A program made the position numbers and the translations under genes. Below, in pieces: positions 1-64,000 of a stretch of 64,000 nt of DNA. How positions within the stretch are numbered: position 1 is the stretch's first letter; each line of letters starts with the position of its first letter. This stretch comes from Candidatus Bathyarchaeota archaeon. GTDB lineage: Archaea > Thermoproteota > Bathyarchaeia > Bathyarchaeales > Bathycorpusculaceae. The stretch is from positions 1-64,000 of the forward strand of contig JALHSQ010000178.1 in assembly GCA_022865885.1 (NCBI GenBank). The letters are read 5' to 3'. A model generated the notes under the pieces. That model was given only the letters and a program-made list of their open reading frames with translations. It was not told the origin of the DNA and made no database searches.

Positions 1-89
1 ACCACCTCAGCAGGTGGGTACGTGTATTTTGTGAGTAGGGCTCTCATTTGTTCTTCAACGGTTTTCTTCACCGACTCACCAGCCATCAT
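1..89 (-). CDS. N-terminal fragment of an unrecognised protein, cut by window edge
   Basis: Reading leftward from two adjacent ATG codons at 89-84 the frame stays open to the window edge and gives about 29 residues beginning MMAGESVKKTVEEQ and ending near YTYPPAEVV. The basic helix followed by a Tyr-Pro-Pro turn is faintly like the C-terminal helical segment of type I restriction HsdR subunits, but this is too short to assign. The frame is also open upstream to about 152, through a dispersed repeat, so the start is chosen at the ATG pair because the upstream part only translates the repeat. A GCGCGCGCG run lies a few bases upstream of the start. Confidence 0.4.
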   Translation of the reverse strand, partial: MMAGESVKKTVEEQMRALLTKYTYPPAEV

Positions 90-93
90 AGTA

Positions 94-102
94 GCGCGCG
101 CG
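94..102. repeat. Alternating GCGCGCGCG tract
   Basis: A nine-base strictly alternating G/C run in an intergenic gap. Similar tracts of 8-10 bases occur at 28976, 31770, 53862 and 55074, all outside recognised genes. Function is unknown. Confidence 0.6.
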
Positions 103-129
103 GATAAAACTTTACCCCAACCAACCAAA
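102..129 (-). repeat. Dispersed repeat, copy 1
   Basis: This is the reverse complement of the repeat seen at 3085: arm GGTTGGTTGG joined to core GTAAAGTTTTATCC, here on the minus strand. It lies between the response regulator gene and the partial gene at the window edge. Confidence 0.8.
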
Positions 130-142
130 TGGCTTTTTCGGT

Positions 143-616
143 CTATTGTGGTTCAAACAAAGAGTTTCGCTTAACAGCATTGTTTCGATCAGACTCAGAT
201 TTCCGTCCTCTATCTTGATCGAATTCCACCCAATTGCTGATATGTTCAGCAGTCTCCCTTTTCAGATGCTTTCTGATCATCTCCAGCAATTTCTCTGTGT
301 CGAAAGGTTTCAAGATATATCCATCGGCACCCTCGTTAACTGTCTTCATAGCATTCTCTAAGGTCGGAAAACCCGTGATGACTATCTTGATCATGTGGGG
401 CTGGTTTTCCTTCAGCCTGTGGAGGAGCTCAGTTCCCTCCATGTCAGGTAGCTTGATGTCAATCAGGGCCATATCAAAACGCGATTTTTCGGAGATCCTG
501 GTCGCCTGTTTGCCATTCTCCACAGTTTCAACTGAGTATCCCTCCTTGGATAGGATCGAAGAAAGGCTCTTTCTCACGTCTGCGTCGTCGTCAACAACTA
601 GAATACTTTCATTCAA
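143..616 (-). CDS. Receiver-only response regulator
   Basis: A single CheY-like receiver domain fills residues 1-120 of 157. The acidic cluster D9-D10-D11, the phospho-acceptor D53 (in LIDIKLPD), T81 and K103 (in LKPF) are all present, so it should accept phosphate from a histidine kinase. The final 35 residues are polar and carry no DNA-binding domain, so output is probably by protein contact. The start is TTG at 616, preceded by GGAG nine bases upstream; no in-frame ATG fits better. No kinase gene is in the window, so the partner is encoded elsewhere. The gene stands alone between two dispersed repeats (102-129 and 726-748). Confidence 0.9.
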   Translation of the reverse strand: MNESILVVDDDADVRKSLSSILSKEGYSVETVENGKQATRISEKSRFDMALIDIKLPDMEGTELLHRLKENQPHMIKIVITGFPTLENAMKTVNEGADGYILKPFDTEKLLEMIRKHLKRETAEHISNWVEFDQDRGRKSESDRNNAVKRNSLFEPQ

Positions 617-725
617 TCACTACATCTCCGCTTTCTCATCTGGGGCAACCTTACATTTTTACTATGGGCGGCATAAGTTTTTTATGAAGCAGAAATATGA
701 AGCGCACGCTAGCAGGCAAGTTTTT

Positions 726-748
726 GGTTGGTTGGGTAAAACTTTACC
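726..748 (+). repeat. Dispersed repeat, copy 2
   Basis: Arm GGTTGGTTGGG is followed by core TAAAACTTTACC, which is the near-palindromic alternative orientation of the core at 3085. It sits in the divergent gap between the response regulator and the membrane-protein gene, so it cannot be acting only as a terminator. Confidence 0.8.
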
Positions 749-838
749 TTTAAGAAACGTTAAACCAGCCTTTCAGATCAACGATTAACTTTTCAATTTG
801 AATAGTTGTATGTTCTGTTGAAAATATAGCGAACAAAC

Positions 839-1615
839 GTGATCAGCAAAATCAGAAATGTCATGATGAAAAGGATTTGGAGAATACCATTGCTCCTGTT
901 GATAGTTATCATACTTGGGGCCTCCACTGCAACTCTTGTAGTATTCTACACCGAGAGGCACACTCTTGCCATTTCCGTTGCTTTGGGGACTGGTGGTCTT
1001 ATTGATGGATACCACGTTGAATATGGTGAAAATCTCACGGCAATATGGACGGCTCACGCGTTTCGTTTGAAGAACAACGGTAGCTTCTCGTTAGATCTGA
1101 GTTTTGATTATACCTCAGAAAATCCGACTTCAGCTAAAGTCTTCTACTCCCAAGATAATGTGTCCACCTTGGAGATGAATCTATAATATGTGACTTCAGT
1201 CGTTCTGCTGCGAGTTTCGGCTGCCTATGAGTTAGAACCGTGGGGCGATTACTCCCATGAAAGCGTTACTGGGATTATTCCAATTTTTCCGAAGTTCACA
1301 GATTCCGAGTCATGCAGTGTCGAATACTCTGGGATTTTCTCGCCAGATGTCAACGTAGCAAAGGTTATGACAAGTGCCTTTGGACTCGAGTTTCGGTTAT
1401 CGTGGGTCAGAGTCTTCAAAGACAGTAATGCAACATTTTATTATCAATGGTTGCAAGGGGGTTCAGATGTTTGGGGAGGCAGACCCCTAGAAGTAGATAA
1501 AACCTACAATGACCTATCTGGTGATTTCATGGTCTATTATCCTATACCAGAGAGCGTGACCTCAGCTATTCCATTAGGATTTGATTATGTCAAATGGATT
1601 AAAGACAACGCCTAG
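839..1615 (+). pseudogene. Membrane-anchored extracytoplasmic protein interrupted by an in-frame TAA
   Basis: Two reading segments lie in the same frame: 839-1186 (115 aa, GTG start; an ATG at 863 is an alternative) and 1190-1615 (141 aa). They are separated only by TAA (1184-1186) and one TAT codon. The first begins with a basic stretch and one membrane segment (about residues 14-36), then a beta-rich extracytoplasmic domain. The second continues beta-rich sequence with no signal or anchor of its own, which argues for one ancestral gene broken by a nonsense mutation. Two separate genes or read-through are less likely alternatives. No family recognised. The gene stands between dispersed repeats at 726 and 1798. 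Confidence 0.55.
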
Positions 1616-1797
1616 ATCACTCTTGAATAAAAGTGATAGCCTATTCTTGCACGCTATTCCGTAGCATTCTTCACAAGATACACAGCTCGTGCTTCTGCTT
1701 CGGGTCGAGGCAGGGTTTCGTTGAACCGCCTCACTCGAATTGGCGGGAGTTTGGCGAGAAGCCAAAAGGCAGCAACAAGATGCTATTCATGATAATG

Positions 1798-1830
1798 TTG
1801 GTTGGGGTAGAGTTCTTTCCAACCAACCAA
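1798..1830. repeat. Dispersed repeat, copy 3, with both arms
   Basis: This copy shows the full inverted-repeat form: TTGGTTGG on the left, GGTAGAGTTCTTTCC in the centre and AACCAACCAA on the right. It lies in a convergent gap between the broken membrane gene and the M29-like gene and could fold as a hairpin in either transcript. Confidence 0.8.
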
Positions 1831-1833
1831 GGC

Positions 1834-2949
1834 TTAGCACATTAAACCATCGGCGACTATTGTCTTGCTGTCAACGCTGACTGTCGCCTTAGTCATCGAA
1901 CCCCACCAGTGACGATTGCTAGCGGTTCGGTTTTTTCCTCCTTTGTCTTCATTTCCTCCAATTCCAATTGTGATGCCACCCAGAGCTTTATCGTCTTGAG
2001 TGAAGCCGTGTCTCAACCTTGCATTAAGTCCAAAGCCAACAAAAGCAAACTTGCCAGAGTCCGCGTCCTCAGATTTGAGATAGCTCTCAAACGCCTTAAT
2101 TCCTGATTGTGCGTCATATTTCACGATTTTTCCATGTTTGAAGTTTAATGTCAGATTCTTGACTCTATTACCTCCGCGAACTAAAATGGGAGCATCATAT
2201 ACTACAATCCCTTCTGCACTGTCTTCATCTGCTGCAACTTCCACAAATCCTGAAGGCAGAAACTTAACGATCCCTTTTGTCCCATCTTCTTTTCTGACCA
2301 CACTGTCACCAAGCGTCGGTTCTCGTCCGACCAGCCTAAACTTGAGCTTCGTGCCAGAGGGTGACGCAATGTCTACCTCTTGACCACGCCTGACTATTTC
2401 AGCCAGTTTGGAAGCTCTATCGGTTATCTCCTGCTGGTTAACTAGACAGCCTGCAAGCATGACCTTTCTCCATTTCTCATGATTCAAACCAAGAGCCTGT
2501 GCTCGCTCTTTTGTAACCAAACAGTATTCAACGCCCAGCATTCTTACAGACCGTTTCTGAGCCAGTTTTCGCCACGCACCCATGTATCTGTTTGACTCGA
2601 GAAACCAGATGTTGGCAAGTTCCTGTTTCTCCGAAGGTATCCTGCTCCAATCTACTGGAGTTTTTGGACCTAACAAGAAAACGAATGCGTCAGTCTGTCT
2701 TAATATGGCAGTTTCAAATGGCGAAAGAGTCTCCAGCAATTCCCTTGGAACTTCCTGCAATGAACGCGTCCAATAGTTCTCTGTGGTAAGAGTAATCAAC
2801 GGTCTGGCTCCTTTTTGCCTGCATAGCATAGCTATTTCAGAAGCTATGTCAATCGTATGGTCCCAGCTACTAATCCATACATTTTCGCCTTCTCTTATGT
2901 TCAAGCAGGACGTTATGATTTGATGTGCAAGCTGCTCATCATTCATCAT
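1834..2949 (-). CDS. Divergent M29-like (aminopeptidase II fold) protein
   Basis: About 371 residues, the usual length for M29 peptidases. The C-terminal half has the family landmarks: a GFGLN stretch near residue 310, a GGITIGIGGN-like segment, then GGKN followed by RHWW and a final D-rich strand. By eye the metal-ligand positions of M29 (Glu in the GxGTN strand, His in the GT-x-HIALG strand, Asp in the HWD motif) are not conserved, because HWD reads HWW here. It may therefore be inactive as a metallo-aminopeptidase or act on another substrate. The start is one of two tandem ATGs at 2949-2944 after GAGGG; an upstream in-frame GTG at 2961 is less likely. It stands alone between repeats at 1798 and 3085. 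Confidence 0.7.
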   Translation of the reverse strand: MMNDEQLAHQIITSCLNIREGENVWISSWDHTIDIASEIAMLCRQKGARPLITLTTENYWTRSLQEVPRELLETLSPFETAILRQTDAFVFLLGPKTPVDWSRIPSEKQELANIWFLESNRYMGAWRKLAQKRSVRMLGVEYCLVTKERAQALGLNHEKWRKVMLAGCLVNQQEITDRASKLAEIVRRGQEVDIASPSGTKLKFRLVGREPTLGDSVVRKEDGTKGIVKFLPSGFVEVAADEDSAEGIVVYDAPILVRGGNRVKNLTLNFKHGKIVKYDAQSGIKAFESYLKSEDADSGKFAFVGFGLNARLRHGFTQDDKALGGITIGIGGNEDKGGKNRTASNRHWWGSMTKATVSVDSKTIVADGLMC

Positions 2950-3267
2950 ACCCTCGACCACTCACTAGCCAATTTGGAGAACAACTGGTTATTCCTTCTA
3001 GGAATGAGTTCTCTTCTGGTCCAGGCTATAACTCTTCCGTGCTTCTATCTGTCCAGAATATGCCATTTAGAGGTTCGGATTGGTGGTTGGTTGGGGTAAA
3101 GTTTTATCCTGAAACTGCCAAGGGACTAGAGCCCACACCTGTTACTTGAGCTGAAAGGAATTGCTTGCTTAATATCTGATTTCAACCTCAGACCTTAAAT
3201 CTCAAGAAATGCAATTGCTAATGACCTCACTCAGTATGCGCGAGCAACGGTATTGGAGTAGACTGCT
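2950..3267. other. Intergenic gap carrying dispersed repeat
   Basis: This divergent gap holds the repeat copy at 3085-3109 and otherwise no convincing gene, RNA or hairpin. Short open frames here look like noise. A weak GGAG precedes the GTG start of the plus-strand gene. Confidence 0.6.
3085..3109 (+). repeat. Dispersed repeat, copy 4 (reference form)
   Basis: The clearest one-armed copy: arm GGTTGGTTGG then GGTAAAGTTTTATCC. It is identical over its 25 bases to the minus-strand copy at 102-129 apart from flanks, and its core recurs exactly at 30665 and 31580. Confidence 0.85.
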
Positions 3268-3855
3268 GTGGGAAAGAATAAGACCAAATTCAACTATCCG
3301 CCTTTCGTTATGCCCGTAAGTCTTGTAGGAGCGAACGTAGGCGGAAAGCCTAACTTTGAAGCAATCGCATGGTTCAACCTCGTGGATTATCAACCAAACC
3401 TAATCAGCATCTCATCCGAGAAAACGCACCACACGAATAAAGGAATACGCGAAAACAAAACGTTCAGCGTGAACATACCGTCTGCCAGCATGGCTGCGGC
3501 CACTGATTTCTGCGGAGTGTATTCAGGTTCGAAGGTTGACAAGTCAAAGACGTTTGACGTCTTCTACGGAGAGCTCAAGACTGCTCCCATGATAAGCGAA
3601 TGCCCCGTTAACGTCGAATGCAGACTCAATCAGACGTTAGAGCTGTTGCATGGAGAGGTTTTCATCGGGGAAATCGTCGGAGTATACATGGAAAACAAGT
3701 ACCTGACCGACAACAAACCAGACACAAGAAAAATCGATCCACTGCTTTTCGAGGGGACTCTCGGAAGCTACTGGAAAGTTGGAGAACACGTAGCCAAAGC
3801 CTTCGGAATAGGAAAAAACTACAAGCCAAAACAGAGCAATGACAACAGGGAATAA
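3268..3855 (+). CDS. Flavin reductase-like FMN-binding split-barrel protein
   Basis: A 195-residue protein resembling the flavin reductase-like family (COG1853): an early PVSLVGA strand, NFEAIAWFNLV, SISSEKTHHTNKGI and NIPSA motifs lining the expected FMN site, and a final barrel strand near residues 120-150. Members bind FMN and are often electron carriers or reductases in anaerobes. The start is GTG at 3268 with GGAG about ten bases upstream; the protein begins MGKNKTKFNYPP, typical for the family. It is bounded by dispersed repeats at 3085 and 3892. The substrate cannot be inferred. Confidence 0.85.
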   Translation: MGKNKTKFNYPPFVMPVSLVGANVGGKPNFEAIAWFNLVDYQPNLISISSEKTHHTNKGIRENKTFSVNIPSASMAAATDFCGVYSGSKVDKSKTFDVFYGELKTAPMISECPVNVECRLNQTLELLHGEVFIGEIVGVYMENKYLTDNKPDTRKIDPLLFEGTLGSYWKVGEHVAKAFGIGKNYKPKQSNDNRE

Positions 3856-3891
3856 CGCGGATGCCGTACTGTAATTGCGTCAGCAGCAATT

Positions 3892-3920
3892 GGCTGGTTG
3901 GAGTAAAGCTTACGCTCTCC
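3892..3920 (+). repeat. Dispersed repeat, degenerate copy 5
   Basis: GGCTGGTTGGAGTAAAG followed by CTTACGCTCTCC keeps the arm-core layout with several changes. It lies in the convergent gap after the flavin reductase-like gene and is the last copy of the left-end group. Confidence 0.6.
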
Positions 3921-4056
3921 CATACGCAAAACATAAGGTCTGTGCAAAATCAAGAGAAAGTTGAAAACCAGCAAATCTGGTCGGAGTATAGGAGCTATTA
4001 GGAGAAAGAGAATGAAGACACTTGGCAAGCGCATTTCTCAGGCTGACTCGCAGGAT

Positions 4057-4866
4057 CTACTGGCGAATGGCTATGCTTCCAGCGTTCGTTTCCACGATCA
4101 ATCTCCCGGCTCCAGCACCGATGCGACCCGAATACCTATTTCGTTCATAACGAGCATCAGCAAGTTCCGGAATACACTTGATGCTGCCCAGATTCGTCGA
4201 AGCTTCCACCATCACGTCCTGCTCGCCCTTTAGCGCAATCTCGATGCTTCCAAGACTAGTTCTGAACCAGCTCTCGCTCTTTGACAAGGCACCATTGAAC
4301 CTGATTGAACCAGCAGAGCTGCGGGCAGTAATGGTTCCCTTCACGTTTTCCATGGTGACGGACCCTGCCTTGGTTCTGGCTCTTATTGTGCCCTCACAAT
4401 CCTGCATATTTATTGTGCCCGCGGCAGACTCCGCCGAGATCACCCCATTCACTCCTCCGATCGCGATGCGACCAGCCCGACTTTCAATGCTAAGGTCTGC
4501 CTCTTCCGGTACCAAGATGCTAAAATCAGCCCTAGGCCCAATCCCAAACATGTATGGTGGCCAACCCCAATGACCTGTTCTAACATGGCAAGCTACGGTT
4601 ATCGTGTCGCCATCTTGTGATACGCTCCAATCGAGATCCTCCGGCACTCTAAGGTCCACATCAATGGTCACTTCACCCTTGGAGCCTCGCTTCACTTCAA
4701 CTGCTCCCGGCGCGATATTTGTTACAGTCACTTTTGGTTTGCCGCTAACCTTCAAAACGCGATGCGTTTCAAAGGGTTTAGCTTCAAGGACTAAAGCTGT
4801 CCCGCAAGCGGAGCAGAATCTTGCATCGTCAGGAAGCTTGGTGCCACATTGTTTACAGTAGAGCAT
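4057..4866 (-). CDS. Zinc-ribbon protein with DUF4097-type beta-solenoid
   Basis: A 269-residue protein with an N-terminal zinc ribbon (C4, C7, C18, C21 in CKQCG and CSACG) joined to a region of repeated short beta strands such as SRAGRIAIGG, SAAGTINMQDCEG, TKAGSVTMENVKG and SSAGSIRFNG. These rungs are characteristic of DUF4097/putative adhesin-type right-handed beta-helix domains. There is no signal peptide or membrane segment, so it is probably cytoplasmic or membrane-peripheral. Such ribbon-plus-DUF4097 proteins are common in archaea without known function. The gene is monocistronic by spacing. Confidence 0.75.
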   Translation of the reverse strand: MLYCKQCGTKLPDDARFCSACGTALVLEAKPFETHRVLKVSGKPKVTVTNIAPGAVEVKRGSKGEVTIDVDLRVPEDLDWSVSQDGDTITVACHVRTGHWGWPPYMFGIGPRADFSILVPEEADLSIESRAGRIAIGGVNGVISAESAAGTINMQDCEGTIRARTKAGSVTMENVKGTITARSSAGSIRFNGALSKSESWFRTSLGSIEIALKGEQDVMVEASTNLGSIKCIPELADARYERNRYSGRIGAGAGRLIVETNAGSIAIRQ

Positions 4867-4970
4867 TACACATTTCGCCTCACGTTGCTCACTTGTTCTA
4901 TTCCTTAATAAAGCAATAGCTTACACTTTGAGGAGAGAACCTTGGTTCCCGAAACAATCAAGCAACACAC

Positions 4971-5843
4971 TCATGCACTGATAACAGTGTAGTCTTGTTC
5001 ATTCTTTACTCCTAGGCCCAGTTCCACAGCCCTGCGAATTTGCGTGTAAACCCAAGGATCAGCACTTAGACTTGAACCTTCATAACTGCCGATTATCTTT
5101 ACTGCTTCAGCGTCAATAGCGATTCTATCTCCTGAAGCTAGCACGACATTCGGATTCCGGAGTTCACCGCAGGCGGGCCCACCGGAAATGAAGCATTTTC
5201 TCCCATCCACAATTACCAGATCTGGATGCACCACAAGATTCAGGTCTGCAACCTTTTCTTCCAGATGTCTCGTGTGAAGCATAATTCGTTCACTAGGTTT
5301 CATGAAACCCACTGACGATTTCAGGCTCATGGTGAATTTTGCCCATTTGTGCGTCTTCATGCAGCAGGCATGGATGAGCTTCTTTGATCCCGAAGCGCTC
5401 TTAGGCAAGCTTACTCTCTTCAGGTATTTTCCGCCAGTATCGGTTCGAACCCATTCCCCCTCGTCAAAACACATAACCTCAGCACCGGCCTCCTTCGCTC
5501 TTGCAAGCATTCCTGTTTCTTCCATAACTTTGCGAGTTGACAGTGACATCATCGATGATTCGCCAATAACTACCTTTGAAGCGCCATGTTTGAAAAGCAA
5601 TTTCACGATTGCCTTGATGAATTCAGGATCGCTTGATGCAGGTGGTGCGTCGGCGGTGTTGAAGTTTGGCTTCAAAAGAATTTCATCTCCAGACTCGCAG
5701 ATTCTCCCGAACCCACCTGCCAGATTGACGGCTTTCAAAATGTTTTCCTCCAGGCCATCAGTGCATCCAACCTTGGCAACCACGACTCTTCCATCTTTCT
5801 TGAAGGCAGGTCTTCCCAATTCACCAATACCGATTTTGTTCAT
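4971..5843 (-). CDS. DUF362 family protein
   Basis: About 290 residues matching DUF362: the LLKPNFN motif near residue 55, the VVIGESS strand near 95, an HACCMKTHKWAKFTMSLKSSVG stretch (nt about 5330-5400) and a VDGRKCFISGGP segment near 220. The family is widespread in anaerobic archaea and bacteria, often beside iron-sulfur proteins; its reaction is unknown. This copy lacks the C-terminal 4Fe-4S ferredoxin domain that many relatives carry. ATG at 5843 is preferred over an in-frame codon at 5858. Downstream order on the same strand places it after the HExxH gene, but a 67-base gap leaves co-transcription open. Confidence 0.85.
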   Translation of the reverse strand: MNKIGIGELGRPAFKKDGRVVVAKVGCTDGLEENILKAVNLAGGFGRICESGDEILLKPNFNTADAPPASSDPEFIKAIVKLLFKHGASKVVIGESSMMSLSTRKVMEETGMLARAKEAGAEVMCFDEGEWVRTDTGGKYLKRVSLPKSASGSKKLIHACCMKTHKWAKFTMSLKSSVGFMKPSERIMLHTRHLEEKVADLNLVVHPDLVIVDGRKCFISGGPACGELRNPNVVLASGDRIAIDAEAVKIIGSYEGSSLSADPWVYTQIRRAVELGLGVKNEQDYTVISA

Positions 5844-5910
5844 CAAGCAAGACTCCATTCCAACATCCTACGCACCAAGAGGGATAATCATTCCAAAACG
5901 CGGGAAAAGG

Positions 5911-6420
5911 CTAAACTACGTACTTGTCGGTTCTTTCAAAGTTCTTCACGATCTCCATAACGTGCCTAGGAAGGTTGACCGCTGTTAACGGAACATCATT
6001 AAGCAAAGCCCAAGGACTCTTCTTCGCGATTACTGAAGAAACATGATCCTCGCCAAAGCATTGCTTAGCAACTTCGTAAACCATTCTCCTGACTTCGATC
6101 TCAGAACACTCGCCTAGGGCATGCAAGTACTCATGCAAGAGCAGATTGTAAATGAATGCGTTAACAACAGGCTTAGATTCAACCGTTGTCTCGACAATCT
6201 GAACAAGCGCCCTGTTTAAGACAATGTTGTTAGTGCCGATCGAATGATAAGCCCCCAACTGGAGTGGCAGATCATCAAGAAACAGCATCATGTTATCTCT
6301 GCGCTTATGCAGAGAAAACCTTACGGTGTCCTTAACGATTTCCCAGACGTCACCATAATTCGAGGCACTCCCGAGTCTGCTCTGATATTGAGTAACTGCC
6401 GAATAGTGGTCCTTATTCAT
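5911..6420 (-). CDS. Zincin-like HExxH protein, cotranscribed with rubrerythrin
   Basis: A 169-residue soluble protein. The motif HEYLH at about residues 96-100, inside the helix LLLHEYLHALGE, is a zinc-metallopeptidase signature with a nearby Glu (E104 or E107) as possible third ligand, and the preceding IGTNNIVLNRAL strand fits the edge strand that precedes the HExxH helix in zincins. The start is placed at ATG 6420, because an extension to 6480 would run into the rubrerythrin stop at 6432; this gives an 11-base gap and an apparent operon with rubrerythrin. No named family recognised; a peptidase role is inferred only from the motif. Confidence 0.7.
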   Translation of the reverse strand: MNKDHYSAVTQYQSRLGSASNYGDVWEIVKDTVRFSLHKRRDNMMLFLDDLPLQLGAYHSIGTNNIVLNRALVQIVETTVESKPVVNAFIYNLLLHEYLHALGECSEIEVRRMVYEVAKQCFGEDHVSSVIAKKSPWALLNDVPLTAVNLPRHVMEIVKNFERTDKYVV

Positions 6421-6431
6421 GCGGTTATTCA

Positions 6432-6935
6432 CTAGACTACTTTGAAGAATTTCACCTTTGGCGATCCGCAAATGGGGCATCTTTCCGGCGCCTCACCCTC
6501 TACAGTGTTTCCACAAACGCTGCACACATAGTAATCAAGCTGTGGTAACTGGTCCTTTTTCTTAAGTGTCTTGACGGCATTTGAGAATAGACCTGCGTGA
6601 ACTTGTTCAACCTTGTTTGCAACGTCAAAACTCCACGTTGCTTGCTGATTTCCTTCCTGTTTGGCTACGCTGATGTATTCTGGGTACATTTTCTTGTATT
6701 CGAAAGTCTCTCCAGCAACTGCCGTTTCCACGTTTTCACTTGTGGTTTTTACATCTCCAGCTATTCTTAGATGGTTGAGGGCATGAACTGTTTCTGCTTC
6801 AGCTGCTGCCCTGAAGAGCTTCGCAACTTGCGAGAATCCCTCTTCCTCTGCCTTGCGAGCGAAAGCCAAGTAGCGGCGATTTGCTTGCGATTCTCCGGAA
6901 AACGCGTTCTTCAAGTTTTCAGCTGTCTTTCCCAA
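6432..6935 (-). CDS. Rubrerythrin
   Basis: A 167-residue rubrerythrin, a cytoplasmic non-haem di-iron peroxidase that reduces hydrogen peroxide with electrons from rubredoxin or similar donors. The four-helix ferritin-like domain carries the two EExxH-type motifs (ExQANRRY near 15-22, EAETVHALNH near 46-55 and the later VANKVEQVHAGLF near 110), and the C-terminal rubredoxin domain has CSVCG and CPICG cysteine pairs. The start appears to be TTG at 6935 with GGTG nearby. It heads a two-gene unit with the HExxH protein. Identification is firm. Confidence 0.95.
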   Translation of the reverse strand: MGKTAENLKNAFSGESQANRRYLAFARKAEEEGFSQVAKLFRAAAEAETVHALNHLRIAGDVKTTSENVETAVAGETFEYKKMYPEYISVAKQEGNQQATWSFDVANKVEQVHAGLFSNAVKTLKKKDQLPQLDYYVCSVCGNTVEGEAPERCPICGSPKVKFFKVV

Positions 6936-6995
6936 TTCGAGTGCACCTTAGTCAGCCGTAATGAAGCAACTGAATATAAACTATACTGGTTCAGC

Positions 6996-8621
6996 CTAGA
7001 ATTCTGGTTTAGGTTTCCCCAGCTTTTTGTCAAGACATGCTTTGATGAAGCCGTAGTATTCTGGGTCAGGTCTTCCGGGACGGCTCTTGAATTCACCGTG
7101 AAATTGGGAGGCGAAGAAAAAGAAGCAAGCCGGCAATTCGAGAAGCTCCATTCTGCGTCCATCGGCACTTTTGCCAGAAAACACCAGGCCTTCTTTCTCA
7201 AGTTCTTCGAAATAGTCAAGGTTAACCTCAAATCTGTGACGATGCCGTTCACACATCTCATCGACCGCGTAAAGTTTCGAAGCCATAGTCTCCGGTTTTA
7301 TGATCACCTTGTGGGCTCCTAGCCGCATCGTTGCACCTTTAACTTCTATCCCTCTCTGTTCAGGCATCAGGTCAATAACAGGGTTCGGCGTGTAAGTATT
7401 AATCTCTGTGCTGTTAGCCTCCTTCAAACCGCAAACATGACGTGCATATTCAATTATCGCAAGCTGAAAACCATAACATATGCCTAGAAACGGAATGTCA
7501 TTCTCCCTAGCGAATCTTATTGCCATTATTTTCCCTTCAGTGCCACGCGGACCGAAGCCATATGGAACAAAAATCCCGTCAAAGCCCTTAAGAACTTCTA
7601 TTGCTTCAGGGTTCTGTTCAAGTTTCTCTGCCTCCAAGTAGTTGATGCAGACTCGCGCCCTTGCGGCTGCCCCTCCATGGCGTAATGCTTCGCTCATGCT
7701 AACGTAACTGTCAGCCAGCCCTGCATATTTGCCAACAAGAGCAATTTTCACTTCGTGTTCAGGCTTCAAGAGAGCATCCACGAATCTCTTCCAATCCTTA
7801 AAGTCCTTCTTGCATTCCGTGAACCCGAATCTCTTACAGACAAAATCGCCCATCCCCTGTTCATCTAGGATTAGCGGAACCTGATAGATGGATTCGACGT
7901 TGTAGGAGCAGAAGACTGCATCTTCAGGAATTGTGCCAAACAAGGCGATTTTTCTACGAGATTCAGAGTCTATCATTTCTGGGCTTCTCGCAACTATAAT
8001 GTCAGGCTGGATACCGATGCGTCTCAGTTCGTTGACGCTATGTTGAAGTGGCTTTGTTTTCATTTCTTTTGTGACGTCTAAGACAGGAACTAGAGCAACA
8101 TGCACGTACATGGTATTCTCGTAGCCTTCCTCCAAACGCATTTGCCGAATGGCTTCAAGAAAAGGAAGACCTTCAATGTCTCCCACCGTGCCGCCTACCT
8201 CGGTCAATACCACATCCGCACCAGAGTTTTTTGCCACAGTGCGTATTCGATGCTTGATTTCGTTAGTCACATGCGGCACAATCTGCACGCATCTTCCAAG
8301 AAAATCGCCCCTTCGCTCTTTTTCAATCACCGTCTTGTAAACTGTTCCCGTCGTAAAATTGTTTTCAGTCTTTAGGTTCAGGTCCAAGAAGCGTTCGTAC
8401 CAACCCAAGTCTAGGTCAGTTTCTCCCCCATCGTCTGTCACGTAGACTTCGCCATGCATGTACGGGTTCATTGTTCCAGCGTCAACATTCACGTAAGGAT
8501 CGATCTTGACAACTGTAACTCTCAAACTTCTAGTTTGAAGCATTTTTCCAATTGAAGAAGTCAAAATGCCCTTCCCAACAGAGCTCAACACACCGCCCGT
8601 AACGAAGACGAATTTAGCCAT
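6996..8621 (-). CDS. pyrG: CTP synthase
   Basis: A full-length 541-residue CTP synthase converting UTP, ATP and glutamine to CTP. The N-terminal synthetase domain begins KFVFVTGGVLSSVGKGI with its nucleotide loop and includes the NPYMHGEVYVTDDG segment. The class I glutamine amidotransferase domain occupies about residues 290-535, with the nucleophile C381 in GICYGFQ and the His/Glu pair in QFHGEFKSRP. The cytosine biosynthesis role is firm. ATG at 8621; a TATA-like box lies about 45 bases upstream. Confidence 0.97.
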   Translation of the reverse strand: MAKFVFVTGGVLSSVGKGILTSSIGKMLQTRSLRVTVVKIDPYVNVDAGTMNPYMHGEVYVTDDGGETDLDLGWYERFLDLNLKTENNFTTGTVYKTVIEKERRGDFLGRCVQIVPHVTNEIKHRIRTVAKNSGADVVLTEVGGTVGDIEGLPFLEAIRQMRLEEGYENTMYVHVALVPVLDVTKEMKTKPLQHSVNELRRIGIQPDIIVARSPEMIDSESRRKIALFGTIPEDAVFCSYNVESIYQVPLILDEQGMGDFVCKRFGFTECKKDFKDWKRFVDALLKPEHEVKIALVGKYAGLADSYVSMSEALRHGGAAARARVCINYLEAEKLEQNPEAIEVLKGFDGIFVPYGFGPRGTEGKIMAIRFARENDIPFLGICYGFQLAIIEYARHVCGLKEANSTEINTYTPNPVIDLMPEQRGIEVKGATMRLGAHKVIIKPETMASKLYAVDEMCERHRHRFEVNLDYFEELEKEGLVFSGKSADGRRMELLELPACFFFFASQFHGEFKSRPGRPDPEYYGFIKACLDKKLGKPKPEF

Positions 8622-8662
8622 ACGTTTTCGTCCCTTACAATAGCGAAACCATAAACCCTATC

Positions 8663-8680
8663 AGCATTTAAACTCTTTCG
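8663..8680 (-). promoter_or_regulatory. Putative archaeal promoter of pyrG
   Basis: On the minus strand CGAAAGAG is followed by TTTAAATGC, which fits a BRE-TATA pair placed about 45 bases ahead of the pyrG start. Confidence 0.4.
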
Positions 8681-8798
8681 TGTATTTTCCACGAGTATTT
8701 CCCAGCTAGCCCTTATCTACAAAAGCCGGCCTTAGACCGCTGCTAAACTTGGAAAAAAGCCCGCAGTTTAAGCAGTGCTAAACACTGAGCCCGCGGAG

Positions 8799-9257
8799 TC
8801 ATCCTGCCAACTTGACAAGGCTGCTCACGATAATTGCCAATCCAACGGAAATCACTACTCCTGCAATGAAACCAAACCAGCCTATCGATCCGATTGCCAG
8901 CAAACTCAGGAAGTAACCAGCACTAAACCAAAAAGCTATGCCGGATGCTTCACCCGCTTTTTTGTCCAGCGAATCATGAAGAGCAAATCTCAGTACTAGA
9001 ATGACTATTTGGGATATTCCGAATAAGAAGCAAAACTGCATTGCTGCCGTGTAGAGAACTGGGTGATTGTTTTGTGGCTCAGGAAGAGCAATGTTGCTTG
9101 TCACGTTTTGCAGGTGAAAGTCTTTGGCGAAATTGACCGCTTCATCAGTCAGGTTTGGAGTAAGCATCCAAACTGTGCCTAATATCACCACAAAGAATCC
9201 GAACGAAAGCAGACCAAGCCAATCTGTGCCTCTTGAACGTCGCCTAACACTTGCCAT
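8799..9257 (-). CDS. Four-helix membrane protein of unknown function
   Basis: A 152-residue protein with a basic N-terminus (MASVRRRSRG) and four hydrophobic segments at about 14-32, 65-88, 100-122 and 125-150. A polar loop between the first two carries NVT, possibly facing outside. No family recognised. The 40 bases after its stop contain short inverted and direct repeats around GCTAAAC (8740-8790) that may form a weak terminator. Confidence 0.6.
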   Translation of the reverse strand: MASVRRRSRGTDWLGLLSFGFFVVILGTVWMLTPNLTDEAVNFAKDFHLQNVTSNIALPEPQNNHPVLYTAAMQFCFLFGISQIVILVLRFALHDSLDKKAGEASGIAFWFSAGYFLSLLAIGSIGWFGFIAGVVISVGLAIIVSSLVKLAG

Positions 9258-9377
9258 GGACTACACCAGTCGGATACTTGATTGGTGTTTCCCTCTTAAA
9301 TCAATTGCCATGGAGCGTAATGAAAAAAGCATTAAGAAGGGGAGACATGATAATTCTGTTTAACAGGAGACAACTAG

Positions 9378-10799
9378 GTGAAAGTTCTCTTCATAGAGCC
9401 GCCAAAGGAACAATGGTTTGTTATGGGAGAGTACTTGCCACCTCCCTACGGGATCATCCAACTCGCGGCATACTTGGAGAGGGAAGCCAAGGATGTTGAA
9501 ATCGAAATCCTGGATTGCAACGCTCAGCATGTAGATTGGAAAGACCTGCAAAAACATATAGAATCAGCTAACCCCGACATCGTCGCGTCAAGCTCACTGG
9601 CCACATGCAACACGTACGTTGTTGCTAGAACGCTTGAAACGGCCAAGAAAGCAAACCCAAGCATCCTCACTGTGACAGGTGGACAGCATTTCACGGCCAC
9701 GGCTCAAGAGAGTCTTGAAGAGTATCAGGATATTGACGTGGTTGTGCGTGGAGAGGGGGAACAGACTTTCGCGGAGCTTGCAACTTCAGCTAATAAGAGC
9801 TCATTCAAGACAATAGAAGGAATCTCTTACAGGCAAAACGGAAAAGTCATCCATAATCCTCCTCGACCCTTGATTGACAATCTTGAAAGGTTACCGTATC
9901 CAGGCTATCATCTTGTCAAGGATTTCCTTCGCAAATATCATTTTGCGGCAATGGCTGGCCGCGATGCACCCTACCAGCTTGTCGAAGGAGCAAGAGGATG
10001 CCTCCACGAATGCACCTTCTGCACGCAATGGCGACATTGGCAGGGGAAATGGAGATCGAAATCTCCAAAACGCATAGCGGATGAGATCGAATTCTGCTAT
10101 CGAAATCATGGTGGCAGGTTCATCTGGTTGACTGACGACAACCTGGGATCAGGCACACGAGCAAAGGATATCGCTGAAGAAATCATCAAACGCAAAATAC
10201 CCGATGATTTGACATGGTTTGTGCAAGCAAGATGTGACGACATAGTCCGGAATAAGGAAGCATTGCCAAGATTGCGGAAATCAGGGCTCAGTTGGGTTCT
10301 TCTGGGAGTTGAAAGCTCGGAGCCCCAGGTTCTTCAGGACTTCAAGAAGGGAATAACTCCGGAAGATGCAAAAGAAGCCGTGAAATTGTTGAGGAGCAAC
10401 AATATTTTTGCACACGCAATGTTCATTATTGGAAACCGGAAAGACACCACCAAGTCAATAGCAAGGCTTCGGGAGTTTGCCAACGAATTAGATCCAGATT
10501 TCGCCATCTTTGCCATTCTAACACCATTTCCAGGAAACGAAATCTTCGACGAAGCAAAGAGAAAGGGTTGGATCGAAGATACTAACTGGTCACATTATGA
10601 CATGGTCCACGCGATAATGCCTACCGAGACTTTGTCAATTGAGGAAATACAAGAAGAACTCTACGAGTGTTACAGAAGCTTCTACGGGTCTTGGCGTAGG
10701 AGATTAGGTGGAACGTTTTCTCGTAACGAGATGAGAAGAAGATTATCTTGGCATATGGCGCGGAAAGGCATAGTCAAGCAACTGAGGTCACTATTCTAG
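9378..10799 (+). CDS. B12-binding-domain radical SAM protein
   Basis: A 473-residue protein with an N-terminal Rossmann-like cobalamin-binding-type domain (about 1-140, without a clear DxHxxG motif) and a radical SAM domain whose cluster motif GCLHECTFC supplies C208, C212 and C215. The segment GGRFIWLTDDNLG follows as the usual second strand, and GVESSEPQVLQ is typical of the Elp3/MiaB/NifB clade. Such enzymes perform methylations or ring chemistries on unknown substrates. The start is GTG at 9378 with GGAGA just upstream. The next gene begins 11 bases after its stop and is probably co-transcribed. The specific reaction is not predictable. Confidence 0.88.
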   Translation: MKVLFIEPPKEQWFVMGEYLPPPYGIIQLAAYLEREAKDVEIEILDCNAQHVDWKDLQKHIESANPDIVASSSLATCNTYVVARTLETAKKANPSILTVTGGQHFTATAQESLEEYQDIDVVVRGEGEQTFAELATSANKSSFKTIEGISYRQNGKVIHNPPRPLIDNLERLPYPGYHLVKDFLRKYHFAAMAGRDAPYQLVEGARGCLHECTFCTQWRHWQGKWRSKSPKRIADEIEFCYRNHGGRFIWLTDDNLGSGTRAKDIAEEIIKRKIPDDLTWFVQARCDDIVRNKEALPRLRKSGLSWVLLGVESSEPQVLQDFKKGITPEDAKEAVKLLRSNNIFAHAMFIIGNRKDTTKSIARLREFANELDPDFAIFAILTPFPGNEIFDEAKRKGWIEDTNWSHYDMVHAIMPTETLSIEEIQEELYECYRSFYGSWRRRLGGTFSRNEMRRRLSWHMARKGIVKQLRSLF

Positions 10800-10809
10800 A
10801 GGACGTAGC

Positions 10810-11529
10810 ATGCACAGGAGCAGCTCATCAAATTCCTTGTTGCTTTTCTCAATATTCGCCTCTATCTTTGGATTGCTGGCAGTCGCGTTATTCGCGTCGT
10901 TACCCCCGATGATTATTGTGGATGTTTCTTGGCGAAAACCGTTAGTGGGTCTAAGCTTCACGTTTATCTGCGCATCTGGAATAGTGGCCGCCATTTTTCC
11001 TAACAAATGCCAAAAAGGATCGCATTTCCAAGAAAAACGCAAGCGAGGAGTCAGCAATCTCGCACGCTCTGCCTCACATAGCATTATAAAGGGACACCAT
11101 CCTGACTGCGGAGAGTTTTCAGCACATGTAGTCGAGATACGGGGACGAACGTTTTGCGCTGCATGCACAGGCTTGCTTATTGGAGCCGTCGGTGCGCTTC
11201 TCGGAACCGCATGGTACTTTTTCCTGGGGTGGGCTTTTGAGCAGGCGAGTTTTCCACTCGTCTTGGTTGGCCAAGCATTAACTGCTTGCGGCTTCTTCCA
11301 ACTGGCATCTAAGAGTATCACACGGTTATTTATGAATGCCATTTTTGTGCTTGGCCCTTTCATGATTCTTGTGGGCTTGGATATGTTGGCGAAAAGCGTG
11401 TTCATTGACTTCTATGTCGTTGGCCTAATTGCGCTTTGGATCTGGACAAGGGTTCTTCTTTCGCAATGGGATCACAACAGAACTTGCCGCGTATGCACAC
11501 AAGATTGCGGTAATAAAAGAAAATGTTGA
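10810..11529 (+). CDS. Membrane protein with conserved His/Cys loop
   Basis: A 239-residue protein with two N-terminal membrane segments (about 10-32, 43-62), a cytosolic or external loop holding GHHPDCGEFS and TFCAACTGL, and four more hydrophobic segments to residue 220. A last cysteine cluster sits at the C-terminus (CRVCTQDC). The paired HHPDC and CxxC motifs suggest a metal or cluster site at the membrane edge. It follows the radical SAM gene by 11 bases, which suggests related work, but no function is known to me. Convergent with the next gene. Confidence 0.65.
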   Translation: MHRSSSSNSLLLFSIFASIFGLLAVALFASLPPMIIVDVSWRKPLVGLSFTFICASGIVAAIFPNKCQKGSHFQEKRKRGVSNLARSASHSIIKGHHPDCGEFSAHVVEIRGRTFCAACTGLLIGAVGALLGTAWYFFLGWAFEQASFPLVLVGQALTACGFFQLASKSITRLFMNAIFVLGPFMILVGLDMLAKSVFIDFYVVGLIALWIWTRVLLSQWDHNRTCRVCTQDCGNKRKC

Positions 11530-11531
11530 GG

Positions 11532-11855
11532 CTAGTATCTGCGACGCAACGCGAATAGAGCGCCTATGATCATTAGTACACCGAAGATTATTATTGCGAA
11601 AGGCCAGATCTCCACACTCTTGGAAATGGTTCCCGTCTGCTGCAAGAACCATATGATTCCTGCGAGCATTATGATTAGGCCGATTGCTACGCCCACAACC
11701 GAGCCGCCTCGGGGGATGCCGAAACATTCGCCTTCCATTCGTCTGTAATGCTCACTTTCACCTGTAACATACAATCGTGCACCGCATTGAGTACACACTT
11801 GCGTATTATCGTCATTCTTTGTGCCACATTTTACGCAGTAAACCATATCATCCAT
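11532..11855 (-). CDS. Zinc-ribbon membrane protein
   Basis: A 107-residue protein: zinc ribbon with CVKCG and CTQCG (residues 7-25), a linker, then two membrane helices at about 53-70 and 82-102. This small ribbon-plus-2TM layout is common in archaea and has no assigned role. It ends only three bases from the convergent gene. Confidence 0.75.
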   Translation of the reverse strand: MDDMVYCVKCGTKNDDNTQVCTQCGARLYVTGESEHYRRMEGECFGIPRGGSVVGVAIGLIIMLAGIIWFLQQTGTISKSVEIWPFAIIIFGVLMIIGALFALRRRY

Positions 11856-11904
11856 GCCTCTGTCTTATTCATTGCTGACGTATCGTTTTAAGACTTTTGG
11901 TATG

Positions 11905-12288
11905 TTAGCCTTGTAATAATTCAGCTTGACTGATGATAGTGGCCAATTGCTCTTTGTCAAGTCTTAAACCATGACAGTACCTCCCGCGAAATCTGGCTGC
12001 TCGCAAGAAGGTCTGCTTGGTCGGCAGAGGCCTGTCAAACCTGACGACGTATTTAAGTATCAAGGCTGTTCCCCAGCCAAATTTCTCGCATTCACTTCTT
12101 TCGGCATCATGGAGCTTCCCCGCGTCACACACGTTGTCTATCATACCGTAACCCACAATGGCGTCACCAGTAATCGTTTTATGAACAAATAGCAGTGTGT
12201 CTCCAGCTTGCCATTTTCTGCGAATGCTTGTGTAGTAGGTGATTCTGTTGAAAACCTGATCGACCCACTGCCTTGTCGCGATTCTCAC
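11905..12288 (-). CDS. Small EVE/ASCH-like (PUA-superfamily) protein, tentative
   Basis: A 127-residue protein starting at GTG 12288. The stretch WQAGDTLLFVHK followed by GDAIVGYGMIDNV resembles the strand-turn-strand core of EVE/ASCH (PUA-like) domains, where a KxGD-type turn precedes a strand. These domains bind modified nucleotides or RNA. The open frame continues 17 codons upstream without an ATG, so the N-terminus is uncertain. The assignment is by eye and tentative. Confidence 0.5.
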   Translation of the reverse strand: MRIATRQWVDQVFNRITYYTSIRRKWQAGDTLLFVHKTITGDAIVGYGMIDNVCDAGKLHDAERSECEKFGWGTALILKYVVRFDRPLPTKQTFLRAARFRGRYCHGLRLDKEQLATIISQAELLQG

Positions 12289-12463
12289 AGTGTATCCTAC
12301 AGAGCTCAGGTCGACGCCTCCGTATCGGCGATTACTGCATTAAGCGTATTCATGGTTGAATCAGCAAGACACACATCCCAACATCCCTATCTCTAATAGT
12401 GCTTCCAACTGACGCCTAGCTTTCGACATGTCTCAAAGTATCCAACAAAGAATATGTGCGCCT

Positions 12464-13498
12464 TTATGGGTTAATAGCAATTTTGATTGCCGACTTCGTG
12501 GTGGAAAGTGTTTCGAAAACCTCGTTTATCTCCTCAAGCTTCTTTCTTCCTGTAACGAGTGGTCTGACATCGATCGCCCGCGAAGAAATCAGATTCAGGG
12601 CCTTTCTAAAATGCAGCGGGGTTGCATGAAAAGTGCCAAGAACCGTTGTCTCGCCATAATGAAGCATTCCCGCGTCAATATTGACCTCAGTTCCGGGTGG
12701 ACACCCACCAAACTCTAAGACTGTTCCGCCCTTCTTGACGAGTTTCAAGGCTTCCTTCCAAGTGCTGGGCAAACCTATGGCTTCAATCACGACGTCTGCA
12801 CCGTATCCAGCGGTTAGCTGGTGAACTCTCTCCGCAACATCTCCCTCTCCCCCATTGACAGTCTCATCTGCACCAAGCTTTCTCGCATAAGCCAATCTTT
12901 CTTCCACAAGATCGATAATTATTGCCTTCTCAACTCCCATCTTCTTCGCAACCAGAAGATGCAGTAGCCCGATTGGTCCGGCACCAATAATCGCAACTGT
13001 ATCGCCCAGCTTCACCCCTGCCTCCTCAACACCATGCAACACACACGCTAGAGGCTCGGCGATAGCTGCCTCCTCAAAAGAAACATGACCGGGGATTTCC
13101 TGCATGTTAACCAGAACCATCCGTGCTGGAACCTTGATGTACTCAGCATATGCCCCCCAAAGCCAAATCATGTGTTCACACAGATTATATTTGCCTCGCT
13201 GACACATCACGCAACGCAAACAAGGAGCACTATTGCCAGCGCGAACACGCATACCCACACGGGGCCACTCTGACCCGTCACCGACTTCAATCACTTCGCC
13301 TGACCATTCGTGGCCAAAGATTGCGGGCAGACTTATGACCTTCTCAACGTAACCCCTTTGAAAAATCTTCAAGTCAGTACCACACGTTGTCGCGGCTCCG
13401 ACTCTTACAAGAACCTCCCCAGCTTCAACAATTGGAACTTGAACGTCTTCAACCCTCAAGTCCTTCACGCCATAAAGCACCGCGGCTTTCATCTTCAT
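12464..13498 (-). CDS. Zinc-dependent medium-chain alcohol dehydrogenase
   Basis: About 344 residues of the MDR superfamily, closest by eye to the threonine/sorbitol dehydrogenase group. Catalytic zinc ligands are in CGTD and GHEWSGEV; the structural zinc site CLRCVMCQRGKYNLC has four cysteines; the Rossmann motif GAGPIGLLHL lies near residue 170. It oxidises an alcohol or polyol with NAD(P); the substrate is unresolved. ATG at 13498 is preferred over a longer frame to 13522, because the longer one would overlap the upstream nuclease gene that ends at 13519. Confidence 0.88.
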   Translation of the reverse strand: MKMKAAVLYGVKDLRVEDVQVPIVEAGEVLVRVGAATTCGTDLKIFQRGYVEKVISLPAIFGHEWSGEVIEVGDGSEWPRVGMRVRAGNSAPCLRCVMCQRGKYNLCEHMIWLWGAYAEYIKVPARMVLVNMQEIPGHVSFEEAAIAEPLACVLHGVEEAGVKLGDTVAIIGAGPIGLLHLLVAKKMGVEKAIIIDLVEERLAYARKLGADETVNGGEGDVAERVHQLTAGYGADVVIEAIGLPSTWKEALKLVKKGGTVLEFGGCPPGTEVNIDAGMLHYGETTVLGTFHATPLHFRKALNLISSRAIDVRPLVTGRKKLEEINEVFETLSTTKSAIKIAINP

Positions 13499-13518
13499 CA
13501 CTCGCAAAGTATGGACAC

Positions 13519-14079
13519 TCAACTACTTAACTGTAAATTAATGACCAAACCAGCTAGGATTCGCACTTTGTCTTTGCGGGAGACAACAAAAGTGACCGTG
13601 CAAGACTTAAGTAATATCCAATCTAAACCGTTAGTTGCTATGCCATAGTCGGTATTTGATGATCTTAATGAAATCCATTCGTCTACTTGTGAGACTCCAT
13701 AACCTGAGCTTCGCAAGTCCACACTTAATGGTTCAGCTTCAACATAGAAAATAGGCTTACTTTGACTCCGTGGTCTAATAGTGTAATCTGGCGTTCTTGT
13801 GCTACCTGCTGGTGCAGATAAAACGGTTTCTGGAACAATCTCGTAACCAAGAAACTCAATTATAGGTTCTATTAGTCTTCTTTTAACAAATTCCTCAGGC
13901 TCTTGTCTATCCACTAAGTCTCTTGATTGATAACTTGCTGAGCTGATAAGCACTTCTTGAAAAGTCGCAACTCGCCGAAACTTGCTTCTAACTATTTGAT
14001 AGAGTTCTCGCAGTTTTCGATCAAGCGTATCTATTCTTTGTTGATCTATTGAAGGAAAGGCAAAACGAGTCTGTGACAT
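13519..14079 (-). CDS. Orphan Eco57I-type restriction nuclease domain
   Basis: A 186-residue protein matching the N-terminal nuclease module of type IIG/Eco57I-like and related type I enzymes: EEFVKRRLIEPIIEFLGYEIVPE, then TPDYTIR, a FYVEAEP strand and DEWISLRSSNTDYGIATNGLDWIL. The D of PDYTI and ExE of YVEAEP fit a PD-(D/E)XK active site with Glu in place of the usual Lys. Complete relatives are about 1,000 residues with methylase and specificity domains, and neither is encoded nearby. It is a free-standing domain or a truncated remnant. It lies immediately upstream of the alcohol dehydrogenase. Confidence 0.7.
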   Translation of the reverse strand: MSQTRFAFPSIDQQRIDTLDRKLRELYQIVRSKFRRVATFQEVLISSASYQSRDLVDRQEPEEFVKRRLIEPIIEFLGYEIVPETVLSAPAGSTRTPDYTIRPRSQSKPIFYVEAEPLSVDLRSSGYGVSQVDEWISLRSSNTDYGIATNGLDWILLKSCTVTFVVSRKDKVRILAGLVINLQLSS

Positions 14080-14324
14080 GCAAAGTCATTGATGAATTGT
14101 TTTGAAGCCATTATAATATTAGCGTCTGGTGACAGTTCCGCATGCGCTATCAAGATTAACTAAGCAGGGTTCTGTTACCTGATCGGCACTTCTTGATTTA
14201 ACTGAGAAGTCTGTTAACCAACGGTGCTCTTTCAGAGTGTATCCAGAAACAGAAGAGTTCATTACCAAGCGCTTTGCTCGGCGCCTTTTTTGAAATATGT
14301 CTATCGTATTCTCTGGGTTTCTGT

Positions 14325-14981
14325 CTAGTCTAATTTGAAGGCTGAAGGGCAAAGCTTGCTCAACACGCATATTTCGCACTTAGGTTTCTTTGCTGTGCAA
14401 GTCATTCTGCCTTGAGTTATCATAAGATCTGTGAAGGTCGCCCAGTCTGTTTTTGGTACTTGTTCCATCAAGTCCATTTCTATCTTATTCGGATCCTTGT
14501 TCTCTGTAAGTCCAAGCCTGTTAGCAAGTCTGCATACGTGAGTGTCTACCGCTATTCCAGCAATAATTCCAAAAACGTTTGACAAAACGATATTGGCGGT
14601 TTTTCTTGCCACTCCTGGCAACTCAAGAAGCTCTTCCATCGTATTGGGAATTCGCGAGTTGAATTTCCTGATGAGCATTTGGCAGCACTTCTTTATGTTT
14701 CTGGCCTTGTTTCTGTAGAAACCGGTGGACTTTATGTCCAGTTCGAGTTCTCTCAGATTCGCATTAGCGTAATCTTCTACTTCCCTGTATTTCTTGAAGA
14801 GTATCTGCGTCACGATGTTCACTCTCTTGTCGGTGCATTGAGCAGAAAGAATGGTGGCCACCAAGAGTTCCAGAGGATTACTGTAGCTCAGGGCTATCTT
14901 TGCGTCTGGATACTCCTCCTTCAGAAGTCTAATTATCTCGACGGTTTTATTGCTGCTTTCTTTTTTCATGGGTTTGGGCAC
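14325..14981 (-). CDS. nth: Endonuclease III
   Basis: A 218-residue DNA glycosylase/AP lyase for oxidised pyrimidines. The helix-hairpin-helix LPGVARKTANIVL provides the catalytic Lys and the following AVDTHVCR the catalytic Asp. The C-terminal 4Fe-4S loop has Cys spacing C-x6-C-x2-C-x5-C (CTAKKPKCEICVLSKLC). Length and motif order match bacterial and archaeal Nth. A second, more divergent member is at 55968. Confidence 0.95.
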   Translation of the reverse strand: MPKPMKKESSNKTVEIIRLLKEEYPDAKIALSYSNPLELLVATILSAQCTDKRVNIVTQILFKKYREVEDYANANLRELELDIKSTGFYRNKARNIKKCCQMLIRKFNSRIPNTMEELLELPGVARKTANIVLSNVFGIIAGIAVDTHVCRLANRLGLTENKDPNKIEMDLMEQVPKTDWATFTDLMITQGRMTCTAKKPKCEICVLSKLCPSAFKLD

Positions 14982-15070
14982 CGCTTCTTTGTTTGTTCGC
15001 TAAGGCATCTTTTTTCTGTGGTCTCGTAGAAAGCTTTTACTTTTTCCACTAACATTGTAGTTCTTAGGTG

Positions 15071-15226
15071 ATGGTATTGGGTATCAGACTCTTGGTTAAT
15101 GGTGAAGAAATAGAGTTAAACGAGTTTGCCGCAAAGATTTTGGGTGGAACAATCATTGGGGCAGTCACTTCTCTCCGAGGAATAAAGAAGGACTGGAAAG
15201 AAATCGAGGTAAAGGTGACGAAATAA
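15071..15226 (+). CDS. Small conserved-looking 51-residue protein
   Basis: ATG at 15071 opens 51 codons ending TAA at 15224-15226; an in-frame GTG directly precedes the ATG. The protein starts MVLGIRLLVNGEEIELNEF and has a GGTIIGAVTSLRGIKK turn and a lysine-rich end, a compact alpha-beta pattern with codon use like its neighbours. AGGTG overlaps the start, so the leader is very short. It sits between nth (minus) and the FTR fusion gene (minus), the only plus-strand gene here. No family name is known to me; a conserved small archaeal protein is likely. Confidence 0.55.
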   Translation: MVLGIRLLVNGEEIELNEFAAKILGGTIIGAVTSLRGIKKDWKEIEVKVTK

Positions 15227-15251
15227 GCCTTCGCTTTGTCGAATTCTAGCC

Positions 15252-15791
15252 TCAATCGTCTACTTGTATTGACATTTCCGCAAACATTTCTCTTTTTGCT
15301 TTGCATATGGGGCAGATGTAGGGCGGATCTTCGCGGAAGACAACATAGCCACACTGCTTACAGTACCACAGTTTCTTTCTGATTCTCGGCGTTTCTTTTG
15401 TGGATGTTGGAGCAGTTTCCGTTTTCTTTTCAGAAGTTCCTGAAGCAGGCGCGTATGATCTTGTCTGTTTTGCTACTGGTCTGCGTTCTGGGATCGCCTG
15501 CAGGGGGGTTTTGCCCTCGAAAACGTCTTTTCTCACGTATAATGCGCAATAGCAGGTTCCGTATTCGATTACGTCGGGGTCTCGATAGTCGCAAGGGCAG
15601 ATTATGTCTCTGTCAACTTCGAGATTGCCTGATGCTAGTCTACATGGGCATGACGGGTAACCGTAACGTTCTTCATTCTCCCTGAGTCCTTGGAGCAGGT
15701 TTTGGAGAAATTCAGTGTCGGGATTAAGGTAATAGCCGTAGGTTTTCGCGTCGTTTTCCGCTCGTTGCCGCACTTTGTCCAAGCTTGTCAA
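15252..15791 (-). CDS. Ferredoxin:thioredoxin reductase catalytic chain fused to rubredoxin-like domain
   Basis: A 179-residue fusion. Residues 1-100 match the FTR catalytic subunit, with CPCR near 48-51, CPCD about 17 residues later, and CYC after a further short gap; these cysteines hold the 4Fe-4S cluster and redox disulfide that pass ferredoxin electrons to thioredoxin-like proteins. After a Ser/Thr/Pro-rich linker, residues 140-170 form a rubredoxin-like domain (CKQCG and CPIC). The start overlaps the end of the glutaredoxin gene by four bases, so both are translated together. The fused rubredoxin probably supplies or takes electrons; the pairing with glutaredoxin suggests a dedicated thiol relay. 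Confidence 0.88.
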   Translation of the reverse strand: MTSLDKVRQRAENDAKTYGYYLNPDTEFLQNLLQGLRENEERYGYPSCPCRLASGNLEVDRDIICPCDYRDPDVIEYGTCYCALYVRKDVFEGKTPLQAIPERRPVAKQTRSYAPASGTSEKKTETAPTSTKETPRIRKKLWYCKQCGYVVFREDPPYICPICKAKREMFAEMSIQVDD

Positions 15792-16078
15792 ATCTGCAGA
15801 GTCTCCTTGATCTTGTCCTTTCGGAAGCCAGTGATCAAGGTTTTGTCGTTGATTATGATTGTCGGATAGCTTAGGCTTCCTCCCTTGCTCAAGATGTGTT
15901 CCTTGATTTTGTCTTTGTCCTCATCGCTGCATAGGTTAACGTCAACGTACTCGTATTCGATATTGTTGTCTTTGAGAAACTGTTTTGTCATCTTGCACCA
16001 TGCGCATGTGCTTAGTGCATATACTCGGACTTTGTTTTTGTTGTTTTGACCTTGAACTTTCTGAATCTTCATTTTCAA
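15788..16078 (-). CDS. Glutaredoxin-like protein
   Basis: A 96-residue thioredoxin-fold protein. The active site CAWC at about residues 25-28, the cis-Pro in SYPTII and the GFRKDKI end fit the glutaredoxin/NrdH group. It has a 15-residue basic extension before the first strand. Its stop codon overlaps the FTR-rubredoxin gene, so the FTR fusion is the likely reductant (inference from context). Confidence 0.9.
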   Translation of the reverse strand: MKMKIQKVQGQNNKNKVRVYALSTCAWCKMTKQFLKDNNIEYEYVDVNLCSDEDKDKIKEHILSKGGSLSYPTIIINDKTLITGFRKDKIKETLQI

Positions 16079-16142
16079 TCACTGTTTTGTGTCTAGCGTA
16101 TGGCCAGAGCGCGATATAACGATTTAGCCAACGGCGTCCTTT

Positions 16143-17516
16143 CTAGGCTTCTCTCAAATTAACGAGAGCGTTCTGCACGACTTCCGACATTGCAGGATGA
16201 ATGTGCATACCCCTTATGATAGGCATCAGCGTTTTGTCTCCGCAAGCCATTGCGTTGACGACCTCTTGTATGAGTATGGATGCGAATGGACCTATTGTGT
16301 GGCCACCCAAGATCTTACCCGTTTTCTGTTCGAGGACGATTTTTACGAAGCCTTCAGGTTTGCCCATTGCAGCTCCTTGTGCTGTATCCTTGTGAAAGGC
16401 TGTGCCCACCAGAACCTTGTAGCCTTGCTGTTTCGCTTCTGCCTCTTTCAAACCCACGGAAGCTATTTGTGGATGTGTGAAAACGGCGTGTGGGGCCGCA
16501 GAGTAGTCCACGCTGACTTTATGGTCGTGGAGAGCGTTGTGCCAAGCTATCTGCCCTTCGTAGTTAGCTACATGCTTAAACATTTGTTTGCCGATGGCAT
16601 CGCCGAAGGCCCATATGTTCTTCTTTCTTGTTTCAAGATATTGGTTGACTTTGATGTATCCTCTATTGTCTAGTTCGACGCCAGTTTTCTCTGGTTTAAG
16701 AATGTCTGAGTTGGGAATTCGCCCTGCTGCTATCAGTAAGGTCTCAGCTGAAAACTCTTTGAGAGTTGCGTTGTCGCGGTTTTTGGCTACGACAGTTTTT
16801 ACGCCGTTTGTCTCTTTAACTTCAATTGCTTCATAGTTCGTGTGTATCTTCATCTTTCTTGCCAGTTCCTCTTCTAGCAGGTGAGAGATTTCTGGTTCCT
16901 CGTCAGGCAGAAGTCTCGGGTTTCTCTGAATTATCGTGACGTTGGTTCCTATGCTGGAGAAGAAGTGACTGAATTCGGTTGCGATGTACCCTCCACCGAT
17001 GATTATCATGCTCTTGGGCTGTGTTTTCAATTGTAGCGCCGTGTCACTCGTCAGGTAGTTCACGTTGTTTATTCCCTTTATTGGTGGAATGTCAGGTCTT
17101 GCACCTGAGACTATGAATATCTTGTCGGCTTTTACGAGATTGTCGCCAACTTTCAGGGTGTAGTCTGAGACAAATTCGCCTACATTTTTGAACCATTTAA
17201 TGTTCTGGTCAGTTGCCATAGCTCTGTTCTGTCTTTCAACGTCTTCAGTGACGAGTGACTGCATGTTTTCCATTATTTTTTTGAAATCGACAGAATTAAC
17301 TGTCGCATTTATCCCTAGTTTCTCAGCTTCTCGAATGGTAGATAAAACATCGGCCGGATAAATGAGCATCTTGGATGGAACGCATCCGCGGTTTAGGCAG
17401 GTTCCTCCAAGGGGACCAGATTCGACCAAAGCTGTTCTCATGCCGTTGGCAACCGCTTTTGCGGCAATTATCATTCCTGAACCTGAGCCAATAACTAGAA
17501 CATCATATTTCTCCAT
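16143..17516 (-). CDS. Pyridine nucleotide-disulfide oxidoreductase (dihydrolipoamide dehydrogenase-like)
   Basis: About 457 residues of the class I flavoprotein disulfide reductase family. FAD motif GSGSGMIIAAKA at the N-terminus, redox disulfide GGTCLNRGCVPSK near 36-48, NAD(P) motif GGGYIATEFSHFF near 175, FAD motif in AFGDAIG near 300, and the C-terminal GMHIHPAMSEVVQNAL carrying the catalytic His-Pro. No lipoyl or 2-oxoacid dehydrogenase genes are nearby, so it may reduce another disulfide (mycothiol-, CoA- or mercury-type relatives look similar). The start is ATG 17516; an upstream extension to 17549 lacks family similarity. Confidence 0.9.
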   Translation of the reverse strand: MEKYDVLVIGSGSGMIIAAKAVANGMRTALVESGPLGGTCLNRGCVPSKMLIYPADVLSTIREAEKLGINATVNSVDFKKIMENMQSLVTEDVERQNRAMATDQNIKWFKNVGEFVSDYTLKVGDNLVKADKIFIVSGARPDIPPIKGINNVNYLTSDTALQLKTQPKSMIIIGGGYIATEFSHFFSSIGTNVTIIQRNPRLLPDEEPEISHLLEEELARKMKIHTNYEAIEVKETNGVKTVVAKNRDNATLKEFSAETLLIAAGRIPNSDILKPEKTGVELDNRGYIKVNQYLETRKKNIWAFGDAIGKQMFKHVANYEGQIAWHNALHDHKVSVDYSAAPHAVFTHPQIASVGLKEAEAKQQGYKVLVGTAFHKDTAQGAAMGKPEGFVKIVLEQKTGKILGGHTIGPFASILIQEVVNAMACGDKTLMPIIRGMHIHPAMSEVVQNALVNLREA

Positions 17517-17743
17517 GAAAAATCTCTCCCACGAGGATAAGGGCATCACAAGATCAAATAAGTATTGCCTAATATTGCTTCAGAACGTGTAGCAGAATTG
17601 CACAGTTCTGCGAGGATATTAGTATAAACCACCTAGTTGGCGGTCATTTAGACGATCCATGGTTCGGGCACAGGTTTAGCTTGAAACCCATATGGGTTGT
17701 TGCGCGCTACAGGAAAAGAAAACAAGAGAGGAAATAGAAGAGA

Positions 17744-18379
17744 TCAAGTGGCTCTCGTCGTTTCTTCGAATCGCTTGTTTACTTCGCTCCAGTTGACGAT
17801 GCTCCAGAAGGCTTCAACAAACTTGGCCCTTTCGTTCTTGTAATCAATATAATAGGCATGCTCAAAGATGTCAAGAACCATCAGAATCCTAAACATTGGA
17901 TAAACGTTCATGTTGTGTTTCTCTATTTGCATGATTATTGGTCTCTTAGTTCTGCGGCAGAAAGTCAGTGTGGCCCAGCCAGAGCCTTCCACGCTGACAG
18001 CAGCCTGCGTGAACTCCTTTTTGAACCTGTCAAAGCTGCCAAATTCCTTGTCGATAGCTTCACCGAAAACGCCTGTCGGTTTTCCTCCGCCGCCTTTTCC
18101 CGCAGGTGCCAAGTTGCCCCAAAACAGTGAGTGAAGCAAATTTCCTCCTATGTTGAAGGATAGCTCCTTCAAGGTGGCTTTCATGTCCAGATCTGTGCTT
18201 TCTTTCCTAGCTTTGTCAAGTTTTTCGAGAATCGCGTTTGCTCCATTGACGTATGCTTGGTGATGTTTCTGATAATGTATTTTCAATTGCTCCTCTGAGA
18301 TGTAGGGTTTCAAGTCAGTAAACTCGTAGGGCAGTTTTGGCAAGACATAAAACTTGTTTGCTTCCATTTTCTTCGCCAT
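17744..18379 (-). CDS. sod: Superoxide dismutase (Fe/Mn)
   Basis: A 211-residue Fe/Mn superoxide dismutase. Metal ligands are H35 (in KIHYQKHH), H83 (in [10 protein letters not shown]), D170 and H174 (in DIFEHAYY; the usual Trp of DVWEH is Phe here). The GGGGKPTG loop and tetramer-type C-terminus are present. Metal preference cannot be read from the sequence. It lies 36 bases after korB on the same strand and is probably transcribed with korAB, sensible for oxygen-sensitive 2-oxoacid oxidoreductases. Confidence 0.95.
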
Positions 18380-18414
18380 CCAGGCTATTTGGTTTCAGGT
18401 TGTTTTATGTTTTG

Positions 18415-19278
18415 TCATTTCAGCGACTCGATAAGCTCGCTTATGTCCGTCTCTTCTGGTTGTATTCTTGTCAATGGTATTCCTTTTACGTGTGGAAGAT
18501 TGTCGCGATATGTAGGTCTTTCTTTCTTGTAGAATATTCCTATGGGTATTCGGTCACCCCACTCGAAGCTCTTCTCAAGAGCTTTCTGTCTGTCACCTGA
18601 ATCGTGTCCTGTTTCTTCAAGCTTGTAGACTCGTTGACGGAACCACTCGTAGGTATTTAGGTAATTGAAGGTTACACATGGCTGAAAGACATCAATATAG
18701 TTGAAGCCTCGGTGCTTCAGCGCCTCAGCCATCAGGCCTGTGAGGTGCTTCGGGTCTCCTGCAAAACCGCGGGCTACAAACGTTCCATTGCTGATAAGTG
18801 CATGCGCAATAGGATTTAGTGGCAACGTTATTGAACCGTAAGGCGTGGATTTGGTCTTGAATCCTATCTGGCTGGTGGCTGTTGTCTGTCCTGTTGTCAA
18901 CCCAAGAATCATGTTATTATGAACAACCAAGGTCAAATCCACGTTTCTCCTGATAGCATGACAGAAATGATCCCAACCTTCATCGTAGCAATCAGCGTCT
19001 CCACTGAAACCTACAACTGTCAGATCAGGGTTGGCCAGCTTTATGCCAGTTGCAACGGGCAAGACTCTGCCATGAATGCCGTGAAACGTGTTCACGTTGA
19101 CATAATCACTGATTTTTCCGTGGCAACCAATCCCTGAAACGATGACTACTTGCTCTCTTCTTGTCTTTGACTCAACAAGGGCACTCTTGAAAGCTGAAAG
19201 AATTCCGAAATTCCCGCATCCTGGGCACCATGTATTCTTGGCAGGGGTAGTAAGATCTTCTAGGGCGGCCATTCTCAA
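18415..19278 (-). CDS. korB: 2-oxoacid:ferredoxin oxidoreductase, beta subunit
   Basis: A 287-residue thiamine pyrophosphate-binding subunit. It begins with TWCPGCGNFGILSA, whose cysteines bind a cluster, and has the TPP/Mg segment GFSGDADCYDEGWDHFC near 95, where the more usual form is GDGD. Its start overlaps the korA stop by four bases. With korA it forms an enzyme that oxidatively decarboxylates a 2-oxoacid to the acyl-CoA with ferredoxin as acceptor. 2-Oxoglutarate is a guess from overall look; pyruvate or branched substrates are possible. Confidence 0.92.
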   Translation of the reverse strand: MRMAALEDLTTPAKNTWCPGCGNFGILSAFKSALVESKTRREQVVIVSGIGCHGKISDYVNVNTFHGIHGRVLPVATGIKLANPDLTVVGFSGDADCYDEGWDHFCHAIRRNVDLTLVVHNNMILGLTTGQTTATSQIGFKTKSTPYGSITLPLNPIAHALISNGTFVARGFAGDPKHLTGLMAEALKHRGFNYIDVFQPCVTFNYLNTYEWFRQRVYKLEETGHDSGDRQKALEKSFEWGDRIPIGIFYKKERPTYRDNLPHVKGIPLTRIQPEETDISELIESLK

Positions 19279-21032
19279 AGCACCTCCTTAACTTTCTCCG
19301 AGAGGTGGAAGGAATCGAACGGTCTTCCATCATATTTCAGTATCTTGTGATCCACTCTTCTTAGAAGGTGATCTCGAATCAGGCTTGAAAGCTGAGAAGT
19401 CCTGTTGTTCTCAACCACTATCGTTTTCTTAGCTTTTCTCAAGATCTGCTCAACCTTCGTTTTTGGGAAGGGGTGAATGTAGAGTATTTGCAGGAAATTC
19501 ACTGCTCCGTTGTCTTCTTGGTTGATCAGTTTTAAGGCTTCTCTTATCGGTCCTTTGGTTGAGCCCCACGAGATTATCGTTGCCTTGGCTTCTTCTGGCC
19601 CATATAGCTTGATTGTTTCGATTTCGCTTTCTTCGAGTTCTTTGGCTAAAGCGTCAAGTTTTCTCATTCTCTTGTCCATCATCATCGTCGTTATTGTTGG
19701 GTCTTCACTGGTGAGGCCGTATTCGTTGTGCTCGTCTGAATTGGCATGGACTATTGCCTCTCTGGTTGACGGAATGATTCTCGGCGAAACTCCTGTTTCT
19801 GTAATCTCGTATCTTTGATATTTCTCCCCCTCGTACTGTCCGGTTATAAGCAATCCTCGTTCAATCTTCACTCGGTCAGGTTCAAAGGGGATCACTGAAA
19901 CTTCACTTTCGGCAAGATATTTGTCTGTTAAGAGAATGACTGGGAGCTGGTACTTCTCGGCCCAGTTGAATGCTCGCATGGTCTCATAGAAGCACTCCTC
20001 AATATCGCCAGGAGCTATGACGACTCTTGGAAACTCGCCTTGAGAGGCATGTATGACAAACCTTAGGTCTCCTTGGGCTGAATAAGTAGGCAGTCCTGTG
20101 CTAGGGCCAGGCCTTTGTCCGACCATGATGACGACCGGTGTCTCCGTCATTCCGGTCATTCCTAAGCCTTCGCTCATGAGGCAGAAGCCGCCGCCTGAAG
20201 TTGCTGTCATGGTTCTTGCGCCGGCGAAGGCTGCGCCTGCAATCATGTTTATTGCTGCTATTTCTCCTTCTGGCTGCATTGTTATCATCTGGTAATGTCT
20301 CTCGTTCGTAGTCATGAAGTGAAGCAGACCAGTCGTGGGCGTCATAGGGTAGCTTGCAAAGAACTTGCATCCTGCCTTTATCGCACCTAGTCCGATGGCC
20401 TCGTTTCCGCTCAAAAAGATTCGACTCTTGCCAGCAGCGTTGGTTTTCCTCAGCTGGTATTCGAAGTTTTCCGCAAGCTTTTCTTTACCATAATTGTATC
20501 CTACTCTGGCGGCTTTCATGTTTGATTCTGCGGTTTCTGCTTTGAACGTGTCCTTCATGACTTCTTCCAATAGAGTTATGTCGAAGTTGATGAGGGCGAA
20601 TACAGCGCCGAGAGCTACAGTGTTTCTCATTATGAGGTTATGTGGTTCTTTCAATTCGTCTATGACGATCTTTCTTAGTGGGATTGGGTAGAGCTTCAGA
20701 TTAGTTCTGCCAAGGATTTCGTGGTTCAGATTCGCGTCGTCTTGATCGTAAATCACTCCACCATTAGAAACTAGCTCGTCTTTATGGAGCATTACCGTTT
20801 GAGCGTTTAATGCTATTAGCAGCTGAATTTGGTCAAGATGGGAGTAGATTTCATGCTCAGACACTCTAGCAACATAGAAGTTGTGTCCTCCCCTTATGAG
20901 AGATTGATAATCGTTGGTGCCGAAGACGTGGAGACCTCCTCTCATGCAGGCCTTAGCAAAAAGGAAACCTGAGCGAGCGATGCCTGCACCCGCTTCGCCT
21001 CCAATCAGCAAAGAAAAATCGTTAATCTCCAA
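19275..21032 (-). CDS. korA: 2-oxoacid:ferredoxin oxidoreductase, fused gamma-alpha subunit
   Basis: About 585 residues. The gamma domain comes first (LLIGGEAGAGI to about residue 190), then the alpha domain beginning with FLSGNEAIGLGAIKAGCKFFASYPMTP near 215 and including the EGEIAAINMIAGAAFAGARTMTATSGGGF region. This gamma-alpha fusion is common in archaeal Kor enzymes. No ATG is present at the N-terminus. TTG at 21032 is preferred over TTG at 21065 because a TATA box at 21066-21075 would place transcription start near 21044, giving an almost leaderless message. Operon korA-korB-sod. Confidence 0.92.
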   Translation of the reverse strand: MEINDFSLLIGGEAGAGIARSGFLFAKACMRGGLHVFGTNDYQSLIRGGHNFYVARVSEHEIYSHLDQIQLLIALNAQTVMLHKDELVSNGGVIYDQDDANLNHEILGRTNLKLYPIPLRKIVIDELKEPHNLIMRNTVALGAVFALINFDITLLEEVMKDTFKAETAESNMKAARVGYNYGKEKLAENFEYQLRKTNAAGKSRIFLSGNEAIGLGAIKAGCKFFASYPMTPTTGLLHFMTTNERHYQMITMQPEGEIAAINMIAGAAFAGARTMTATSGGGFCLMSEGLGMTGMTETPVVIMVGQRPGPSTGLPTYSAQGDLRFVIHASQGEFPRVVIAPGDIEECFYETMRAFNWAEKYQLPVILLTDKYLAESEVSVIPFEPDRVKIERGLLITGQYEGEKYQRYEITETGVSPRIIPSTREAIVHANSDEHNEYGLTSEDPTITTMMMDKRMRKLDALAKELEESEIETIKLYGPEEAKATIISWGSTKGPIREALKLINQEDNGAVNFLQILYIHPFPKTKVEQILRKAKKTIVVENNRTSQLSSLIRDHLLRRVDHKILKYDGRPFDSFHLSEKVKEVL

Positions 21033-21065
21033 GTAAAATCGCCAACGAGAAGATAGACGTTTCAA

Positions 21066-21075
21066 TTATAAAAAA
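21066..21075 (-). promoter_or_regulatory. Putative TATA box of korA
   Basis: TTTTTTATAAT on the minus strand, about 35 bases upstream of the TTG at 21032. The spacing fits an archaeal promoter for a short-leader transcript and helps decide the start codon. Confidence 0.45.
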
Positions 21076-21165
21076 GGTTCTTTTGAATCAAGTCATTGTT
21101 ACTCACATGAGAGAATATGATGTTTCACTGGGAATCAGTTTGGCCTAGCTCGATAGAGACAGAAA

Positions 21166-21176
21166 ATTTTATTATG
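21166..21176 (+). promoter_or_regulatory. Putative TATA box of the ferredoxin operon
   Basis: ATTTTATTATG lies 35-45 bases upstream of the TTG start at 21211; GGTGA at 21200-21204 would be the ribosome-binding site. It is divergent from the korA promoter about 90 bases away. Confidence 0.4.
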
Positions 21177-21210
21177 TTTGCCATTTTCAATTTTGGTTTG
21201 GTGAAACGTT

Positions 21211-21522
21211 TTGCCGATTGATCCGAATTTCCAAAAGACTAGGACAGTCGTTGACAAGCATCAGGGTCATAATGTGTGGGGACCTGTTGAAGCTCCGAAG
21301 AAACGTGGTATACATGGGACAAACGTGGCAGTTGATTGGGACATTTGCACTGGTGATGGGATTTGTTTCGAAGTATGTCCTGTTTCTCTATTCGATTGGG
21401 CTGATGCGCCGGGGCATCCGACCTCTGAAAAGAAGTCTGATCCAGTTAGAGAAAGTGAGTGCATACAGTGCCTTGCATGTGAAACACAGTGCCCCGCCCA
21501 AGCGATAAAAATCACAAGCTAA
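21211..21522 (+). CDS. Zinc-type-extension dicluster ferredoxin, predicted 3Fe-4S/4Fe-4S
   Basis: A 103-residue ferredoxin. The first cluster motif reads CTGDGICFEVCP, with Asp where the second Cys would be, a pattern that in Sulfolobus-type ferredoxins goes with a 3Fe-4S cluster. The second motif CIQCLACETQCP is complete and predicts a 4Fe-4S cluster. The N-terminal extension with a DKHQGHNVWG segment resembles the His-containing zinc-binding extension of thermoacidophile ferredoxins. TTG start. It is divergent from korAB and a probable electron acceptor for it (inference). Confidence 0.88.
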   Translation: MPIDPNFQKTRTVVDKHQGHNVWGPVEAPKKRGIHGTNVAVDWDICTGDGICFEVCPVSLFDWADAPGHPTSEKKSDPVRESECIQCLACETQCPAQAIKITS

Positions 21523-21622
21523 CCCATCCAAATCCCAATTCCTGTAGCAAGTAGCCGATAACCTGCGAGTGTCAAGAAGGCTTTTATTTTTCTGCTTTCG
21601 TAGTCTATCTGGAGGACTTTGG

Positions 21623-21859
21623 ATGAAGACTAAGCCTGATAAGACGCTGGATTGCCTGGGCTTGTACTGTCCTGAACCTGTTTTCAAAACAAGAATGGAA
21701 TTGGATGAGTTGAAAAAGGGAGAAACTTTGGAGGTTTTGGCAGATGACCCTGCAGCAGAGGAAGACATTCGTAGTCTTGTCAAACACTTGGAACAAGAGC
21801 TAGTAGGTGTGAGTAAAGAGGGAAACACGGTTAGGATATTAATCAGGAAGGTTAAATGA
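21623..21859 (+). CDS. TusA-family sulfur carrier
   Basis: A 78-residue TusA-like protein. The sulfur-accepting Cys lies in LDCLGLYCPEPVF, followed by the helix KTRMELDELKKGE and the VLADDPAAEEDI strand typical of the family. The start is ATG 21623 after a good GGAGG; a longer frame upstream is not family-like. It heads a run of sulfur-relay genes in the same direction. Confidence 0.92.
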   Translation: MKTKPDKTLDCLGLYCPEPVFKTRMELDELKKGETLEVLADDPAAEEDIRSLVKHLEQELVGVSKEGNTVRILIRKVK

Positions 21860-21882
21860 GAGGATAATGGCGATGGAACAGA

Positions 21883-22251
21883 ATGAGTATTAAGAAAAAG
21901 ATCCTATATGTCCAAACGAGTGGAGTCGACAACCCAGAGCGTGCCTATGCGCCGTTCATTTTAGCGACTACAGCAGCAATGATGAACATAGATGCAACGG
22001 TCTACTTCGTCATAAAGGGAATCACCCTTGTCAAAAAAGGGGAGGCGGAGAAGATCAAGATCGGCAGCTTTCCGTCACTAAAAGATGTGATGAATCAAGC
22101 AGTGAAGGCTGGAGTTAAACTGGTTGTTTGTGAACAAAGCTGCGGCTTGCTGGGAATTCCGCGAGGAGACTTCACGAAGGAAGCCAACATCGTAGGGGCC
22201 GCCACACTAAACGATTTAGCCCTTAGCGCAGACGCAGTTCTCTGCTTCTAA
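21883..22251 (+). CDS. DsrE/DsrF-like sulfur relay protein
   Basis: A 122-residue protein of the DsrE-like fold: KILYVQTSGVDNPERAYAPFILATTAAMM at the N-terminus and VVCEQSCGLLGIP near 95-107, which supplies the candidate sulfur-carrying Cys. Relatives pass persulfide sulfur between carriers such as TusA. It is 23 bases after tusA and 12 before the NifS-like gene. Confidence 0.88.
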   Translation: MSIKKKILYVQTSGVDNPERAYAPFILATTAAMMNIDATVYFVIKGITLVKKGEAEKIKIGSFPSLKDVMNQAVKAGVKLVVCEQSCGLLGIPRGDFTKEANIVGAATLNDLALSADAVLCF

Positions 22252-22262
22252 GCGATCAAGCA

Positions 22263-23447
22263 ATGTCAGTAGCACGACGCATCTACATGGATCATGCGGT
22301 AGGTCGACCTGTCGACCAGCGAGTAATAGATGCAATGCTGCCTTTCATGAACTCATCTTATGGAAACCCTTCTTCGCTGCATGTGTTTGGTCAAGAGGCG
22401 AAACATGCGCTGGAAGAGGCGAGGACACGAGTTGCTGACTTGATTAATGCGGAAAGAAAAGAATCAGTAATTTTCACTTCGGGAGCAACAGAAAGCAACA
22501 ACATGGCAATCAAAGGCGTTGTCTACCGGAACAAAGATCGAGGAACGCGGACCATAACATCCAGTGTCGAACACATGTCTGTCGTTAACACCTGCAAGTT
22601 TCTGACCACAAGGGGATTTGAAACGGTTTTTCTTCCGGTCGACAGCTTTGGGTTTGTGGGGCTTGAGGACTTGGAGAGAGAGTTGACCGATAAGACTGTT
22701 CTTGTTTCCATAGTGTACGCGAATGGAGAGATTGGAACGATCGAGCCGATAAGAGAGATCAGCAAAAAAGTGCACGAAAAGAATGCTTTCTTACACGTGG
22801 ATGCTACTGCTGCATGTGGGCAGGTTCCAATAGACGTGAGACGTGAAGGAATTGACTTGCTTACTCTTTCTTCTAATGACATGTACGGTCCAAGAGGTGT
22901 AGGTGCGCTTTATGTGAAAGAAGGCATCCGTCTTGAACCGCTGCTTCACGGTGGAGGACAGGAGCGAGGATTGAGATCAGGGACAGAGAATTTGCCGAGC
23001 ATAGTTGGATTTGGAAAGGCTGCAGACTTGAGCAAGAACGAAATGAAAGACGAAAGTGAACGATTGACTAGGTTGCGGGATAGGTTCATTGACGGTTTGC
23101 TGAAGCCACTTCCATATTCATTTTTGAACGGCCATCCGACCAAGCGACTGCCGGACAATGTTTCTGTAAGGTACAGCTTTATAGAAGGCGAGTCAATGCT
23201 GCTGGGTTTAGACATGATGGGCGTGTTCGCGTCTTCAGGTTCAGCTTGCACTGCAAAGACTCTGGAGCCTTCTCATGTGCTGCTGGCGATCGGGTTGAAA
23301 CATGAAGAGGCTCACGGCTCGTTGATGTTCACGTTGGGCAGGCAGAACGCTGAGGAGGACGTGGATTATGCGATAAGCTTAATGCCTAACATCGTGAAGA
23401 GACTAAGAGCAATATCACCCCTTACACCGAAGGAGTTGAACATGTAA
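22263..23447 (+). CDS. NifS/IscS-like protein lacking the PLP-binding lysine
   Basis: A 394-residue fold-type I aminotransferase-family protein of the NifS/IscS type. Many active-site features are present: the TSGATESNN loop near 78, the PLP-stacking His in SSVEHMS, Asp and Gln in HVDATAACGQ, and the mobile-loop nucleophile C329 in SSGSACTAK. However, the invariant His-Lys that forms the PLP Schiff base (SxHKxxGPKG in relatives) reads N205-D206 in LSSNDMYGPRG. Without this lysine it should not work as a cysteine desulfurase. The IscS of Archaeoglobus fulgidus is known to carry Asp at this position and to form a complex with IscU. The gene overlaps iscU by one base and follows tusA and dsrE, so it probably acts as an IscU scaffold partner or receives sulfide or persulfide from the relay. 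Confidence 0.9.
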   Translation: MSVARRIYMDHAVGRPVDQRVIDAMLPFMNSSYGNPSSLHVFGQEAKHALEEARTRVADLINAERKESVIFTSGATESNNMAIKGVVYRNKDRGTRTITSSVEHMSVVNTCKFLTTRGFETVFLPVDSFGFVGLEDLERELTDKTVLVSIVYANGEIGTIEPIREISKKVHEKNAFLHVDATAACGQVPIDVRREGIDLLTLSSNDMYGPRGVGALYVKEGIRLEPLLHGGGQERGLRSGTENLPSIVGFGKAADLSKNEMKDESERLTRLRDRFIDGLLKPLPYSFLNGHPTKRLPDNVSVRYSFIEGESMLLGLDMMGVFASSGSACTAKTLEPSHVLLAIGLKHEEAHGSLMFTLGRQNAEEDVDYAISLMPNIVKRLRAISPLTPKELNM

Positions 23448-23827
23448 TGTACACTGAGAAAGTCATGGAACACTTCAAAAACCCACGCAATATGGGTGAA
23501 ATCCCAGACGCAGACGGCGTGGGCACCGTTGGAAATCCTGTGTGCGGAGACTTGATGACTATATACATCAAAGTCAAGGACAGTCGGCTAGAAGACATTA
23601 AGTTTAAAACTTTCGGTTGCGGGTCTGCGATCGCAACGAGCAGCATGATAACTGAGTTGGCTAAAGGAAAAACGCTAGATGAGGCAATGAAAATCACCCG
23701 TGCGAACGTGGCAGACTCGCTGGGCGGATTGCCACCAGTCAAAATGCATTGTTCGAACCTTGCTGCGGATGCTTTGCATGCTGCAATTGAGGATTATTAC
23801 AAGAAGCAGAAAGAGGTGAAAAAGTGA
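23447..23827 (+). CDS. iscU: Iron-sulfur cluster scaffold IscU
   Basis: A 126-residue IscU/NifU N-terminal scaffold. The three cluster cysteines occur in NPVCGDLM, FGCGSAIATSS and KMHCSNLAADAL, and the regulatory Asp after the first Cys is present. Its ATG overlaps the stop of the NifS-like gene, consistent with a physical complex. It builds nascent Fe-S clusters for apo-proteins, of which this window is rich. Confidence 0.95.
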   Translation: MYTEKVMEHFKNPRNMGEIPDADGVGTVGNPVCGDLMTIYIKVKDSRLEDIKFKTFGCGSAIATSSMITELAKGKTLDEAMKITRANVADSLGGLPPVKMHCSNLAADALHAAIEDYYKKQKEVKK

Positions 23828-23985
23828 AACCGGAATTTATCCGATGCGAATTCTGCAAGACAGAAATACCGTCGGAAACATGTAAGCTTGCAGCCCATCA
23901 CACCACTATCAATGGAAAGGAATATCTCTTCTGTTGCGCGCAGTGCGCCAAACGATTCGAGCAAAAGAAGAAGAGCAAGAAATGA
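23824..23985 (+). CDS. Small TRASH-like zinc/metal-binding protein
   Basis: A 53-residue protein starting at GTG 23824, overlapping the iscU stop by four bases. It has CEFC near residues 8-11, then C20, a His pair, and FCCAQCAKRFEQ, with a basic tail. The pattern Cx2C ... CxxC followed by a Phe-rich helix matches TRASH/YHS-like treble-clef metal-binding domains. A metallochaperone or iron donor to the IscU scaffold is a reasonable inference from context. Confidence 0.7.
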   Translation: MKPEFIRCEFCKTEIPSETCKLAAHHTTINGKEYLFCCAQCAKRFEQKKKSKK

Positions 23986-24019
23986 AAGAGAAGGCTCACA
24001 AGTAAGCTCAGCTTCTACT

Positions 24020-24841
24020 TTATTCCAGTTTTTGGCACCTTGGGCAAATGTAGGAGGATGTGCTTCCAGTTTTGATCTTCTCTATTGTCATGCCACATTT
24101 TGGGCACGGCTTCCCAGCTTTGTAGCCCACGAGAAAATCATCTGCAGTGAATCCTCCTTTGCTGCCGTAAAAGTCCAGCTCGAAAGCTGCTCCGCCCCGT
24201 TTGATGCTACGGTTTAGGTTTTCTCGGATTGCCTTGTATAGCGAGTTGATTTCCTTTTCGGTGAGAGTTGGGATCTTCCGGTTTGGATGCAATTTAGCTC
24301 TGAATAGTGTGTCCTGTGCGTAGACGTTTCCGATTCCTGCTATGTTTTTCTGGTCAAGCAAAAAGCTCTTTATTCCTGTCTTCTTGTCCGCCAATAACGC
24401 CTTGAAATGCTCTAGCGTGAAAGACTTGTCGGTGGGTGGGATGCCTAGTTGCGCCGTGAGTTTGTGGTTTGGCAAATCTCTCTGTCGAACGAGGTGAACG
24501 TATCCGAACCACCAGAAGTGAATAGTGAAGCCGGTTCCATCAGTAAAAGTCAGTTTGAACTGGAACTTCTCAGGGAGTTTTTGCTTTGGCTCGAAATAGA
24601 GCAATTCTGCGCCCATGCCAAGGTTGATGAGCATATGGTACGCTGGGTCTAGCTTCACGAACAGCCATTTCCCCTTGCTTGCAACAGCTGCGATAACCTT
24701 GCCTTTAGCTGTCTTCGTAAACTCTTGAATGGGCATATTGAGGTTCTTTGGTTGTGTATCGTCGACGCATGCTATGCGCTTTCCTCTTGTCTTCTCATTC
24801 ATTTGCTGCGCGATTATTGCTATCTCGGGTAATTCAGGCAC
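24020..24841 (-). CDS. mutM: Formamidopyrimidine-DNA glycosylase family (Fpg/MutM)
   Basis: A 273-residue Fpg/Nei-family base-excision glycosylase. The catalytic N-terminal Pro-Glu (PELPE) fixes the start at GTG 24841; in-frame codons further upstream would bury the nucleophile. The SKGKWLFVKLD strand carries the conserved Lys, DQKNIAGIGNVYAQDTLFRAKLHP is the helix-two-turn-helix, and CPKCGMTIEKIKTG plus ICPRCQ form the zinc finger. The finger-loop Arg of classical Fpg seems to be replaced (TSSYIC instead of RxTxxC), so lesion preference may differ. Monocistronic, convergent with the Fe-S operon. Confidence 0.93.
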   Translation of the reverse strand: MPELPEIAIIAQQMNEKTRGKRIACVDDTQPKNLNMPIQEFTKTAKGKVIAAVASKGKWLFVKLDPAYHMLINLGMGAELLYFEPKQKLPEKFQFKLTFTDGTGFTIHFWWFGYVHLVRQRDLPNHKLTAQLGIPPTDKSFTLEHFKALLADKKTGIKSFLLDQKNIAGIGNVYAQDTLFRAKLHPNRKIPTLTEKEINSLYKAIRENLNRSIKRGGAAFELDFYGSKGGFTADDFLVGYKAGKPCPKCGMTIEKIKTGSTSSYICPRCQKLE

Positions 24842-24939
24842 AACTACCACAACCCAACCTGATTCTTTCTTCGATGCTCAGTATGTTACATTGATGATAC
24901 ATAAGGTTGTATTTGATAAATCGTTTTTCTTTAGGTCAT

Positions 24940-25011
24940 GACGGGTGCATGCGTGGTCTTCCTGCGGAATTGTAGCCCCGTCGATTCCCCTTGCGGATAA
25001 GTAGCTTTTTT
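24940..25011 (+). other. GC-rich, possibly structured patch before rubredoxin
   Basis: In an AT-rich gap, GACGGG (24940-24945) can pair with CCCGTC (24977-24982), enclosing more GC-rich sequence, and TTTTTT follows at 25006-25011. A TTTGATAAATC box lies some 20 bases ahead. This could be a small RNA or attenuator but pairing is short. Confidence 0.2.
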
Positions 25012-25053
25012 CAGAAAATCTATCATTCCTTATCGCGTGTTTTGGGGCTAAAT

Positions 25054-25064
25054 CTTTATAGTAT
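25054..25064 (+). promoter_or_regulatory. Putative TATA box of rubredoxin
   Basis: CTTTATAGTAT sits 40-50 bases ahead of the ATG at 25104, within an AT-rich stretch, fitting an archaeal promoter. Confidence 0.4.
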
Positions 25065-25103
25065 GCATTGAATATCTTGAATTGAATATGTTCTTGGCGA
25101 GAA

Positions 25104-25277
25104 ATGGTGAATTGTTTGGAGAAATGGGAATGTACTATTTGCGGCTACATTTATGATCCTGCAGTAGGCGATCCAGAGCACGGCATAAAGGCAGGAACAT
25201 CATTTGAAGCGTTACCTGAAGACTGGGTTTGTCCTATTTGTGGTGCATCGAAAGACCAGTTTGTTAAGAAAGAGTGA
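25104..25277 (+). CDS. Rubredoxin
   Basis: A complete 57-residue rubredoxin. The two iron-binding motifs [10 protein letters not shown] and [11 protein letters not shown] have the standard spacing, with [23 protein letters not shown] between them. The one-iron electron carrier would serve the rubrerythrin at 6432 and other oxygen-defence enzymes. Start at ATG 25104. Confidence 0.96.
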
Positions 25278-25342
25278 ACAAGCTGGGGCCATGCTTTCGA
25301 AACTTTAATATCACGATCAACGAGAGTTCCATCTGAGAGCTT

Positions 25343-27436
25343 ATGCCTATTGCGAAAATACGAAAGAGGGACGGCCGAATTGTCACTTTTGATTCTAGTC
25401 GTATCCGAGACGCTGTCCACAAAGCGTTGATTGCCGTCGAGCTTGAAGATGGAGAAAAAGCAGAAGACCTGACAGGAAAGATAGTCAATCTCCTAGAGGA
25501 GAAATTCAAGGAGGCAATCCCCTCTGTTGAAGATGCGCAGGACATTGTCGTAGACGTTTTAAAGGAAGAAGGTTACGGCAAAGTTGCAGATGAATATCAA
25601 TCTTATAGACAGAAAAAAGATGAAATAAGAAGCCTCAGAGAAAAACTGGGAATAGAAGAACCGAAACTCACAGTCAACGCCTTCGAAGTCTTGAGAAAAA
25701 GGTATCTCCTAAAAGATCTGAACGAGCAGATCGTAGAAACTCCGGCCCAAATGCTTACACGAATAGCCAGTGCCATAGCTAAAGCTGAAAGGGAACACGG
25801 TGGAGACCCAAAGAAGACCGAGAAAACATTCTATGACGTGATGGCTAGGCTAGAGTTCATCCCGAACTCTCCAACCCTCTTCAACGCTGGTACTGAACTG
25901 GGTCAGCTATCTGCATGCTTCGTCTTGCCCGTCGAAGACTCGTTAGATGGCATATTCACGGCGGTGAAGAACATGGCCCTAATCGAGCAGACAGGCGGCG
26001 GAGTAGGCTTCAGCTTCTCAAGACTAAGACCAAAAGGAGACATCGTCAAATCAACCAAAGGCATAGCGTCCGGACCAGTAAGCTTCATGAGAGTCTTCGA
26101 TACAGCCACTGAAATCATAAAAGCCGGAGGAAAAAGACGCGGCGCCATGATGGCAATCCTACGAGTCGACCACCCAGACATCCTCGAATTCACAACCTCT
26201 AAGAAGCAACCAGGATTCCTATCAAACTTCAACATCTCAGTCGCCGCAACCGACGAATTCATGCAAGCACTCCAAGAAAACAGCGAATACCCGCTAATCA
26301 ACCCCAGAAACAAAGAAAAAACTGGAAAACTCGTAGCCAAAGACGTCTGGAACCTAATAGCAAAATCCGCATGGCAAAGCGGAGACCCAGGCATCGTCTT
26401 CATAGACGAAATCAACAGACACAACCCAACTCCGCAACTTGGCCAAATGGAGTCAACCAACCCTTGCGCCGAGCAACCATTGCTCCCCTACGAGTCCTGC
26501 AATCTCGGCTCAATTAATCTCTCTAGGATGGTTGAAAATGCGAAAGTAAATTGGGGAAAACTGAAGGAGACTGTGAGGAATGCTGTTCAGTTCTTGGATG
26601 ACGTCATAGACGCTAACAAGTATCCATTGAAGGAAATAGACGAGATAACGCGGGCCAACAGGAAAATAGGTTTGGGCGTGATGGGGTTCGCTGACATGCT
26701 CATAAAACTAGGTGTTCCATATGATTCTGAAGATGCCTTGAAGCTAGCTGAGGAGATCATGAAGTTTGTCGAAGAAGAGTCTCACAGAAGATCTGTTGAG
26801 CTTGGCGAGGAAAGAGGATCATTTCCAAACTTCAGTAAGAGCGTCTGGAAAGACAGATACGGCGCCATGCGAAACGCCACGGTTACAACCATAGCACCGA
26901 CAGGAAGTATAAGCATTATCGCTGGTTGTTCATCAGGTATCGAGCCGATCTTTGCAATCTCATTCATGAGAAACGTCCTCAGCGGAACAAGACTATTCGA
27001 AACCAATCCGCTGTTCGAGGCCATGGCCAAAGACAGAGGATTCTACAGCGCCAAGCTACTGGAAGATATAGCCCGAACAGGTTCAGTCCAAAACATCAAC
27101 GGTGTTCCCGGCGACGTGAAGAGATTGTTTGTTACAGCCCTAGACATCAAACCAGAATGGCACGTCAGAATGCAGGCTGTTTTCCAGAAATACACTGATA
27201 ACGCCGTGTCAAAGACCGTTAATCTGCCTTCAGATGCGACAGTTGAGGATGTTAGGAAAATCTATGAGCTTGCATGGAAACTGAAATGCAAAGGCGTGAC
27301 TGTTTTCAGATATGGAAGCAAGCCCGAGCAGGTTCTATACATCGGAGAAGTAAAAACCCGGACCTCAAGATTCGTCACGGCCGAATCGGAATACGCTGGG
27401 GGCTGTCCGACTCAAACCTGTCCGTTCCCGGGCTGA
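25343..27436 (+). CDS. nrdJ: Adenosylcobalamin-dependent (class II) ribonucleotide reductase
   Basis: A 697-residue class II ribonucleoside reductase. An ATP-cone fills about residues 1-95 ([21 protein letters not shown]). The catalytic barrel has the disulfide Cys in [12 protein letters not shown], substrate loop [17 protein letters not shown], the N-P-C-A-E motif with radical Cys near 375, and [18 protein letters not shown] near 530. The C-terminal tail ends in a CxxxxC-type pair ([12 protein letters not shown]) that re-reduces the active site. No intein or frameshift. Cobalamin use is typical of anaerobes. It is preceded by rubredoxin in the same direction. Confidence 0.95.
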
Positions 27437-27515
27437 ATCTTCACATATGCGTGATTGAGGAACTTACCGACTCCAACAAATATCCGTGCGTAAGAAGAAG
27501 AAAAAGGATTCGCTG

Positions 27516-28004
27516 CTATTCTTTGGCAACCTCTAGATTGTAGCTTGATTTGACTCCGGCCTTGTCAAAGATCTTTCCGACAGGACAGTTTTTCAACGTT
27601 AGCTCATGGATTCTCTTGATTCTGTCCTCAGCAATGGTTGACTTTACTTTCACGTGGAATTCTGCTTTTGTTATGGTTCCTGCCTCTTCAGACTTAGTTG
27701 CTTCCGCTGATACTTCAAGGTCTTTCAGTGAAACCCTCATCTTACTGGCAGTCAGGACGAAAATAGTTGCATAGCAGCCTGCAAAGCTCATTAGTGCAAG
27801 CTCAAGAGCAGAAGGTCCCATGTCAGTTCCGCTATCAAGTGGGAGATCCAAGCATACGGCGTGTGATCTACCGTCATCAACATCGATTCTAAAATCTTTC
27901 ACCAGTTTGGCATTTGCATACAGTGTAGTCAAACTCTTCACACCATCTGGTTTTATTCTTGCAATAGGCCTTGTTAAGTCTTCGGGTCCAGAAAGAATTA
28001 TCAC
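27516..28004 (-). CDS. OsmC/Ohr-like protein
   Basis: A 162-residue OsmC-family protein, cytoplasmic thiol-dependent peroxidase or redox protein. The SFAGCYATIF helix provides the peroxidatic Cys near 95 and NCPVGKIF the resolving Cys near 138; the MGPSALELAL helix is also typical. GTG start at 28004. Convergent with nrdJ. The natural substrate is unknown. Confidence 0.88.
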   Translation of the reverse strand: MIILSGPEDLTRPIARIKPDGVKSLTTLYANAKLVKDFRIDVDDGRSHAVCLDLPLDSGTDMGPSALELALMSFAGCYATIFVLTASKMRVSLKDLEVSAEATKSEEAGTITKAEFHVKVKSTIAEDRIKRIHELTLKNCPVGKIFDKAGVKSSYNLEVAKE

Positions 28005-28110
28005 AGGAACTGTTAAACAGGATGGTCTTCAGCGTGGACTTAGCCGAACCAGTTTGGCACCAGACGTTTTCATCTAGAAATCCGAATCGTGATTCCAATC
28101 TTCTACCTGT

Positions 28111-28299
28111 TCATAACCCTATCTCGTTAGGCTCTTCAACATCCTGTAAGATCAGCTTCTCCTTCTTAGCGCATTCCATCGCAAGCAATGTCGCGAAGCC
28201 AATCGTCTTAGCATGGATAAGGCGGCAAACCTGAATGAAGCGGTTCGACTCGTATTCCAGCCGAAACCACGCCTCGTACTGCTTCAAGTATTCCCTCAT
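28111..28299 (-). CDS. Small hypothetical protein B
   Basis: A 62-residue frame from ATG 28299: MREYLKQYEAWFRLEYESN then a hydrophobic-helical stretch and an acidic tail. It overlaps the stop of a 23-codon upstream frame by ATGA, a layout seen in coupled small genes. No family recognised. Could be chance. Confidence 0.35.
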   Translation of the reverse strand: MREYLKQYEAWFRLEYESNRFIQVCRLIHAKTIGFATLLAMECAKKEKLILQDVEEPNEIGL

Positions 28300-28367
28300 T
28301 TCCCATCACGCTTCAGTCGGTTTATCAGCTCGCGCTCTCGCTGCTTTCCTGCTTCTTGTCCAATCAT
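28296..28367 (-). CDS. Very small hypothetical frame A, coupled to B
   Basis: ATG at 28367 gives 23 highly charged residues (MIGQEAGKQRERELINRLKR and three more) ending at TGA 28296-28298, inside the start of the next frame. Possibly a leader peptide or a frameshifted N-terminus of protein B. Confidence 0.25.
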   Translation of the reverse strand: MIGQEAGKQRERELINRLKRDGK

Positions 28368-28553
28368 GATCTATTGTAGGAAAAACCGGAATAATCCTAT
28401 TAGTTTTATGGAGACTTAAACAGTATGTTCGATTCACTTGCTGGTTCAGGACGTTGAAACAAAAAAGGCGCTTGATATACACTGTATTTCACTGTTGGGC
28501 ATGACACGGGAAAAATGTGAAGGAGACTCACATTAGCTCGTGTTTTTCTGTCT

Positions 28554-28742
28554 TTAGCGACAACCACAGTCACATGAATGTCCAGAATGCTTCTCTTGTT
28601 CGCCAGCATATCTCATTGGATTCTTGTCAAACGTCGTTTTACACGCTTGATTGCAGAAATAGTAGGTCTTGCCCATATATTCTGACTTGATTTTTGCAGT
28701 TTTCTCGTTTACATTCATGCCGCAAATCGGATCTTTAGCCAT
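28554..28742 (-). CDS. YHS-domain metal-binding protein
   Basis: A 62-residue YHS-domain protein: AKDPICGMNVNEKTAKIKSEYMGKTYYFC followed by NQACKTTFDKNPMRY (not contiguous motifs listed in part). The tail HSGHSCDCGCR adds His and Cys. Such proteins bind copper, iron or other soft metals, often next to copper ATPases; none is seen here. ATG at 28742 (MAKDP) is the family start; an upstream in-frame codon is less likely. Confidence 0.88.
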   Translation of the reverse strand: MAKDPICGMNVNEKTAKIKSEYMGKTYYFCNQACKTTFDKNPMRYAGEQEKHSGHSCDCGCR

Positions 28743-28968
28743 GTTCATTCTCACCTCCACCTAGCCTGCCAAAATCATAGCTCTACTTCCTCACTTGGCG
28801 TATTCTTCGGATTTGAGCTTTGCCAATCTTAGCGTTGCCGGGTCACTTGCGACTGTTAATGAACTGATCACTATTGCGCCAGATGCGTGCATTGTGTCAC
28901 GTCATACTGGAAGGAGCATGGAATAGTCTAGAGCATCAGTATTGCACCAAACATATACTCCTTGTTCT

Positions 28969-28993
28969 CATCACAGCGCGCGCTTTTGTGATG
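28969..28993. repeat. Hairpin with GCGCGCGC loop after the protease gene
   Basis: CATCACA (28969-28975) and TGTGATG (28987-28993) form a perfect 7-bp stem around GCGCGCGC, directly after the stop of the minus-strand dockerin protease. It may act as a transcription terminator. Confidence 0.4.
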
Positions 28994-28995
28994 GA

Positions 28996-30384
28996 TCAGG
29001 GAAACAGAGGGTCATACCAGCCGAAGTTCCTGCTGGTTCTAGCAACATCCGCGACGTCTATTCTGCCGTCTTGATTTACATCGCATTCAATATTCCATCT
29101 GGGGTGACCAGCGTATGATCCGAATGCTGAAGACAACATAGCTACATCTCTCACATCTATTTTTCCGTCTCTGTTTACATCGCTTTCATGCAACGAAGCT
29201 GTCCCGCTGATGTGAAGTGAAGGATCACCAACTATTTGCCACCCGTATTCTACCCCAGGGATTTTGTATTCAGGGTCGACCATTCGCATATCCTCGTAGA
29301 GTCTGATGTCTTCCAAGTAAGCTTCACCTATGCATTTCCCTTCAGATAGAGCTTCGTAAAATTCCTCGCGATACTGATGCGTCTGTAACGATGTGTCAGC
29401 GCTGTCTCGACTGCCGATAAACAGAAGCCCGTACGTATCTGCAAATATAGCTGACCCAGCCACGCTGTTGTAACCTGCAGTGGTGAAGCATACGTTGTAA
29501 ATGTAGAAGAACGTGTGAGGATCGATGTATCGATAATCAGTTCCAAGGATACTGCCGTCCCAATCTCCGTGAAGTTCGAACGTGTGGCTACCAGGCGAGC
29601 CGTGGCTTGCGAGATAAATCCACTCATAGCCTTCGAGAAGCCTCTCTCGATAATCACTGGCTACGGTTGCTTCATCATCATTTACGAGAACTATGTCTTC
29701 ATAAGCAGCTCTTATCGAATCAACAAATAACTCTCCCCATCCGTCATATACATCAAGATCGATTAATGCTCGTCTCGGCAGAGTGAGTTCGCCAGTTCTG
29801 TAGAGATGATTCTTTCTGAAATAGTTGTTGAGCAACAAGATATCATCACCGTAAACCATAGAAGGCTTGAGTGATCCCACCCATATTTCCGCACAGACTT
29901 CACCACTGTGCGTATCATACCAACCATTGCCGTCGGTGTCGTTCCAGACTCCATCGAGATCCATAAAGTATAGGTCTGTTTGAAATATGATGTGTGTGCC
30001 CGATTCATAATTAGCGTATTCATAGTAGGCTTCAGGTATGTCACCTACCAGAAGGCAGCCAACCAAGCCTATCGGCAAAGCTTGTTGCAGGAACGACCTA
30101 ATTGCTGTGGCATTGTCAGTTGACACTGTGTATATACGTACTGAAAATCCATCGATGAACTCTAAATCCTTGGCATACTGGATCAACGAGGCTTCGATCC
30201 CGCCAAAAAGAGATGTCTCAACCAGAACATAAATCCATCCTCTAGGTGACGAGTGAGAGGTTTGATATTTCAACTCTATTCTTGAAACAGCAGCTTCTGA
30301 TTTAGCTGGTTGGACTTTAAATGCTATTGTCAGCATGCTGACTAGAAGCAAAACAAACATGAAAACAGATAACGCCCTCTTCAT
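28996..30384 (-). CDS. Secreted gingipain-like (C25/caspase-fold) protease with dockerin repeats
   Basis: About 462 residues from ATG 30384. A Lys-Arg start and hydrophobic stretch MKRALSVFMFVLLLVSMLTI form a signal peptide. The central domain resembles C25/gingipain caspase-fold peptidases: VGCLLVGDIPEAYY, an ALIDLDVYDGWGE stretch, the catalytic His in YLASHGSPGSH and Cys in FYIYNVCFTT, then SAIFADTYGLLFIGS. The C-terminus has two calcium-binding dockerin-type repeats (DVNRDGKIDVRDVAMLSSAFG and, after 20 residues, DVNQDGRIDVADVARTSRNFG; each written as seen over 20-21 positions). Dockerins bind cohesins, so the enzyme may be tethered to a surface scaffold or simply stabilised by calcium. The N-terminus could extend further upstream, but the signal peptide fixes 30384. 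Confidence 0.82.
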   Translation of the reverse strand: MKRALSVFMFVLLLVSMLTIAFKVQPAKSEAAVSRIELKYQTSHSSPRGWIYVLVETSLFGGIEASLIQYAKDLEFIDGFSVRIYTVSTDNATAIRSFLQQALPIGLVGCLLVGDIPEAYYEYANYESGTHIIFQTDLYFMDLDGVWNDTDGNGWYDTHSGEVCAEIWVGSLKPSMVYGDDILLLNNYFRKNHLYRTGELTLPRRALIDLDVYDGWGELFVDSIRAAYEDIVLVNDDEATVASDYRERLLEGYEWIYLASHGSPGSHTFELHGDWDGSILGTDYRYIDPHTFFYIYNVCFTTAGYNSVAGSAIFADTYGLLFIGSRDSADTSLQTHQYREEFYEALSEGKCIGEAYLEDIRLYEDMRMVDPEYKIPGVEYGWQIVGDPSLHISGTASLHESDVNRDGKIDVRDVAMLSSAFGSYAGHPRWNIECDVNQDGRIDVADVARTSRNFGWYDPLFP

Positions 30385-30489
30385 TCTCGCCTTCTCCTTC
30401 GCAAAAGCCACTGAGTGATTATCCATTGCCACTCTTTTATCACTTATGGAACACTCCTCTAGAAGCATCAAACAACAAAGAAACATACC

Positions 30490-30663
30490 TAGCGCGTATT
30501 CTGGGTGTTTGTGTGTGTTTTTTATTTGTTGAGAGAGTGAGTGAGGGGGTAGGGGGGGAGTCGGTTTGAGAGTTAGTGTGGGAGTGAGTGGTAGTTGGAG
30601 AGAGTTAGTGAGATAGAGTTAGTTAGTGCGTGCGAGAGAGAGTCAGAAAACGAGAGAGAGAAA
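30490..30663. repeat. G-rich low-complexity tract upstream of the protease gene
   Basis: About 170 bases made almost wholly of G, T and A on the plus strand: GTGTTTGTGTGTG, then runs of GAG, AGTGAG, GGGGGTAGGGGGGGAG and AGTTAGT units, ending in GAGAGAGAGAAAGG and a dispersed repeat core. No period is fixed, so it is not a simple tandem array. It has enough G runs for G-quadruplex formation and probably arises by slippage. Confidence 0.75.
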
Positions 30664-30690
30664 GGGTAAAGTTTTATCCCAAACCCAAAC
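30664..30690 (+). repeat. Dispersed repeat, copy 6
   Basis: GGGTAAAGTTTTATCCC followed by a right arm AAACCCAAAC. The core is exact. The copy lies just upstream of the membrane-anchored nuclease gene. Confidence 0.8.
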
Positions 30691-30771
30691 GATTTTTTGT
30701 GACGATTAACGACACGTTAATACTATGGGTGCGGAAATCTTAAGAGCAAACTGCCTATCATATTTTATAAA

Positions 30772-31266
30772 ATGAATGTCTTTGCTGTTTTCTTTCCACT
30801 CTTGATTCTTGTAGTAGGATTCTTTGTAGTAGTATTGATATTAATCTGGATTTTTCTAAGGAATTTGAAACCAAGACAAGAATATGGAGTAGAATCTGTC
30901 ACTCTGAGAGGGGAAACAGTGAAAAGTATTGGAGAAAGGAGAATTGCGGATTACTTTGAGAAAAACAACATTAATTATGTCTATGAACAAGAAGCAAGAG
31001 GGAAGTCTCTATTTTTTGAGTACAAGATCAGTTCACCAGATTTCTACTTACCTGATTATAATGTGTACGTCGAATATTGGGGATTAGTGAAAGCAGATGA
31101 TAGCTGGACAAGGGAAAAATATGTCAGAAACATGAAAAGAAAGATGGCTATCTATCATAGAAACAACATCAAGTTCATATCAATTTATCCACATAATTTG
31201 GAAAATCTAGATTGGATTTTTAGAATGAAATTCAAAAAAGTCACAGGTTTTGAACTTCCTAACTAG
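30772..31266 (+). CDS. Membrane-anchored PD-(D/E)XK nuclease-like protein
   Basis: A 164-residue protein with one N-terminal membrane helix (about 4-29) and a soluble domain. The latter reads GERRIADYFEKNNINYVYEQ, SSPDFYLPDYNVYVEYWG and a helix ending in NNIKFISIYPHNLENLD. The order helix-Glu, then D in PDFYLP, then E in VEYWG is that of small PD-(D/E)XK nucleases such as those fused to helicases or in very-short-patch-like enzymes. DNA around 30961-31020 is only 30% G+C, against 47% in a sampled line of the hdr operon. It is bounded by dispersed repeats at 30664 and 31577 in the same core orientation. A defence or mobile-element role is inferred; substrate unknown. Confidence 0.7.
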   Translation: MNVFAVFFPLLILVVGFFVVVLILIWIFLRNLKPRQEYGVESVTLRGETVKSIGERRIADYFEKNNINYVYEQEARGKSLFFEYKISSPDFYLPDYNVYVEYWGLVKADDSWTREKYVRNMKRKMAIYHRNNIKFISIYPHNLENLDWIFRMKFKKVTGFELPN

Positions 31267-31429
31267 TCTACTGGAGACACGCGAACGCAAATTCAGTTTA
31301 GGGTTCAGACCTTTGATTGGATCACGTCTTCGAGAATCGTTGGGGTATTTCCCCTTTTCTCTTAGGTTCGGTTGGTTGAATAGACCTACTCCCACTTGTT
31401 GAGATGCAACCAATGTCCTATTTCTTTGT

Positions 31430-31461
31430 AATATACCCTTAGAGTCTCTAATGGGTATATT
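31430..31461. repeat. Near-perfect 15-bp inverted repeat
   Basis: AATATACCCTTAGAG is followed by T and by CTCTAA-T-GGGTATATT, so the two arms pair over 15 bases with one unpaired T and almost no loop; in RNA the innermost pairs would open. It lies 164 bases after the nuclease stop and may be a terminator, an operator or the end of a small element. Confidence 0.6.
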
Positions 31462-31576
31462 ATTCTCCTATTGAGCGTGGGTGGGGTGATTGGCTGTGCT
31501 TCGTACACTGTCTTTTTTCCTGACCCACGGCTGAGTCCCAGCTTGGGTTGCTTCTGGGGGTTGGTTTTGTGTGTGT

Positions 31577-31608
31577 GGGGGTAAAGTTTTATCCAACCAA
31601 CCACAACC
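31577..31608 (+). repeat. Dispersed repeat, copy 7
   Basis: GGGGTAAAGTTTTATCC with right arm AACCAACCACAACC, preceded by a G/T-rich left flank containing GGGGGTTGGTTTTG. It has the same core orientation as the copy at 30664, so the two are direct repeats bracketing the nuclease gene. Confidence 0.8.
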
Positions 31609-31769
31609 ACGATGATGCTTTGGCACAGGAAAAGACTCAGCTATGGGGACTGTATACAGGATTCAGGATACAGAACATTATCAGGGGTATGAAAGAAGCT
31701 ATAGAATAGAAATCAAGTCAATATATGATATAGGTATAGTCGGCATCGAATATATGGTCTTCTGTGGGA

Positions 31770-31777
31770 GCGCGCGC
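31770..31777. repeat. GCGCGCGC tract at the parvulin stop
   Basis: An eight-base alternating tract immediately next to the TAA (minus strand) of the parvulin gene at 31778-31780. Confidence 0.6.
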
Positions 31778-32053
31778 TTATTCTAGTCGTTTAATTATGT
31801 GGCATCCGAATTTCGTTTTCACTATGCCTGAGGTTTGCCCTTTGCTCAGTGCGAAAGCCGCTGTTTCGAATTCCTTTACCATTTTTCCTCTAGTAAATGT
31901 GCCGAGATCTCCGCCCTTCTTACCTGAAGGACATAGTGAAACCTGTTGAGCTATGTTTGCGAATTTTTCGCCTTTGCTCAAACGGTCTAGGGCTGCTTTG
32001 GCTTCCGTTTCCGTTTTGACTAGAATATGTGCGCAATGAACTTTGTCTGGCAT
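31778..32053 (-). CDS. Parvulin-type peptidyl-prolyl isomerase
   Basis: A 91-residue single-domain parvulin: VHCAHILVKTETEAKAALDRL, then FANIAQQVSLCPSG, GGDLGTFTRGKMVKEFE and SGIVKTKFGCHIIKRLE. The His-Ala-Cys/Asp type active-site positions are present. It has no signal peptide, so it is cytoplasmic and assists proline isomerisation during folding. It is monocistronic. Confidence 0.93.
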   Translation of the reverse strand: MPDKVHCAHILVKTETEAKAALDRLSKGEKFANIAQQVSLCPSGKKGGDLGTFTRGKMVKEFETAAFALSKGQTSGIVKTKFGCHIIKRLE

Positions 32054-32216
32054 AAGTTGGACTAGTGTTTTGAGTCGATTTATAACGTTTTCCAGGCTGA
32101 CCGCTTTTTGGATTAGTGTTGTGTCAGCTGTTTCTATGCTAAAAGCTGAAGTTTGGAGTCGTAAAGCTTAATTTTTCCCAGTGGATGAAAGCCTTCAATG
32201 ATGGAAGGTTATACTC

Positions 32217-35009
32217 TTGGTTACGTTGAATCTTGACAAGATCTTTAGCCCAAAGAGTGTTGCCATAATCGGCGCTAGCGACGAAGAAGGCACTGTCGGT
32301 TACGCGCTTATGCGCAATCTTGTAGACCTGAAATTTGAGGGCAAGGTTTATCCAGTCAACATTCGCAAGTCAGAGATTCTTGGGTTCAAAGCCTATCCTT
32401 CTGTGGATCAGATTCCTGATCGTGTTGATCTTGCTGTTGTTGCCACCCCTGCCAAAACAGTTCCAGATGTTATAGAGCAATGCGGAAAGTCCGGAATAAT
32501 GGGTATCGTGATAATTTCTGCAGGCTTCAAGGAAATAGGACCGGAAGGCAAGGCTCTGGAGGAGAGAATACTTGAAATCAAAAATAGATATGGTCTGCGG
32601 ATTATTGGTCCAAACTGTCTTGGCGTGATTCGTCCAAGTCTCAACTTCAACGTTACATTCATCAGTAAGATGCCTAAGCCTGGCAAGATAGCATTCATTT
32701 CCCAAAGTGGTGCGCTAGGCTCTGCGATATTGGATTGGGCAATGCACGAAAACATCGGGTTCAGTAACTTTGTCTCAATAGGTTCAATGATTGATGTTGA
32801 CTTCGGCGACCTTATAGACTATTTTGGAACCGATCCGAAAACAAAGAGCATCCTCATGTACATTGAAGGTTTAACAGATGCTCGCAAGTTCATGAGTGCA
32901 GCTAGGCATTTTGCAAAATCCAAACCTATAATAGTCGTGAAGGCCGGGAAGTTCGGCGAAAGCGCCAAAGCTGCAGCTTCACATACAGGTTCACTCACGG
33001 GCGAAGATGTGATTTATGACAAGGCCTTCAAGCGTGCAGGTATAGTTCGTGTTGACGAGATTGCTGACCTATTCAACTGCGCTGAGGTCTTGGGAACACA
33101 ACCGTTGCCAATAGGGCCAAACCTTGCCATAATAACCAACGCAGGTGGCCCCGGTGTAATGGCTACGGATTCCATAATTGCTCGAGGTGGGGAAATGGCT
33201 CAACTGAGCAAGAAAACCATGGACTCTCTTGATGCTGTTCTGCCTCATTATTGGAGCCGAGGCAATCCCATTGACATTCTGGGAGATGCTAAATCTGATC
33301 GTTACAAGGCTGTGGTTGAAGCTTGCTTGAATGATGAAGATGTTGACGGCATCTTGATAATCTACACGGCTCAAGCAGTTGGACAACCAGTCGAAATCGC
33401 TAAGACCATTGTTGAACTGGTTAAGAACAGAGCTTACCAGAACAAGACTATCCTTACGTCTTTCATGGGCTATGGGGCAGTCGAAGAAGCAAATAACATT
33501 TTCAGTCAGAACAACATTCCAACATATTCAACGCCTGAACAGGCTGTCAAGACCTACATGTACATGTACCAATACAAAAGAAACCTTGAACTTCTGTATC
33601 AGACACCAGAAGAACTGCCTGTTGACGTGTCTCCACCTAAACGTCCGCTAATGGTGATAATGAGAAACGTGGCAAACGAAAACCGAGAAATCCTGAATGA
33701 AGCCGAAGCCAAGATGTTCCTCGAATACTACAATTTCCCCGTCGTAAGAACAAAAACCGCACCGAATGCAGATGAAGCCGCTACACTAGCCTCGCAGATC
33801 GGTTATCCAGTAGTACTCAAGATACTCTCCCCACAAATTGTTCACAAAACGGATGCAGGCGGCGTGGCGCTCGACATAACCAATGAAAAGGAACTCAGAG
33901 AAGCGTTTGACCGAATCATCCAGAAAGCCAAAGAGTACAATCCGAATGCCGAGATCTTGGGTGTCACTGTCCAAAAAATGATCAAGAAACGAGGGTATGA
34001 AGTCATAATCGGGTCGAAAACTGATCCCCTTTTCGGTCCGGTGATCTTGTTCGGCATGGGCGGTGTTGGCGTGGAGCTGTTCAAGGATTTCTCCTTGGGA
34101 CTGCCGCCACTAAACCAAACTCTCGTCAGAAGAATGATGGAAGAGACCAAAGTCTACCAGTTGTTGAAGGGCTACAGAAACGTGCCTCCAGCCAACGTCA
34201 AGCTCTTGGAAGAGCTGATGATGCTCTTTTCTCAAATGCTCGTTGACTTCCCACAACTCAAGGAAGTTGACATAAACCCCTTGTTCATAGATGAGAAGGA
34301 AGCGTACGCGTTTGACGCTCGGATCGTGATTGACAAGAACAAAGTGTTCGAGAAATCAGAACCATACCGCCACTTGGCAATAACGCCGTACCCCAAAAAG
34401 TATGAGACAATCTGGAAGCTCAGAGATGGTCGAACAGTGCTTCTTAGACCCATAAAACCGGAAGACGAACCTCTATGGCTGGAGATGTTCCAAAGTTTCT
34501 CAGAAGAATCAATCCGCTATAGATTCTTCCAAATCCTCAAAGATACTCCACATGAAACTAGAATTCGATACACCAATATCGATTACGACAGAGAAATAGC
34601 TATCGTACCTGAGCTGAATGAAAACGGACGAAAAAGAATTCTAGGTGTTGTCAGAGTGGGGCTTGAACCAGACAGAAAGTCTGGCGAAATCGCCTTCATA
34701 GTTGCTGATCAGTGGCAAGGTCTAGGCTTAGGTGCAAAATTGGTAGATTACGCGATCGAGATTTGTAAGGATATGAATGTTGAGAAGCTTTACGCCATAA
34801 TGTTGTCTGACAATTACAGGGCGATTAACCTTATGAGAAAAATGGGATTCGCAACCACTTTCATGGAAGATGGGAACGTCAAAGGTACACTCGACCTTAA
34901 AGAAGAAGTAGGAGTCTCATGCGGAAAACTAGAAAGTGATAAAGAATCGCAGATTCAGTCACAACCATCCCGAATAGAGCATAGAGAAGCAGAGGCAGTT
35001 CAAGATTGA
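32217..35009 (+). CDS. ADP-forming acyl-CoA synthetase fused to a GNAT acetyltransferase domain
   Basis: A 930-residue multidomain protein. CoA-binding Rossmann domain about 1-130 (VAIIGASDEEGTVGYALM), CoA-ligase domain to about 460 with the phospho-His in AASHTGSLTG near 262, ATP-grasp domain about 485-710 (VLKILSPQIVHKTDAGGVAL), and GNAT domain about 735-900 (LRPIKPEDEPLWLEMF, QGLGLGAKLVDYAIE). The first three domains match NDP-forming acetyl-CoA synthetase, which makes acetate plus ATP from acetyl-CoA, ADP and phosphate; the GNAT addition matches Pat/YfiQ-type protein acetyltransferases. It is either a conserving synthetase regulated in cis or a lysine acetyltransferase with a sensor. The start is TTG 32217. 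Confidence 0.92.
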   Translation: MVTLNLDKIFSPKSVAIIGASDEEGTVGYALMRNLVDLKFEGKVYPVNIRKSEILGFKAYPSVDQIPDRVDLAVVATPAKTVPDVIEQCGKSGIMGIVIISAGFKEIGPEGKALEERILEIKNRYGLRIIGPNCLGVIRPSLNFNVTFISKMPKPGKIAFISQSGALGSAILDWAMHENIGFSNFVSIGSMIDVDFGDLIDYFGTDPKTKSILMYIEGLTDARKFMSAARHFAKSKPIIVVKAGKFGESAKAAASHTGSLTGEDVIYDKAFKRAGIVRVDEIADLFNCAEVLGTQPLPIGPNLAIITNAGGPGVMATDSIIARGGEMAQLSKKTMDSLDAVLPHYWSRGNPIDILGDAKSDRYKAVVEACLNDEDVDGILIIYTAQAVGQPVEIAKTIVELVKNRAYQNKTILTSFMGYGAVEEANNIFSQNNIPTYSTPEQAVKTYMYMYQYKRNLELLYQTPEELPVDVSPPKRPLMVIMRNVANENREILNEAEAKMFLEYYNFPVVRTKTAPNADEAATLASQIGYPVVLKILSPQIVHKTDAGGVALDITNEKELREAFDRIIQKAKEYNPNAEILGVTVQKMIKKRGYEVIIGSKTDPLFGPVILFGMGGVGVELFKDFSLGLPPLNQTLVRRMMEETKVYQLLKGYRNVPPANVKLLEELMMLFSQMLVDFPQLKEVDINPLFIDEKEAYAFDARIVIDKNKVFEKSEPYRHLAITPYPKKYETIWKLRDGRTVLLRPIKPEDEPLWLEMFQSFSEESIRYRFFQILKDTPHETRIRYTNIDYDREIAIVPELNENGRKRILGVVRVGLEPDRKSGEIAFIVADQWQGLGLGAKLVDYAIEICKDMNVEKLYAIMLSDNYRAINLMRKMGFATTFMEDGNVKGTLDLKEEVGVSCGKLESDKESQIQSQPSRIEHREAEAVQD

Positions 35010-35038
35010 CAGCTAATCTGTTCTTGACCTCAGTACCC

Positions 35039-35275
35039 CTATTTCTCGTTGATTTTTTCGACCTTGAAAGAAGACACGTTGCCCGTTACTGCATCAATCT
35101 TGAATGATAATCTTTCTTCGAAGTAGCTTGCCGCCACCATCCAGCATTTGCCTTTTTTGTCGTATTCGACCTCGTAGAAGGAGCTAGGAATTGTGTATCG
35201 CCACATCGACTTTGCCGCTTCAATGGCAATGTCTCTTGCCATGTTTGCATTGTTAACACGTAGTGCATTATCCAT
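35039..35275 (-). CDS. Small hypothetical protein, PepSY-like
   Basis: A 78-residue protein (start ATG 35275): a helix with ARDIAIEAAKSMW, then the strands YEVEYDKKGKCWMVAASYFEE and FKIDAVTGNVSSFKVEK. The helix plus a strand ending in D-x-x-TGxV is a PepSY-like pattern. No signal peptide. Function unknown. Confidence 0.6.
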   Translation of the reverse strand: MDNALRVNNANMARDIAIEAAKSMWRYTIPSSFYEVEYDKKGKCWMVAASYFEERLSFKIDAVTGNVSSFKVEKINEK

Positions 35276-35339
35276 CAGGCAAACCACGCCCTAGTTTTCA
35301 TTCGAGAATCCACAAGTGTTGTTTGTTTTAGTCTGCATG

Positions 35340-35732
35340 CTAGAGGCGGTTCTGAAGGCATGGGCTTTTTGAATTCGCTTTTCTCAGTTCTTCTAAGTGT
35401 GCAGATTCGCCAACGGTGTTTATTGACTTCTGGTTTGCATTCACAAACTGCAAGATGTGGTACAACGTTTCTTCGCCTGTCAACTGCAACTTGAAATGGC
35501 ATCCCTTCTTGACACCGTTCGGTTTTATTGCCTTGAGATAGCTTACAGCGTAGCTGCAATGTCCAACGATCTCACAAGAAGCACACTTTCCCCAATCTTC
35601 CGGGTACGCGCAAGGGCCACAAGCCACATGACAAGCTCTTTTTCCTGGGAAAAGGTTTACCTTAACATCGCTTTCACATCTGCAACATTCGTTTTCCCAT
35701 GATTTAGAATCTGACACCTCTGCCTCCTCCAT
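35340..35732 (-). CDS. Cysteine-rich hypothetical protein
   Basis: A 130-residue protein with eleven or so cysteines in its first 80 residues: ECCRCES, ACHVACGPCAYPEDWGKCASCEIVGHCS and KGCHF. The CxxC-type spacings suggest two zinc sites or an Fe-S cluster. The C-terminal 45 residues are polar helical. No family recognised; not a standard ferredoxin spacing. Confidence 0.6.
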   Translation of the reverse strand: MEEAEVSDSKSWENECCRCESDVKVNLFPGKRACHVACGPCAYPEDWGKCASCEIVGHCSYAVSYLKAIKPNGVKKGCHFKLQLTGEETLYHILQFVNANQKSINTVGESAHLEELRKANSKSPCLQNRL

Positions 35733-35985
35733 TTTGTCAGTAATTATTTTACACGATACGCCAAATAATAAGGTTTTCCTTTACCATTGTAAATTACGAG
35801 GTTGCATCGAATGGAGCTGGATAATGACACAATTATCGTTTCCTAAGCGATCTTTGCAGTGCAAGAACTCCAGAAATTGTGAACTGCTCGGAGCAATGGA
35901 AGCCGCTTCAGTTCTGTCACGCTGGTTCAGAAGTCAGCGATGCATGCTAAGCGAATTCCAAGAGAGTAATCAATGTCATGTTTGA

Positions 35986-36246
35986 CTACTTGCTTTCTTT
36001 CGGCAAGCCATATTCGAATTGATCATCTCGTTCGCCAGCAATCAACACTTTACCGAATTGTCTCATGGCAATTAGATGCTTCACCAGCCGCGACTTTTCA
36101 ACCCCAGTGGCCTTTGCCAGCTCTTCGACGGTTAAAGGGCCTCTATTCTTGATCTCTCGAATTATGAAATTCCTTTCTTTTGTGACTTCTTGCATTTCCT
36201 TCGTCTTTCTCGGATCTACTCTGGGCTTTCTGGACAAGGCTTTCAC
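35986..36246 (-). CDS. Winged-helix regulator related to the MvhD C-terminal domain
   Basis: An 86-residue basic protein. Residues 20-80 form a winged helix: RNFIIREIKNRGPLTVEELAKATG, then VEKSRLVKHLIAMRQFGKVLIAGE and QFEYGLP. The same pattern (GPLTAEELAQLTGLQPNRTVQHLIALRR) closes the MvhD-like protein at 36683, so the two are probably paralogous. Likely regulator of the adjacent hdr operon or a redox-responsive factor. A TATA-like box at 36275 would give a short leader. Confidence 0.75.
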   Translation of the reverse strand: MKALSRKPRVDPRKTKEMQEVTKERNFIIREIKNRGPLTVEELAKATGVEKSRLVKHLIAMRQFGKVLIAGERDDQFEYGLPKESK

Positions 36247-36274
36247 TTCTTTCAGACGACTAAGTCCACGCCAA

Positions 36275-36288
36275 GGCGATATATAAAA
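36275..36288 (-). promoter_or_regulatory. Putative TATA box of the winged-helix gene
   Basis: TTTTTATATATCGC on the minus strand lies about 30-40 bases upstream of ATG 36246. Confidence 0.4.
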
Positions 36289-36460
36289 ATGATCACACTT
36301 GAAATTGGCATTTTATATTGAACGCAGTCTCGTTGAATACACGCTAATATATGTAAGCTTGCGAATAAACTGGATAGATAGACCCTTGAACAAAAGCTTG
36401 TTTGAAACTGGGTTTGAAGAGTTGAAAGAAAAGATTTTTGAGTCTATTCACATAGTGGAG

Positions 36461-36670
36461 ATGCTTTGTGAAGTCTGCGGGAAACCGATAAGTGTTAAAG
36501 AAAAATCACGCGGAACAACCCGGATTCTTGACAGGAATGACTATGGTAGGCTTCTAAACAAAGGAGCTATCCACGATCGTGCTGAAGTTGACCTTGAAAA
36601 ACGAAAGATATGGTTCTACGACCACGACTTCCCAGGCGATATACATCCTGAATGTCTGGAAAAACTGTAG
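36461..36670 (+). CDS. Small zinc-binding hypothetical protein
   Basis: About 69 residues from ATG 36461 (GTGGAG just upstream): MLCEVCGKPISVKEKSRG, an acidic middle, and GDIHPECLEKL. CxxC near the start and HxxxC at the end would chelate one zinc. The frame is open upstream to 36299, but that part is less protein-like. No function known. Confidence 0.5.
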   Translation: MLCEVCGKPISVKEKSRGTTRILDRNDYGRLLNKGAIHDRAEVDLEKRKIWFYDHDFPGDIHPECLEKL

Positions 36671-36682
36671 GATTCTTGAAAT

Positions 36683-37453
36683 CTAGACGAGCTGGTAGAG
36701 ATATTGGTCGCTCTTTTCTCCAGCCTCGGTCACCAAACCATCTCTTCTGAGAGCAATCAAATGCTGAACCGTTCTGTTCGGCTGAAGCCCCGTGAGTTGT
36801 GCAAGTTCTTCAGCTGTGAGAGGGCCTTTGTCCTTCAAAGCGCGTGTTATCATGTGCCTTTCAATCTCGACATGCATTATCGAATCTACTGTCTGCCGGT
36901 ATTTTTCCTCTTCAATCTCAACCTTTATTTGCGACCTTCCCACAACCCATCGAAGTCTTTGAGATTTGAAAGCGTCTAGTGCGGCTTCAGTTTTTTTCGC
37001 GTCACGTGCAAACCGCAAGGGATTTGGTCCTAACCGTCTTATTTCTTCAGTCATCTCTCTGACCAACGCTGCCCACTTCCCCCCTTCGCTTGCTGAAACC
37101 CATTCAAGCCTTACACGTTCCGGCTCTATTCCTACGCTCTTCACGGCCTCTTTTATGTAGTCAAACCTTTTCTCCATCATGAAATTACCTTTCTGATAGT
37201 GACAGTCTCCCGGGTGGCAACCAGCGATCAGAACTCCGTCAGCCCCCATTCGTAAGGCCTCAAACACAAGAATTGGATCTACTCTTCCCGTGCACATTAT
37301 TCGCACTATTCTTATGTTCACTGGATATTCAAAGCGGCTTGTTCCTGCTAGGTCTGCTCCTGCGTAGGAACACCAATTGCAACAGTAGGCAACGATCAAA
37401 GGCTCAAATCCTCCTGCCGCCTTTTCTTGTTCAATAAGGTTTTCCTTAGTCAT
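36683..37453 (-). CDS. mvhD: MvhD-type iron-sulfur subunit fused to winged-helix domain
   Basis: About 256 residues. Residues 15-150 are MvhD (delta subunit of F420-non-reducing hydrogenase): CCNWCSYAGADLAGTSRF, IMCTGRVDP and GCHPGDCHY supply the 2Fe-2S cysteines used in electron transfer from hydrogenase to HdrA. Residues 195-256 form a winged-helix domain with RALKDKGPLTAEELAQLTG and VQHLIALRRDGLV. ATG 37453 follows AAGGAGG by nine bases; it overlaps the end of hdrA. It closes the minus-strand hdr operon, which lacks its own hydrogenase. The fusion could sense DNA or serve only as a docking module. Confidence 0.88.
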   Translation of the reverse strand: MTKENLIEQEKAAGGFEPLIVAYCCNWCSYAGADLAGTSRFEYPVNIRIVRIMCTGRVDPILVFEALRMGADGVLIAGCHPGDCHYQKGNFMMEKRFDYIKEAVKSVGIEPERVRLEWVSASEGGKWAALVREMTEEIRRLGPNPLRFARDAKKTEAALDAFKSQRLRWVVGRSQIKVEIEEEKYRQTVDSIMHVEIERHMITRALKDKGPLTAEELAQLTGLQPNRTVQHLIALRRDGLVTEAGEKSDQYLYQLV

Positions 37454-39242
37454 CGTTTCCAACCTCCTTCGGGTTTCCAGGAATCAGAAGCGCCTTCACT
37501 TGCGCCAAAATCTGATCGTTTCCATAATGCCTCATGGTAATTGCGAGTTTCGGGCATTCTGCCGCACAAGAACCGCATCCTCTGCACAGTATTTCCCGGA
37601 CTTTCGACTTTCCTTCTTCGATTCTTGGCGCTCCGTACGGGCATATCTCCTCGCAAAGTCCGCATCCGATACATAGATCTTCGTTTACGACGGCCGTTAT
37701 GGCTTCTGTTTTCACTTTCTTGTTGCCCATAAGTATCGATGCTCTGGCAGCTGCTGCTTCGCCTGAGATTATGCTTTCTGAAACGTCTTTCGGACCTGAG
37801 ACAGTGCCAGCAATGAAGACCCCATCGACGTTTGTGTCAACAGGTCTAAGCTTCAAATGAGCCTCCATCAGGAATCCATCAGTTGCAATTGGTATCTTCA
37901 GCATCCTGGCAAGCACTATTTCGTCTTTGCTTGGAACTAGGGGGGTTGAAAGCACAACCCATTCTGCCGGAAAGTTGGCTTCCGTTCCAGAAAGGGCATC
38001 ATAAGCCATGACTTGGAGTTTGCCATCTGATGTTTGAATAATCTCTGGACGGGCTTCTTCTATGTGTCTGATGAATCTCACTTCCAGGTCTCTGGCCATT
38101 CTGTAGAAATCCTCATATTCCTTGTAGACTCGCAGATCGCTAAAGAGGATCACGATGTCTGTTTCGGGGGATTTTTGTTTCACAAGAATAGCGTTCTTGA
38201 TTGCGTTCATGCAGCATATCCTTGAGCAGTATGGCCATCCTTCCTCTTTGCGTGCTTTCAGTATTTTTCTCAGAAGCTCTGCTGTGTCTGATTTCGGAAA
38301 AGCCTCAAGTTCAGAAGGTCGAATCTCACCTTTTCTTGCTCCTACACACTGAATCATCACGATTCTTTCAGGTTTTCCGATCTCCCCTTTCCTCAGCTTT
38401 TCATCCAGTTCTCTCTGAGTTATGACGTGGTCATTTACACCGTGTTCGTAAAGTCCCTTTGGCGGTGTATAGTTTGATGAGCCAAGAGCAACGATTATAG
38501 TCCCAACATCGACTTCTCTGTCGCCTTCTGGACCAGTCAAGACGGCGCGGAAGTTTCCAATGTATCCTGAAATCTCTTTCAGAGTTGTTGATGTGGCAAG
38601 TTCAACGTTCCTATGAGACTTGACAAGTTCTATAAGTGGCTCGACAACTTCTGATGCCTCCGCCAACGTGGGATACAACCTGTAAAGCTTCTGGGCCATA
38701 CCGCCAGGTTCCTTTTCTTTTTCGACCAAGTAGACCTTGAAGCCTTGGGTCGCCATGGAAAGTGCTGCGGTCATTCCCGCGACGCCTCCTCCAACTACGA
38801 GTGAAGAGTTCTTGACCTCAACTTCTGGTTCTGTTTGAGGTTCAAGCAGTGTGGCTTTCGCTACAGCCATTTTGACAATGTCCTTGGCTTTTTCTGTTGC
38901 CTTTCCATGCTCGTGAGGATGCACCCAGCTGTCATGTTCGCGTATGTTTGCCATCTCAAACAGATAGGGGTTTAAACCCGCCTCTTTGCAGGCGGCCCTG
39001 AATAGAGGTTCATGTGTTCGGGGCGTGCATGACGCGACGACGACGCGATTAAGGCTATGTTTTCTTACTGACTCCTTAATTGCTGTCAATCCAGCTTCTG
39101 AACATGTGTATAGATTGCAGTCGGCATGCACAACGCGAGGGATTGTCTTTGCGTATTCAACAACTTCTTGGACATTGACTACGCCGCCAATGTTGGTTCC
39201 GCAGCTGCAGACGAAAACGCCAACACGTGGTTCTTGTTTCAT
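37446..39242 (-). CDS. hdrA: Heterodisulfide reductase subunit HdrA (canonical half)
   Basis: A 598-residue HdrA: N-terminal domain VGVFVCSCGTNIGGVVNV, ASCTPRTHEPLF, FAD-binding VVGGGVAGMTAALSMATQG near 148, a second nucleotide motif IIVALGSSNY, insertion with CxxC pairs IQCVGARK and YCSRICC, and a C-terminal dicluster ferredoxin (CIGCGLCEEICP, CRGCGSCAAECP). It bifurcates electrons from its FAD. ATG directly follows the TAG of the upstream hdrA' gene, so together they equal one fused 1,004-residue protein encoded at 42143. Confidence 0.93.
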   Translation of the reverse strand: MKQEPRVGVFVCSCGTNIGGVVNVQEVVEYAKTIPRVVHADCNLYTCSEAGLTAIKESVRKHSLNRVVVASCTPRTHEPLFRAACKEAGLNPYLFEMANIREHDSWVHPHEHGKATEKAKDIVKMAVAKATLLEPQTEPEVEVKNSSLVVGGGVAGMTAALSMATQGFKVYLVEKEKEPGGMAQKLYRLYPTLAEASEVVEPLIELVKSHRNVELATSTTLKEISGYIGNFRAVLTGPEGDREVDVGTIIVALGSSNYTPPKGLYEHGVNDHVITQRELDEKLRKGEIGKPERIVMIQCVGARKGEIRPSELEAFPKSDTAELLRKILKARKEEGWPYCSRICCMNAIKNAILVKQKSPETDIVILFSDLRVYKEYEDFYRMARDLEVRFIRHIEEARPEIIQTSDGKLQVMAYDALSGTEANFPAEWVVLSTPLVPSKDEIVLARMLKIPIATDGFLMEAHLKLRPVDTNVDGVFIAGTVSGPKDVSESIISGEAAAARASILMGNKKVKTEAITAVVNEDLCIGCGLCEEICPYGAPRIEEGKSKVREILCRGCGSCAAECPKLAITMRHYGNDQILAQVKALLIPGNPKEVGNDD

Positions 39243-40547
39243 CTATGACTCCTCCTTGGCCGCTAAGACTTCAGCCACTCGTCCTGCTGTGGCACTCCCT
39301 TGAGTTATGGAGTCCGGGATGTCTCCCGTTTTTGGGCCTAGGCAGTAGCCGCAACAGAAGATTCCTGGGACAGTGGTGTCGAGAGGTTTTCTCACAGAAT
39401 CTTCCAGCTTCACGAAGCCGTAATTGTCCAGCTCTATGTTCAAGGTTTTTGCCAGTTCTGGCATTCCTTTGCTCGGGATCAATGCTGGGCACAAGACGAC
39501 TAGGTCGAAGCGGATTTTTTGAACGGTTCTAGTTATGGGGTCTTCGAAGAAGATTAACAGATCTTTCGTTTTAGGGTCTTCTGAGATTTCACCAGGGCTG
39601 CTTCGGATGAACTCTATTCCGAACTCGGTTTTTGCTCTGTTTACGAACTCTTGGAACCCTCTGCCAAAAGCTCGCATGTCTATGTAGAAAATCGATACGA
39701 GCGACTTTGGATCGTGCTCCTTTATCAGAACGGCATCTTTGACTGCGTATTTGCAGCAAATGCTAGAGCAGTATGGATGTCCAACCCATTCTCTTCTATC
39801 GCGAGAACCCACGCATTGTATGAAGGCTATGTGTCTGGGTTTCTTACCCTCTGAAGGTCTAATCAAGTGTCCTCCAGTCGGACCCGAAGCGCACAGCAGC
39901 CGTTCCAGTTCCATTGCCGAAATAACATTCTTGAAGCGTCCATAACCATATTGAGGAATAGTCGAGGGGTCGAACATGTCAAAGCCAGTGGCAACGACTA
40001 TCGCTCCCACGTCTAACTCGACTTCTTCGGGTTCTTGTTCTCTGTTCACAGCTCCAGCCGGACACACTTTCTCGCAGAGACCGCACTCAACGCAGCTTTC
40101 CTTGTCTATGATTGCCACTCTGGGGACAGCCTGGGGGAAAGGCATGTAAATCGCTTTTCTTGCTCCAATATTCTCGTCAAACGCGTTTGGCGCTTCAGCA
40201 GGACAATTTTCCGAGCAAATCCCACATCCAGTACATTTTTTTTCATCCACATAACGTGGCTTCCTGAGAACCCTTACTTTGAAGTTGCCAACTGATCCCT
40301 TCACGTCTTTTACTTCAGAGCAACTTAGTAATTGAACATTCGGGTGGTGTGAGCATTCTATCATCTTTGGTGCTAGGATGCACATGGAGCAGTCCAATGT
40401 TGGAAACGTCTTATCCAGTTGAGCCATCCTTCCACCAATGCTCGGGTTTTTTTCAACAAGATGAACTCTGAAGCCTCTGTTCGCCAAGTCAAGCGAAGCC
40501 TGTATACCCGCTACTCCTCCGCCGACTACTAGAACTGCTTCTTGCAT
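39243..40547 (-). CDS. HdrA-like flavoprotein (N-terminal half, hdrA')
   Basis: 434 residues. FAD motif LVVGGGVAGIQASLDLANRG, then SMCILAPKM with Cys, a dicluster ferredoxin inserted at about 100-165 (CTGCGICSENCP, CVECGLCEKVCP) and IQCVGSRD, HPYCSSICC cysteine loops. It lacks the GVFVC N-domain of canonical HdrA. It starts at ATG 40547, one base after the hdrB stop, and ends next to hdrA. This protein and hdrA are the separate equivalents of the two halves of the 1,004- and 1,007-residue proteins on the other strand. Confidence 0.9.
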   Translation of the reverse strand: MQEAVLVVGGGVAGIQASLDLANRGFRVHLVEKNPSIGGRMAQLDKTFPTLDCSMCILAPKMIECSHHPNVQLLSCSEVKDVKGSVGNFKVRVLRKPRYVDEKKCTGCGICSENCPAEAPNAFDENIGARKAIYMPFPQAVPRVAIIDKESCVECGLCEKVCPAGAVNREQEPEEVELDVGAIVVATGFDMFDPSTIPQYGYGRFKNVISAMELERLLCASGPTGGHLIRPSEGKKPRHIAFIQCVGSRDRREWVGHPYCSSICCKYAVKDAVLIKEHDPKSLVSIFYIDMRAFGRGFQEFVNRAKTEFGIEFIRSSPGEISEDPKTKDLLIFFEDPITRTVQKIRFDLVVLCPALIPSKGMPELAKTLNIELDNYGFVKLEDSVRKPLDTTVPGIFCCGYCLGPKTGDIPDSITQGSATAGRVAEVLAAKEES

Positions 40548-40548
40548 T

Positions 40549-41433
40549 CTACCTTGCCTCCGCAACTTTTAGGATGCTTGTTATTGGAATTCTATGGGCT
40601 TTCAATTCCCAATCTTCAAGGTCCATGCCCATCGCCACTCTGAGCAACTCTGCAAAATTCAGCACGGGCAAGTTGTATTCTTCCTTTGAATGTCTCCTAA
40701 TCTCTATTTGTCCCATGTCCAATTCAAGAAAACAGAATGGGCAAACAGTCACTATGGAACTAGCACCGGCGGCCTTCATGGAATCCAGTTTTTGCTTTGC
40801 AACCTGCAAAGCAACCTCATCATTGATGCCTCGCAGTGGGCCTCCGCAACAAGCTTCTTTCCTTTCGTACGGAACCGATATTGCACCAGTTGCTTCTACA
40901 AGCTCATCTAATGCTAGCACACCGATTCGCTGTTTGGGGTGTAATCGCTTGGGCTTTGATAGGTGGCAACCAGGTTGCACTGCCACTCGAAGCCCGTTGA
41001 ACGGTCTTTTGACGGCATCCTTCACTTTTTCCAAGCCTACGTCCTCATACAAGACGTCGCTGAAGATCCTCACATCAGTTTTTCCTTTAAACTCCAAGCC
41101 TACGTCTGCAAGGATTTTGTTCACCTTGTCCCTTGTTTCCTTTTTTTCTTTCAGAATCTTGTTCGTCATTAGGAGCGATTCATAGCAATCATTGCATAGG
41201 GTCACAATGTTGAGTTCCATTTCTTCAGCGATGCTGAGGTTTCTGGCTGCTAAAGCAAGCCAGCTTGTGTAGTCTAGAGACTGTATGCTGAAGGGTGCGC
41301 AACAGTTTGCACCTTCCATATTGACAAGCTCTATGCCGAGTTTTGGGGCGATTTTTCGAACAGAATTTTCATAGTGTGGTTCTCTTGCGGGTATCAAGCA
41401 ACCGGCAAAAAAAGCATATTTCATAGGCTTCAC
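40549..41433 (-). CDS. hdrB: Heterodisulfide reductase subunit HdrB
   Basis: A 294-residue HdrB with two CCG domains: FFAGCLIP, NCCAPFS and LCNDC in the first, QPGCHLSK, ACCGGP and VCPFC in the second. These cysteines bind the two noncubane 4Fe-4S clusters that split disulfides. The ATG overlaps the hdrC stop (ATGA). The natural substrate could be CoM-S-S-CoB or, in a non-methanogen, another disulfide or dicarboxylate. Confidence 0.93.
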   Translation of the reverse strand: MKPMKYAFFAGCLIPAREPHYENSVRKIAPKLGIELVNMEGANCCAPFSIQSLDYTSWLALAARNLSIAEEMELNIVTLCNDCYESLLMTNKILKEKKETRDKVNKILADVGLEFKGKTDVRIFSDVLYEDVGLEKVKDAVKRPFNGLRVAVQPGCHLSKPKRLHPKQRIGVLALDELVEATGAISVPYERKEACCGGPLRGINDEVALQVAKQKLDSMKAAGASSIVTVCPFCFLELDMGQIEIRRHSKEEYNLPVLNFAELLRVAMGMDLEDWELKAHRIPITSILKVAEAR

Positions 41434-41921
41434 TTACCTTTGCTGATCAACTTGTCGAAGCGCGTCTTTTTCAAAATCTTCTGAACAGCTTCAACATCAA
41501 CTGATGGCTCTTCACCCAGACCATGTCTTTCCCTCTGAACCAGAGCCATTCTACTTGCCACTACGACGCGTCCATTTTCAAATAGGCTCTTGGCTTGAAC
41601 AAGTATTCCGTCTGGGATATTTCCTTCCTTAACAGCCAGATTTCTAATTGCAAACATAGTTTCGCCGACATCTCCACCCTGAGGGCATCGGTCAAGGCAT
41701 GTGAAGCATGACAGACAATACCATGGCAATTGTCCACCGAAGAGATCGGAACGTAGACCGAGAATGATCATTTCCATCAATTTTCTCGGGTTGTGTTCTT
41801 CCACTATTCTGGCAACTGGGCAACTGTTTGTGCATCTTCCACACTGTATGCATGCTAGGACTCCGCTCCCTCTTGGCGTATTTGCGACATCGTGCATGAA
41901 GTGAGCTTCCAGGTGGCTCAA
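41430..41921 (-). CDS. hdrC: Heterodisulfide reductase subunit HdrC
   Basis: A 163-residue dicluster ferredoxin: CIQCGRCTNSCP and CLSCFTCLDRCP, followed by the helical IRNLAVKEGNIPDGIL tail typical of HdrC. It carries electrons from HdrA to HdrB. TTG start at 41921 preceded by GGTGAT; first gene of the minus-strand operon hdrC-hdrB-hdrA'-hdrA-mvhD/HTH. Confidence 0.92.
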   Translation of the reverse strand: MSHLEAHFMHDVANTPRGSGVLACIQCGRCTNSCPVARIVEEHNPRKLMEMIILGLRSDLFGGQLPWYCLSCFTCLDRCPQGGDVGETMFAIRNLAVKEGNIPDGILVQAKSLFENGRVVVASRMALVQRERHGLGEEPSVDVEAVQKILKKTRFDKLISKGK

Positions 41922-41956
41922 TCAGAATCACCTATCACTACTTTTTTGTGGCTTCA

Positions 41957-42085
41957 CACATTAATAAGAATATGGTTTTACGTCAGGTTTAAGAAAGACC
42001 AATGAAAAGAGGTTTTCAACTTCTCTCTACTTGTGGTTGAAACCGGTTGATATCATGATTTTTCTGCACAAAAACAGACATCACA
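41957..42085. promoter_or_regulatory. Divergent hdr promoter region with inverted repeat
   Basis: Two copies of CACATTAATAAG occur at about 41958 and 42074. The first, read on the minus strand as CTTATTAATG, is placed to serve hdrC; the second suits the plus-strand hdrA at 42143. Between them, GGTTTTCAAC (42011-42020) and GTTGAAACC (42036-42044) form an inverted repeat followed by the palindrome AACCGGTT (42041-42048). These could be operators for the nearby winged-helix proteins (inference). Confidence 0.4.
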
Positions 42086-42142
42086 TTAATAAGGACGTTT
42101 ACATACGAAAAGATTTTGAATCCATTTATTAGAGGGAAAAAA

Positions 42143-45100
42143 ATGGATGAAAAAGTCGGCGCTGTTCTGGTTGTCGGAGGCGGGGTTGCGGGTATTCAAG
42201 CATCCTTGGATCTGGCAGACTCGGGTTTCAAAGTTTACCTTTTAGATGAATCAACAAGCATAGGCGGAACCATGGCACAGTTGGACAAAACATTCCCCAC
42301 GAATGATTGTTCCATGTGCATCTTGGCCCCCAAACTTGTTACTGCCGGTAGGCATCCAAACATCCAACTAGTCACTCACTCCGAGTTGAAAGAAGTCAAA
42401 GGCAAAGCTGGGAACTTTGAAGTAACAATCTTGAAGCGTGCCCGTTTTGTCAATGTGGAAAAGTGCACCGGCTGCGGAATTTGTGCACAGAACTGTCCAA
42501 CCGAAGTGCCAAACGAATTCGATGTCAGCATGGGCATGAGAAAAGCAATCTACGTTCCTTTCCCACAAGCTGTGCCACTCAAATACGCCATCGACATAGA
42601 GAACTGCATTAAATGCCGACTTTGCGAGAAAATATGCCCAGCTAAGGCTGTGGATTTTGATCAACAACCTGAAACCGTCAAAATCAACGTCGGATCTATA
42701 ATTTTGTCGCCGGGATTTGAGGAATTTGACGCTCGCATCAAGACGGAATACGGTCATGGTCGTTTCTCAAACGTGGTCTCAAGCATCGAATTTGAACGTA
42801 TGATGAATGCTTCCGGCCCACTTGGCGGGAAGATTGTGCGCCCGTTTGATGGTCGGATACCGCGGAGAGTTGCTTTCATTCAATGTGTTGGCTCGCGTGA
42901 TGCGCAGCTTGGAAACAACTACTGCTCGGCTGCCTGCTGCATGATTGCCATTAAGGAGGCAGTCATAGCCAGAGAACATAGTTCCAAGCCGCTGGATTGT
43001 ACAGTGTTTTATCTGGATATGCGGTGTTATGGAAAGGAGTTTGACGCTTACTATGAACGTGCCAAAGGCGAATGGGGTATACATTTCACCAGATCGAGGG
43101 TGGCAAGCGTCACAGAAGACCCGTTAACAGGCAATGTTTCTCTCCATTATGTTGAGAATGAGGAACCTAAGACAGCAGAATTCGATATGGTCGTTCTGTC
43201 GGTTGGGATGCAGCCACCGAAAAATGTTGAAGAACTGGCAGGCAAATTGGGGATAGAGCTTAATAAGTATCGGTTCTGTCAAACGGAAACTTTCTCGCCG
43301 TTAGAGACATCAAAGCCAGGGATCTTTGTTTGTGGCGCTTTCTCTGGACCAAAGGATATCCCGGAGAGCGTAGCCCAGTCGAGTGGTGCCGCATCAAAGG
43401 CAATGGGAGTAATCGCTGGCGAGAGAGGGAAACTTGTCGTTGTGAAGGAGTTTCCGCCAGAGAAGGACGTCAGCCAAGAAGAACCCAGCATAGGCGTTTT
43501 CGTTTGTCGTTGCGGCATAAACATTGGATCAGTGGTGAATGTTCCGGAAGTCGTAGAGTTCGCGAAAACTCTGCCCAATGTGACTTATGCAGAAGAGAAC
43601 CTTTACACATGCTCGCAGGACGCACAGAAGTTGATCGCCGAGAAGATCCGACAACACAATCTTAACCGTGTTATCGTGGCCTCATGCACGCCGCGGACGC
43701 ATGAACCACTGTTTAGAGAGACAGTTCAGGAGGCTGGGCTTAGTCCATACTTGTTTGAGATGGCGAATATTCGGGACCAGTGCAGTTGGGTGCATATGCA
43801 CGAGCATGGAAAGGCAACAGAGAAGGCCAAGGATCTCGTTGCATCTATGGTTGCTAAAGCTAGGCTTCTGGAACCCTTGAAAAAGCCGATGATCAACGTT
43901 ACGCCGGTCGGCTTGATTATAGGCGGAGGCATTGCAGGTATGACTGCAGCACTAGAGCTTGCGAAACAAGGGTTTGAGGTTCACATCGTAGAGAAAGACA
44001 AGGAGTTGGGTGGGCACTTGCGCACGATGCATTATCTACTTGACAAAGACAATAATCCACAGGAAAAACTGAAAACCATAAGGAAAGCGGTCAATGAGAG
44101 TAACAAGATACACGTTCACACCAACGCAGAAGTTGTTGACGTCTATGGTTTCGTTGGCAATTTCAAGACAACAATAAAACAGCATAATGGTAAGGAGAGC
44201 GAGATTGAACACGGTACTGTAATTGTTGCCACAGGAGCAGTTGAATATGAACCCACCGAATACCTATACGGCAAACATCCAAGCATCATAACGCAACACG
44301 AGTTGGAAGAAGCGATCGCAAAAGGAGAGTTTAAGGCAAAGAATGTTGTCATGATCCAATGCGTAGGAGCTAGGACACAGAAGAAACCAAACTGCTCTCG
44401 GATATGCTGTGGGCAGGCAATCAAGAACGCTCTAAAGATAAAAGAAGTGAGTCCACAGACAGAAGTCCACGTTTTGTACAAGGACATTCGAACTTATGGC
44501 TTCAAAGAGGACTATTATCGTGAAGCTGCAACGAACGGTGTTCTATTTGTAAACTATGATGACGAAAGACCGCCACAGGTTGAAGACGCCAACGGGCAAC
44601 TCAAAGTGGTCTTTTGGGAACCGGTAATCAAGAAGGAGATCGAGATTAACCCAGATGTCGTTGTCCTGAGCGCAGCCACAATTCCGAACCCCGACAACAA
44701 GCAAATAGCTGAGATGCTTAAAGTGCCAGTGACAAAGGACGGTTTCTTCCTTGAAGCACACATGAAGCTTCGCCCAGTCGACTTCGCTACTGACGGGATT
44801 TTCCTCTGCGGAATGGCTCACTGGCCAAAATTCATAGACGAGAGTATTTCGCAAGCATGTGGAGCCGCAGCCAGAGCTGCCACGATATTGTCTAAGCAGA
44901 TCTTAGAAGCGGAGGGAACAGTTTCACACGTTGACGAAAACATTTGCATTGGCTGTGGACTTTGCATAAGCATCTGCCCGTACAGTGCTATTTCGAAGGA
45001 TGAAAAAGAAATAGTGCGAGTGAATGAGGTCCTCTGCAAGGGCTGCGGCACTTGCGCAGCGAGCTGCCCAGAAAGAGCCATTACAATGCGCCAGTTTACA

Positions 45101-45157
45101 GATGACCAACTCATAGTTCAGGGACTTGCCGTCTTAAGGAGGGCTACCTGTGACTGA
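42143..45157 (+). CDS. hdrA: Double-flavin HdrA, fused hdrA'-hdrA, copy 1
   Basis: About 1,004 residues joining an hdrA'-like half and a canonical HdrA. Half one (to about 430): VVGGGVAGIQASLDLADSG FAD motif, SMCILAPKL, ferredoxin CTGCGICAQNCP and CIKCRLCEKICP, SACC loop. Half two: SIGVFVCRCGINIGS, ASCTPRTHEPLF, FAD motif IIGGGIAGMTAALELAKQG near 600, CSRICC, then the C-terminal ferredoxin CIGCGLCISICP and CKGCGTCAASCP. Two FAD and about four 4Fe-4S clusters are predicted. ATG 42143 after GAGGG. It overlaps mvhD/HTH by eight bases. First gene of the hydrogenase operon. Confidence 0.93.
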   Translation: MDEKVGAVLVVGGGVAGIQASLDLADSGFKVYLLDESTSIGGTMAQLDKTFPTNDCSMCILAPKLVTAGRHPNIQLVTHSELKEVKGKAGNFEVTILKRARFVNVEKCTGCGICAQNCPTEVPNEFDVSMGMRKAIYVPFPQAVPLKYAIDIENCIKCRLCEKICPAKAVDFDQQPETVKINVGSIILSPGFEEFDARIKTEYGHGRFSNVVSSIEFERMMNASGPLGGKIVRPFDGRIPRRVAFIQCVGSRDAQLGNNYCSAACCMIAIKEAVIAREHSSKPLDCTVFYLDMRCYGKEFDAYYERAKGEWGIHFTRSRVASVTEDPLTGNVSLHYVENEEPKTAEFDMVVLSVGMQPPKNVEELAGKLGIELNKYRFCQTETFSPLETSKPGIFVCGAFSGPKDIPESVAQSSGAASKAMGVIAGERGKLVVVKEFPPEKDVSQEEPSIGVFVCRCGINIGSVVNVPEVVEFAKTLPNVTYAEENLYTCSQDAQKLIAEKIRQHNLNRVIVASCTPRTHEPLFRETVQEAGLSPYLFEMANIRDQCSWVHMHEHGKATEKAKDLVASMVAKARLLEPLKKPMINVTPVGLIIGGGIAGMTAALELAKQGFEVHIVEKDKELGGHLRTMHYLLDKDNNPQEKLKTIRKAVNESNKIHVHTNAEVVDVYGFVGNFKTTIKQHNGKESEIEHGTVIVATGAVEYEPTEYLYGKHPSIITQHELEEAIAKGEFKAKNVVMIQCVGARTQKKPNCSRICCGQAIKNALKIKEVSPQTEVHVLYKDIRTYGFKEDYYREAATNGVLFVNYDDERPPQVEDANGQLKVVFWEPVIKKEIEINPDVVVLSAATIPNPDNKQIAEMLKVPVTKDGFFLEAHMKLRPVDFATDGIFLCGMAHWPKFIDESISQACGAAARAATILSKQILEAEGTVSHVDENICIGCGLCISICPYSAISKDEKEIVRVNEVLCKGCGTCAASCPERAITMRQFTDDQLIVQGLAVLRRATCD

Positions 45158-45926
45158 ATTTGAACCAAAGATCATCGGTTTTCTATGCAATTGGTGTTCC
45201 TACGCAGGCGCAGACCTAGCAGGCGTAAGCAGAATACAATACCCGTCAAACATTAGAATCATTAGAGTCATGTGCAGCGGACGAGTTGACCCTGTCATCA
45301 TTTTGGAAATGTTTGCTAATGGCGCAGACGGTGTCATAGTGACGGGCTGTCACCCCGGAGATTGCCATTACGTTGAAGGAAACTTGTACGAAGAAAGAAA
45401 GATTAAGATGCTAAAGAAACTGTTGGCCTCAACAGGCTTGGAGTTAGGGCGTCTGAGACTGGACTGGGTTTCAGCCGCAGAAGGTCAGAGGTTCGCCCAA
45501 ATAGTAACGGAGTTTACAGAGCAAATAAAGAAGTTGGGGCCTTCACCAGTGTCAGGCAAGAATCCAAACCTGAAAATCCTTGAGAATCTCCAAGCAGCAA
45601 AGAACGCTGCTTCAGACTTCAGACTTAGAGTACTGGTTGGAAGGGAATTAGGCTTGACAGAAAAAGGTAATGTCTACAAAGAAAAGTTCTCACAGGACGA
45701 TTTCGACTCTTTGCTTGATGAAACCGTTGAGGCTGAGTTTGTCCGGCACAAAATTCACCTTCTAACGAGAGCGGAGCCACTTCCGGTAAAGGCTATCGCG
45801 AAGGTCGTTGAGATGAAACCAGCGGCTGTGCTCCAGCAAATCGTGGCTATGCGAAGAAGAAACATGATCACTTTGGATCATGTTGAAGGAACTACTCCTT
45901 TCTACAAAGCTTTGGAGGTCGAGTGA
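45150..45926 (+). CDS. mvhD: MvhD-type subunit fused to winged-helix domain, copy 2
   Basis: 258 residues. The MvhD part (1-140) has FLCNWCSYAGADLAG, VMCSGRVDP and GCHPGDCHYVEG. After a linker, residues 190-258 form a winged-helix-like domain (FVRHKIHLLTRAEPLPVKAIAKVVEMKPAAVLQQIVAMRR, helices then wing; shown here in part). GTG start overlaps the preceding hdrA stop. The downstream double hdrA starts two bases after its TGA. It has the same layout as the 36683 gene. Confidence 0.88.
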   Translation: MTEFEPKIIGFLCNWCSYAGADLAGVSRIQYPSNIRIIRVMCSGRVDPVIILEMFANGADGVIVTGCHPGDCHYVEGNLYEERKIKMLKKLLASTGLELGRLRLDWVSAAEGQRFAQIVTEFTEQIKKLGPSPVSGKNPNLKILENLQAAKNAASDFRLRVLVGRELGLTEKGNVYKEKFSQDDFDSLLDETVEAEFVRHKIHLLTRAEPLPVKAIAKVVEMKPAAVLQQIVAMRRRNMITLDHVEGTTPFYKALEVE

Positions 45927-45927
45927 G

Positions 45928-48900
45928 ATGCCAAAACAGAAGGTTGGCGCTGTTCTGGTTGTCGGAGGCGGGGTTGCGGGTATTCAAGCATCCTTGGATC
46001 TGGCAGACTCGGGTTTCAAAGTCTACCTGATTGACCAAGGATCAAGCATAGGCGGAGTGATGGCTCAGCTTGACAAGACTTTTCCGACAAACGATTGCTC
46101 AATGTGCATTCTTTCACCCAAGCTAGTAGCAACTGGAAGACACCCGAACATCACAATTCTGACTAATGCTCAAATCACAGGTTTGACCGGTGAAGCTGGG
46201 AACTTCGAAGTGGGAATTCGAAGGAAGAGCCGTTACATAATCGAAGAGAAATGCAACGGTTGCGGGATCTGCGCACAGAAATGCCCCATCGAAGTGATCG
46301 ATTCGTTCAATGAGGGGCTAGGCAAAAGAGGCGCAATATATGTGGAATACCCGCAAGCAGTCCCCCTAAAATACATGATCGACCGTGAGAAATGCATCGG
46401 ATGCGGAACTTGCGACGAAATCTGCAAGGCACATGCAATTCAATATGATCAGGAAGACAGCGAAGCCAAGCTAAGAGTAGGCTCAATAATACTTGCGCCC
46501 GGATTCGAATCTTTCGACGCAAAACTGAAAAGCGAGTACGGCTACGGGCGCTATCCCAACGTGGTGACAAGCATAGAGTTTGAGCGCATTCTGAGCGCTT
46601 CGGGTCCATACGGCGGATTGGTTCTTAGAGCTTCGGACGGTGAGATCCCGAAGAAAATAGCCTTCATCCAGTGTGTAGGTTCGAGAGATTTCCAGCTCGG
46701 CAACAACTACTGTTCTGCCGCATGTTGCATGTATGGCATGAAGGAAGCAGTAATAGCCAAAGAACACACGCCTTCAAAGCTGGATGCGAAGATCTTTTTC
46801 ATGGACATGCGTTCATATGGAAAAGAGTTTGACGCCTACTATGAACGCGCCCAAGGAGAATGGGGAATACAATTCGTAAGGTCAAGAGTCGCCGGAGTAA
46901 CTGAGGACCCGAAGACAAACAATCTTTTTGTCCACTACGTTGAAGACGAGACTCCTAAGACAGAAGAATTCGACATGGTGATTCTCTCGACCGGGATGCA
47001 ACCACCCAAGAACGTTGAAGAACTCGCAAAGAATCTCGGTGTGAAGCTTAACAAATACAAGTTCTGTGAGACACAGCAATTCTCACCTATGGACACGTCA
47101 ATACCCGGCATATTCGCCTGCGGCGCATTCTCAGCTCCGAAAGACATTCCTGAAAGCGTTGCGCAGGCCAGTGGCGCAGCAGCAAAAGCAATGAGCATAA
47201 TTGCTTCTGAGAGAGGAACTCTGGTTGCGGCAAAAGAGTATCCACCTGAAAGGGACGTAAGCCAAGAAGAGCCACGTATAGGCGTCTTCGTCTGTCATTG
47301 TGGAATCAACATCGGCGGAGTAGTGAACGTTCCTAAGGTCGTAGAATATGCCAAAACTTTACCCAATGTTGCCTATGCAGAAGCAAACCTCTACACGTGC
47401 TCACAAGACACGCAGAAACTCATCAAAGACAAAATCGTGCAGAACAAGCTAAACCGCGTTATTGTAGCCTCATGCACCCCGAGGACACATGAACCACTGT
47501 TCAAAGAAACAGTTCAAGAAGCCGGCTTGAACCCATACTTGTTTGAGATGACGAATATTCGAGACCAGTGCAGTTGGGTGCATATGCATGAACCGAAAGA
47601 AGCAACGGAAAAGGCCAAGGATCTCGTTCGATCAATTGCTGCAAAAGCCAAACTTCTGAAACCCTTGAAAAAGCCTATCATTAGCGTTACACCGGTTTGC
47701 TTGGTCATCGGAGGCGGTGTGTCTGGCATGACTGCTGCTTTGGAACTCGCGAAGCAAGGGTTTGAGGTACACCTTGTTGAGAGAAACGACGAACTGGGTG
47801 GACACCTGCGTACTATACACTATTTGCTCGGAGAGAATGAGGACCCGAAGACAAAGCTTGATGCTCTGATAAAGGCGGTTCAGAAGAACGACAAGATACA
47901 TGTTTACATGGGAGCAGAAGTAGTTGACATTTATGGTTTTGTCGGCAACTTCAAATCCAAAATAAGACAGCAGGGTAGGAAGGAAAAGGAGATTGAGCAT
48001 GGCACAGTGATCGTTGCTACGGGCGCAGTTGAATACACGCCTAAGGAGTACCTTTACGGCAAAGATCAGAGGATCATGACTCAGCATGAACTTGAAGAAA
48101 AGATTGCTGAAGGCAAATTCAAGGCTAAGAACATTGTCATGATTCAATGCGTCGGTGCCAGAAACGAGGAAAGACCAAACTGTGCGAGGATATGCTGCGG
48201 ACAAGCCATCAAAAACGCGTTGAAGATTAAAGAAGGGAACCCAGAGGCAGAAGTCTACGTTCTTTACAAAGACATGAGAGCGTATGGATTTAAGGAAGAC
48301 TACTACCGCGAAGCGGCAACAAAAGGGGTATTATTTGTCAACTATGGTGATGAGAGAAAACCGCAAGTGTCGAACGAAGGTGGGAAGCTTAGGGTTACTT
48401 TCTGGGAACCTGTGCTCAGAGAGGAAGTTGAGATTGAACCAGATGCTATAGTGCTGAGTGCAGCTACAATTCCCAACCCCGACAACAAGCACGTGGCCGA
48501 AATGCTGAAGGTGCCATTGACGAAGGACGGGTTCTTCTTGGAGGCACACATGAAGCTTAGGCCCGTGGATTTTGCAACCGAGGGCGTGTTTTTGTGTGGT
48601 ATGGCTCATTCGCCGAAGTACATTGATGAAAGCATTGCCCAGGCTTGTGCGGCTGCTGCAAGAGCCACTACGATACTTTCGAAGAAGACGCTTGAAATGG
48701 AAGGAATCATTGCAAACGTGTCCGAAGATTTATGTAGTGGTTGTAGAGTTTGTGAGTTCTTGTGTCCATACGGTGCAGTTGAAATGAAGGACAAAGATGG
48801 CAAGACTGTCGCACACGTGATCGAAGCCTTGTGCAAAGGGTGCGGAGCATGTGGCACGGCATGTCCGACTAAAGCCATTGCTATGGGGCACTTTACAACG

Positions 48901-48951
48901 GAAGAGATAATCGCCCAGATTGAAGCCGCATTGTGCGAGGCGAAAGCATGA
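45928..48951 (+). CDS. hdrA: Double-flavin HdrA, fused hdrA'-hdrA, copy 2
   Basis: About 1,007 residues with the same domain order as copy 1: FAD motif, ferredoxin CNGCGICAQKCP and CIGCGTCDEICK, then RIGVFVCHCGINIGG, second FAD VIGGGVSGMTAALELAKQG, CARICC, and C-terminal ferredoxin CSGCRVCEFLCP and CKGCGACGTACP. It is a tandem duplicate of copy 1, separated by mvhD/HTH. A 77-base block (45946-46022) is identical to 42158-42234. ATG 45928 lies just after the mvhD stop. Confidence 0.93.
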   Translation: MPKQKVGAVLVVGGGVAGIQASLDLADSGFKVYLIDQGSSIGGVMAQLDKTFPTNDCSMCILSPKLVATGRHPNITILTNAQITGLTGEAGNFEVGIRRKSRYIIEEKCNGCGICAQKCPIEVIDSFNEGLGKRGAIYVEYPQAVPLKYMIDREKCIGCGTCDEICKAHAIQYDQEDSEAKLRVGSIILAPGFESFDAKLKSEYGYGRYPNVVTSIEFERILSASGPYGGLVLRASDGEIPKKIAFIQCVGSRDFQLGNNYCSAACCMYGMKEAVIAKEHTPSKLDAKIFFMDMRSYGKEFDAYYERAQGEWGIQFVRSRVAGVTEDPKTNNLFVHYVEDETPKTEEFDMVILSTGMQPPKNVEELAKNLGVKLNKYKFCETQQFSPMDTSIPGIFACGAFSAPKDIPESVAQASGAAAKAMSIIASERGTLVAAKEYPPERDVSQEEPRIGVFVCHCGINIGGVVNVPKVVEYAKTLPNVAYAEANLYTCSQDTQKLIKDKIVQNKLNRVIVASCTPRTHEPLFKETVQEAGLNPYLFEMTNIRDQCSWVHMHEPKEATEKAKDLVRSIAAKAKLLKPLKKPIISVTPVCLVIGGGVSGMTAALELAKQGFEVHLVERNDELGGHLRTIHYLLGENEDPKTKLDALIKAVQKNDKIHVYMGAEVVDIYGFVGNFKSKIRQQGRKEKEIEHGTVIVATGAVEYTPKEYLYGKDQRIMTQHELEEKIAEGKFKAKNIVMIQCVGARNEERPNCARICCGQAIKNALKIKEGNPEAEVYVLYKDMRAYGFKEDYYREAATKGVLFVNYGDERKPQVSNEGGKLRVTFWEPVLREEVEIEPDAIVLSAATIPNPDNKHVAEMLKVPLTKDGFFLEAHMKLRPVDFATEGVFLCGMAHSPKYIDESIAQACAAAARATTILSKKTLEMEGIIANVSEDLCSGCRVCEFLCPYGAVEMKDKDGKTVAHVIEALCKGCGACGTACPTKAIAMGHFTTEEIIAQIEAALCEAKA

Positions 48952-49385
48952 CCGAAAAAAACGGATTCGAACCGAAGATAATTGGTTTCCTTTGCAACTG
49001 GTGCGCTTACGCTGGTGCAGATCTGGCTGGCGTCAGCAGAATCCAGTACCCACCGAATGTTAGAATCATTAGAGTCATGTGTAGCGGTAGGATTGACCCA
49101 GCTTTCATTTTTGAAGCATTTAAAGATGGCGCGGACGGCGTACTAATTGGCGGATGCCACGTGCCATCAGACTGCCACTACATTAGCGGAAACTTCAAGG
49201 CTTCAAGAAGAATAAACCTGACTAAGAAGGTTTTAGGCCAGTTTGGAATTGAGCCAGAACGAGTCAGACTGGAATGGATTTCAGCAAGCGAGGGAGACAA
49301 GTTCGCGGCAGTAGTTCGCGATATGGTAGAGCAGATAAAGAAGCTAGGGCCGAGTCCAATTAGGAGCCAGGAGGTCAAAACATAA
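48948..49385 (+). CDS. mvhD: MvhD, single-domain form
   Basis: About 145 residues: FLCNWCAYAGADLAGVSR, VMCSGRIDPAF, GCHVPSDCHYISG. Standard MvhD length without the winged-helix extension. ATG overlaps the hdrA stop (ATGA at 48948). The stop overlaps hdrC. Confidence 0.92.
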   Translation: MTEKNGFEPKIIGFLCNWCAYAGADLAGVSRIQYPPNVRIIRVMCSGRIDPAFIFEAFKDGADGVLIGGCHVPSDCHYISGNFKASRRINLTKKVLGQFGIEPERVRLEWISASEGDKFAAVVRDMVEQIKKLGPSPIRSQEVKT

Positions 49386-49906
49386 TGACCGAGACTGTAC
49401 AGAAGACTATAAGATCGTCAGAGATCGATCCGAAGTTCAAATATGAGATTTCAAAGATGCATGGTGGAGAGAAACTGATGCGCTGTTACCAGTGTGGAAC
49501 ATGCACGTCAGACTGTCCAATTGCAAGGTTCAGCGACACATACAGACCGAGGCAAATCATTCGCATGACGCAGCTCGGTTTGAAGAATAGGGTTCTGAAC
49601 AGCGATACTCTATGGTTGTGTGCTTCATGCTTCACGTGCACTGATAGGTGCCCACAGGACGTTGAGGTTGCCAGTGTCATACGCGTGTTGAGAAACTTGG
49701 CGGCTGAACAGGGTCACATTCCCCAAGTATTCAAGGAACAATGCGCAAGCATCCTCGAATCCGGCTACGCCTACAAGATTCCAGAGTTGAGACTGAAGAA
49801 AAGGGAAACCTTAGGTCTTCCGCCACTGCCGAAAGGCAATCCTGGGAGCATAAGGAAGACGCTTCGCGAAGCACACTTGCTGAAGCATTTGGAGACGAAA
49901 GAGTGA
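49385..49906 (+). CDS. hdrC: Heterodisulfide reductase subunit HdrC, copy 2
   Basis: 173 residues. Ferredoxin motifs CYQCGTCTSDCP and CASCFTCTDRCP, then IRVLRNLAAEQGHIP and a basic C-terminal tail longer than in the 41430 copy. Starts at the mvhD stop and ends six bases before hdrB. Confidence 0.93.
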   Translation: MTETVQKTIRSSEIDPKFKYEISKMHGGEKLMRCYQCGTCTSDCPIARFSDTYRPRQIIRMTQLGLKNRVLNSDTLWLCASCFTCTDRCPQDVEVASVIRVLRNLAAEQGHIPQVFKEQCASILESGYAYKIPELRLKKRETLGLPPLPKGNPGSIRKTLREAHLLKHLETKE

Positions 49907-49911
49907 GTGGA

Positions 49912-50811
49912 ATGGCGGAAAACAGGTTTCTGATGTTTCTCGGCTGTGCAATCCCCTACCGTGTTTCAGCTTTTGAACTCTCGGCGCGGAAGATTCTTGG
50001 AAAGCTGGGCGTCGAGCTTGTTGAAATGCCCGAATTTAACTGCTGTGGTTTACCGCTGGATCCAGTCAGCCACGAAATGATGCTCATCCTAGCAGCCCGC
50101 AATCTTGCCTTGGCCGAACAGAAAGGGCTAGACATCATAACTCTGTGTCCAGGCTGTGCCGGAACATTGAAGAAAGTTAACAAAATGCTGAAGGAAGATA
50201 AGGCTCTGCGCGACGAGATCAACCGGCACTTGAAAGAAGCGGGACTGGAGTTCAAGGGAACCCAGAACGCCAAGCACCTGATGCAAGTAATGATTGAAGA
50301 TGTGGGGTTAAAGAAGATAAAGGACTCTGTTGTCAATCCGTTGACGATGATTAAGGTTGCGGAGCACAACGGGTGCCACATTCTGAGACCTAAGGCATTC
50401 ATTGGGTTTGATGATCCTGAAGATCCGAAAACACTCAAAGCATTAATCGAAGCAACGGGAGCAGCATGCCAAGACTACCTGGATGAGACTGAATGCTGCG
50501 GCGCGCCAAGCGTGGGTGTGAATGACAAGATTGCCCTGCAGCTTGCAAGGGACAAACTGAACCATATTAAGGCAGTAAATGCTGAGGCTATGATTACGAT
50601 CTGTCCTTTCTGTCACATAATGTACGATACGAACGAGCTGCGAATTGAAAAAATGTTCAATGAGACGTATGGTATCCCCGTATTGCATTATCCACAGTTG
50701 CTTGGTTTGGCGATGGGTCTGAAGCCTGAAGAACTCGGGTTCAACGAGCTCAGAGTTGACGTTTCAAAAATACTCAGTAAAGTCTGTGAAGGTGGAAAAC
50801 AAATTGCCTAA
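49912..50811 (+). CDS. hdrB: Heterodisulfide reductase subunit HdrB, copy 2
   Basis: 299 residues with two CCG domains (LGCAIP, NCCGLP, LCPGC; HNGCHI, ECCGAP, ICPFC). ATG 49912 is five bases after the hdrC TGA; a longer frame to 49741 would only duplicate hdrC sequence in another frame. Sequence differs clearly from the minus-strand copy, so the two complexes may use different substrates. Confidence 0.93.
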   Translation: MAENRFLMFLGCAIPYRVSAFELSARKILGKLGVELVEMPEFNCCGLPLDPVSHEMMLILAARNLALAEQKGLDIITLCPGCAGTLKKVNKMLKEDKALRDEINRHLKEAGLEFKGTQNAKHLMQVMIEDVGLKKIKDSVVNPLTMIKVAEHNGCHILRPKAFIGFDDPEDPKTLKALIEATGAACQDYLDETECCGAPSVGVNDKIALQLARDKLNHIKAVNAEAMITICPFCHIMYDTNELRIEKMFNETYGIPVLHYPQLLGLAMGLKPEELGFNELRVDVSKILSKVCEGGKQIA

Positions 50812-51787
50812 GGACAAATTGAAGATAGCATTCTATTGGGCTGCAAGCTGCGGCGGCTGCGAAATTGCAGTCTTGGATATAAACGAGAGAATACTTGACG
50901 TGGTGAGCATAGCAGACATAGTGTTCTGGCCTGTAGCTATGGACGTCAAGTACAAAGACGTTGAAGGCATGCCTGACAAGCACATTGATGTTTGCTTCTT
51001 CAATGGATCCGTAAGAAGCGAAGAGCAAGAGCACATGGCTAAGCTCCTAAGACGAAAATCTAAGGTTCTCGTTGCTTTTGGTTCATGCGCCCAAGAAGGA
51101 TGCATACCCGGCTTAGCGAATCTCCACGACCGCAAAGAAATCTTTGCTAAAGTGTATTTGGAAAGCAAGTCAATATCGAACCCCAAAGGGATAGTTCCTA
51201 AGACAAGATCCGAAGTGAAAGAGGGCACATTGAAGCTTCCCGAATTCTACGATACTGTCAAGACACTGGATCAGACTGTCAGCGTGGACTATTATCTTCC
51301 TGGCTGTCCGCCTCCAGTCAAACTGATAATAAACGCTGTGGATGCTATAGCAAAGAATGCGTTGCCACCTAAAGGGTCAGTTCTTGCACCGTTGAAGTCC
51401 GTTTGCGATGAGTGCCCAAGAAAAAAAGAGAACAAGAAAATCTCAAGAATATACCGTGTTCACGAGAAGACTCCAGAACCTGAGAGATGCTTGCTTGAGC
51501 AGGGAATAATCTGCATTGGACCAGCCACGCGTAGCGGTTGCGGTGCTCAATGCTTAACGGTTGACATGCCGTGCACAGGTTGCGGCGGGCCTTGTCCCAA
51601 CTCTCCCGAGCAGGGCGCGGCTATGATGAGCGCTTTGGCCTCAATAATGGGTTTGGAAGAAGAGAAAGATAAGTACACGGACGAAGACGTTGAAAAACTG
51701 ATGAGCCAAATCAAAGATCCGGTTGGAACCTTCTACATGTATTCTCTACCATCGTCGATTCTGAGGAGAAAGGTGATGAAACAGTGA
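50804..51787 (+). CDS. mvhG: [NiFe]-hydrogenase small subunit (MvhG/VhuG type)
   Basis: About 327 residues. AASCGGCEIAVLD holds the proximal-cluster cysteines; GSCAQEGCIPG and LPGCPPP complete it. The C-terminal half adds cysteine sets CDECPRKKE, CLLEQGIICIGPATRSGCG and CTGCGGPCP for further 4Fe-4S clusters. TTG 50804 is chosen since AAGGTGG is eight bases upstream; it overlaps the hdrB stop. Passes electrons from the NiFe site to MvhD. Confidence 0.92.
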   Translation: MPKDKLKIAFYWAASCGGCEIAVLDINERILDVVSIADIVFWPVAMDVKYKDVEGMPDKHIDVCFFNGSVRSEEQEHMAKLLRRKSKVLVAFGSCAQEGCIPGLANLHDRKEIFAKVYLESKSISNPKGIVPKTRSEVKEGTLKLPEFYDTVKTLDQTVSVDYYLPGCPPPVKLIINAVDAIAKNALPPKGSVLAPLKSVCDECPRKKENKKISRIYRVHEKTPEPERCLLEQGIICIGPATRSGCGAQCLTVDMPCTGCGGPCPNSPEQGAAMMSALASIMGLEEEKDKYTDEDVEKLMSQIKDPVGTFYMYSLPSSILRRKVMKQ

Positions 51788-53238
51788 AGGAAATAGTCAT
51801 AGACCCGATAACGAGACTTGAGGGTCACGGAAACGTCTCAATATTCCTGAATGACGCAGGAGAAGTAGAAAACGCCTATCTAAAGATTCCTGAACTCAGG
51901 GGTTTCGAGAAGTTCTGTATCGGAAGAAGAGCCGAACTCATGCCGATTCTGACGACCCGGATTTGCGGAGTCTGCCCCGTAGCTCATCATTTCGCGGCAA
52001 CGAAGGCTTTGGACGCCGCATTTAACGTTGAACCGCCATCAGCAGCCAAAAAGCTTAGGGAACTCATGTACGCCGGATACATCATTTACGATCACACTTT
52101 GCACTTTTACTATTTGGGAGGACCGGACTTCATAGTTGGACCAGACGCTCCACCAGAGAAAAGAAACATTTTAGGCGTGATTGAAAAAGCAGGGATGGAC
52201 GTAGCCAAGGAAGTCATCAAGCACAGAGCATACGGGCAAAAGATAACGGAGATTCTTGGAGGAAAAGCCACTCACCCAGTGTGCGGACTGCCCGGAGGAA
52301 TATCCAAGCCTCTGAGCGAAGAGAACAGGCAAGAGATTGAAAAGATGGCAGCTTCATCCCTAGAGTTTGCGAAGCTCACATTGAAGCTGTTCCACAGCAT
52401 CGTACTGGGAAACAGCAAATACGTTGACATGATTAAGAGCGACGCTTACACGATGAAGACTTACTACATGGGCTTGGTTGACGAGCATGACAAGGTTAAC
52501 TTTTACGACGGCAAAATCAAAGTCGTAGACACGAATGGCAACGATTTTCTGAAGTTTGAGCCCAAGGACTATCTCACCCACATCAGCGAGCACGTGGAGG
52601 AATGGACTTACTCAAAGTTCCCGTACCTTAAGAAGGTCGGTTGGAAAGGCCTAGTCTACGGGCAAGACAGCGGGGTTTACCGTGTGGGTCCACTTGGAAG
52701 ACTTAACGCTTCAAGCGGCATGGCGACACCATTGGCGCAGGCCGAGTATCAGGAAATGTACAAGACTCTAGGCGGGAAACCAGTGCATGGCACGTTAGCT
52801 TTCCACTGGGCCAGGCTGATTGAGCTGCTTTATGCTACTGAGAGGGCTTTGGAGCTTATCAGAGACCCTGAAATCACGAGCAAGGACGTGCGCAACAAGC
52901 CAGGCGAGCCAAGCGAAGGTGTCGGCGTCGTTGAGGCTGCGAGGGGTACACTGTTCCACCACTACGTGCTGGACAAGGATGCGCTTGTCAAGGACGTCAA
53001 CCTGATTGTCGCCACGACCAATAATTACCCGGCGATTTGCATGTCTGTTCGAGATGCGGCTAAAGGATTGATTCATGGAGGCAAGGTGGATCAAGGCTTG
53101 CTTAACAAGGTGGAGATGGCGTTCAGGGCCTATGACCCGTGCTTCGGATGCGCAACGCACTTTGCAGTCGGACAAATGCCCCTGACAATCGAGATACACG
53201 ATGACAAAAAGAAGCTCGTCCAAACAGTGAAACGATAA
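51784..53238 (+). CDS. mvhA: [NiFe]-hydrogenase large subunit (MvhA/VhuA type)
   Basis: A 484-residue catalytic subunit. Both NiFe-binding motifs are intact: RICGVCPVAHH (C61, C64) and DPCFGCATH (C453, C456, H459). Twenty-five residues follow H459, the peptide expected to be removed by a maturation protease, which is encoded next. GTG start overlaps the mvhG stop. With MvhD/HdrA it oxidises H2 for bifurcation (group 3c-type complex). Hyp genes are not in the window. Confidence 0.95.
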   Translation: MKEIVIDPITRLEGHGNVSIFLNDAGEVENAYLKIPELRGFEKFCIGRRAELMPILTTRICGVCPVAHHFAATKALDAAFNVEPPSAAKKLRELMYAGYIIYDHTLHFYYLGGPDFIVGPDAPPEKRNILGVIEKAGMDVAKEVIKHRAYGQKITEILGGKATHPVCGLPGGISKPLSEENRQEIEKMAASSLEFAKLTLKLFHSIVLGNSKYVDMIKSDAYTMKTYYMGLVDEHDKVNFYDGKIKVVDTNGNDFLKFEPKDYLTHISEHVEEWTYSKFPYLKKVGWKGLVYGQDSGVYRVGPLGRLNASSGMATPLAQAEYQEMYKTLGGKPVHGTLAFHWARLIELLYATERALELIRDPEITSKDVRNKPGEPSEGVGVVEAARGTLFHHYVLDKDALVKDVNLIVATTNNYPAICMSVRDAAKGLIHGGKVDQGLLNKVEMAFRAYDPCFGCATHFAVGQMPLTIEIHDDKKKLVQTVKR

Positions 53239-53285
53239 ACCTATTCATTCTCTCCTCTTATTCTGGGTTCTTGATGGCGGTCTAA

Positions 53286-53789
53286 GTGGCAAGTACGCAC
53301 AATAGTGTCCGAGAAGAGTTAGACAAGTGGTTTTCAGGCGCCAGAAAGGTTGTGATTGCAGGCATAGGGAACCCTGTCCGCATGGATGACTTTGCTGGAG
53401 TCAAGATAGCGCAGAACCTGCAAGGAAAAGTCTCAGAAAAAGTCCACTTAATTGAATGCGAAACGGTGCCTGAGAGCTTCATCCAGCAAATAGTGGACTT
53501 TGATCCATCACACATACTATTGATAGATGCCGCACTACTGGGATTGAAGCCGGGCAGTTCAAGAATTGTAGAGCCTGCGCAAGTAGCAGCTTACGCAGCA
53601 TATTCAACGCACACATTGCCACTGCGAATATTCTGCGAATACCTAGCAAAGACGACAAAAGCAAAAATAGCCTTACTTCTAATCGAGCCAAAAGAAACTG
53701 ACTTCGGAGAAGGTCTATCATCAGAAGTGGGCGCCTCAACCCAACAAATCACCAGCATCCTGCTCGACATTCTAGGTGCCTTGACATAG
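53286..53789 (+). CDS. Hydrogenase maturation protease (HycI/HyaD family)
   Basis: A 167-residue endopeptidase. GIGNPVRMDDFAG with the Ni-sensing acidic residue, IECETVPESF, LLIDAALLGLKPGS and THTLPLRIFCEYL with its His are standard. It cleaves the C-terminal peptide of the large subunit after nickel insertion. GTG start 48 bases after mvhA; last gene of the operon. Confidence 0.92.
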   Translation: MASTHNSVREELDKWFSGARKVVIAGIGNPVRMDDFAGVKIAQNLQGKVSEKVHLIECETVPESFIQQIVDFDPSHILLIDAALLGLKPGSSRIVEPAQVAAYAAYSTHTLPLRIFCEYLAKTTKAKIALLLIEPKETDFGEGLSSEVGASTQQITSILLDILGALT

Positions 53790-53861
53790 AACCCTTATCT
53801 AGGAATCTTTCTGCTTCGAGAATACGATTTGGAGTCAAAACGCGAATTATATCTGAGAGCA

Positions 53862-53871
53862 GCGCGCGCGC
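53862..53871. repeat. GCGCGCGCGC tract
   Basis: Ten-base alternating tract in the gap after the hydrogenase operon, 73 bases beyond the last stop. Confidence 0.6.
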
Positions 53872-53939
53872 TTTCCCGTGCAATCCATTTTTTCCTCTTG
53901 GAAAAGACTGAATTAGCTTTAGGTTAATAGGATTAGTTC

Positions 53940-54716
53940 GTGAAATCAATGGGTGCTGGTTCAGTAAGACATGCTCTCGTTCGACCTGTGCCATACTCAT
54001 ACGACCGTTGCATACGTACTAGTCGTGAAAAGATAGATGTTGCCATTGCCAGGAGACAGCATGACGAGTATTGCCGAGCGCTGCAAAGGCTTGGGCTGAG
54101 TCTGATCTGGATAAGAGGGGACAACGCTCTTCCCGACAGCTGTTTTGTAGAGGACACGGCCGTAGTATTCGGGGAAAAGGCGGTCATATGCAATATGCGC
54201 GAAAAGTCGCGAGCGAACGAAGTGACTGAAGTCGCAAAGGTTATGGGAGAGCTTAAGGAGACATATCGCATCAATCCACCCGCTACCATTGACGGGGGAG
54301 ATGTTCTAGTAGTTGAGGACAGAGTCTTCGTTGGAATATCAGCTCGTACTAATCTGCACGCTGTAGCTCAGCTCAAGAAAATCTTGGGAAACAGCAGAAT
54401 GAACGTGGTTTCAGTAAAGGTTCATAGGGTTCTTCACTTGAAATCTGCATGCACCTATCTTGGAAATGGAGTTGTCATACTTTCGAAAGGGTGCTTTGAC
54501 ACAAGCATTCTGCAAGGCTTGGGAAAAATCATCGTTCCCAGAGGAGAGGAATACGCTGCTGATTGTCTTGCCGTAAGCGGAACGGTTCTGATTGCAAGAG
54601 ATCATGCTGAAACTAGGAAACTGGTGGAAAAAGAGGGTTTTCGAGTCGAGGAATTGGAGATGTCAGAGTTCCGAAAGGGAGACGGTGCCTTGACTTGTCT
54701 GTCGATAATACTGTAA
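53940..54716 (+). CDS. Dimethylarginine dimethylaminohydrolase-like amidinotransferase-fold protein
   Basis: 258 residues with the pentein fold. HALVRPVPYS opens the domain, DSCFVEDTAVVF supplies catalytic acidic residues, TIDGGDVLV is conserved, HLKSACTYLGNG contains the catalytic His and DGALTCLSIIL the nucleophile Cys eight residues from the end. These match DDAH, which hydrolyses methylated arginines to citrulline, though arginine deiminase-like or unknown guanidine substrates are possible in an archaeon. GTG 53940 or ATG 53949 can be the start. Confidence 0.88.
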   Translation: MKSMGAGSVRHALVRPVPYSYDRCIRTSREKIDVAIARRQHDEYCRALQRLGLSLIWIRGDNALPDSCFVEDTAVVFGEKAVICNMREKSRANEVTEVAKVMGELKETYRINPPATIDGGDVLVVEDRVFVGISARTNLHAVAQLKKILGNSRMNVVSVKVHRVLHLKSACTYLGNGVVILSKGCFDTSILQGLGKIIVPRGEEYAADCLAVSGTVLIARDHAETRKLVEKEGFRVEELEMSEFRKGDGALTCLSIIL

Positions 54717-55151
54717 CATAGGCTCGCAATTCTATTCGACCGCAGAAACGACATGTCGCTTGGATTTGAAAACTGGACAAATGAAGATGTCTCTGAAGCG
54801 GGCGCTATGGGCAGATATAGGGTTCAAAGTGAACCCGAGCCATGCATCAGACACCGTGAGTTAGCAGTTGACAGTGTTCACAAGAATAGATTTATATGGA
54901 CTTTTTATGGAGCAAGTTTATTCACAAACAGATACAGAAAATGTGAGTTCACAAACATAAGCAATAATTAATTATAAATTAGTGTGGAAAAAAAATCTTG
55001 CACAGGACAAAGAACTGCTAGAAAAGACTTTGAAACGGACAGCTTATCTCTTCTTTTTATGCCGTGCAGCCAACGCGCGCGCGAAGAAAGTCGGTGACTG
55101 CAATCCATATTAATCTGATCATGGTATTTGGTTGAATCGGAGGTAAAACAT
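54717..55151. other. Long intergenic gap with TTCACAA repeats
   Basis: 435 bases without a convincing gene. TTCACAA occurs at 54877, 54921 and 54948, the last two as the decamer TTCACAAACA 27 bases apart, then AT-rich sequence. CGCGCGCGCG lies at 55074-55083. GGAGGT at 55139-55144 is the ribosome site of the next gene. A 72-codon frame across the first part looks like noise. Confidence 0.5.
55074..55083. repeat. CGCGCGCGCG tract
   Basis: Ten-base alternating tract in the same gap, about 70 bases upstream of the GNAT gene start. Confidence 0.6.
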
Positions 55152-55919
55152 ATGCGTGCCAGCAAGATAACGTTGGGCGACTTGAACAAGACATATTGCT
55201 GCATTTGCGAGACGCCTCTTGGCGCAAAGTGGGCTAAAAGTCTTCCTGAGTCGAGGAAGTGGTTGGCTAACAACTTGGGAAAACATGTTGAGGGGTATCA
55301 TCTCGTGGATGATGGCAGAGTTGTGGGCCACATTTACTATGCGATGTCTGACGAGGCTTTGGTTCCTTATGAAGTTGAGCCTAGAGTGGCGATCGTGTAC
55401 TGCACCGAAATGCTTCACGACTATATGCACAAAGGATACGGCAAGCTAATGTTTGATTACATGAAAGAGGACCTTAAGAAACAGGGGGTCAAGGGAATAG
55501 TGGTGCCTTCAACGACTTTCAAGGAGTTCATGCACTACGAGTTTTTCTTGAAGCAGGGTCTTAAGGTGATAATGGAGCACGCCCCTTTCAAGGTAATGTA
55601 TTATCCACTCAACAAGCAAAACATCAGCATCAAACGTATAGACCTGAATTACAAGCCATCCAAAGAAAAGGTGGAAGTCACCCTGTTCAACAACCTCTTC
55701 TGTCCGGTGGGAGCCTACATGCACAGCTTGGTGAAGAGAGTCGCTAAGACCTTCGGAGACAAGGTCAAGATAGTTGAAATCGAAGCAACACTGGAGACCA
55801 TTCGGAAGTACGGAACCAGTGACCCACTGATCAACGGGAAAATAAAGATGTGGGGTCCAACTTCTGAGGCAGAAGTGGGGAAGGCGATACAGGAAGAGGT
55901 TGACTCGTTCAAACGGTGA
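55152..55919 (+). CDS. GNAT acetyltransferase with C-terminal thioredoxin-like (YoaP-type) domain
   Basis: 255 residues. N-terminal GNAT domain (about 1-155) includes VGHIYYAMSDE, IVYCTEMLHDYMHKGYGKLMFDYM (acetyl-CoA loop) and FKEFMHYEFFLKQGLK. C-terminal part (about 165-255) has VEVTLFNNLFCPVGAYMHSLV, a thioredoxin-like strand-helix with a single Cys, matching YoaP-like tails. ATG 55152 with GGAGGT spaced seven bases. Acetyl acceptor unknown. Confidence 0.82.
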   Translation: MRASKITLGDLNKTYCCICETPLGAKWAKSLPESRKWLANNLGKHVEGYHLVDDGRVVGHIYYAMSDEALVPYEVEPRVAIVYCTEMLHDYMHKGYGKLMFDYMKEDLKKQGVKGIVVPSTTFKEFMHYEFFLKQGLKVIMEHAPFKVMYYPLNKQNISIKRIDLNYKPSKEKVEVTLFNNLFCPVGAYMHSLVKRVAKTFGDKVKIVEIEATLETIRKYGTSDPLINGKIKMWGPTSEAEVGKAIQEEVDSFKR

Positions 55920-55967
55920 GCTGACTCGCGCCAGACAGCAATAGATGAGATCAAGAGTGCAGAAAGA

Positions 55968-56699
55968 ATGAAAACGCTTGACCCGAAATTGATGCCTGTT
56001 CTAGAGGAGAAGTACGCGAAGTACTGGTGGCCAGTAGAGTATCCAAAAGACGTATCTTCTGATCCGTTCAAGAACTTGGTTATCACGGTTCTGTCCCAGA
56101 ACACAAGCGAAACCAACTGCGTCAGAGCCTATAGGCGACTTGCAGAAAGATTCGAAGTCAACCCCAAAGTGCTAGCTAACGCTGATCTAGGAGAGATCAG
56201 AAACGCTATTCGAAGTGGGGGATTATACAACATCAAATCCAAGAGAATCAAGGAACTGTCGAAGCTGGTTCTTGAGGAGTTCAAAGGCGATCTGGCTCCG
56301 ATACTTGCCTTGCCCAAGGAAAAAGCGAAGAAAAGACTCATGGAGTTGCCAGGCATCGGCGACAAAACCGCAGACGTGCTGCTCGCAAGTCAACACGGCT
56401 ATCACGAAGTGTTCGTCGTGGACACACATATAGATAGGATAGCCAAGAGGCTCGGACTGGTGAAGGAAACAGCGAAGTACGGTGAAATTCAAGAAGCCAT
56501 AAAGCATTTCCTGCCAAAAGATGAACGAACAGGTGGCCTGTTCTGGCTCATGGCGAAGTACACGTGCAGAGCTCAAACACCCAAATGCAGTGAATGTCCA
56601 CTCAGGAATATCTGCGATTACTCAAAGAAACATTCGCAGCCACCCCAATGTCAGGATTGTTCCGTGCTGAAAAAGAAAATCAGCCTTCGGGTTCTATGA
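55968..56699 (+). CDS. Endonuclease III-like DNA glycosylase, second copy
   Basis: 243 residues of the HhH-GPD family. LPGIGDKTADVLL is the helix-hairpin-helix with the catalytic Lys and VVDTHIDRIAKRLG the catalytic Asp. Cluster cysteines CRAQTPKCSECPLRNIC keep the C-x6-C-x2-C-x5-C spacing. It differs from the 14325 gene and ends with an extra Cys pair (PPQCQDC). Likely acts on different oxidised or mismatched bases. Confidence 0.9.
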   Translation: MKTLDPKLMPVLEEKYAKYWWPVEYPKDVSSDPFKNLVITVLSQNTSETNCVRAYRRLAERFEVNPKVLANADLGEIRNAIRSGGLYNIKSKRIKELSKLVLEEFKGDLAPILALPKEKAKKRLMELPGIGDKTADVLLASQHGYHEVFVVDTHIDRIAKRLGLVKETAKYGEIQEAIKHFLPKDERTGGLFWLMAKYTCRAQTPKCSECPLRNICDYSKKHSQPPQCQDCSVLKKKISLRVL

Positions 56700-56818
56700 A
56701 CCGCTTCATAGCCATGGACACGGGGTTCTGTCCACGTGCACGTAGGGCCTCGTTGCCCACTTCATCTCCCCTCACTCATGCAGGTTGACTATTTGGAGCA
56801 CGCTAGAAACATGTTTGT

Positions 56819-58207
56819 CTATGCACTTTTCTGTTCTTCTGGCATTCTGGTTCTTCTGAAGAACAGCCAGAACAGGGCTATTGAAACTATGTAGAACGCG
56901 CCTGCCAAGAAGAATGGTGCTGCGAGTAAGCCTGCTCCTATTAACGAGGCGCCGATGGATGTGCTGAATGCGTTGGGCAATCGCCAAAAAGCTGCGCTTA
57001 CGCCTGACGCTGCACCGCGTTCATCTTCTGCAACCAGCCCCATTATCATCGAGTTTTGAAGTGGACCTGCCATATTCATCAGAAAAGCTCGCAATGTGTA
57101 AACGAAGCTTGCCGAAAGATAATCAGGAAACAGTGGCGTGGCGAACATGAACAAGGTTGAAATTCCCTGAGTTACCACTATAGCCTTGACGAGGCCAATC
57201 TTCTTGGCCAGCGGCGGTGCAGCCAGTGTTGCTACACCAATGACTATGTTTGCTGTGCCGAGGATCGGCCCGCTTATGGCGTCGGATATGCCGTATCGTT
57301 TGTCTAGCCATCTTGTCATGAGTGGAACTATCATGCCTGCTCCAAATGCTATTATGGCGCTGGCCACAACGAATTTCATTATCACTCCTTTGGATCTTCT
57401 TGGAAGTAGCCCTCTCAGGCTGGTTTTAGGTTTCTTGAGTATTCTTGATTCTGTGATTCTCAGCATGATGAGTGTTGAGCTGAGGCTGAGTGCCGCAAGT
57501 ATCAGGAAGAGCATTGTGTGACTTTCGACTGTGGAGAAACCGAAGGCTTCGAATATTACTACGGTGGGTATGATGAAGCTTCCCAATCCGAAAGCTATGC
57601 TTCCTACGAATCCGAAGAGTGAAAATATGCTGGTTCTCTTTTTGTCTCCTGCTTTGTCCGCTATTAGTGCGTTGCTTGAGGCTGCGAAGGCTCCTTCGGC
57701 GATTCCTTCAAGTGTTGCTGCGGCAAGCAGTATGGCGGTGTTTGTGGTGAGTGCGAAGAGTGCGATTATGCCGCTGGCGATTACGTTACCGAGTATGTAG
57801 AGCTTTTTTCTTCCGTACTTGTCGGCTGCTATGCCTAGGAGTATGCTTGAGATGAAGGTGGATACTCCCATGGTGGTTATGATAATTCCCATCATGTAAT
57901 CCGGTAAGCCTTGGACAGTTGTCAAGAAGTATGATAAGTCGGTGTAGAACATGCCGTATGCCAGTGAGGGCAATATGGATTGTATGATTAGGTATTTTGC
58001 TTCTTTCGGCAAGCCCCTGTAATCGTCAAACAACGCTTCCGCCCTGCTCCTAGAGTGCAAGACTAATGGCAGCCTTGTACTTAACTCTCCATCGACTCTG
58101 TCTACCCGTGCGTGGGATTCATATTTTGCAGCTCGGGTGTAGTTGATTCGAAGGCTGTTGAGGATATCGTGACGATCCCCCTTTCTGTTGCTGTTGGACG
58201 AACGCAT
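56819..58207 (-). CDS. MFS transporter
   Basis: 462 residues with a 75-residue polar N-terminus and about twelve membrane helices. The loop DKYGRKKLYILG after helix two is the major-facilitator signature; SSNALIADKAGDKKRT marks the central helices. Nearest by look to drug or metabolite exporters. The N-terminal start is uncertain; a later start near residue 60 is possible. Monocistronic. Confidence 0.85.
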   Translation of the reverse strand: MRSSNSNRKGDRHDILNSLRINYTRAAKYESHARVDRVDGELSTRLPLVLHSRSRAEALFDDYRGLPKEAKYLIIQSILPSLAYGMFYTDLSYFLTTVQGLPDYMMGIIITTMGVSTFISSILLGIAADKYGRKKLYILGNVIASGIIALFALTTNTAILLAAATLEGIAEGAFAASSNALIADKAGDKKRTSIFSLFGFVGSIAFGLGSFIIPTVVIFEAFGFSTVESHTMLFLILAALSLSSTLIMLRITESRILKKPKTSLRGLLPRRSKGVIMKFVVASAIIAFGAGMIVPLMTRWLDKRYGISDAISGPILGTANIVIGVATLAAPPLAKKIGLVKAIVVTQGISTLFMFATPLFPDYLSASFVYTLRAFLMNMAGPLQNSMIMGLVAEDERGAASGVSAAFWRLPNAFSTSIGASLIGAGLLAAPFFLAGAFYIVSIALFWLFFRRTRMPEEQKSA

Positions 58208-58292
58208 GGCGATCTTTGTTCCAGGATCTGTACTGTTCTGTCCTAAGGCTTGGAATTAATAACATTAGTTGACTAGTTATGTATGATGCGCT

Positions 58293-58871
58293 ATGACTGT
58301 GAATTTGGAGGAATGGGTTACGCGTTTCTCATGCTTGATTGTGATTCTTTCCAGTTTGACGTATATTGGAGCGTGTTTTGCTGACATGCCTAACCCAGGG
58401 CCTCAAAAGCATGATGTTGAGATACAAGGAGCAAAGATCATCAGCGAAGGGGGTTACTTATGGTTCCACGTAATCAACCATGATTATCGTCAACTCTATG
58501 TGGCGATTCACTTTCCATCTGACGTTATAGTGATAGGTAGAGTTCCAACAGTGGTGTATCTGAAGACTAATGAGAGCGCTGATTTCTATTTTCAGGTCCC
58601 TTACTATTGGAGCGGATCGCCATTTTTCATTTGGCAAGGCTCAACGAAAGTGCTGAGATTCTACTTCGAGATTTATACTCTATACCACACAGACGAGAGC
58701 ACTTCTGAAAATGTAGAATTCGACGTTAACGCTGTCCCATTGAACGACAGATTTGTTAATCGGGACCTGTTTTACTTTGCAGTCTTCACTGCAGCTGCAG
58801 TTGTCATAACAGTCATTGTCATCGTGGCGAGGTTGGGCAAACAGGAGAAACGGAAAAGCAATCTTGAATGA
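58293..58871 (+). CDS. Exported single-anchor protein, unknown function
   Basis: 192 residues: signal-like helix (about 9-28), an extracytoplasmic beta-rich domain with no cysteine motif, and a C-terminal membrane helix (about 157-180) followed by KQEKRK. Layout resembles cell-surface proteins anchored from the C-terminus. No family recognised. Confidence 0.6.
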   Translation: MTVNLEEWVTRFSCLIVILSSLTYIGACFADMPNPGPQKHDVEIQGAKIISEGGYLWFHVINHDYRQLYVAIHFPSDVIVIGRVPTVVYLKTNESADFYFQVPYYWSGSPFFIWQGSTKVLRFYFEIYTLYHTDESTSENVEFDVNAVPLNDRFVNRDLFYFAVFTAAAVVITVIVIVARLGKQEKRKSNLE

Positions 58872-59149
58872 CAAACTCGCGAGCCCTGAGCGTGATAGGT
58901 GAGAATTCAACTAGGTTGCCAAGTGGTGGCCAACGCTCTTCATTTTCCGTTTTTGCAAGCCGTGGTTTTCAGGTTGAGTTGAGTGTAGATGATTTTCCAT
59001 TTGACATCAGCGTTCATATTGTCAAAGTAGAGTAATCTCATGCTAGGAACCCGTAGTCCAAGCTGGATTCAAACTAGTTGAAGAAATCTCCCCCGCAACC
59101 CTCTCTCCTTTTATCTTTCCTTCCATAACAGATTAAGACGTTGATTCAG

Positions 59150-59329
59150 ATGTTTGAGGGAATGCCAAAAGAAGCCAAGTTCATCTACATGCTGATCTTC
59201 ATCATCGGCTATTCCGTGATGCTTTCACCTCTAGACTGGTCAACAAAACTGGGCTTTTTCCTATTCTTATTCATCTTGTTCATGCTTTCCAGCTTGCTCT
59301 TCGAGAAGCTTGACGAGATGAAGCGATAA
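59150..59329 (+). CDS. Small two-helix membrane protein
   Basis: 59 residues from ATG 59150 (MFEGMPKEAKFIYML); an upstream in-frame ATA-ATT codon region to 59141 is less likely. Two membrane helices at about 10-28 and 35-52 end in KLDEMKR. Unknown function. Confidence 0.5.
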   Translation: MFEGMPKEAKFIYMLIFIIGYSVMLSPLDWSTKLGFFLFLFILFMLSSLLFEKLDEMKR

Positions 59330-59451
59330 TGACACACCCCCATGAGCCGCAGGTCATGGCTCCAAATGCAACCATGATCACAGATGACTCTCTGAGAAAG
59401 AAAACCGTCTTCACTCTGCCTTCTTAGTCTAATGCGTGGCTGTTTCGATGC

Positions 59452-60165
59452 CTAGTTTGCGCGTTGATCCTGCTTGGTTTCCTCATTATTCAGCGAAAGA
59501 AGGTGCCCAAACTTGTCTTTCTTAGTCTCCAAGTAGAAGCGGTTGTAACCGTTTGGAGGTATCTCAATCGGGATTCTTTCCTTTATCCTTACGCCGGACT
59601 TTTCAAGATCCTGAATCTTTTGAGGGTTGTTTGTAAGCAAACGGATGTTTGATATGCCTAGCTTCTTCAGCATTGCTGCTGCGATCTCGTATTGTCTCAG
59701 GTCTGGCGAGAAGCCTAGGAGGACGTTGGCGTTGTATGTGTCTATTCCTTTGTCTTGATACATGTATGCCTTGATCTTGTTAGTCAGGCCTATGCCTCTG
59801 CCTTCTTGTTGCATGTACAGGAGCACTCCTTGTCCCTCCTTCTCAATCATTTGGAGGGCTTTGCTCAACTGGTCACCACAGTCACATCTAAGCGAGCCCA
59901 AAACGTCTCCAGTCACACAGGACGAGTGGATCCTTGTCAGGACATTCTCAGTGCCTGCAACGTCACCCTTGATAACCATGATGTGGTCTTTCCCATCTTT
60001 GTTGTTTTCGAAGGCTATCACTTTGAACGAACCGTGTGTTGAGGGAAAATTGGCGATTGCCACGATTCTGAGGCACAGTGACTTGTAGCATTTCTCGCAG
60101 TTCCAGTCGAACTCGCATGAATTGTACTCCTCAGAGTCTCTATGCAAGATTTCGTCGTAAGACAA
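59452..60165 (-). CDS. ribA: GTP cyclohydrolase II with an N-terminal cysteine cluster
   Basis: 237 residues. The RibA core holds the zinc-binding CVTGDVLGSLRCDC, the GTP motif LYMQQEGRGIGL and LLTNNPQKIQDLEKSGV. It opens the guanine ring in riboflavin synthesis. Archaea more often use ArfA (GCH III), so a bacterial-type RibA is notable. Residues before the usual start contain C17, C23, C26 and C31 (CEFDWNCEKCYKSLC), a possible extra metal site. ATG 60165. Confidence 0.9.
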   Translation of the reverse strand: MSYDEILHRDSEEYNSCEFDWNCEKCYKSLCLRIVAIANFPSTHGSFKVIAFENNKDGKDHIMVIKGDVAGTENVLTRIHSSCVTGDVLGSLRCDCGDQLSKALQMIEKEGQGVLLYMQQEGRGIGLTNKIKAYMYQDKGIDTYNANVLLGFSPDLRQYEIAAAMLKKLGISNIRLLTNNPQKIQDLEKSGVRIKERIPIEIPPNGYNRFYLETKKDKFGHLLSLNNEETKQDQRAN

Positions 60166-60211
60166 CGTCTACACCCAATTCTTCAGCTTCGACACTTAAA
60201 GTGAAACAGCA

Positions 60212-60224
60212 TGGCTTTTTAATA
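60212..60224. promoter_or_regulatory. Putative shared AT-rich promoter between ribA and nitroreductase
   Basis: CTTTTTAATAAAC lies in the divergent gap; on the plus strand it is about 35 bases ahead of ATG 60255, on the minus strand about 50 ahead of ribA. Confidence 0.35.
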
Positions 60225-60254
60225 AACACGTAGACTAGTGACTTGTGGATCGAC

Positions 60255-60851
60255 ATGAGCATTTCGATCTTGCCTGAACTGAAAAGGAGGCTTAGTCCGC
60301 TACTATTCGACGAAAAGGATATTGAAAACGAGAAAATCCCCGCCCTCGTTGAAGCGGCAAGATGGGCGCCCTCTTGTTCCAACAATCAGTCATGGAACTA
60401 TGTTTTCGTCCACAAGAAAGCCAGTACACGTCCAGCTGTAGAGGCTGCTCTCACTCGCGGAAATGCATGGGCGAAGAGAGCGCCATACCTAGTTGCGGTC
60501 GTCGCTGATCCAGATCAAGACTGCAAGGACAACGGCTTGCCCTACTATGCATACAATGCGGGGCTGAGCGTTATGTGTTTGGTGCTCGAAGCTGAGCATC
60601 TGGGGCTACGTGTTCATCAGATGGCAGGTTGGGACGAGGGAAAAGTCAAAGAAGCATTAGGATGTCCTTCAAGGTTTCGCGTAGCGGTATTGTTCGCTTT
60701 GGGTTATGAAGCAGATGCTAATAGTCTATGGGATACCCTTGACGAAAGGACAAAGAACAAACTTGCGAAGCCGAGGGAGAGAAAGCCGCCGAGCGAGAAC
60801 TTCTTTTCAGAGAGCTATGGAAAGAGGCTGCTTGAACCCACGACCCTTTAG
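60255..60851 (+). CDS. Nitroreductase-family FMN protein
   Basis: 198 residues: FMN contacts ARWAPSCSNNQSWNYVF near 40 and AGWDEGKVKEALG near 130, usual nitroreductase length. ATG 60255 chosen over the GTG at 60243 because the TATA box is close. Its stop overlaps the HAD gene start. Flavin supply from ribA next door is a reasonable link. Confidence 0.9.
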   Translation: MSISILPELKRRLSPLLFDEKDIENEKIPALVEAARWAPSCSNNQSWNYVFVHKKASTRPAVEAALTRGNAWAKRAPYLVAVVADPDQDCKDNGLPYYAYNAGLSVMCLVLEAEHLGLRVHQMAGWDEGKVKEALGCPSRFRVAVLFALGYEADANSLWDTLDERTKNKLAKPRERKPPSENFFSESYGKRLLEPTTL

Positions 60852-61525
60852 TGAACAAGAGGCTATGCCACACGCGTACTCAGAAGCCCTGTGCGAACCT
60901 AAGAATCATAGTTTTTGACATGGATGGCGTTCTCGTAGACGTCGAGAGTAGCTGGCAGTTTATCCATGAAGCATTCGGCGCAAACAACCGTGAAAACGTG
61001 CGAAGATACGTAAAAGGCGAAATAACCTACAAAGAATTCATGAGAAGAGATATTGCTCTCTGGGGACGAGTCCACATCGACAAAATCAGAAGTATCTTAT
61101 CTCATGCTCCTCTGATGCCAGGCATAGTTGAAACGTTCGCAAGCCTGAGACAAGCAGGTCTGAAGACCGCGCTGATAAGCGCTGGAGTATCAGTACTCGC
61201 CGACCGACTGCAAGCGATCCTAAAACTAGACTACATCTTTGCTAACAAGGTTCTGACGGATCAGAATGGCTTTCTGACTGGAGAAGGAGAAGAGATAGTT
61301 GGTTTGTTGGACAAGCTTAATGTGCTCAAGAAGTTGGCAACCAAGGAAAAAGCTTCCCTACTGGAATGCGCAGTGATCGGAGACAGCACTTACGATGTAC
61401 CCATGTTCAGAGAGTCAGGACTAAGTATCGCATTCAACGCCAAAGACAGCGAAGTCATGGAAGCCGCGGATGTGATAGTCAGGAAGAAGGATTTACGAGA
61501 GATACTGCCTTGCCTGATTGGGTAA
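60851..61525 (+). CDS. HAD-family phosphatase (SerB-like)
   Basis: 224 residues. Motif I VFDMDGVLVD (nucleophile Asp and acid Asp), motif II ALISAGVS, motif III Lys in GFLTGEGEEIV-LLDK region and motif IV GDSTYDVPMF. Resembles phosphoserine phosphatase. GTG start overlaps the preceding stop; a start after residue 16 is also possible. Confidence 0.88.
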   Translation: MNKRLCHTRTQKPCANLRIIVFDMDGVLVDVESSWQFIHEAFGANNRENVRRYVKGEITYKEFMRRDIALWGRVHIDKIRSILSHAPLMPGIVETFASLRQAGLKTALISAGVSVLADRLQAILKLDYIFANKVLTDQNGFLTGEGEEIVGLLDKLNVLKKLATKEKASLLECAVIGDSTYDVPMFRESGLSIAFNAKDSEVMEAADVIVRKKDLREILPCLIG

Positions 61526-62122
61526 CGGAAATGATTGGGAATATCCAAGCCTGAATCTGCAATATTGATTTCAGCTTCATAAGTCAAATAACAGTCTGCA
61601 ACTCCATCTGAAAGAAAGGTGAAAAAAATTGACAGCTGTACATGAAAGGAGCATACTAAGCAAGAGTGTTGACTCGCTAAGAAACCTCTCAAAGAAAGAA
61701 AGGAAGATAGAAGCAAGCAAACCACTGTACCTGGACAGGTATGAGTAAGCGAGTCAAGCATCAGAAGCATGGAAATATTCCTCCTTTGCTTTTAGAGTTC
61801 TTCGTTGCAAAGCCAAGAGTTAAATCTGATATGTGGCATGGTATATGGTGTAAGGAGAATGGTAGTGAATCTCTCCGTTCTTCTCCTTTCTCCCTTGGAT
61901 TTGTCCGGAGGCTTTCCGCCATTCTCCTTGTATGTGAATCCTGCTATGATAGGCTGAGTATCTTGTTCAGGGATGGCTCTTCCACGAATTCTGTGACTGC
62001 TACTGGAAGATGTTTTGCAAACTCGCAAGGGATAGACATGCTTCGAGTTCGCCTTTGAAAATGGCATAATCGAGGATTGTTCTGAAGCTGGAGGAGATTT
62101 TCTGAAAGCTGAAAGGATCGAA
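61526..62122. other. Gap with short or degraded coding remnants
   Basis: Nearly 600 bases between the HAD gene and the polyferredoxin gene hold only short plus-strand frames (see next entry). No repeat or tRNA is seen. Confidence 0.5.
61629..62058 (+). pseudogene. Possible degraded coding region
   Basis: A TTG at 61629, with GGTG eight bases upstream, opens 39 codons (TAVHERSILSKSVDSLRNLS and a basic tail) to 61748. An overlapping ATG at 61741 continues 105 codons, beginning MSKRVKHQKHGNIPPLLLEF. Near 61960 a protein-like reading switches frame (AEYLVQGWLFHEFCD). This fits a small mobile-element or accessory gene broken by frameshifts. It could also be chance. Confidence 0.3.
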
Positions 62123-62632
62123 TTAGGCGCTTTTGGCCGTCTCTTTCAATGCCTCTTGGAACAGTTTCTTCACTGCTGTGATCCTTGCTTTCTGCGCTAA
62201 CACGTCGCTAGTGACCAAGTCCAGGGCTTCTTCCGGGCACCATTTGATGCATTGTGGTTCGCCCTTATCCTTACACAAGTCACAAACGTAAACAATCTTG
62301 CTATCTGGATGCAGCATGATTGCTCCATAGTCACACGCTTCAATGCACCATCCGCAGCCATTGCACTTGTCCTTGTCGACACTTACTAAACCTGTTTCCT
62401 CAGACTGCGTTAGCGCGTCTCTTGGGCATGCCGCGACGCAAGGAGGATCCTCGCACAGTCTGCATGTGACTGGCAAGTTTACAAGCTGGTTTATCCTGAC
62501 TACCCTGATTCTTGACTTTAAAGGATTGAACGCTTTCTCATGGGTTAATGAGCAGATATACTCGCAGACTTGGCATCCTACACACTTATCTGGGTCTGCT
62601 GAGATGAATTTTCGTTCGTGGATTTTCACCAT
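62123..62632 (-). CDS. Four-cluster polyferredoxin, AOR partner
   Basis: A 169-residue protein of the FdhB/HycB type with four 4Fe-4S motifs: CVGCQVCEYIC, CRLCEDPPCVAACP, CNGCGWCIEACD and CDLCKDKGEPQCIKWCP. It is 15 bases downstream of the aldehyde ferredoxin oxidoreductase gene and probably accepts its electrons. ATG at 62632. Confidence 0.93.
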   Translation of the reverse strand: MVKIHERKFISADPDKCVGCQVCEYICSLTHEKAFNPLKSRIRVVRINQLVNLPVTCRLCEDPPCVAACPRDALTQSEETGLVSVDKDKCNGCGWCIEACDYGAIMLHPDSKIVYVCDLCKDKGEPQCIKWCPEEALDLVTSDVLAQKARITAVKKLFQEALKETAKSA

Positions 62633-62647
62633 CGCCTATTCCTCCGC

Positions 62648-64000
62648 TTATGTTTTCCTCTCTATTATCGGGGCCAGATCTTCCATGCCGAGTTCCTTGA
62701 GTTTTGCCATTGTTGGCACTCCCTCTTTTGTCCATCCTCGAGCTTCATAGTAATCGTCTAGCAGCAAATCCAATTCTGCCTGTGTTACAAGGGCTCCTTT
62801 GGATGGGCCTTCATCTGGGATTGGCACGTGCATGACTTTGTATGGTAGCGTGTCATCTTTTCTGCCTAAGCCTTCTCTGATGTTGAATAGTCGGGCAACG
62901 TTCTGTATCCTTTCGCCTGCCTGTTTTAGCTGTTCTGGCGTCATCTCGAATCCCGTGACTAGAGTGTAGAGCTTGGCCATGTCTGGCAGTTCTTTGTAGT
63001 ATGTTCCTCGTGAAAACTTGCATAGGATAAATGAGTCGATGAGATTGTAGACGTCTTCCATGTCTCTTACTAGTTTTCCTCTGCCCTTTTCCGCAATTAG
63101 TCTGTTAACCTTGCCTTTTACGTCGAAGGCGTAGGCTCCATGCCTGTTGTGGTCTGCGCCACGGAAAGAGACTGCAAAGCCCAGTGCTGCGGTTTTCAGG
63201 CATCTCAGATCGTAACCCGTGGTCTCGACTCCTTTGATGGTTGCAGCCAGTTTTTCTGAGCCTTTCCCGATTTTGTCCGCTGCGTATTTTGCGCCGTCAG
63301 CCAGCAGGTCGCCGACGCCTTCGCGTTTTCCGATTTTGCCAACGAGTTGAACCATAGCGTCAGCATTTCCGAATTTTGCGTCTAAGCCGTCAAGATCCTT
63401 CTGGGTGAGTATGCCCTTTTCGTAGCAGTCCATGGCAAAACCTATTGTGACACCTGCGCTGATCGCGTCTATACCATAGTAGTTTGAGAGTTCCATGCCT
63501 TTGATGATGGCGTCCAAACGGTCTACGCCACAGTAGGGTCCCAGCGCCCACAGAGTTTCATACTCCATCCGTGTCATAGTGCTCTTGTAGGGTCCCTCTG
63601 CTACCACGCACATGTGTTCGCATCGCATTGCACAGGAACTGCATCCGATGATCTTGGCCACGAACTTGTCGTTTAGCACTTCGCCGCTTACTTTTTCGGC
63701 GCCTTCAAAACGTGAATTGTTGAAGTTTCTCGTCGGCATACATGACAGGGAATTGTGCACCAGAATGTTCTCTGGCGTGCCAAGTGTTCTGTATTTTTGG
63801 GTTGCGGGGCCTTTCATTCTCTCATGAAACTCTTTAACGTATTCCATGAACTCGTCCAGTTTCGCAACTGTAATATCACGTGTTCCTCGCACTGCTATTG
63901 CTTTGAGGTTCTTTGAACCCATGACTGCGCCTAAACCTGTTCTTCCGCAGGCTCTCGTTTTGTCGTTGATGATGCACGCCATTCTGGCAAGCTTTTCACC
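62648..64000 (-). CDS. Aldehyde ferredoxin oxidoreductase family protein (partial)
   Basis: About 450 residues are visible and the frame runs off the right edge (GEKLARMACIINDKTRACGRTG). GLGAVMGSKNLKAIAVRGT is the pterin/cluster region; GCSSCAMRCEHMC holds cluster cysteines; ETTGYDLRCLKTAALGFAVSFRGADHNRHG and the C-terminal region match tungsten AOR. It oxidises an aldehyde to the acid with ferredoxin. The N-terminal domain lies outside the window. Forms an operon with the polyferredoxin. Confidence 0.93.
   Translation of the reverse strand, partial: GEKLARMACIINDKTRACGRTGLGAVMGSKNLKAIAVRGTRDITVAKLDEFMEYVKEFHERMKGPATQKYRTLGTPENILVHNSLSCMPTRNFNNSRFEGAEKVSGEVLNDKFVAKIIGCSSCAMRCEHMCVVAEGPYKSTMTRMEYETLWALGPYCGVDRLDAIIKGMELSNYYGIDAISAGVTIGFAMDCYEKGILTQKDLDGLDAKFGNADAMVQLVGKIGKREGVGDLLADGAKYAADKIGKGSEKLAATIKGVETTGYDLRCLKTAALGFAVSFRGADHNRHGAYAFDVKGKVNRLIAEKGRGKLVRDMEDVYNLIDSFILCKFSRGTYYKELPDMAKLYTLVTGFEMTPEQLKQAGERIQNVARLFNIREGLGRKDDTLPYKVMHVPIPDEGPSKGALVTQAELDLLLDDYYEARGWTKEGVPTMAKLKELGMEDLAPIIERKT

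Follow-up and report, generated by a model that had tools for sequence, protein, structure and literature searches.

Here, we describe a short dispersed element with a 16-bp core (GGGTAAAGTTTTATCC) in a Candidatus Bathyarchaeota archaeon and conclude that its copies are probably the recombination sites of a gene-cassette system, in which cassettes excise and integrate at the core and in which the SRP RNA promoter serves as a target. The decisive evidence is a pair of genomes in which the same SRP RNA promoter is found empty and filled, together with a pair of viral contigs between which cassettes are swapped. Overall, this appears to be an archaeal system of gene capture that has not been described before, and none of the papers searched describes the core sequence or a cassette system of Bathyarchaeia. 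Bathyarchaeia are common and abundant inhabitants of sediments, and their genomes in this study are all MAGs. If the cassettes are site-specific, they provide a route outside the integron family by which single metabolic, regulatory and defence genes are gained and lost, and the promoter of a universal RNA gene has been made an attachment site. The 16-bp tag ties host to viral gene content and can be searched for in any metagenome.

The window, i.e., the whole stretch of DNA that was analysed, comprises bases 1-64000 of contig C130 of the source genome (G000; 2.64 Mb in 240 contigs). It contains six full copies of the core, at 102-117 and 734-749 on the minus strand and at 1805-1820, 3094-3109, 30664-30679 and 31579-31594 on the plus strand, and one half copy (3901). 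A 36-bp profile trained solely on copies outside the window recovered exactly the six full elements (26.8-48.1 bits; best null score 4.3), confirming that the dispersed element is real. A search of the window with a 14-bp core at ≤2 mismatches gave 6 matches, whereas shuffled sequence would be expected to yield 0.44; five of these are elements, and the sixth, at 55593, is armless and at chance level. This search missed the degenerate copy at 1805. Element 1 (102..127, minus strand; 32.6 bits) consists of the core and, at 118-127, the G/T arm GGTTGGTTGG (minus strand); the side opposite this arm reads GCGCGCGC and has no A/C microsatellite. Element 2 (724..749, minus strand; 26.8 bits) combines the core variant AGGTAAAGTTTTACCC with the right arm AACCAACC at 724-733. 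Element 3 (1797..1829, plus strand; 31.5 bits) has both arms around the degenerate core GGGTAGAGTTCTTTCC and is palindromic (hairpin z -3.1), while element 4 (3084..3109, plus strand; 37.2 bits) has a left arm of the GGTTGGTTGG type and no right arm. Element 5 (3891..3916, plus strand) is a half element that retains the left arm and TAAAG and is diverged in its right half; it scores 5.4 bits with the full profile and 16.8 bits with the left half GGCTGGTTGGAGTAAAG, which ranks fifth among all window 18-mers. Element 6 (30652..30690, plus strand; 32.7 bits) has a (GA)n left arm and the right arm CAAACCCAAAC, and element 7 (31569..31604, plus strand; 48.1 bits) has a (GT)n left arm and the right arm AACCAACC. 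The preliminary description had listed five copies at the start of the window, of which four are full and the one at 3892 is a half element only. Its statement that copies occur nowhere else holds for the window and fails for the genome, which has about 35. The GGTTGGTTGG arm that it reported is present and is merely one among many arm types; the palindromic form at 1805, which it had singled out, is one arm combination and not a separate class.

In the source genome, 28 sites lie within ≤1 mismatch of the 14-bp core, and a reversed-pattern control found 0; many chromosomal elements occur singly. Among 257 Bathyarchaeia-class genomes, a 17-bp core at ≤1 mismatch is multi-copy only in the source genome (26), G024 (19), G012 (13) and, weakly, G004 (4), which represent different genera of one family, and the majority of the class genomes have zero copies.

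Pfam and ORF reading agree with the earlier observation that one gene or one stop-split frame lies between each pair of copies. Cassette 1 encodes a response regulator receiver protein (143..616, minus strand; PF00072, E 6e-31), and its DNA at 175-700 has an 83% identical copy on contig C254 of G024. Cassette 2 encodes a predicted membrane protein (839..1615, plus strand), the frame of which is split by one stop into 839-1186 and 1190-1615, the first piece having no Pfam match. Cassette 3 encodes an M29-like peptidase (1834..2961, minus strand; PF02073, E 2e-18) with about 69% DNA identity to G024 C3 and G061 C198, and cassette 4 a flavin reductase-like protein (3268..3855, plus strand; PF01613, E 8e-24) with a relative in G063. 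The relatives of the window cassette genes are thus dispersed over G024 (contigs C254 and C3), G061 and G063; no core was detected beside those on G024 C254, G024 C3 and G061 C198. The gene between elements 6 and 7 (30772..31266, plus strand) encodes a 164-aa protein with a hydrophobic stretch at the N-terminus and no Pfam match, which shares 30% identity across 99 aa with a UvrD-helicase cassette protein of G024 (L058). Cassette cargo identified by Pfam includes, besides response regulator, M29 peptidase and flavin reductase, also flavodoxin, creatininase, phosphoribosyltransferase with nucleoside phosphorylase, LemA and TPM, GNAT acetyltransferases, methyltransferase, alpha/beta hydrolase, UvrD helicase and a TATA-binding protein; viral cassettes carry a CAP12/Pycsar-type TIR protein and a MEDS sensor. 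By Pfam, the cargo genes are mutually unrelated.

The anatomy of the element was read from 80 copies picked by the core alone (≤1 mismatch of 16). The core is an imperfect palindrome, GGGTAAA and GGATAAA about a GT centre, that is near-invariant across these copies, which is partly an effect of the ≤1-mismatch selection, and no fixed sequence extends beyond it. Next to the core, G/T makes up 87% of the left side and A/C 89% of the right, and background level is reached by 12-15 bp. Left arms are microsatellites of the types (TTGG)n, (TTTGGG)n, (GTT)n, (GTG)n, (GT)n, (GA)n and (GGAA)n and right arms of the types (AACC)n, (CCCAAA)n, (CAA)n and (CA)n. Complementarity between the left and right arms of one element equals that of shuffled pairs (3.88 against 3.88). 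Because the arms of one element are mutually independent, they are part of the adjacent cassettes and not of the core. The idea that the arms form a paired hairpin was rejected, as complementarity within elements does not exceed composition; some arm combinations nevertheless fold. Seventy of 72 cores are intergenic compared to 27% of random positions.

Exchange at the core is evident from its flanks, from the SRP RNA promoter and from viruses. First, when flanks were compared outward from every core, several locus pairs proved to be similar on only one side of the core, the other sides being unrelated and the switch lying inside the core. For instance, L017 (G000) and L056 (G024) share 93.7% identity across the 1.5 kb leading up to the core and diverge beyond it, and the pairs L019/L057 and L054/L063 have the right side alone in common. 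Second, the core is also the SRP RNA promoter (GGGTAAAGTTTTATAG), the SRP RNA gene being assigned by Rfam RF01857. In G002, this promoter is an empty site with a single core and a G/T arm. In G033, another species of the same genus, the same flanks are filled and read GTTGGTTGGGGTAAAGTTTTATCC-AACCAACC, flavodoxin gene, TTGGTTGGTTGGGGTAAAGTTTTATAG-SRP. In-silico excision of exactly 742 bp from G033 merges two alignments to G002 into one of 2,371 columns. The junctions of G033 end in ATCC on the left (cassette end) and ATAG on the right (host end), such that the left junction joins the host-left and cassette-right ends and the right junction the cassette-left and host-right ends. This layout is as expected for integration of a circle via a crossover within TAAAGTTTTAT. 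The insertion regenerates the SRP promoter, and no target duplication other than the core was seen in this pair. Different short inserts occupy the SRP promoter position in G061, G024 and G012; therefore, the SRP promoter is a recurrent target. In the source genome, a flavodoxin cassette encoding an 80% identical protein lies at another place (L023). tRNA promoters were rejected as additional targets, the three tRNA upstream regions inspected being coreless, and a general promoter motif derived from 250 upstream regions gave a signal too weak for use. Third, IMG/VR contigs with several cores were seen by inspection to code for terminase, portal, capsid or tail proteins (capsid by Pfam) and are therefore head-tailed viruses; the core is present in only a minority of related viral contigs. 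The viral contigs L044 and L047 share 96-98% identity except in an array flanked by a head gene and the capsid gene, in which L044 has one 325-bp cassette between cores and L047 two different cassettes. Once the cassettes are removed, L044 and L047 form an alignment of 1,710 columns at 97%; the arms remain with the outer DNA and differ by a repeat unit or base (AACC two versus three times). In L114 and L116, the capsid is 98-99% identical and the array is absent. Altogether, the repeat-bounded cassette proposed in the preliminary description is supported by filled and empty versions of one site, and what it had predicted for such cassettes is found: about 35 copies in the source genome, unrelated accessory genes between copies with neighbours that differ between genomes, and synteny breakpoints inside the core.

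These exchanges could also be the work of ordinary homologous recombination between short dispersed repeats, i.e., core plus arms, without a dedicated recombinase. Arms lengthen the identity at some junctions. Also, a 48-bp sequence is present twice in L044, as a direct repeat that bounds the whole array, and once in the array-less L114 and L116, and another flank duplication lies beside an inserted ORF in a viral relative. However, exchanged junctions often share the 16-bp core alone, because the arms differ; the core is near-invariant amid free flanks, partly through selection of the 80 copies, and several genera as well as viruses use one and the same core. We therefore regard homologous recombination as improbable.

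The identity of the core with a promoter raises the alternative that it is a strong BRE/TATA promoter in front of accessory genes, with arms as promoter flanks and incidental mobility. SRP RNA genes of the family do use TAAAGTTTTATA at a constant distance (26 of 30 loci, ≤1 mismatch), including genomes without dispersed elements, but in those genomes the SRP promoter lacks the G/T arms (6.5 against 10.6 of 12 bases). Moreover, the nearest genes have no fixed direction, 28 downstream genes running with the core and 44 against it, and cassette swaps occur to either side of the core, making a mere promoter very unlikely.

A slighter chance still is left to the REP/MITE-like family that had also been suggested, in which the elements are small inverted-repeat transposons and the genes between them bystanders. 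Like MITEs and REPs (PMC10969869), the elements are short, dispersed, partly palindromic and intergenic; they are also strand-independent and patchy among genomes. In contrast to them, copies have nothing in common beyond 16 bp, the arms are independent of each other and the gene between copies is mobile. The G002/G033 insertion is a gene-bearing unit with the core as its sole duplication, rather than the terminal inverted repeats of one element with target duplication that define MITEs. Finally, fusion of unrelated contigs at a short repeat during assembly or binning is the least credible explanation, for although all sequences are MAGs or metagenome contigs, 10 of 34 elements lie within 700 bp of a contig end (expected 13%, p=0.008) and the source genome has an estimated contamination of 7.6% and three SRP RNA copies, the ATCC/ATAG junctions, syntenic flanks and exact excision come from separate assemblies, across which misassembly is an unlikely source of such a pattern, and identical boundaries recur in viral contigs of different metagenomes. 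The enrichment at contig ends is as expected for arrays that vary in the population.

For a cassette system, the best candidate enzyme is a tyrosine recombinase, which would act in trans. Tyrosine recombinases (PF00589) are encoded in each of seven element-bearing genomes, from 2 in G002 to 30 in the source genome, and are near-universal in genomes with or without elements; none could be linked to the sites. Three loci have one at a distance of no more than about 1 kb from a core, which is not clearly above chance, and the element contigs of G012 carry none. Among the 56 proteins from the seven genomes, one clade is represented in six and has one member beside elements (L060); this clade was rejected as the agent, being spread through many element-free genomes. 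A serine recombinase, prompted by the 2-bp GT centre, was rejected as well, as PF00239 is absent from the copy-rich genomes: there is one in G002 and none in G000, G012, G024, G061, G033 and G004.

We suggest that a cassette comprises a single gene or a small number of genes, frequently together with the upstream DNA of those genes, and a G/T-A/C microsatellite arm at each end. It would probably be excised as a circle bearing one core, and this circle would integrate by conservative crossover in the TAAAGTTTTAT shared with a target core, generating core-cassette-core. The SRP RNA promoter is a natural target; because integration restores this promoter at the right junction, SRP RNA production should continue. 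Arrays, both chromosomal ones and those of head-tailed viruses, would arise from successive insertions, and such viruses may ferry cassettes between hosts. A more far-reaching and doubtful proposal is that this is a categorically new kind of system, with a TATA-box promoter site founded on the SRP RNA gene, telomere-like G-rich caps and viral shuttling. Here, the G-rich microsatellites would, tentatively, be oriented 5'-3' toward the joint from either side, and the caps would perhaps be added when free cassette ends are processed.

Given exact cassette exchange and filled and empty sites, the system works like integrons or dif modules; by the tests made, it belongs to neither. Integrons have been reported in archaea (PMC9668308) and in phages (PMC9892861). 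As in integrons and CALINs (PMC9668308), there are single-gene cassettes, arrays and diverse accessory cargo, and cassettes are gained and lost exactly at the sites. Unlike in integrons, no IntI-type integrase (TIGR02249) exceeded the cut-off of 265 bits in the seven element-bearing genomes, which are incomplete MAGs (best 42 bits), and an attC-type pair of R'' (RYYYAAC) and R' (GTTRRRY), searched as a simple pattern, spanned 0 of 82 elements compared to 0.4% of random positions. A promoter-like core of 16 bp, flanked by variable arms, serves as the site, and array orientation is mixed: neighbouring cores are co-oriented in only 32 of 47 pairs, and the arrays are therefore less regular than integrons. 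Moreover, integrons target attI beside intI rather than an SRP RNA promoter. The dif/pdif modules of Acinetobacter (PMC6449649) are similar in that gene modules lie between short sites, a recombinase encoded elsewhere moves them in trans, as it probably does here, and a conserved inner palindrome has more variable outer parts. However, dif sites are 28 bp in an 11-6-11 arrangement with a variable 6-bp centre (PMC6449649), whereas here 16 bp are conserved, the centre is invariant and the arms are microsatellites, and the hosts are archaea and archaeal viruses. Archaeal integrases that target tRNA genes (PMC8371274) likewise integrate conservatively at a stable-RNA gene and restore it; by contrast, the system described here targets the SRP RNA promoter, and does so with single-gene cassettes that travel without an integrase of their own.

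At two chromosomal loci, L102 (genome G006) and L110 (genome G004), the promoter of the signal recognition particle (SRP) RNA gene, a recurrent cassette target, differs from the 16-bp core and reads GTGTAACTTTTATAT. In both, an arm-like, G/T-rich run precedes GTGTAACTTTTATAT, and these promoters may have arisen through a variant of such an event. Genome G000, the metagenome-assembled genome (MAG) that contains the window, has three SRP RNA copies, on contigs C107, C159, and C188, two of which lie at contig ends and adjoin cores. Contamination of this MAG is 7.6%, and the three copies could represent a strain mixture at a variable site.

L032 (A05DMB-2; the same as contig C83 of G013) and L068 (contig C34 of G002) come from MAGs of different genera, and the 3.7-kb contig of one matches part of the other's contig with full identity. 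One of the two contigs is probably misbinned, so counts of single elements in such MAGs should be read with caution.

Across the fetched loci, GCGCGC motifs, often in the form TAGCGCGCGC, occur at 1.28 per kb within 300 bp of cores vs. 0.42 per kb elsewhere, i.e., at three times the density. One possibility is that cassette ends carry it as a second motif; another is that it is a feature of intergenic DNA.

In the window, the pair of elements at 30.7 kb (cores at 30664-30679 and 31579-31594) adjoins a gene (28996-30486) whose 496-aa product has a dockerin type I domain (Pfam) and also a weak Pfam match to C25 peptidases.

A cassette interval between two cores in L054 (contig C187 of G024) encodes a full TATA-binding protein (1343-1903) with two TBP repeats (Pfam, E 2e-62). 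This cargo is noteworthy because the core itself constitutes a TATA-box sequence. In L046, a viral cassette encodes a protein with a CAP12/Pycsar-type TIR effector domain (6960-7997); thus, this viral cassette carries a defence-like gene.

In the viral contig L113, a 48-bp direct repeat (4036-4083 and 4958-5005) lies on both sides of the entire cassette array and is present as one copy in relatives without the array. In L115, a close viral relative, the capsid-connector gap contains an ORF resembling a homing endonuclease (8810-9450), and a duplicate of part of the capsid 3' end lies beside this ORF. This insertion occupies the same capsid-connector location as the cassette array but differs from it in kind.
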